Below, piece after piece: positions 1 through 22,685 of a stretch of 22,685 nt of DNA. The position numbers were made by a program, and so were the translations under genes. This DNA is from a virus. Every line of letters begins with the position of its first letter. Position 1 is the first letter of the stretch. The notes beneath the pieces were generated by a model. It did not search any database. It worked only from the letters and a program-made list of their open reading frames with translations, and was not told where the DNA came from. Location of the stretch: positions 1 through 22,685 of IMG/VR virus record IMGVR_UViG_3300043540_000344. One strand, 5' to 3'.

Positions 1-45
1 TTGTCAATCCAGATGCACAAATACATAGGTATTAAATAGGTGAAT

Positions 46-84
46 GGAAGAGGAAGAATCCGCTGAGGTTATTCTTCCTCTCCC
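46..84 (-). terminator. Hairpin over the last stop codon; possible operon end
   Basis: A 14-bp stem (46-59 against 71-84, one G-U pair in RNA) with an 11-base loop covers the last codons and the TAA of the 907-aa gene. The transcript reads AGAGGAAGAAU, loop, AUUCUUCCUCU. No U-run follows, so it is not a textbook intrinsic terminator. It could instead protect the mRNA 3' end or assist a factor-dependent stop. Bases 1-45 beyond it show no gene I can support. Confidence 0.4.
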
Positions 85-2792
85 TCTCTTAGTTCGCTAA
101 ACAAGGCTTTGTATCTTGTTAAGATTTCTTGTCTTTCTTCGGGCGAGGTAGCGCCTTGCAACTCACGCTTTAATGCTTTCATCATTTCCAAAGCCTGGGC
201 CCTTCTCCTTCCTTGCTGGCGTTGCTCACCGTATTCATACGAGGCCGGATAAATCTTGACGCCCACCATACTTGAGGCTGCTTGTCCCGTTGTGGGAGCT
301 GCAGGTTGTTCAGGATGTGCTATAGCTCTTGCAATATAACTCCAATCCATACCGCCAGGCATGTAACCTGCTGCAACCTGACTGAACATATATCCCAAGC
401 TTTTTGCTATTTTTGTTGTGGGTGAATCCCAGTCATACCAAATCCTGTTGCCATTTTCATCCTCGCCACGGATGATTGTTGCTGGCAGTGTGTATATAGG
501 ATGAACACCCGTTGCTGCAAGAGGGGCCAGCGGACCTGCAGTTTTCAAGTTATGCACAGACTGAATAACATCTCCCCAGAAAGGGACTATCCAATCCAAA
601 GGAACAATCTGAAGTCTTCCCTTTTCGTCTTTCCATGGCAGGGGCAACAACCAACCATCCGAGACATATTTTGGCAATGCTTGTTTGTATGTCTCCCAAT
701 CTTTATCCGTAAGGTTTTGTTTGGATAAAGCATATTCTGCAGCAGCTGCAGGTATCACAAGATATTTCAAAGCTCTCCAAGGTTGTTTGACCAAGGTTCT
801 GTAGAATTCTGTTGTGGCTTTGACCCGGAATGTTGGAAACGGGGTAACATACTCACGCAGCATCTTTGTCATTCGTGTTACATCGTCGTAGTCAAACGTG
901 GCTCTGACCGCATCCATTGCGGCTTCCAAGGGTTTCATTCCTTTCTTCAGGCTCCATTCAAACTTTGCAAGCTTGCTGCCAGTCTCAAACAGGTCCCAAA
1001 GTTTTTCGTAAGGCAGTGTGGTTATCTTGAAAACTTTTTGCAGCAAGTCAGGCAATGACCTCACATCTCCAAGGAACGGAACTTCGCGGCCGCGCGGAAA
1101 CACTTCTGCGGCTGTCCACGAACTACCTTTGATGCCTGTTAGGTCTTCGAATTGTTTGACAAGCGGGTCAGGTTTGTCTCGCATGTAATGGTTAATATAC
1201 TTGGTAAATGCAGTTACATACTGCTTCAAGCCCGTAGGTGTATACCAAGGTAAAGGATGCTCTCCTATTACATCGTTCAGGATAAAGTTACCATACAAAT
1301 TCCTAAACTGGGTTGGGATTCTGCCAAGCACGTGTGCGAATCTCCACGGCGGCATGAAGAACCTGCCCCACCAAGTAGAGGCTGTCCTTGGTATATATCT
1401 CAACTCTTCAATTGCGTCGTGGATTCCTGTAGGAACATAACCTCCTAACCATTCGCTGTAATATGTTCCCGGTTTTTGGTATGTGCTAAACCATTGACTG
1501 TTTGAGGTTATTCGCTGTTTGAGATAATCCATTACCGTGTTGCGATATGCCTTCATCACATCTTGAGGTAGAGTCTTCCAAGCGTTCAGGACTGTCTGAG
1601 CTTGCGTTCTGAATCTTGCATCAAGTTCTGGCGCCGATGCAAGTCTTTGAACTGCCTGCCAAGCCTCCTTGGGTGTGTCAAACTTCAAGCCCGCCATGCC
1701 TTGCCTAACTTCGTCAGGCAAGGATTCTACGAGCTGCCCGACCTTCTTGATAAAACTTTCTTCAAATGCTGCTTTGCGCTTAGCACTAAGCTTAGGTATC
1801 TGAGACATCTCGGTCAGTTTGGTCAGGATGTTTTGTGCGGTCTCGGATGCTTCTGCAAATTCTTTCTTGCCTGTCAAGATGTCTCTCGCCTCAAACAAGT
1901 GTTCGGGTGTAGCTTCCTTCAACGCATCTCGTAGCTCGTCTGCCTTTGCCTGTCCGAGTCTCCAGTCGCGCCTAAGGTTGAAGAACATTTGCCGGGCCGT
2001 CCAAGGCGACCTTTCACTTCCTGGAACAAAAGCTCTTGCAATGGCTTCACCAATTGTGTCCGCCTTCAAGGCCTCACGAATACCAAACAACGTAGGTGTA
2101 GGAATTTTACCTGGGGCAGTCAAGGCAGTTTCCCAAGCTGTTTGCAACCAGGATTTGCCTTTTGGTTCAGTTGCTGCAACTTTGGTCGCTGGTTCTTCAA
2201 GCTCTCCTAACATTCTTGGTAAACCGAAAGCTTCACCTGCCAAGGCTTTTGGCTCAATAAAAGGCCTGCCAAGAAGAAACCACGGCGCGGTGCTGGCTGT
2301 CTCTTCTGTAGCTCCTCTTAGCCGAGGTGAAGCTCCCAGGGCGCTCGCGATTTCTCCGGCAGGCTTTGCAAGCAATATATCAAATGCACTTTGTATGGGT
2401 TCTGATATCCAACTTAAAGCTCCCAGTCCCGTCTGCAAGGCACCAAGAGGTCGACCTTGTAGAAGATTTTGAATTCCTTCAGTCGTGGTCCCAAGGTCCT
2501 GCTTGGCTCTCTGTGAATAATATTTCCAAGCAGAAGCTGGCCCTTTGACACTCTCCAAGCTCGGAGGCAGCGTAGCTTGTTCTGCCAGCGGTCCCGCTTC
2601 TACTAAAGGATGGTGTTGTAAGCCGATGCCCGGGACAATCCGAGGAGGTCCTGCAATTGCGGAGCGGACTGCATTGGCCCTTGCTGGGTCGGACTTGTCA
2701 AGGAGCCTGACATAGGCGGCAAGGGCATCTGGGGAGTCCTGAAGAATCCACTCAGGAACAAGCCCCGCCAAGGCTCTCTGGTAGTTGTCCAT
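69..2792 (-). CDS. Large ejection-type internal virion protein (907 aa)
   Basis: This is probably a virion protein carried in the head and ejected with the DNA; no enzymatic active site is recognisable. Residues 1-330 are mostly helical and rich in Ala, Pro and Leu. Residues 600-740 hold the most recognisable part: TFDYDDVTR (632-640), then a Pro-Phe-Pro turn near 650-654, then PWRALKYLV with a hydrophobic stretch at 676-690, then PLPW (717-720) and VPLDWIVPFWGD. This order resembles the large polyvalent-protein-associated (LPD38-like) region of phage ejection proteins, which I recall rather than searched. The C-terminus (855-907) is charged and likely coiled. The ATG at 2792 has GGAGG six bases upstream. 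It is the last gene of the cluster, beside two other ejection-type proteins, as internal virion genes often are in podoviruses. Family membership is moderately sure; the role is inferred. Confidence 0.75.
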   Translation of the reverse strand: MDNYQRALAGLVPEWILQDSPDALAAYVRLLDKSDPARANAVRSAIAGPPRIVPGIGLQHHPLVEAGPLAEQATLPPSLESVKGPASAWKYYSQRAKQDLGTTTEGIQNLLQGRPLGALQTGLGALSWISEPIQSAFDILLAKPAGEIASALGASPRLRGATEETASTAPWFLLGRPFIEPKALAGEAFGLPRMLGELEEPATKVAATEPKGKSWLQTAWETALTAPGKIPTPTLFGIREALKADTIGEAIARAFVPGSERSPWTARQMFFNLRRDWRLGQAKADELRDALKEATPEHLFEARDILTGKKEFAEASETAQNILTKLTEMSQIPKLSAKRKAAFEESFIKKVGQLVESLPDEVRQGMAGLKFDTPKEAWQAVQRLASAPELDARFRTQAQTVLNAWKTLPQDVMKAYRNTVMDYLKQRITSNSQWFSTYQKPGTYYSEWLGGYVPTGIHDAIEELRYIPRTASTWWGRFFMPPWRFAHVLGRIPTQFRNLYGNFILNDVIGEHPLPWYTPTGLKQYVTAFTKYINHYMRDKPDPLVKQFEDLTGIKGSSWTAAEVFPRGREVPFLGDVRSLPDLLQKVFKITTLPYEKLWDLFETGSKLAKFEWSLKKGMKPLEAAMDAVRATFDYDDVTRMTKMLREYVTPFPTFRVKATTEFYRTLVKQPWRALKYLVIPAAAAEYALSKQNLTDKDWETYKQALPKYVSDGWLLPLPWKDEKGRLQIVPLDWIVPFWGDVIQSVHNLKTAGPLAPLAATGVHPIYTLPATIIRGEDENGNRIWYDWDSPTTKIAKSLGYMFSQVAAGYMPGGMDWSYIARAIAHPEQPAAPTTGQAASSMVGVKIYPASYEYGEQRQQGRRRAQALEMMKALKRELQGATSPEERQEILTRYKALFSELREGEEE

Positions 2793-2860
2793 TCATTTCC
2801 TCCTTCCGATAAAAGTCTTTCAAGCAGCGCGTGCAACTGTGACCTGGATAACTTTACCAT
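2603..2860 (-). CDS. Possible small overlapping gene (85 aa)
   Basis: An ATG at 2860 overlaps the stop of the upstream 370-aa gene (CCATGGTAA) and has GGAG seven bases upstream, a good ribosome site. Its first 22 codons fill the otherwise empty 61-nt gap before the 907-aa gene; the remainder overlaps the first 190 nt of that gene in another frame. The N-terminus (MVKLSRSQLHALLERLLSEG) looks like an amphipathic helix. The later part is Pro/Ser/Gln-rich with no motif. It could be a real overprinted gene or a short leader that couples translation into the 907-aa gene. I do not recognise it, and it is doubtful as a protein. Confidence 0.3.
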   Translation of the reverse strand: MVKLSRSQLHALLERLLSEGGNEWTTTREPWRGLFLSGFFRTPQMPLPPMSGSLTSPTQQGPMQSAPQLQDLLGLSRASAYNTIL

Positions 2861-3966
2861 GGTGACGCTCCTGTCTGAACAAAGTTAACTGCCGCTTCCA
2901 TTGCTCGGTCTGGGTCCCACCCAGAACTTGCCAACGCGCTGTATAAATGTTGTCTTAGCAGTTGCTTAGACTCAGGTGATTGGGTATACTGCCGAAGTCT
3001 CTGCCACAACCCAGTTACATAAGGTTTTGTTTTTTGGTCTACACCTTGCCTGGTTGTTTCCCATGCAAGCTGCCACATAGTGCTGTAAGCCGAATTTGCG
3101 GCCGTCAAGGATGGTTGAGCCAGTAGTTGTCCTTGGATTCCACCTTTCGTTGCTAAATCCTGGGCAGCGGGAAAGTCCCTCATTATAAAATCAAACGAAG
3201 CAAGTGCTCCAGGCAACGAGGTCTTCTTGCCCGTCAGGGTTTCTTGCAGTGTGCTGTTTAAGTTGTTTAGGTGGCTCTCGTATACATGCTGTCCTATAGG
3301 TCCTCCATACGACAGGCCTACAAGATTTTTTAGTGCAGACAGTCCTGTTCCGATACCTCCAACAGTGGGCGAAACAAACCCAGTGCGGGCAAGGAACTCT
3401 CTTTCACCCGCCGTTAATTTTTGGCCTGCTTTCAGCTTTTCAAGCGCATCAATAACGTCCTTCCAGTATTTTGCTTGTGGGTCACCATATTTCTTTGCTT
3501 CTTCAAGATTGTAGCGGGCTGCCTCAAGTTGTGTGCTAAGTATCTCAGGATAATACTTTGCATAGCCTTGATAAGCCTGAATCTGGGCTTCTGTTAGCTC
3601 CTTCTCCTGTTGACGCTGTTCAGGAGTTTTAACACCCCACAACTCGTATGTCGTCTCAGGTTGCTTAAATACCTCCGGAACAGACTTCTTCATTATCTCA
3701 CCTATCTGCCACTTTGCTTCCTCGCCCGGATAAGACGGAATTGTCTGAAACGCCTTCAAGACAGAATCCCCAAACAATCCTTGAGCCTGCTTGAACAATT
3801 CCTGTCCTTCAGGTGTTTGAAAGAACTGTTGTCTAACATTTGTAGGCAAAGCAAAAGCTTGTTCCAAGGCGCTGGCCAAAGCTTTCCTTCTCGTGTTCCA
3901 AACATCTTGCAGGCTCTGGCCTACTCCCTGACCTAATCCTGTGAATATAACATCCCAGTTTGCCAC
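2854..3966 (-). CDS. Probable internal virion / ejection protein (370 aa)
   Basis: I do not recognise a named family. The protein is mainly alpha-helical, with a Gln/Glu/Lys-rich coiled-coil-like centre (about residues 115-185, including EQRQQEKELTEAQIQAYQ) and a Gly/Ser/Leu stretch around 195-220 (GGIGTGLSALKNLVGLSYGG) that could insert in or lie on a membrane. The start is GTG at 3966, because GGAGGT lies eight bases upstream; residue 2 onward reads ANWDVIF. It sits between a short Gly-rich virion protein and the 907-aa protein, the usual place for podovirus ejection proteins (compare the trio of small to large internal proteins in P22 and T7). The role is inferred from position and composition only. 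Confidence 0.65.
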   Translation of the reverse strand: MANWDVIFTGLGQGVGQSLQDVWNTRRKALASALEQAFALPTNVRQQFFQTPEGQELFKQAQGLFGDSVLKAFQTIPSYPGEEAKWQIGEIMKKSVPEVFKQPETTYELWGVKTPEQRQQEKELTEAQIQAYQGYAKYYPEILSTQLEAARYNLEEAKKYGDPQAKYWKDVIDALEKLKAGQKLTAGEREFLARTGFVSPTVGGIGTGLSALKNLVGLSYGGPIGQHVYESHLNNLNSTLQETLTGKKTSLPGALASFDFIMRDFPAAQDLATKGGIQGQLLAQPSLTAANSAYSTMWQLAWETTRQGVDQKTKPYVTGLWQRLRQYTQSPESKQLLRQHLYSALASSGWDPDRAMEAAVNFVQTGASPW

Positions 3967-3980
3967 AGCGTGTCACCTCC

Positions 3981-4709
3981 TTAATAGGGCCAAGTAGGAA
4001 GTCCGCGGCCAACCAAACCGGCGGTGCCCCAACTTGACGGAGACAAGCCTCCTCCAAACAACCCACTCAAGCCTCCACCTGCTATCCACGAGCCAAGACC
4101 GTAACCAAGAACGGGAGCCAGGGCTCCTAACAATCCAGAACTACCAGGCTCAACATATTGATACGGTTGCAAAGTTTTTGCAGTGGCAAGCGAAGCCAGC
4201 ATCTGATAATATGTGCTTGGTGTCACGGTTCCTTGTCCCAGCAAGTTTATCATCGCTTCACGCCTCGCGGCTTCAAGAGCCATTTCTTGCTGTCTGCGTG
4301 TAAGGTCTTCCTGATATAGTTGTGTTGCAAGTGTTTGGCCCATGTGTTCCGCCGATTCTTGCTGGGCACGGGCTCTGGCCGTTCCGTAATATCCTGGGCC
4401 AGCAAATGCGGCGTTGATTTGTGGCACAACTGTTTCTTGGTATGCAGGCATGACGGTTTTTGTCCAATATTCTCGAGTAGCCTGCGGATTGAATGCTTGT
4501 TCAATAAAGTCCGAACTCCAGTATGGAGCAGTTTGTTGGGCAAACCAATTTGCGGATTTTTCTGCTCCTGGCCAATAACCGAGCTGTCCTGTCTGGCTAA
4601 CCTGTCCCATTAATTGGTTCAGGTAGCTCCTTTGCTCAGGAGTCAGCAAGTCCATTGTGCCGGTTTTTACCTTCGACTTGCTTCCAAATATTGCATCTAA
4701 GAATCCCAT
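3981..4709 (-). CDS. Probable internal virion / pilot protein (242 aa)
   Basis: The N-terminus (MGFLDAIFGSKSKVKTG) followed by a helical Gln-rich body and a Gly/Leu/Ala-rich tail (about residues 190-235, with GLLGALAPVLGYGLGS and GGGLSGLFGGG) matches the pattern of small podovirus ejection proteins, whose tails are thought to associate with membranes. I start it at ATG 4709: a strong AGGAGGG lies about 11 bases upstream and residues MGFLDAIFG follow. A longer reading from 4784 has no ribosome site and would overlap the tail hub gene by 74 nt. It directly follows the gp10-like tail hub gene (stop at 4711) and precedes two larger ejection-type genes. No catalytic motif is visible. Function is inferred from architecture and place. 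Confidence 0.7.
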   Translation of the reverse strand: MGFLDAIFGSKSKVKTGTMDLLTPEQRSYLNQLMGQVSQTGQLGYWPGAEKSANWFAQQTAPYWSSDFIEQAFNPQATREYWTKTVMPAYQETVVPQINAAFAGPGYYGTARARAQQESAEHMGQTLATQLYQEDLTRRQQEMALEAARREAMINLLGQGTVTPSTYYQMLASLATAKTLQPYQYVEPGSSGLLGALAPVLGYGLGSWIAGGGLSGLFGGGLSPSSWGTAGLVGRGLPTWPY

Positions 4710-4710
4710 T

Positions 4711-6159
4711 TTACGCTGCCCTCCTTGTATAAACTTTTGTAACCTCGAATCCTGCCTGACGGAGGAACACTCGCTGAAAATCAAGCTTTACAAACACATC
4801 TTTAGTCAGTTGGTATGCCCACGGGAACTTAAACCAACTCCACGCATCAGTCTGAACTCGTTTGGTTGACAAGACTGCCCATGTCTGTTGGTTGTCTGTT
4901 GAGATACTAACTTGTAGCCAGCCGTCTCCCTTGGCCTCAACCATAACATTACGAACGCGAGCCAAGTCTTGGGCTGCGACCCCTCCCAAAATTATTTCTG
5001 CTGGTTGGTCTCCAACAACATCATATTGTGTAGCTCTGAGTTCGCCGGGTATTGCCAGCAATGTCGTGAACGAAGTTGGTCTCATTGCAACGCTATCCCA
5101 TATTACATTATAGTTAATTGTATCCCATGTAGCAGTTTGGTCATCCCATTGGTCACCTCTTTCTCTTTGCCAGACACCAACAGCAGATACAACTCCAGGG
5201 GCCTTACGCACCCACCAAGTTTTTGTTGGAAAATGGTATGCATAAATCCTGTCGTCTACAATCAACCAATATTCTTCAAGCTCTTCAACATAAAGTCCGT
5301 GGGCCGCTGCCAAGCTGTCTCTACTGTGCCTTGCCGTCGGCCCAAATAAGACTTCCCAAACCGGGTCCCCAATGGCTGTTAAAGTTCTTCCATCAAACAG
5401 ATAAACATTGTCGGAGCCTAAGAACACAAATTCCTCACCGATGTTATCCAGTGTGTCAGAACCAAGCAGGCCCACTCCCTTTATCGTAGCAACGGGAGTC
5501 CACAAAGTTGGATAAGCTGTGTAGGCCAAGTGCCAAATGCTACGCTCTTTGAACACATAACATTCTCCACCAAGTTCTCCAAACTTCTGAACCCAGTCAG
5601 GCGTGTCAAGCAAATCGACAAATCCTGCCAAGCCTTCGTTCCATGCTTCAGGATTCCCGATGTCTGACCACTGAATGCGATAGGGCATGGATACTCCACC
5701 TTCCTGGACATAGCCCAAGATACAAAAGTTCCGAGCAACCGTAATATATCTTGCAAGAGGAGGACTACCTCCCAAATCTGACACCTCGCTCCCGTCATAT
5801 TTCTTGACTGGATTTGTCATGTCGGTGCATAGCCACCAGTCCAGCCACATACAACTTGACACAGTGCGAGTGTCGGCACCTGTGTAACTTGCAAGTTTTG
5901 TATAATTTGTTCCTGACTTCAGGTATATTCCTTGGTCGGTTACAAATATCAGCTGAACCTCAAGGTTTGTAGGAGCATACTGGTCTACGCACAAACAAGT
6001 TTCGTTTGCAGGCAGCGTAAACATTGTTGCCCATTTTTGCTCTACACCTACAACGTCCTTCCACAAAGCCACACCTAAGGCATCCCGGATGGGATGAGTC
6101 TCAAAAATCGTCTTCCCGTAATCGACGCCCATGTTTAAAGGTATAGTTGCTGTCTTCAT
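4711..6159 (-). CDS. Tail hub / DNA-stabilisation protein, P22 gp10-like (482 aa)
   Basis: This is a probable tail hub or nozzle component that closes the portal channel after packaging. The sequence is beta-rich with repeated aromatic blades typical of this propeller-like family: IQWSDIGNPEAWN with GLAGFVDLLDTPDWVQ (about residues 162-192), ECYVFKERSIWHLAY (about 200-214), EFVFLGSDNVYLFDG (about 243-257) and EYWLIVDDRIYAYHFPTKTWW (split here as EYWLIVDD and YAYHFPTKTWW, about 300-320). The IGNPEAW plus VFKERSIW combination is what I associate with gp10-like and T7 gp12-like tail proteins. The start ATG at 6159 overlaps the stop of the preceding 85-aa gene as ATGA, implying coupled translation. 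The length of 482 aa suits the P22 gp10 class. Confidence in the structural role is good; the exact family is less sure. Confidence 0.75.
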   Translation of the reverse strand: MKTATIPLNMGVDYGKTIFETHPIRDALGVALWKDVVGVEQKWATMFTLPANETCLCVDQYAPTNLEVQLIFVTDQGIYLKSGTNYTKLASYTGADTRTVSSCMWLDWWLCTDMTNPVKKYDGSEVSDLGGSPPLARYITVARNFCILGYVQEGGVSMPYRIQWSDIGNPEAWNEGLAGFVDLLDTPDWVQKFGELGGECYVFKERSIWHLAYTAYPTLWTPVATIKGVGLLGSDTLDNIGEEFVFLGSDNVYLFDGRTLTAIGDPVWEVLFGPTARHSRDSLAAAHGLYVEELEEYWLIVDDRIYAYHFPTKTWWVRKAPGVVSAVGVWQRERGDQWDDQTATWDTINYNVIWDSVAMRPTSFTTLLAIPGELRATQYDVVGDQPAEIILGGVAAQDLARVRNVMVEAKGDGWLQVSISTDNQQTWAVLSTKRVQTDAWSWFKFPWAYQLTKDVFVKLDFQRVFLRQAGFEVTKVYTRRAA

Positions 6160-6413
6160 GTTATTTGTAAGTCCACCTTCCTTGTTGTTCCGTCATCACA
6201 TACAACCGAAATTCTGAGATACCAGTTACCGGTGGTGCTGTCTTTGTAATGACCCATGCTGAATCCTTGTTGAAAGTCCTGCCTAAGCTTGTTTACTTCA
6301 AGAGCCAGCCTTGACAGACATTTGGACATTTCACGAGACTGCATCATGAGTTCCTCGTCGTCAAGGTTCTTAAAGCTTGTGTCTCCTATGATTATTGGAC
6401 TCCAGCGTAGCAT
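6156..6413 (-). CDS. Small coiled-coil virion-associated protein (85 aa)
   Basis: I do not recognise a family. A likely helical and coiled segment (residues about 18-52: DEELMMQSREMSKCLSRLA then LEVNKLRQDFQQGF) precedes a beta-type C-terminus (GNWYLRISVVCDDGTTRKVDL). The ATG at 6413 lies two bases after the stop of the Gly-rich protein, and the stop overlaps the tail hub start (ATGA), so it is translated within the fibre/tail block. A trimerising or chaperone-like accessory for the fibre genes is possible but only a guess from position. Confidence 0.65.
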   Translation of the reverse strand: MLRWSPIIIGDTSFKNLDDEELMMQSREMSKCLSRLALEVNKLRQDFQQGFSMGHYKDSTTGNWYLRISVVCDDGTTRKVDLQIT

Positions 6414-6414
6414 A

Positions 6415-7248
6415 TCAGAACCAAATTATTACATAGCCAGCGGCGCCGTTGCCACCAGCACCGCCGTTAACAATAGGCCCGTTCGACGCTCGGGTGCCAG
6501 CGCCTCCACCACCACCCCCACCACATCCATAGCTCGTAGCAGACATTCCTGGACTTCCGGATTGGCCTGCAATACCGCCGCCTCCTCCCCAAGCTATGCT
6601 TCCTGTGTAAATCAGAGTGCTTCCATGACCGCCATTGCCGGTATTAGAACCTGCTTGACCATAAAATTCCAAGCCGTTACTCCCGGCATAGCCGCCCGTA
6701 GGAGTGTTGCCACCAGTGCCGCCGCCACCTCCGGAGCCTCCTGCGGCTGATACAATGGTCCCTGTAATACTACCAGAGACGGTCGTAGTTCCTCCAGCAG
6801 AGCCATTGCCTCCAGGCCCTCCATCATAATAACCACCCCCGCCAGCTCCTCCGGCTCCTCCACTGCCTTCACTTCCTATTGTAACGCTTATGGTCTCGCC
6901 GGGAGTAACAGGATATGAACCAAAAACAACACGGCCACAGCCGCCTCCACCACCACCTCCTCCAACAGCGGCATATGCACCACCGGCGCCGCCGCCTCCT
7001 CCCCCGCCGCCGCCAACGGCATACACAACAATCTGCGTAGCACCTCCAGGAACTACAAAACTCCCGCCGGAACTAAAAGCCAGAATTTTCCTTGCAGGTA
7101 GGCTATAATAGGCATTCGCGTCAGTGGCTACAGCAAAACTCTTTTCGTCTGTAATGAACAAGGGCATAGCCGGCACAAGCTGGCTATTACTTGCAGCGCT
7201 GTCAATTTGCGCTCTTGTTCCTCTTTTAAATTTTATGGTTGTCGGCAT
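6415..7248 (-). CDS. Glycine-rich tail fibre / adhesin-like protein (277 aa)
   Basis: The N-terminal 60 residues (IKFKRGTRAQIDSAA, then MPLFITDEKSFAVATDANAYYSL) resemble the attachment repeat found at the start of many phage fibre proteins. A short beta segment (SFVVPGGATQIVVYAVG) then leads into about 200 residues dominated by Gly runs such as GGGGGGGGGAGG and GGSGGGGGTGGN, ending with AAGYVIIWF. Gly-rich repeats of this kind form polyglycine-II bundles in T-even type adhesins (gp38 class), where the loops between them contact the receptor; the assignment here is by analogy. The start overlaps the stop of the previous fibre gene by one base (TAATG). The coding DNA has high local GC and long purine/pyrimidine asymmetry, giving proline-rich shadow frames on the plus strand that are not genes. 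Confidence 0.8.
   Translation of the reverse strand: MPTTIKFKRGTRAQIDSAASNSQLVPAMPLFITDEKSFAVATDANAYYSLPARKILAFSSGGSFVVPGGATQIVVYAVGGGGGGGGGAGGAYAAVGGGGGGGGCGRVVFGSYPVTPGETISVTIGSEGSGGAGGAGGGGYYDGGPGGNGSAGGTTTVSGSITGTIVSAAGGSGGGGGTGGNTPTGGYAGSNGLEFYGQAGSNTGNGGHGSTLIYTGSIAWGGGGGIAGQSGSPGMSATSYGCGGGGGGGAGTRASNGPIVNGGAGGNGAAGYVIIWF
6928..7026 (-). repeat. Poly-glycine codon tract
   Basis: Two runs of eight or more consecutive glycine codons lie here within the Gly-rich fibre gene, separated by a short Ala/Tyr spacer. On the plus strand they read as runs of CC-plus-any-base triplets (for example cctccaccaccacctcctcc). Such tracts are prone to slippage and recombination, so the length may vary between related phages. 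Confidence 0.75.
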
Positions 7249-7682
7249 TAGAACCCACCTCCATCAACCATCCCAATAAAATTATGCCAAGCACCCGAAC
7301 GTGGAATCAGAATTGCCTGTTCGCCAGGTAGCAAAACGAACGAAGTAGCCCCGTCAATGTCTTCGTCTGTTTGCGCAGAAACCGTTACTGTATAATCTGA
7401 TGTGTCAACTCGTTTTATCCACAAAAGTTTCGTGGCGCTTGAACTTACAACATCTGTAGTCAAAGGCAAAGTTACCGCAACATCACCACTTGATGCGTCT
7501 ACAAAAACAATTGAAGGAGTCCCTGCAGCTAAAGCTGTATTAGCTGTTACAACTTGAAACTCATATTGATGCTTGAAAACCTTTTTGATTTCACGGATTG
7601 CGTCGTCGCCCAGGGAGATAGATTCGGCTCCAACCGGGGCGCTGTAATCTATGTCTCTTGGAAGCTCACCAGCGTATGGCAT
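7248..7682 (-). CDS. Fibre-module structural protein (144 aa)
   Basis: This is a likely tail or fibre accessory. The N-terminus (DIDYSAPVGAESISLGDDAIREIKKVFKH, split as DIDYSAPVGAESISLGDD and AIREIKKVFKH) matches a short motif that recurs at the start of many phage tail proteins. The rest is a beta-rich domain (SGDVAVTLPLTTDV, YTVTVSAQTDEDIDG, LLPGEQAILIPRSGAWHNFIG) like the small beta domains that decorate fibre shafts. ATG 7682 has GGAGGT five bases upstream, and the stop of the 596-aa fibre gene lies within that ribosome site. It sits between two fibre-type genes, which supports a receptor-binding or shaft role. I cannot name it. Confidence 0.7.
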   Translation of the reverse strand: MPYAGELPRDIDYSAPVGAESISLGDDAIREIKKVFKHQYEFQVVTANTALAAGTPSIVFVDASSGDVAVTLPLTTDVVSSSATKLLWIKRVDTSDYTVTVSAQTDEDIDGATSFVLLPGEQAILIPRSGAWHNFIGMVDGGGF

Positions 7683-7692
7683 CTTTCACCTC

Positions 7693-9483
7693 CTACCATC
7701 CTTTTTCTTCACACAGATATCTGGCTGTAGCCTCATGACTCCTGTCAACACCCGATTTGCTTTTTACATGTTCAATGTATTCTTTAACCTGGTCCTCAGT
7801 CACATGCTCGCCTAAGCTTATCAAATCATATAGATGTAGCTTTTTATCCATATCCAACGCTTGGTTCCTTGCTTGCTCTGCTGTTAACTTTCTAACTCCG
7901 GACATAGCTTCTAATGCTTGTAAGGCTTCTTGGTGTGGTTTCAGATAGCTTGCCCTATCGGGTTGATAAAACGCTCTTACTATTGCAACATCGTGAAGTG
8001 GTTTACCTGTATCAGGATTTGTCGGAATAAAAGCTGAATGAGTAAGGCTAACAAGATTGCTTGTTTTGTTTTTAATAGTTGGATGTGGAGCTAATTCTTC
8101 TGGCAACTTGGCTCTATAAGGGTCGTCAGGAGTTCCCGTCCCGGTTATAGGAACTTCATAAAAGCCCAAAACTTGTGGGACAGGTGAACCCGCGGCTCTA
8201 AAATATCCACAAATTGATTGACTACTTGTGCCTGCAGTGTTTATTATTCCTATTGATTTGCCAAAACTACCACTTGTTAAAGAAGTATCGGTTACAGAAA
8301 TTTGTGCAGATGCTGCGAAATCTCTATATGATTTCAAAGTGGTTCCTTGAATAGAAAACTTCAACCAGTGACCAGGATTTAAATTCACGGCTTCATAAGC
8401 AATTTTTGTAAAAGTTCCGGAAATACATTTCCATATTTCGTGGTCAGCAGCAGAGCTTCCCGTAGATATTCTTGCCTGGTAAAAGTTAACTGAGTTGACT
8501 AATCTTCCTAACACATAATCAATGTCATCATATACAAATGTCTCAAAGGCCAAATCTGTGTAGGCATCCGCAGTTACTACATAAACTCTGCCGTCAACAG
8601 TTTGGCTTACATTTGTTTTACCAAGCGCATCAAGATATAGCAAAGGACAACCAATTATATTGAATCCACTTCCCGCTTGTAATCTATTCAACGAAATATC
8701 AGCAGGTAAAACTAAATTACCACTTGCACCCAAAACAGGAATTTGATTCGCTCCAGGTGTCTGGCTTGCATGAAACCCGTCGGTCATGTCAGCATTCAGA
8801 CCTGTGCACCGAGTTCCGTTACTGACTGGAATCTGCCCGCTGCTATTACCAACGTGGAGGCCATCTGTCATGTCAGCGTCCAAACCACTTCCACTGCCTT
8901 GCGGAGATATGGTGTTTGGTGGTTGAGTTCCTGTATGATTTGTCCTATTTAAATAATAACTACCATCTTGTCCATCCAACTCATCCGCATCTAATCCACT
9001 ATCACTACCTTGTGGACTTATAGTGCTTGGTGCCTGCGTTCCTGTATGGTTAGCACGAGCCAAATAGTAACTCCCGTGTTGTCCATCAACTGTGTCCGCA
9101 TCCTTCCCTGTAAGAACATCTGGAATCCTGCTTAGCAAAATCAAGGCGTTGCCGTCAAGCTCGGCGTAACCATTAGCAACTCCTTTGTTTGCTATTTTTT
9201 CCAACGCAGCTGCGTGTTGTCCGTCAACCATGTCGGCATTCAAGTTAGTGCAAACAATCCCGTTGCTTATAGGAACCTGCCCACTTTCGTTGCTCACTGC
9301 ATAACCTACAGCAACGTATCCTTTTTGGTTCTCGTCCCAAGACTTCAAAGTCCAAGGGGATGTGGAAGTATCAATCCACAGCAACCCGTTGAACGGAACA
9401 ATCGCCGGCTGCGGTCCTACTATTGCCTTGTAATAAACTCTGTTACCTGTTACATTGTTTATGTAGAAAGTCCTGTCAGACAC
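7693..9483 (-). CDS. Tail fibre protein (596 aa)
   Basis: The N-terminal part (residues 1-75) is likely to be the anchor. Residues 82-238 carry five copies of an (N/D)-A-D-x-x-D-G-x-(H/D) unit: NADMVDGQH, DADTVDGQH, DADELDGQD, DADMTDGLH and NADMTDGFH. Two of these extend to GSYYLxRxNHTGTQ. This repeat is common in phage tail-fibre shafts. Residues about 280-450 look like a beta-sandwich (YLDALGKTNVSQTVDGRVYV, GHWLKFSIQGTTLKSYRDF). The C-terminus (about 510-596) is helical and charged. The start is GTG at 9483, with GGAG ten bases upstream. The three following genes are also fibre or tail types, so this is the start of a host-recognition block. Receptor specificity cannot be read from sequence. 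Confidence 0.8.
   Translation of the reverse strand: MSDRTFYINNVTGNRVYYKAIVGPQPAIVPFNGLLWIDTSTSPWTLKSWDENQKGYVAVGYAVSNESGQVPISNGIVCTNLNADMVDGQHAAALEKIANKGVANGYAELDGNALILLSRIPDVLTGKDADTVDGQHGSYYLARANHTGTQAPSTISPQGSDSGLDADELDGQDGSYYLNRTNHTGTQPPNTISPQGSGSGLDADMTDGLHVGNSSGQIPVSNGTRCTGLNADMTDGFHASQTPGANQIPVLGASGNLVLPADISLNRLQAGSGFNIIGCPLLYLDALGKTNVSQTVDGRVYVVTADAYTDLAFETFVYDDIDYVLGRLVNSVNFYQARISTGSSAADHEIWKCISGTFTKIAYEAVNLNPGHWLKFSIQGTTLKSYRDFAASAQISVTDTSLTSGSFGKSIGIINTAGTSSQSICGYFRAAGSPVPQVLGFYEVPITGTGTPDDPYRAKLPEELAPHPTIKNKTSNLVSLTHSAFIPTNPDTGKPLHDVAIVRAFYQPDRASYLKPHQEALQALEAMSGVRKLTAEQARNQALDMDKKLHLYDLISLGEHVTEDQVKEYIEHVKSKSGVDRSHEATARYLCEEKGW
8770..9240 (-). repeat. Degenerate tandem repeat in tail fibre shaft
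   Basis: Five copies of a short AD-DG-H unit are spread over residues 82-238 of the fibre. The two central copies are longer units of about 37 residues sharing DGQ-GSYYL-R-NHTGTQ-P-TISPQGS, so the DNA between about 8880 and 9110 shows imperfect direct repeats with a period near 110 nt. Confidence 0.75.
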
Positions 9484-9495
9484 CTATTGCTCTCC

Positions 9496-10164
9496 TTAAG
9501 TTATTGGAAACGGAACTTTATACAGCTCATCAGGCGGCGTAGGCGCTGCTCTGCCCCCTCGGTTGTGAGGCATTCCAGGAACATGTAGGTCTGTTATCTT
9601 TGCAACGCTGAAGAACTCACGAGCTACGCCCTTCCACATAGATGCAGTCTGAAGTTCTTCAATGCTATCAAAATACAATCCAAGAGTCAAAGCAATCAGG
9701 CCTTCAAGACAGGTTTCAAGAGTAATGACATCTGTATCTTTTGTTATCTTTGCAGGCAGCACGGTAGCAAAATATTTGAGTGTGTATGCAACATCCGGTA
9801 TCGGAAACAATCTCAGGCTTCTGCCCCACAAAGTGTAATTGCGAGGTCGTGCCTGTATAACAAACAACTCTGGCATTACACACTTCCACCACCTGCGCAA
9901 CGGAATGAATTCCAAAGGCCTCCATCTGTTGTCATACCACACACAAACATGTTGCAACTCCAGCACGTCGTCTTCAAGGACGTAATATTCCTCACCAGGA
10001 TTTACATTAATCTGTGTCTCGCAAGCAAGTTCAGGAAACCTATACCACCTTGCAACTTCTCGCTGCGCAGTGTTGAACCAGTTCATGAGTGTAGGTTCGA
10101 TGGTCGTGTCTCCTCCCGCGGCCTGAACGAGCTGACTTTTTATGTCTGCCCAGATAGTGGTCAT
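9496..10164 (-). CDS. Head-tail adaptor (connector) protein (222 aa)
   Basis: This is a probable ring protein that joins the portal to the tail. The N-terminus (DIKSQLVQAAG, then MNWFNTAQREVARWYRFPELA) is the helical opening typical of podovirus adaptor proteins (P22 gp4 or T7 gp11-type), followed by a beta part (EEYYVLEDDVLELQHVCVWY) and a Pro/Arg-rich segment with LRLFPIPDVAYTLKYFA. A helical segment (TLETCLEGLIALTLGLYF) near residue 145-165 packs in such rings. The C-terminal tail (PHNRGGRAAPTPPDELY) is extended, as in adaptor proteins that reach along the portal. ATG 10164 follows the preceding TM gene by three bases. It lies before the fibre and tail hub genes, which suits assembly order. 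Confidence 0.75.
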   Translation of the reverse strand: MTTIWADIKSQLVQAAGGDTTIEPTLMNWFNTAQREVARWYRFPELACETQINVNPGEEYYVLEDDVLELQHVCVWYDNRWRPLEFIPLRRWWKCVMPELFVIQARPRNYTLWGRSLRLFPIPDVAYTLKYFATVLPAKITKDTDVITLETCLEGLIALTLGLYFDSIEELQTASMWKGVAREFFSVAKITDLHVPGMPHNRGGRAAPTPPDELYKVPFPIT

Positions 10165-10167
10165 GCC

Positions 10168-10350
10168 TTACTCCCACTCCGGAAGTTTGGATTGTGCAGC
10201 TCGGATTCGGGTAATCAAGTCAGCCTTCTCTGCTGGAGTCAAGTTATTTAGGTTTTGCACGATTGAAATAACCGTTGATGCAATTCCTATAGCTAACGGA
10301 ACCAAAGCAGAAACCAATCCGACAAGCTTGTTAAGGTCTTCTTGGGTCAT
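10168..10350 (-). CDS. Small single-TM protein, probable lysis accessory (60 aa)
   Basis: One clear membrane helix (residues about 9-31, LVGLVSALVPLAIGIASTV) is followed by a soluble tail (LTPAEKADLITRIRAAQSKL, then PEWE). The ATG at 10350 overlaps the stop of the lipoprotein gene as ATGA. With the upstream two-helix protein and the lipoprotein it forms a run of three small envelope proteins, so a holin, antiholin or inner-membrane spanin partner is plausible. It is too short to be an ordinary i-spanin with a long periplasmic coiled coil. The family is not recognised with certainty. Confidence 0.7.
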   Translation of the reverse strand: MTQEDLNKLVGLVSALVPLAIGIASTVISIVQNLNNLTPAEKADLITRIRAAQSKLPEWE

Positions 10351-10754
10351 TTTTGCTTACCTCCAAATTCACAATACAAATTTTGGAACTCAATTGCAAG
10401 ATTACCTGCCTGTTGTAGTAAACCAACATATTGGTTGGTCAGCTGTTGGAGTTCTTGCTGCTTAACTGCATCGTGTGTATCGTGTATTGCGGCTTCCGTG
10501 TTTATGATAAGAACCAATGTGTCACCTGCAGCAATGTAAGCATCCCGCGCTTTGTTGTAAGCATCCTTAAGTTTTGAGCATTGCTCTGGAGTTAAGGTTC
10601 CTGCGTCACACATAGCTTTTGCATTTGTGTAGGTTTGTAGCAACATATCACCTACACCTTCATAAGTAACAGTTGCCTTAGTCGCCCACATAGAACAGGC
10701 AGCTAAGGCAAGCAAAACAAAAAATGCCAAGATTGTTTTACTTCTATGTTGCAA
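10347..10754 (-). CDS. Lipoprotein, candidate spanin-like or envelope lipoprotein (135 aa)
   Basis: A basic start (MQHRSK), a hydrophobic segment (TILAFFVLLALAAC) and a lipobox (LAAC, Cys20) show a type II signal peptide. The mature protein is helical with two Cys (KAMCDAGTLTPEQCSKL) about ten residues apart that could form a disulphide, then a long Gln/Ala-rich helix. The start is TTG at 10754, since GGGAGG lies seven bases upstream and no ATG fits. It overlaps the holin-like gene by 11 nt and the next TM gene by ATGA. In phages such lipoproteins often serve in outer-membrane disruption (o-spanin) or superinfection immunity. The mature part is longer than most o-spanins, so the role stays open. 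Confidence 0.75.
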   Translation of the reverse strand: MQHRSKTILAFFVLLALAACSMWATKATVTYEGVGDMLLQTYTNAKAMCDAGTLTPEQCSKLKDAYNKARDAYIAAGDTLVLIINTEAAIHDTHDAVKQQELQQLTNQYVGLLQQAGNLAIEFQNLYCEFGGKQK

Positions 10755-10926
10755 TTCTCTTCCTCCCTACATAGTTGAATATTGCTGCAATTACACCAAG
10801 CAGAACATTGACGGCCGTGTCTATATCCTTGTCTGTGGTGCTGCCGAAGTCAACTCCCGCAGCCCGTAAGACATTGTAAAGAGTCATTACCACGATTGTG
10901 ATATACGTTCTGTAACCTTGTAGCAC
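10744..10926 (-). CDS. Holin-like protein with two membrane helices (60 aa)
   Basis: The protein has two hydrophobic segments, residues 8-24 (YITIVVMTLYNVLRAAG) and about 38-53 (AVNVLLGVIAAIFNYV), joined by a short acidic loop (DFGSTTDKDID), with a basic C-terminus (GRKRIAT). This N-terminal GYRTYI opening and the two-helix hairpin are usual for small phage holins. The start is GTG at 10926, with GGAGG nine bases upstream. It stands before the lipoprotein and another TM protein, supporting a lysis cassette, although the endolysin is encoded about 1.9 kb upstream. Other small membrane proteins could look alike. Confidence 0.65.
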   Translation of the reverse strand: MLQGYRTYITIVVMTLYNVLRAAGVDFGSTTDKDIDTAVNVLLGVIAAIFNYVGRKRIAT

Positions 10927-10940
10927 TGATACAAGCCTCC

Positions 10941-11213
10941 TTATCCTACAGTTTGAACAGTGTCTGCAGTTATGCTCGTAGTTGTTCCGTCGGCAACTGT
11001 TGTTGAAGCACTGGGGCCTGCTGTAGAACCCGCGCCTGTTGTAACTCCTCCGTGTGTGTGAGCATTAAATTTAGCCTTCAAGTCATTCACAAGACTAACC
11101 AACGCATTAAACTTGCTAATCAAGCTTGCTACATCTGCCTGAAGCTGGTTATGCTGAGCTCTTGTGGCCCCCAATTCTTTGTTTGGAATTGTCTTTCTAA
11201 CTGATATCGGCAT
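10941..11213 (-). CDS. HTHGG-containing small structural protein (90 aa)
   Basis: A coiled-coil N-terminal half (residues about 18-50, HNQLQADVASLISKFNALV then SLVNDLKAKFNAH) ends in HTHGG (52-56). A Gly/Ser/Thr/Ala-rich beta tail follows (GSTAGPSASTTVADGTT). HxH motifs at the end of such trimeric coils bind metal in some phage spike and fibre tips, which would fit a small trimeric spike or head fibre. ATG 11213 has GGGGGTG five bases upstream. It lies between the two basic mini-proteins and the lysis-type genes. A virion role is inferred from composition; I cannot name the family. Confidence 0.65.
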   Translation of the reverse strand: MPISVRKTIPNKELGATRAQHNQLQADVASLISKFNALVSLVNDLKAKFNAHTHGGVTTGAGSTAGPSASTTVADGTTTSITADTVQTVG

Positions 11214-11224
11214 TCAAACACCCC

Positions 11225-11398
11225 CTATAAAAGGTCTCCTATAATTTTCTTGCGAAGTTGCTTCATAATTCCAAGTCTGGGTTGTCCACCTCTCCCCCAC
11301 CCTTTGGGCGCCATCGGTGCGCCTGTTTTTGGCATCTTGACACTTACTCTCTTTGTTGACATTTTAGGCGTCTTGACACCTGTTTTTTTCTTACGCAT
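11225..11398 (-). CDS. Very basic 57-aa mini-protein
   Basis: This short gene (57 codons plus TAG) opens MRKKKTGVKTPKMSTKR and ends IMKQLRKKIIGDLL. It has about 12 Lys and 5 Arg against one acidic residue. A central APMAPKGWGRGGQPRLG stretch is Gly/Pro-rich. The evidence that it is real is the near-ideal ribosome site (GGAGG, nine-base spacing) before ATG 11398, the tight packing (start overlaps the end of the ATP-grasp gene by eight bases, stop lies 11 bases before the next start) and the coding-like lack of stops. The charge suggests DNA or RNA binding, head-interior packing, or a small capsid-associated protein. No motif allows a firm function. Confidence 0.65.
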   Translation of the reverse strand: MRKKKTGVKTPKMSTKRVSVKMPKTGAPMAPKGWGRGGQPRLGIMKQLRKKIIGDLL

Positions 11399-12845
11399 TT
11401 ATGATTTCCTCCTTTTCTTTGCTGTTTGTAAGGCTATTGCTATTGCTTGTTTCTGGGCTTGCTTCCGTGACTTCGGGTTTGAGGCTCCGATTGTTCCCTT
11501 TCTCTCCCAGCTGTGCATTATTTCCCGAATGTTCCCTTGTATCACCTTTTTTGAACTCCCTTTCTTTAACGGCATTGATATACCCCCATTCGTAAAGTTG
11601 CTGCCATTGTTGACGCACGTTGTGTGCAGCAGACTCACCAACGTCTTTACGATACTGCACATCAGACGTTAGCACAATGTTATCAACCGTTCTGTATACT
11701 CTGCGCCTTGCTTCGTCCAGCGAAACTCCCCACGCGGTAACACACCCTATCTGACCATCTACGCCCGCAAGACAAGGTCCGCTGTCTGTCCACATAACAT
11801 CTGACAACCAAAGATGAGGAGCAGCTTCTTTTATCCACCTAATTGGTTTTACACCTTTCAAGAAAGAAGCATCTTCACCATGCGGGTATGGAGACACAGA
11901 CAGCCGAACTCCAAATGCTATGCAATCTTTTTTGACTGGGACCCTGCTGATTGTTCCTGTGGCAACACGATATAACATTTCAGACAACGGAATATTCAGC
12001 AGCTCGGTGTATGTTTGTATCGCGTCGTATCCAAACCTCGGAGTGAACTCCAAGAAATAAATCTTGTCCTTTGTGACAATTGTGTTGACATCGAAGGGGC
12101 CCACGTAACCGACCTTACGCAACAACCCCGTAAGTTTCAGATGCATCCGCTTAATCATTTCGTCCTCGTCTGTTGTCCATATGACGTTACCCATACAGCC
12201 AGTTTGGGCGCCCTTGTCTCCCTCGCCAAGGCGTTTGTATTCAATTGTATGGTTGAACGGCAGAACCCAGTCTTCTCCGTTGAACCAGCCTTCGGTTGAA
12301 ATTTCAATTCCGTCTACTACTTTCTGAACCAAGCATCCTTGGCTGAAAACTTCGGGCATAGCCTCGACAACAGATTTAAGGTATTCGTTGTCAGGAGTCT
12401 TGGATAGCAGCGTCAAAGTCACAGACTTGTTGCCAAAGGGCTTCAACGCGCAGGGATAGTCAACAGATTCCAATGTTTGTCGGACCCCTTTGGCGTTTTT
12501 ACATTCGGTGCTTTCGGGTTGCTCCACATCCATCAATTCTGCAATTTTAGCTCCGTATCCTCGGTCCAGTTCAATCATATCGGCGAACCTATGACCTCCA
12601 AGCACCACTTTTCCTCTCTTTGCCAAGCTTTCTGCAATCCTTCCGAGCCCGACTGTGGAAAACAGGCATAGGTCCGCATCTGGGTTCTGTGAGTCAGTAA
12701 CTCTTTGCGGATTTCTAATGCCCTGCCCGAGCCACTTGCATTTGTCGCTTTCAAACTTGATTTTGACATTGTTTCCTTCCATTGCAAGTCTGTGTGCAAT
12801 TTCGTATCCCTCGCCTTCTTTAGAATACATCATGATGCTTATCAT
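11391..12845 (-). CDS. PurD-like ATP-grasp ligase (484 aa)
   Basis: This is an ATP-grasp enzyme related to phosphoribosylamine-glycine ligase, which makes an amide bond by way of an acyl phosphate. Visible parts are an N-terminal substrate domain (residues 1-100), the ATP-binding lysine region YPCALKPFGNK (130-140), KRLGEGDKGAQTGCMGN (204-220, like the PurD glycine/phosphate loop), FDVNTIV (251-257) and EFTPRFG (266-272), and a PurD-type C-terminal domain (GCVTAWGVSLDEARRRVY, then VQYRKDVG). PurD normally has E-F-N-x-R-F-G; here Asn is Thr268, so metal binding or substrate may differ. I start it at ATG 12845, which overlaps the endolysin stop as ATGA; an upstream reading would overlap that gene. 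Residues after about 423 are a hydrophilic tail lying wholly over a nested gene. A phage-specific amide ligase is more likely than ordinary purine synthesis, but that is inference. Confidence 0.8.
   Translation of the reverse strand: MISIMMYSKEGEGYEIAHRLAMEGNNVKIKFESDKCKWLGQGIRNPQRVTDSQNPDADLCLFSTVGLGRIAESLAKRGKVVLGGHRFADMIELDRGYGAKIAELMDVEQPESTECKNAKGVRQTLESVDYPCALKPFGNKSVTLTLLSKTPDNEYLKSVVEAMPEVFSQGCLVQKVVDGIEISTEGWFNGEDWVLPFNHTIEYKRLGEGDKGAQTGCMGNVIWTTDEDEMIKRMHLKLTGLLRKVGYVGPFDVNTIVTKDKIYFLEFTPRFGYDAIQTYTELLNIPLSEMLYRVATGTISRVPVKKDCIAFGVRLSVSPYPHGEDASFLKGVKPIRWIKEAAPHLWLSDVMWTDSGPCLAGVDGQIGCVTAWGVSLDEARRRVYRTVDNIVLTSDVQYRKDVGESAAHNVRQQWQQLYEWGYINAVKEREFKKGDTREHSGNNAQLGEKGNNRSLKPEVTEASPETSNSNSLTNSKEKEEIINA
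11399..11575 (-). CDS. Basic 58-aa protein nested inside the ATP-grasp gene
   Basis: The protein (MPLKKGSSKKVIQGNIREIM, then HSWERKGTIGASNPKSRK, ending QKQAIAIALQTAKKRRKS) matches a small phage family I know by its MPLKKG...KQA-AIAL-KA pattern (DUF6496-like), so it is very probably real. ATG 11575 has GGGGGT seven bases upstream; longer readings lack this. The gene lies wholly in the +1 frame of the ATP-grasp 3' end (residues 424-482 of that protein), exactly beyond its recognisable domain. The helix QKQAIAIALQTAKKRRKS is likely amphipathic and basic. Its function in phages is not known to me; it is usually found near structural genes. The ribosome site of the next basic protein lies within its last codons. 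Confidence 0.75.
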   Translation of the reverse strand: MPLKKGSSKKVIQGNIREIMHSWERKGTIGASNPKSRKQAQKQAIAIALQTAKKRRKS

Positions 12846-13270
12846 CTTAGGAACACATGCCTCCCAACAGCACCGCAAAACTGTAACTCGTGAACCCACT
12901 CAGGAGCCTTAGGTGAAGTATACAGTGGATGTGTAACATAATGCGTAGCTCCGCCCGTGTTGTCAAGTATAAGCTCCCCGTAAACACCCTCTGCAACCCA
13001 TCTACATTGTTGAAGAATTCTACCCCCAAGTTCAGGCTTCTCGGCAAGTGCCAAAATCTTTTGTAGGTTAGGGTCGTCCGAGTTGAAGCATGAAAACTGA
13101 AGAGGCTGCAGCATCACATCTTGCCAAGGCTTGTTTGACTGTTTTACGCGGTTGCGGACTACGCAAGCCACCGCAACTTGCCCCTCGATGGGCTCGCCGC
13201 GTGCCTCGCCGTAAACAAGCAAGGCAAGTAAAGTCACATCATCGAGATTATGAAGGTCGTTTTTGTCCAC
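12842..13270 (-). CDS. Endolysin, SleB/CwlJ-type cell wall hydrolase (142 aa)
   Basis: This enzyme cleaves peptidoglycan, probably as a lytic transglycosylase, as known for the SleB/CwlJ (Hydrolase_2) family. The family pattern is clear: LLALLVYGEARGEP with Glu22 as the likely catalytic acid, GQVAVACVVRNRV (30-42), QPLQFSCFN (55-63), GGATHYV (106-112) and GRHVF (136-140). It lacks a signal peptide and a binding domain, so it is the bare catalytic domain and would need a holin to reach the wall. The start is GTG at 13270 with AGGAG seven bases upstream; it overlaps the preceding TM protein by 23 nt. It is separated from the holin-like gene by the ATP-grasp block, an unusual order. A virion-associated entry enzyme is the main alternative. 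Confidence 0.85.
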   Translation of the reverse strand: MDKNDLHNLDDVTLLALLVYGEARGEPIEGQVAVACVVRNRVKQSNKPWQDVMLQPLQFSCFNSDDPNLQKILALAEKPELGGRILQQCRWVAEGVYGELILDNTGGATHYVTHPLYTSPKAPEWVHELQFCGAVGRHVFLR

Positions 13271-13427
13271 GGAGAAACTCCTCTATTGATTGTAGTCTTG
13301 CTTCAATGTCATCAAGTCTTGCTTCAATATGGTGACCGTGGTCTTTGAACAAGTAGCCAACTGCGTGGTCCAGTAATCTCAAAACCAACCACCCAGCGAG
13401 AATGACGCCCGCGAGAATTAGGTCCAT
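13248..13427 (-). CDS. Membrane-anchored coiled-coil protein, holin/antiholin candidate (59 aa)
   Basis: One membrane helix (residues 3-18, LILAGVILAGWLVLRL) is followed by a heptad-repeat helix with IEARLDD, IEARLQS and IEEFL in register (34-52), then a basic end (RGQKRPS). I choose ATG 13427, since AAGGTG lies 11 bases upstream; the ATG at 13448 has no ribosome site. It overlaps the end of the preceding gene by ten bases and the endolysin start by 23 nt. One-helix proteins placed directly before an endolysin are often holins or regulators of lysis timing, and the heptads imply oligomerisation. A spanin-type role is less likely given its short length. Confidence 0.7.
   Translation of the reverse strand: MDLILAGVILAGWLVLRLLDHAVGYLFKDHGHHIEARLDDIEARLQSIEEFLRGQKRPS
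13294..13328 (-). repeat. 14-bp direct repeat encoding coiled-coil heptads
   Basis: AGTCTTGCTTCAAT (plus strand) occurs at 13294-13307 and again at 13315-13328, a period of 21 nt that equals one heptad of seven codons. It encodes the IEARL repeats in the TM/coiled-coil protein and suggests that the coil grew by a seven-codon duplication. Confidence 0.85.
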
Positions 13428-13699
13428 GGGATGCCCAGCACCTTGCATGAAACACTACTTGCTGTTCCGTTAGCTTTAAGGTGTGTCACAGGCCCAACGA
13501 AAGTTGCAGCCCCAGCCCCAGAGAACGCTTGAATATCAAACCAAGTATTACCTCCATCAATGGAGCCCTGCAGGGTGCAAGCGCCCGTAGCCTGCACCCG
13601 AAAGTAATACAAGGGATAAGCTTCAACTGCAACACCAGAATCCGCGGTCAAGCTCCATTCAAAATATTTTCCGCCTCTGTCAAGCTTAGATTGTAACAT
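13418..13699 (-). CDS. Small beta-rich head protein, possible capsid decoration (93 aa)
   Basis: The sequence is mostly beta: YFRVQATGACTLQGSIDGG (32-50, with the last four residues in the GSIDGGNTWFDI motif) and ATFVGPVTHLKANGT (65-79). The GS-DG-NTWFDI motif appears in small phage head or tail proteins with an immunoglobulin-like or jelly-roll fold. Its start, ATG 13699, overlaps the last 14 nt of the capsid gene, with AGGTG nine bases upstream, so it is coupled to capsid synthesis. This position straight after the major capsid gene is typical of decoration or cement proteins. Fold and role are inferred. Confidence 0.7.
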   Translation of the reverse strand: MLQSKLDRGGKYFEWSLTADSGVAVEAYPLYYFRVQATGACTLQGSIDGGNTWFDIQAFSGAGAATFVGPVTHLKANGTASSVSCKVLGIPWT

Positions 13700-14675
13700 T
13701 GTAGATTACACCTAACGCTACTGGTCTATTTGTAACAAAGTTACCTTGAACCTTAATATGAGCAACACGGTCGTCAACCTGGTCGGTAATTGGCTTCCAT
13801 TCGGTCATGCGGAAGAACTCGTCCGGGTCATAGTAGAATTTGAGATATCCGGTGTTGATAAAGTAAATTCTATACTTGGGGCCTGTTATTGTGGGCATAT
13901 ACGGAGACCAAGCCAAAACTCTACCTTTATACTTGAGGCTATCAAATCCGACATCTGCCATGTCCTTGTCAACGATTCTGTAATATTCAAGCAGAGTGTC
14001 TTCGTAGGCCTCAAAGACTTCTTGGTTGGTCCAAATGCTAATTTGGTTTAGGTCAACATCAGAATACTTGGTAATTGTGTTAAGCATGTTCCTCATCAAA
14101 GAAACACCATAAGTTGAGAACGGCTTACCAGTTGCGTCAACGGTTTGGTTGCGGAACCAGGCATAGGTAGCCCTATCAACCCCGTGCAGAACCCCTGTAG
14201 TAGGGCTGTCAGATACAACGGTCTGAAGCCCGAAAATTTGTTTGGTGTCAGTAGGAGCGGATAACAACCTTGTTTCAAGTTCCTTGCGCAGGGCACGTTC
14301 TGCTGCATTCAGCTTTGCGGTAACATAGTTGATGATTTGCGCCTTGCCCTTGTTCTTCTGGTCGTCAACACCAAACCTCAAAATTGTTGCTGCGCCGTAT
14401 TTCCAATCCTCATAACACATGGTAAGAATTTCGGAATCAGTAGTGATATCTACAGTGTCACCCCTACTTATCCACGCAATGTTTGTGACATCCCCATAGT
14501 CGAGCGGAACCTCAAGTCTTGTGTAGCCGGATACTTTTTCTGCACCATCATTCTTTTGCAACCAGAACAAGAACGGTGTCTTCAGAAAAGCCTGTTCAAT
14601 TGCCTTGGTTTGTCTGTATGCCCAAGTAGATGTAAATATGGTATCAACTGTTTGGGTCCAACTTGGAACTGGCAT
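13686..14675 (-). CDS. Major capsid protein, HK97-fold (329 aa)
   Basis: This is the probable shell protein. It has the order expected for this class: an N-terminal segment (TIFTSTWAYRQTKAIEQAF), a beta-rich loop region (SGYTRLEVPLDYGDVTNIAWIS, written here as SGYTRLEVPLDY and GDVTNIAWIS, then RGDTVDITTDSEIL), a long spine-like helix (QIINYVTAKLNAAERALRKE, about residues 113-132), then the A-domain part (STYGVSLMRNMLNTITKYSD, QISIWTNQEVFEAYE) and the final beta strands (FVTNRPVALGVIYNV). The length is usual for an HK97-type subunit without a long prohead protease-cleaved arm. ATG 14675 has GGAGGT seven bases upstream. The scaffold lies directly upstream and no prohead protease gene is seen, matching a separate-scaffold podovirus assembly line. 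Confidence 0.85.
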   Translation of the reverse strand: MPVPSWTQTVDTIFTSTWAYRQTKAIEQAFLKTPFLFWLQKNDGAEKVSGYTRLEVPLDYGDVTNIAWISRGDTVDITTDSEILTMCYEDWKYGAATILRFGVDDQKNKGKAQIINYVTAKLNAAERALRKELETRLLSAPTDTKQIFGLQTVVSDSPTTGVLHGVDRATYAWFRNQTVDATGKPFSTYGVSLMRNMLNTITKYSDVDLNQISIWTNQEVFEAYEDTLLEYYRIVDKDMADVGFDSLKYKGRVLAWSPYMPTITGPKYRIYFINTGYLKFYYDPDEFFRMTEWKPITDQVDDRVAHIKVQGNFVTNRPVALGVIYNVTI

Positions 14676-14688
14676 TTATATTACCTCC

Positions 14689-15279
14689 TTATAATCCTAA
14701 TTCCTCCAGCGCCCGCTGAGCTGCTTCTGCAAGGTCTTCTGGAGGTGCTTCCTGTGTTGTTTGTGTTGAAACTTTTGGTTTCTCAGCTTGAGTCCGAGGC
14801 TTAGGTTCGGACTCAGCTTTCTGTGTTTGTGTTTGCGGTTTTGGTTTTTTGGATTTAACAAGTATATATGCGTCCTCAACTGACATCATCGGATTAGCCT
14901 GCAACGCAAGCCTGACATCTTCCCGATACATGTCAAAGTCAGGATACTTGGCTCTCGTTGCTTGGATTTCTTGTTGAACTTGCTGTAGCACAAGTGTTTG
15001 CACAATTGGAGCGAGCATTTGGTTTTTGATGTGGTCAACAAGCTCGCGCTGCGACATAGAATCATAATCAGGTTCGTGAACGCGAGGAGTAATCTCCGGA
15101 GCTCGAACCTGTTGCTGCTGCTGTTGCTGTCCTTGCTGAACATACATAACATACGCCTGCAACTCTTGAATCTGGTTGCGCAAGGCGTCAAGTTCGCTCT
15201 TTGAGATGGTTACAGCCTCCTCAGGATTTTGTTGTTCCTGAGGATTTTGTTCGCTATTTTGCTGAACTTGCTCTGTCAT
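14689..15279 (-). CDS. Scaffold protein (196 aa)
   Basis: This is an internal scaffold that guides capsid assembly. The sequence is rich in Gln, Glu and Pro with coiled-coil segments: VTISKSELDALRNQIQELQA (about 23-42) followed by a Gln run (QQGQQQQQQQ), DPNM-type linkers and LVDHIKNQMLAPIVQTLVLQ. The last third is Lys/Pro/Gln-rich (KSKKPKPQTQTQKAES) and ends with a helix (LAEAAQRALEELGL), which would be the capsid-binding end in known scaffolds. ATG 15279 has GGAGG nine bases upstream. Placed directly before the capsid gene, this is the normal scaffold position. Sequence identity in this class is low, so the call rests on composition and place. Confidence 0.8.
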   Translation of the reverse strand: MTEQVQQNSEQNPQEQQNPEEAVTISKSELDALRNQIQELQAYVMYVQQGQQQQQQQVRAPEITPRVHEPDYDSMSQRELVDHIKNQMLAPIVQTLVLQQVQQEIQATRAKYPDFDMYREDVRLALQANPMMSVEDAYILVKSKKPKPQTQTQKAESEPKPRTQAEKPKVSTQTTQEAPPEDLAEAAQRALEELGL

Positions 15280-15448
15280 CTTCTGGTTCCTCCATTGTCA
15301 TTGTTGTTAATACCGACCTACGATATTCACGAGCGACCGCCTTAAATGCAGCGTCAATCTCTCTGCCCGTGAATCGCCCGTTAAGTTTGACACTTTTGAT
15401 TTTCGGTGTGTTTGCTTCAAATGTTATAAGTATTGTTCTGTCTGCCAT
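15254..15448 (-). CDS. Small conserved-type phage protein (64 aa)
   Basis: I start it at the ATG at 15448 (MADRTILITFEANTPKIKSV); AAGGAG lies 13 bases upstream. The longer reading to 15547 has no ribosome site and reads poorly. The N-terminal half is beta (RTILITFEANTPKIKSVKLN), then a helix (REIDAAFKAVAREYRRSVL, residues 24-42), then an acidic tail (MEEPEDDRASSAK). It overlaps the scaffold start by 26 nt. Small proteins of this shape are found between portal and scaffold genes of several phages; no function is known to me. Confidence 0.65.
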   Translation of the reverse strand: MADRTILITFEANTPKIKSVKLNGRFTGREIDAAFKAVAREYRRSVLTTMTMEEPEDDRASSAK

Positions 15449-15516
15449 ATTATAATTGTAACTCCTTTCTTGGTTTAATGTCAACAAATTTTTTTGGTTC
15501 AGAGTTTTGAACAAAT

Positions 15517-15801
15517 TCAAAACTTTCGGTTGTATCCATCTTCGCAATACCAGCTATACGAGTTATATTTCTCGCATAACTCTGCAAGCTGCTTCTTGGA
15601 TGTAATCTCAACCGGTTCACCTGTTACATCTTCGGTTACAAACGGCTTAAACAGCCTCAGGTTCATTCGGTCCCATTTCCAGTCCTTCGGGCATTCCTCC
15701 GAGCATCTCGGACAAGGCTCTCTGTCTCGTATCGCGTGCGACGGTTGGAAGACCTCGAACACCAGGTTGCATTTCGGGCATCTGAACTGGTGGAGCGGCA
15801 T
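15517..15801 (-). CDS. Zinc-ribbon protein overlapping the portal gene (94 aa)
   Basis: The N-terminus MPLHQFRCPKCNLVFEVF with CPRC at 30-33 (Cys8, Cys11, Cys30, Cys33) forms a zinc ribbon like that of FmdB-type proteins. The second half (FKPFVTEDVTGEPVEITSKK, then QLAELCEKY) matches the tail found in phage zinc-ribbon proteins, where a conserved F-P-------V-S-K/R-LM region follows. ATG 15801 is chosen because CAGGAGG lies upstream with eight-base spacing; a GTG nine bases before it lies inside that ribosome site. The first 155 nt overlap the portal 3' end in the +1 frame. DNA or protein binding by the ribbon is likely, but its role in phages is not known to me. Confidence 0.75.
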   Translation of the reverse strand: MPLHQFRCPKCNLVFEVFQPSHAIRDREPCPRCSEECPKDWKWDRMNLRLFKPFVTEDVTGEPVEITSKKQLAELCEKYNSYSWYCEDGYNRKF

Positions 15802-17428
15802 TTTGTTCACCTCCTGGAATTTGTTGTGGTTGTTGCGGTGTTAAAAGTTTTATAATTGTTGGGTCAATCCATTCAAATTGTGACAGAACCAGCCTATGCA
15901 ACAGCACCTGGTCTATCATTGGGTCGTTTGCAAACATCTTTGCAAGTTGTAAGGTCATGTTATACCGAACTTGTCTGTTGACTGGTAACATAGCTTCTGG
16001 GTCTACCTTGATTGCATATTCACCGCGAACTTGTTCACCAGTAAAGGTAACCCAATACCTCATGCCGTCTTCGCCGATAACTTCAAATGTCCGTTTGCCA
16101 TCCCAGAACGTGAACACAAACTGGTTCCATTTGCGAATAACAGTTGCAAGAGCATCAGCTACTGCGTCCCGGCGTTCATCCATCCGTAAGGTTGCGGCTT
16201 GTTGCACCGCCATAATTTCGGTTGCAGTCTTGCCGTGGTAGGGAGCAATCTCGCCGAGTTGAGTCTTTGATAGGCCAAAGGTTTCTCGCATGTCGGATTC
16301 GACTTCACGCCCAAACAATGTGAGTTCCTGTGTCAGCGCCGGAGGTTGCAGCGGAATGACAGCCGCCCCGGGAGCATCGGCTTCAACTGCGATACCGGCA
16401 CCAATGTCTTCGAGGGCGTCAGACAGCAGCTTGTCGAGTTCTTCGTTGACCAAGACGCCTTTCTGATAAAGGAATTTCAGCAAGGAATATCTGCGCAAGC
16501 GGGATTGTTGAACACGAATCTCGTCGAGTTCTTTTTGTTGCGGTAACAAGGTCCAAACATCCGACAAGCCCCAACAACAAACAGGATGCATGTTAAACAC
16601 GATGAACACATAAGGCAGGCCTTCAATCTGTAGCGCATCTTTGTCTTCGAACAAGAGTTGGGTCTCGGCGAACACGTATACCTTACCTTCATCCACAGTG
16701 CGAACCTCCCAAAGCTCTACAAGTGGGTCGGAAGCAACGGAACCACTGCTGCCCGTTTCGTTGCTGACCTCGATTCGTGGTGTATAGCTGCCTCTGAGCT
16801 TCTTGGTTGCAGATTTGATATATTTGCTGTCTTCTTGCACATCCTTGAGCGGCCTAATAACTCTGTGCGCAATCCACGGGATTGAGTCAAAGTCTTCGTA
16901 GCCCCAAGGGACGACAATGTCACGAGGGTTCACGCGTAGCGCCCAAGGCATTCCGGGCTTGACAAACTCAGAGTATTCAATCTTGCGTTGTTCTTCGGTA
17001 GAAATCTGCGTCAGGGTCTCGGAATCGGGCAACACCGCATGTGCGGGGCTGTAACCAAACTCAGAGTCATATCCGAGCTTGACAACGCCTGTCCCACAAA
17101 TGTAAGCATCGAGCAACACGCGTTTCATTGTTTTCTTAAGTCCAAGTTCGCGAATCAGGTAGTTGTCAACCGACTCAACTACACGTGCAAGGTCACGGTA
17201 TTCAGGACGCAGCGGCGTTATCATGACGGTCGGGTCGCGAAGATACGTATTTGCGACCATGGTTTTGCCTAACGAGAATATTCGGTTGACCTTTAGTTCT
17301 TTGTTGGATACAGCATCAATGCCACAATACAGCTTTTGCCACGACTCCCATTTGTCAGCAAAAGCATATTTGCGCTTGAATTCTTTTCCGAGCTTGATGC
17401 GCTCCATCCACCAGTTGACATCAGACAT
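15647..17428 (-). CDS. Portal protein (593 aa)
   Basis: This is the portal dodecamer subunit, the channel for DNA packaging and ejection. The N-terminus (WWMERIKLGKEFKRKYAF, then VNRIFSLGKTMVANTYLRDP) and the following ESVDNYLIRELGLKKTMKR, YICGTGVVKLGYD and RVNPRDIVVPWG segments are typical of podovirus portals (wing). VFNMHPVCCWGLSDVW, ELDEIRVQQSRLRRYS and the clip/stem helical part (DMRETFGLSKTQLGEI, HGKTATEIMAVQQAATLRMDERR in pieces) follow, with the phrase GKTATEIMAVQQ as a well-known portal mark. The last 51 residues (Pro/Gln/Met-rich, MPEMQPGVRGLPT) are hydrophilic and overlap the zinc-ribbon gene. ATG 17428 has GGGAGG 11 bases upstream. It follows the 993-aa protein by eight bases. Confidence 0.88.
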   Translation of the reverse strand: MSDVNWWMERIKLGKEFKRKYAFADKWESWQKLYCGIDAVSNKELKVNRIFSLGKTMVANTYLRDPTVMITPLRPEYRDLARVVESVDNYLIRELGLKKTMKRVLLDAYICGTGVVKLGYDSEFGYSPAHAVLPDSETLTQISTEEQRKIEYSEFVKPGMPWALRVNPRDIVVPWGYEDFDSIPWIAHRVIRPLKDVQEDSKYIKSATKKLRGSYTPRIEVSNETGSSGSVASDPLVELWEVRTVDEGKVYVFAETQLLFEDKDALQIEGLPYVFIVFNMHPVCCWGLSDVWTLLPQQKELDEIRVQQSRLRRYSLLKFLYQKGVLVNEELDKLLSDALEDIGAGIAVEADAPGAAVIPLQPPALTQELTLFGREVESDMRETFGLSKTQLGEIAPYHGKTATEIMAVQQAATLRMDERRDAVADALATVIRKWNQFVFTFWDGKRTFEVIGEDGMRYWVTFTGEQVRGEYAIKVDPEAMLPVNRQVRYNMTLQLAKMFANDPMIDQVLLHRLVLSQFEWIDPTIIKLLTPQQPQQIPGGEQNAAPPVQMPEMQPGVRGLPTVARDTRQRALSEMLGGMPEGLEMGPNEPEAV

Positions 17429-17436
17429 AACTGTTG

Positions 17437-20418
17437 TTACCTCCCTTTCAAAATTTTCACGCGGCCTTCTGATTCAAGCAACTCTGCAAACTCACGAGGC
17501 ATCTGCACAACCTGAAAGTTTGGGCCTGTTGCAGGAACACGAACAAAAACATAATCGTGAGGTTTCAAGCCCAGTCGCTGGAGGTCGTAGGTGTATATGT
17601 CAAGCAACTTTTTAGTTTCGGGCAACTCGGCTTGTGGGTATTGAAGCCTGTGTGTAAGCGAGCTCTCTGCATGCAAAACCTTTTGTTCAGGTGAAAGCTT
17701 TTTGAACTCTTGCAAGCTCCGTTCAGTTCCAAGGTATCGCATCAAAGAGTTCAAAACATTTTTGTGAACCTCAACATAAGTATCGTCGTCGAACACGATA
17801 TACCGCGTCGGCGAACCAGCAGCTTGCCGAACTTCCTTAACGGTTTTGCCCAAAACTGTTCGGCCCGCAAGTCCTCTGCTTGTAGAGGATTCGGGCATTT
17901 TGGCAAGCAGGCTTGCTATGCGAGACAAAGGTTTGAATATAGGAGCAGCCTCAGCTTCATCGTTTGATGTTAAAGCAGCCGCACCTGCTCCGGTTGCAAC
18001 CAACACAACAGGAACACGCGACCAGCTACTGTTGTCTGCAAGCTTGAATCCAAATTTCTTGGCGAGGTCATCATACAGGCGCTTGGCCTTCGTTTCGGAA
18101 AGATGCCCTTGCCAAAGCTTGCGGACAGCGTCAGAGGATATGAGCCTGACTTCCTCGATTCCGCGTTGACGAGCTTCGTTCAAAACAGTAGCCAAGGTAT
18201 AGCTGGGCCAGTCACGAATGTATTCAAGTGTCTGTTCAATCTTTGGGTCTGGATTGTCCTTCTGATGTTTCCGCAACAGGTCTTCGAGGTCAGACTGCAG
18301 CTCCTCAATGAACCATTCGTCTTTGCCTGTTTGACGAATGCGCGCCCATCCGACAGTTGGATATCCTATATGAGTCACCGGCCAGGCGTGTGCAGGCTTA
18401 ACATATTTAGGCAGCGAACCTGGAGCAGCAAGAATCTGAATGTGTATTCGTGGGGCCTCGGGATAAGGAGACGGCTCGCCTGTCAAAGTTCCTTTGCCTA
18501 ATTCTAACACATTGTAGCGATATTTGTCTGAGGGAACAAAGTTCTCAACAAACTCGTCAATGGACTTGCCACTTTGGAAAACTTGTTTGTATAGCTCTTT
18601 GTCCGCGGCCTCAAGCTTTTGTTTCAGCGCCGGGCTTGTCGGTTCCTTTGCAAGACGACGCAGAACGTCATAGGCGGGAGGATATGCTTCTGGGAACTCA
18701 GAATATTCGGCTGAACGAAGCAGGCCGATTGGAGTAGATTCTTTTGCTGTAGAAAACCCTTCGAAAGGCATCGTAGGAACAAGCTTAAGCCTACGAGAGG
18801 CAAGCTCGTCGTTGAAGGCCTTTAAAAGTTGTTCGAAGTCTTCGCGAGTGAGAAAGCTATAAAGATTTGTCCAAGCAGTTGGCAAAGTAAAGACAGTGCT
18901 TCCATTTTTGAGGTCGAGATTCAGATGCTTCTTGAATTGGTCCATAGCAAGCCTACGAGCTTCCTGCGGGTCACGAGTTTCTACGGTCACAGAAATCTTT
19001 CCTTTTGCTCTGCCAAACGGGTCAAATCTTACCGCAAGACCTTTTTTACTTGCTTCTTGTGCTACAAGCTTTTCTATGTCCGCAACTCGTTGAGAGTTGC
19101 CCACATCAACGGTAACAAAGTTTTTTCCTGCTTCAAGTTCTTGAAGCACGTGCTTGGTAACATTTGGTTCAATGGGAGAATACACAACCGTGCCTATAGG
19201 CACAATCGTATCGGAGTCAATAGCTTCGCGAAATTTTTCATATGGGGCGAACTCAACCTTGAAGCCTCTGCTTTTGAAGATTTTGTCCCATTCGTGAATA
19301 AGCTTGTTATAAAGAGGCTCGTCAAGAAGACTTGCGGCGTTGTCGGCTTCTCGTGACAAGAAGATTTCGCGCCCAACATGTAAGTCATTGACGATTCTTT
19401 CTGCCTTGGGATAAATTCTTTCGTAAGCAAGCTTACGAGCCTCTTGCGGGTCAGTCGTGTGAACTTTCGTAGATATTCCAATGCCTTCGCGCCCGTAGTG
19501 AATGTCAGCCTCTGCAAACGTTCCACGCCTTGCTGCTTCTTTAAGAATTTCGTCTCTTACACTACCTGCATTTGTTCCTGGTGGAAGCGGACGAATTATC
19601 TTGCGCCCGCCTTGAAGAGCTTGTTCAACGAATCTTGTTAGCTCGGAAGTAGGAAAAGCTTCTGCCTCCTGTGGTTCAACCAAGCCTGTAAGAGACGCAA
19701 GACCAAGCGGAGCACCCACGCCTGCAAGTAACGATGGATAATATTTTTTGACGAGCTCGAGCAAAGGCGTCTTAGCTTCAAGAGGTCCTGCAAGGACTTT
19801 CTGAGTTCCAAGACTACCGAGGACGTCAGCAGACATCTCACGGACGAGTTCAAGAGACTTCCACGGGTCATCTATGGCACTATGAAACCAGGCCAAGCGA
19901 GACAACGGCATGTTTGGAAGCTGCCCAATTTGTTCAAGAAGAGCCGTCGGCTCAGTTATTTTGCGTAGTGTAAGTGCTGATACTAAAGGTTCGTCCCGTT
20001 GGTATTCGCCCGCATGACCGAGCTCGTGAAGGAATGCATACAAAGGAGAAGCTTCCTCGTATGTCCAAGGATGGCGTAACCATATGCCGGTCAACATACT
20101 TGGCGTGCCTGCGGTCTCGCCTTTTTCAACATGTTCAATTCCGGGTATATGCCAAGTAGAGCCATGAACGGTGGGCTTGGGTTTCCACCCCGGCAAAAAC
20201 TCGGAAGGCTCGGTTGTCAAAACCGAAAGTCTTTTGACAGCTTCGGGATTGACCTCGGTAACTGCTCGCTGCCAAGCTTCTGGTGCAACCTCGGGAAATT
20301 TGGTGCGTAAGAGATTAAGAGCTTGTTTGAGAGGAACTGCTTCACTTGTGTCAGGTGTGAGAGCTGAACCTGCGAGCCCGCCCAAGATTGAGCCTAAGAT
20401 TAAAAGTCTTGGATTCAT
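17437..20418 (-). CDS. Polyvalent-type protein with zinc metallopeptidase motif (993 aa)
   Basis: This is a modular protein of the kind called polyvalent, ejected with or acting on phage DNA in related viruses. Residues 1-20 are hydrophobic. HELGH (131-135) with REMSAD (193-198, Glu194 as third ligand) shows a gluzincin-like metallopeptidase. Hydrophobic segments at 229-247 and 801-818, like the first, are each followed by acidic-EA-P (SEAVP, EAEAFP, EAEAAP). Two related blocks (about 285-415 and 440-572) share DPQEAR-LA. WARIRQTGKDEWFIEELQSD (691-710) matches a motif of large polyvalent-associated domains. The C-terminal 165 residues are unrecognised. ATG 20418 has GAGG eight bases upstream inside a small hairpin. 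It lies between terminase and portal, unlike normal packaging order. Substrate and timing are unknown. Confidence 0.8.
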   Translation of the reverse strand: MNPRLLILGSILGGLAGSALTPDTSEAVPLKQALNLLRTKFPEVAPEAWQRAVTEVNPEAVKRLSVLTTEPSEFLPGWKPKPTVHGSTWHIPGIEHVEKGETAGTPSMLTGIWLRHPWTYEEASPLYAFLHELGHAGEYQRDEPLVSALTLRKITEPTALLEQIGQLPNMPLSRLAWFHSAIDDPWKSLELVREMSADVLGSLGTQKVLAGPLEAKTPLLELVKKYYPSLLAGVGAPLGLASLTGLVEPQEAEAFPTSELTRFVEQALQGGRKIIRPLPPGTNAGSVRDEILKEAARRGTFAEADIHYGREGIGISTKVHTTDPQEARKLAYERIYPKAERIVNDLHVGREIFLSREADNAASLLDEPLYNKLIHEWDKIFKSRGFKVEFAPYEKFREAIDSDTIVPIGTVVYSPIEPNVTKHVLQELEAGKNFVTVDVGNSQRVADIEKLVAQEASKKGLAVRFDPFGRAKGKISVTVETRDPQEARRLAMDQFKKHLNLDLKNGSTVFTLPTAWTNLYSFLTREDFEQLLKAFNDELASRRLKLVPTMPFEGFSTAKESTPIGLLRSAEYSEFPEAYPPAYDVLRRLAKEPTSPALKQKLEAADKELYKQVFQSGKSIDEFVENFVPSDKYRYNVLELGKGTLTGEPSPYPEAPRIHIQILAAPGSLPKYVKPAHAWPVTHIGYPTVGWARIRQTGKDEWFIEELQSDLEDLLRKHQKDNPDPKIEQTLEYIRDWPSYTLATVLNEARQRGIEEVRLISSDAVRKLWQGHLSETKAKRLYDDLAKKFGFKLADNSSWSRVPVVLVATGAGAAALTSNDEAEAAPIFKPLSRIASLLAKMPESSTSRGLAGRTVLGKTVKEVRQAAGSPTRYIVFDDDTYVEVHKNVLNSLMRYLGTERSLQEFKKLSPEQKVLHAESSLTHRLQYPQAELPETKKLLDIYTYDLQRLGLKPHDYVFVRVPATGPNFQVVQMPREFAELLESEGRVKILKGR
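18289..18348 (-). other. LPD-type motif in the 993-aa protein
   Basis: These codons spell WARIRQTGKDEWFIEELQSD. A GHxR/WARxR...W-IEE-QSD pattern recurs in large phage and mobile-element polyvalent proteins, as I remember it. It marks the region after the duplicated blocks and before the third hydrophobic segment. Confidence 0.6.
18703..19566 (-). repeat. Internal duplication inside the 993-aa gene
   Basis: Residues about 285-415 (nt 19174-19566) and 440-572 (nt 18703-19101) align in order: a helix with S-R-I, FGR or YGR followed by G-IS, then T-DPQEAR-LA, then a Gly-x-x-x-F strand and an IG-YS end. DNA at the DPQEAR codons (about 18950-18975 and 19430-19455) is still visibly similar, so the copies come from one ancestral block. 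Confidence 0.65.
20014..20028 (-). other. HELGH metallopeptidase active-site codons
   Basis: The codons read His-Glu-Leu-Gly-His (residues 131-135). Zinc-binding His131 and His135 and catalytic Glu132 are intact. The likely third ligand is Glu194 in REMSAD, 59 residues later. Confidence 0.75.
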
Positions 20419-20421
20419 CTT

Positions 20422-20436
20422 AACAACCTCGTTGTT
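20422..20436 (-). promoter_or_regulatory. Hairpin holding the ribosome-binding site of the 993-aa gene
   Basis: In the transcript, AACAAC-GAG-GUUGUU forms a perfect six-base-pair stem with a three-base loop. The GAGG ribosome site lies in the loop and first stem base. It begins three bases upstream of AUG at 20418, so the fold could lower translation. The stem is weak (two G-C pairs). Confidence 0.5.
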
Positions 20437-20465
20437 GTGTGTCTGGGCAAATTAGGGGCCTCCGG

Positions 20466-20531
20466 CCGGGTAAACAAAAATTGGAACCTTGGGTGCATAA
20501 CCGTAGGTTGGGGGATTTTTGTTTGAACCGG
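20466..20531 (-). repeat. Long imperfect inverted repeat
   Basis: Arms are CCGG (20466-20469), AAACAAAAAT (20472-20481) and AACCT (20485-20489) against AGGTT (20505-20509), ATTTTTGTTT (20515-20524) and CCGG (20528-20531). The outer arms differ by one base in length, and internal loops lie between arms. No U-run follows on the transcript side, so an intrinsic terminator is unlikely. Confidence 0.75.
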
Positions 20532-20630
20532 CACAGTCTCATTTGTGCAACCTTTTGCTCAAATTCGCCCGAAGGTGGCTCCCGGGTGCCGTCACAAGAT
20601 GTGGAATCCCCCGAAACCACAGAGCTTGCA

Positions 20631-22193
20631 CTACCATCCAAGAGCCTCCCTTCCAGGCTGAAATATATCATCCACGGGAATAGCGTTTGCAGGACAATGC
20701 AACTTCACGGGTTGGTCATCCTCCTCAACAAACGCACCTACCTGCCTTCCTATCTTTGATAAACCAACGCACGCGAGGATGAACGCCATTGCGAGGTCGT
20801 CGTGCTCGCCTACACCTTCAAGTTTGTTGTCAGCTGTTTCTTCAAATTCCACAAGCTGCTGTGCAAGCAGGGCAGACCTGACCTCAAGACCTTCCTCGAG
20901 CAACTTTTTCGCAAGGTTGACTGCGTAGGGCTTGGAACTTTTTGTGGTTTTGAATCCGAGCAACTGCTCGATGTTGACTGTGTATCTGGTAGGCTGGCTG
21001 TGTTTATACATTTTAGTTGTTGGATATCCTGCTTGCCTGACGAAGCTATTAACTGCTGCGCCATGCGCGTTACGTTCGATGACGAGCCAAGCCTGGTTGT
21101 ATTGCATGCCAAGCTCGTAAATGTGTTCTGCGAATCTGCTTGGCGGCACAAACGGGTCATCATACACGAGCACAACCTCGAATGTGTCTGCGCACAGACC
21201 CACAATTGCAGAATGGTCAAGTCCTGTGCCTCCCGCACAATCCACACCAAAGATGTATGTTGCGTTTGGTTGCGGATGGTCGGGGTGAACTTCAAGCCAA
21301 GGTGATTTGCTTTTGAGTTGCAGTTCGGATGTAAATTTTAGTTGTATCGGAAATACTTTGTTACCCGAATACAAGAAACAATCCTCCACAGTTAGAGGAT
21401 ACTCACGCTTGAAGATTTCGAGGTCTCCGTCGCACAAGTTTTCGATAGCATACCGGCGCCAAGCGACTTGTTCGAGGGTAAGGTTGTGTTGCTGCATGAG
21501 CTGTTGTTCTTCAGCAGTGGGCACAAAAGGTTCGGGAGCTGGCAGGCGATATTCTCCTTGGATGTTCCAAGGTAGAAAATGCGGTTGTATGTCTGTTTGC
21601 CCTTCCACAAGACGCTTGTAATGTTGATGGAACCAAGTGCCGTAACCCGACGAAGTTGTTTCTTCGATGACCCAGGCGTCAGGCGTGCAAGCTTGCAAGA
21701 GGCCCGCACGAATTTGTTTCGGGTCAGGCCAGAACGCGACCTCGGACATATGTAGGTGCGTGATGTAATCGCCACGCCCGAAGCCTTTGCTACCTGCTGT
21801 GCCTATGTAGAACAAAGAATCCGTTTTCGGGAATGCAATTTCTTGTTCGTTGCTTCGCGAGGTTTTTGCTTGGACCTTAAGGTTTTTCAAAAACATTTGG
21901 ACCCTGCGAAGCAAGCGCTGCGTTGCATCCTCTCTGTGGGAGATGACAACCGCCATCGTGTGCCTGGTCATACACTCAGCTGCAAACCACGCCAAAATAA
22001 AAGAACTACAACCTCCCTGCCTGAACTTGAGGATGCAGTGCTTGCGGTTGCGAGGATTTTTCAGGCCGGGCTTGATAATGTGTTGGTCAAGGTAACGCTG
22101 TGTTGAGTTCAGTTTGAAAGGCACAAGATTCGTATTTTTGTCGTATATGTTAAACAAACTTTCAATAGCTGTGGATATCCAACTTGTTGTCAT
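20631..22193 (-). CDS. terL: Terminase large subunit (520 aa)
   Basis: This is the packaging motor and nuclease. ATPase motifs: KFRQGGCSSF (56-65) as Walker A, HLHMSEVAF (147-155) with Glu151 as Walker B acid, and TTSSGYG (179-185) as the coupling motif. Nuclease residues: FGVDCAGG (Asp318), VIERNAHG (Glu373) and EHDDLAMAF (Asp465/Asp466). All key acids are present, so it should be active. The start ATG 22193 overlaps the small terminase stop as ATGA. The length is normal. The C-terminal 40 residues are acidic then extended (EEDDQPVKLHCP). After its stop a 212-nt structured gap separates it from the next gene. Confidence 0.92.
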   Translation of the reverse strand: MTTSWISTAIESLFNIYDKNTNLVPFKLNSTQRYLDQHIIKPGLKNPRNRKHCILKFRQGGCSSFILAWFAAECMTRHTMAVVISHREDATQRLLRRVQMFLKNLKVQAKTSRSNEQEIAFPKTDSLFYIGTAGSKGFGRGDYITHLHMSEVAFWPDPKQIRAGLLQACTPDAWVIEETTSSGYGTWFHQHYKRLVEGQTDIQPHFLPWNIQGEYRLPAPEPFVPTAEEQQLMQQHNLTLEQVAWRRYAIENLCDGDLEIFKREYPLTVEDCFLYSGNKVFPIQLKFTSELQLKSKSPWLEVHPDHPQPNATYIFGVDCAGGTGLDHSAIVGLCADTFEVVLVYDDPFVPPSRFAEHIYELGMQYNQAWLVIERNAHGAAVNSFVRQAGYPTTKMYKHSQPTRYTVNIEQLLGFKTTKSSKPYAVNLAKKLLEEGLEVRSALLAQQLVEFEETADNKLEGVGEHDDLAMAFILACVGLSKIGRQVGAFVEEDDQPVKLHCPANAIPVDDIFQPGREALGW

Positions 22194-22552
22194 AGTTGCT
22201 CTGCCTGTTGTTTGAGCTGCTGCAGGATGTCTTCAGCCGTGAGGTTGACGTTGATAGTTTCTGGCTTGAAATGCTTGAGCCAAAGCTGCGCAGCCGCGAG
22301 CTTGATGCGCGGGTCAGGATTTTGCAGACCATCACGTAGGGCTTGCAAGGCCGTCTGCGCGAGGTTTTCAAACGCGTCACCAATTTCTTGCTTGTAGATG
22401 TTGATAAGCTCTTGACCTTCCGAGCTTGTTATGACTCGACGAACCAGCGCGGTTGCTTTGCCCGTTAGGTCTGCAATTTCCTGCGGCGTGTATCCACGCA
22501 AGTAGGACTGTATGATAATTGGAAGTTCGTCTCTCAAAACAATGTCGTTCAT
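22190..22552 (-). CDS. terS: Terminase small subunit (120 aa)
   Basis: This is the probable DNA-recognition partner of the large terminase. The N-terminal helix-turn-helix is visible (SYLRGYTPQEIADLTGKATALV, in pieces SYLRGYTPQEIADL and TGKATALVRRVI, residues 16-42). A central oligomerisation helix (ENLAQTALQALRDGLQNPD) and an IKLAAAQLWLKHF segment follow, with a Gln-rich C-terminus (ILQQLKQQAEQL) that would contact the large subunit. The stop overlaps terL as ATGA. ATG 22552 is the only start in frame, although GGAG lies 19 bases upstream, farther than usual. The TerS call rests on size, domain order and position. Confidence 0.8.
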   Translation of the reverse strand: MNDIVLRDELPIIIQSYLRGYTPQEIADLTGKATALVRRVITSSEGQELINIYKQEIGDAFENLAQTALQALRDGLQNPDPRIKLAAAQLWLKHFKPETINVNLTAEDILQQLKQQAEQL

Positions 22553-22556
22553 TTGG

Positions 22557-22569
22557 TTGTTGTTGTTGT
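22557..22569 (-). repeat. CAA microsatellite in the terS leader
   Basis: Four CAA/ACA units (plus strand ttgttgttgttgt) lie between GGAG and the terS ATG. They lengthen the spacer to 19 bases. Slippage here would change spacing and so translation. Confidence 0.7.
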
Positions 22570-22590
22570 CGCTCCTTTCGTTCTTACTTG

Positions 22591-22620
22591 ATTTTAACTT
22601 GTTTTGGTTGTTAAGGGCAA
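22591..22620 (-). promoter_or_regulatory. Possible sigma70-like promoter before terS
   Basis: On the minus strand TTGCCC (22620-22615) and TAAAAT (22596-22591) are 18 bases apart. The -10 matches the consensus at five of six bases, the -35 at four of six. The start site would lie about 30 bases before terS. AT-rich surroundings make chance matches likely. Confidence 0.25.
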
Positions 22621-22685
22621 CAAGAAAATTTCGGTTTAAGTTTTGACGGAATGTTGAAATCTTGCAGAGATGGGTGGGAACTTTT

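Follow-up and report, generated by a model that had tools for sequence, protein, structure and literature searches.

The portal gene in the DNA of the uncultivated phage analysed here (the whole stretch of 22,685 bases, hereafter the window, with its structural genes on the minus strand) ends 155 nt inside a neighbouring zinc-ribbon gene read in the +1 frame, and codon choice in the shared segment is shaped by the portal frame. The arrangement is probably best explained by a portal that has lost the end of its own tail and uses the second frame of the ribbon gene as a substitute, with both proteins being made, the ribbon codons tuned to the portal frame, and a sister clade having arrived at the same solution independently. 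Long overlaps in phages are usually put down to mutational run-ons. This gene pair allows the question of whether the second frame is selected to be asked directly, with about 140 loci, two independent origins, internal controls, and a duplication of the overlap in one relative (L152). It also points to an unstudied but required portal feature, namely a disordered tail of about 45-95 residues in which length matters more than sequence. In practical terms, gene callers that do not allow long overlaps would truncate one member of the pair. Our literature search found no paper on a portal/zinc-ribbon overlap.

The two proteins and their overlap

The portal gene (15647-17428, minus strand) encodes 593 amino acids and terminates with TAA at 15647-15649. 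In a profile search its product matched PF16510 (P22_portal) with an E value of 7.9e-17 and 61.4 bits against a cut-off of 26.1, and a PHROG search gave a match to phrog_156 (E 3.4e-20). The AlphaFold model resembles the portals of SU10, N4, VP1, T7, and P22, with a best Foldseek E value of 1.8e-17, so that a score above the cut-off and a portal fold together place the protein among the P22-like podovirus portals. It differs from these in its C-terminal tail, a low-complexity, disordered stretch for which the P22-type C-terminal barrel is not predicted; pLDDT is below 50 at residues 540-573 and 576-583, most of the overlapped residues 543-593 being predicted as disordered. Named phages yielded a single distant portal match (MW202803, 23%), with no ribbon at the corresponding position. 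Between the terminase and the portal, positions 17437-20418 encode a 993-aa protein without a PHROG match, and a protein of 728 aa at the equivalent position in a related locus (L004) looks like a shorter version of it.

The zinc-ribbon gene (15517-15801, minus strand) starts at ATG 15801, stops at 15517, and encodes 94 amino acids with two CxxC knuckles, CPKC and CPRC. Its scores lie above the curated cut-offs of both PF09723 (Zn_ribbon_8; E 8.5e-9, 35.7 bits against 34.4) and TIGR02605 (E 2.7e-8, 33.8 bits against 31.3, over positions 1-36 of 52), and 53 of 58 ribbon homologues match PF09723 at E 0.01. The pattern MPxYxxxCxxC...CxxC is shared with the FmdB-like phage zinc ribbons (PF09723, phrog_1076, and TIGR02605). 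TIGR02605 bears the name CxxC_CxxC_SSSS, in which SSSS stands for a serine-rich stretch after the ribbon. No serine run is present in the 94 residues, which carry a different, conserved C-terminal module (EHI..PI.I.SKKQLKEECKKHG) instead, and the protein is therefore called FmdB-like rather than FmdB, with a regulatory role that is putative and taken from the family name; its fixed place beside the portal gene is a further difference from the FmdB-like ribbons. The predicted structure, with a mean pLDDT of 85.6 and values of 89-95 over residues 1-40, consists of two beta hairpins followed by the C-terminal module, in keeping with the fold expected at first pass. Residues 1-44 can be superposed on zinc ribbons such as those of RbpA and aRF1 with Z scores of at most 5, which is weak on its own, and a structure search with the model returned no match at E <0.001. 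Four homologues (L158, L160, L161, and L165) have lost the paired CxxC knuckles and kept the C-terminal LEH...SKKELRDYC..SGALL module, a pattern which suggests that this part of the protein may carry the shared function. From the fixed position between the portal and scaffold genes, a rather doubtful guess would be that the ribbon assists head assembly or packaging at a late stage.

The dual-coding overlap (15647-15801, minus strand) covers 155 nt and encodes portal residues 543-593 together with ribbon residues 1-51, the ribbon frame being +1 relative to the portal, as (17428-15801) mod 3 = 1. All four ribbon cysteines fall within it. The ribbon gene is preceded by the 9-nt Shine-Dalgarno sequence AGGAGGTGA (15807-15815, minus strand), which lies inside the portal codons CCA GGA GGT GAA, places GGAGG 8 nt from the ATG, and is the longest such match among the 19 genomes with deep overlaps described below. 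A ribbon start at GTG 15810 was considered and rejected because that position falls inside the Shine-Dalgarno sequence. The first-pass annotation had described a four-cysteine ribbon that begins inside the portal gene, a strong ribosome site embedded in portal coding sequence, an overlap taking in both cysteine pairs, and two proteins that are real by family, and all of these points are borne out by the gene coordinates (17428-15647 and 15801-15517) and by the family scores given above. Both products thus come from conserved families, as expected of a segment under dual selection.

Arrangement in related genomes

Relatives were collected by ribbon, portal, and capsid searches, and identical copies were removed. 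Of the related portal loci, about 200 without identical copies, 146 have a ribbon homologue next to the portal gene, and measurements were made on 143 of these 146. The usual layout is a stop-start contact, with an overlap of 1 nt in 39 of the 146 loci and of 4 nt in 14, most others lying within 60 nt; gaps of +5 and +8 also occur. Overlaps of at least 8 nt were found in 42 loci and are all in the +1 frame. Among them are 19 deep overlaps of 68-215 nt, again all +1, which belong to the window and to 18 members of one sister clade. Long same-strand overlaps in which an upstream gene enters the 5′ part of its downstream neighbour in phase 1 (+1), and short overlaps of 1 or 4 nt in phase 2, are the pattern that has been described and modelled previously, and the +1 bias of the long ones is explained by composition and by the retention of short phase-2 overlaps (PMC2542354, PMC3887535). 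The 42 overlaps conform to this expectation, and their uniform frame is accordingly not used here as evidence of selection.

In a midpoint-rooted FastTree portal tree, from which the overlapped tails were left out and which has moderate support at the inner forks, the window belongs to a clade of 22 genomes (support 100). The gaps of the other members range from -20 to +489, with no second deep overlap. The portals nearest to that of the window are 45-47% identical, and no second genome has the same overlap, which is thus specific to the lineage of the window. The deep overlaps of the sister clade lie in one clade of 23 genomes with a few exits, and the overlap there is old and has been maintained by selection. 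Inheritance of the overlap from an ancestor common to both was rejected because the clade of the window and the intervening clades show stop-start contact; most simply, the window overlap would have had a separate origin.

Two additional observations come from this collection of loci. In one relative (L047:1180-1214, compared with window 15801) the portal-frame stop is made by the ribbon cysteine codon TGT followed by A, where the window has TGC, so that termination or continuation of the portal depends on a substitution that leaves the ribbon protein unaltered. Another related portal-ribbon locus (L148, QMSR01000043.1) comes from a contig that binning assigned to a Thermoplasmata archaeon; the host may be archaeal, or the contig may have been misbinned.

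Length of the portal tail

A conserved DPxID anchor served to align the portals, and the residues beyond it were counted as the tail. Across the 143 loci the total tail measures 45-96 aa (median 68) without a deep overlap and 49-95 aa (median 66) with one, and the two groups do not differ (P 0.998). The private tail, which precedes the ribbon start, is 24-39 aa long in the 19 deep-overlap genomes compared to 41-96 aa in the 124 others. In the window it occupies 15802-15919 (minus strand) and amounts to about 39 aa after DPxID, shorter than in all 124 genomes without a deep overlap, within a total tail of 90 aa. Since private length is total length minus overlap, this contrast is partly built in, and the informative part is the unchanged total. 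Judged from these alignments, the deep-overlap portals appear to have lost 30-40 aa of their own tail, with the remainder drawn from the second frame of the ribbon gene.

A simple extension of the portal was rejected on the same ground, as the total tail is equal in length to that of the non-overlapping relatives. It had been proposed at first pass that related portals ending before the ribbon gene would reveal such a recent extension; portals of this kind do exist in the clade of the window, but the window portal shows no extension when compared with its relatives. The proposal that a small gene had been placed over a tail has to be reversed, as the ribbon start is homologous everywhere and it is the portal that would have lost its own tail and now reads into an old gene. 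The description of the tail as dispensable is contradicted both by its total length, which stays within 45-96 aa with or without overlap, and by the conservation of the tail peptide in a genome in which it has been freed from the ribbon.

A duplicated overlap in the sister clade

That genome is L152, a member of the sister clade, in which the portal/ribbon dual-coding segment is present twice (L152:6300-6977), a natural experiment that takes the place of a dN/dS comparison among close relatives of the window. One copy, within the portal gene, has kept NSEIQQAMRAMRLAGGL... in the portal frame but is riddled with stops in the ribbon frame. The other is located 139 nt past the portal stop and encodes an intact ribbon, with HADISDAMRAMRLAGGL... 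still legible in its +1 frame. Translated in the portal frame, the two copies agree in 57% of their residues but in only 30% of their third codon positions, with 11 codons identical, 23 synonymous, and 26 replaced. The comparison of the two copies indicates that the overlap was apparently undone by duplication, one copy being left to the portal tail and the other to the ribbon. The tail peptide was kept after the sharing of DNA had ended, an observation at odds with the idea that the tail is dispensable.

Codon choice in the overlap

In the codon test the ribbon protein was held fixed and synonymous codons were redrawn from the usage of each genome. For the window the portal frame remained open across the 155 nt in only 0.37% of draws (P 0.0037). 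The actual portal frame contains no F, W, Y, or C, which has a probability of 0.007 among the open draws, whereas enrichment of G/Q/P/S/N/A was not significant in the window alone (P 0.16-0.22). The rest of the ribbon gene, beyond the overlap, showed no such signal (P 0.36-0.51). When the 19 deep overlaps were combined, portal-frame stops and aromatic residues or cysteine were avoided and the composition was tail-like, with very strong signals (Fisher 8e-20 for stops and 1e-26 for composition, compared to 0.89 and 1.0 downstream of the overlap); these genomes are related, and the combined P values therefore overstate their independence and are only indicative. The stop and aromatic signals were absent from the third frame of the 19 deep overlaps, and composition tests on 60 ribbons without overlap were unremarkable. 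In a set made up of the first 49 ribbon homologues, the portal-equivalent frame meets its first stop at a median of 20 nt, and the window is alone in remaining open for 155 nt. The codon constraint is thus confined to the overlap, being strong across the sister clade and moderate in the window, and to this extent the expectation in the first-pass annotation that constraint on one protein must shape the other holds.

An alternative reading is a neutral and recent run-on. A small insertion or deletion, or the loss of a stop, near the portal end would have let the frame drift into the ribbon gene as far as the first stop there, creating a new 51-aa tail that is tolerated without function or selection. 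This reading is consistent with the uniqueness of the overlap within its clade, with purely mutational models, which expect long +1 overlaps (PMC2542354, PMC3887535), and with a run-on in the ATP-grasp gene of the same genome that is seen in no relative. Nevertheless, we consider it unlikely, because the openness of the portal frame and the avoidance of aromatics and cysteine given that openness are left unaccounted for, as is their disappearance downstream of the overlap, and because without the overlap the window tail would be about 39 aa long, shorter than that of every other genome (minimum 45).

A sequencing or assembly error is very improbable, although one base missing from the CC run before AGGAGG would restore a stop 5 nt before the ribbon start and hence a normal layout: the +2 frame reads ...NSRR* with the TGA inside the Shine-Dalgarno sequence, and gaps of +5 and +8 exist in relatives. 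Such an error would make the total tail shorter than all others, would leave the codon signals unexplained, and would sit beside 18 sister-clade genomes with the same kind of overlap. A programmed +1 frameshift joining portal and ribbon into one protein can practically be dismissed. Upstream of the ATG the ribbon frame does stay open as far back as the private tail, so that a +1 slip in that stretch would fuse the two; the ribbon is, however, equipped with a start of its own and with the strongest Shine-Dalgarno sequence of the 19-genome set, and most relatives carry it as a separate gene after the portal stop.

Proposed mechanism

In the replacement of the portal tail that we regard as probable, the end of the disordered C-terminal tail would have been lost together with the old stop, after which the portal frame would run 51 codons into the first half of the old zinc-ribbon gene in +1. 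One message would then give two proteins: ribosomes translating the portal would terminate at 15647, and others would enter at the Shine-Dalgarno sequence and ATG (15801-15815), with ribbon initiation presumably independent of portal termination. The second-frame peptide (NAAPPVQMPEMQPG...) would serve as a substitute tail of ordinary length and composition, and the ribbon codons would have been tuned so that no stop, aromatic residue, or cysteine appears in the portal frame. The sister clade would have reached the same solution separately and kept it for long.

We infer that the tail works by length and disorder. A broader proposal, for which we see about equal chances of being right or wrong, is that the tail is a length-constrained, sequence-tolerant disordered peptide which can be sourced from any downstream +1 frame, and which has been swapped at least twice, one lineage having undone the swap by duplicating the segment and specialising the copies.

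The arrangement departs in two respects from the mutational models of phase-1 overlaps (PMC2542354, PMC3887535), which need no selection and in which the upstream gene is elongated: the portal is not elongated relative to its relatives, and selection in the second frame is evident from codon choice. It resembles overprinting (PMC8227390) in that a younger, disordered sequence, the portal tail, lies over an older, folded, and conserved gene, but the product is a substitute C-terminal tail of an old protein rather than a new protein.

A second +1 overlap in the window

The first-pass annotation also noted a similar overlap in the ATP-grasp gene (11391-12845, minus strand; 484 aa; GARS_A E 3.6e-10). 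The last ~60 aa of this protein have no counterpart in relatives, whose ends correspond to about residue 422-425 of the window protein, and the tail is thus a run-on found only in the window. Wholly inside it, in the +1 frame, lies a small basic gene, MPLKKGSSKK... (11399-11575, minus strand; 58 aa; phrog_2423 E 6e-7), homologues of which are located elsewhere in related loci such as L004 and L133. The similar overlap is therefore present, at 11575-11399, but it is an extra run-on and not the replacement of an existing tail. In the codon test its openness has a P value of 0.012 and its avoidance of aromatics and cysteine given openness one of 0.007, hinting that this overlap too may be under some selection. 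In many relatives the ATP-grasp gene immediately precedes the portal gene, and it is found downstream of it in the window genome, which also has many ordinary overlaps of 1-30 nt.
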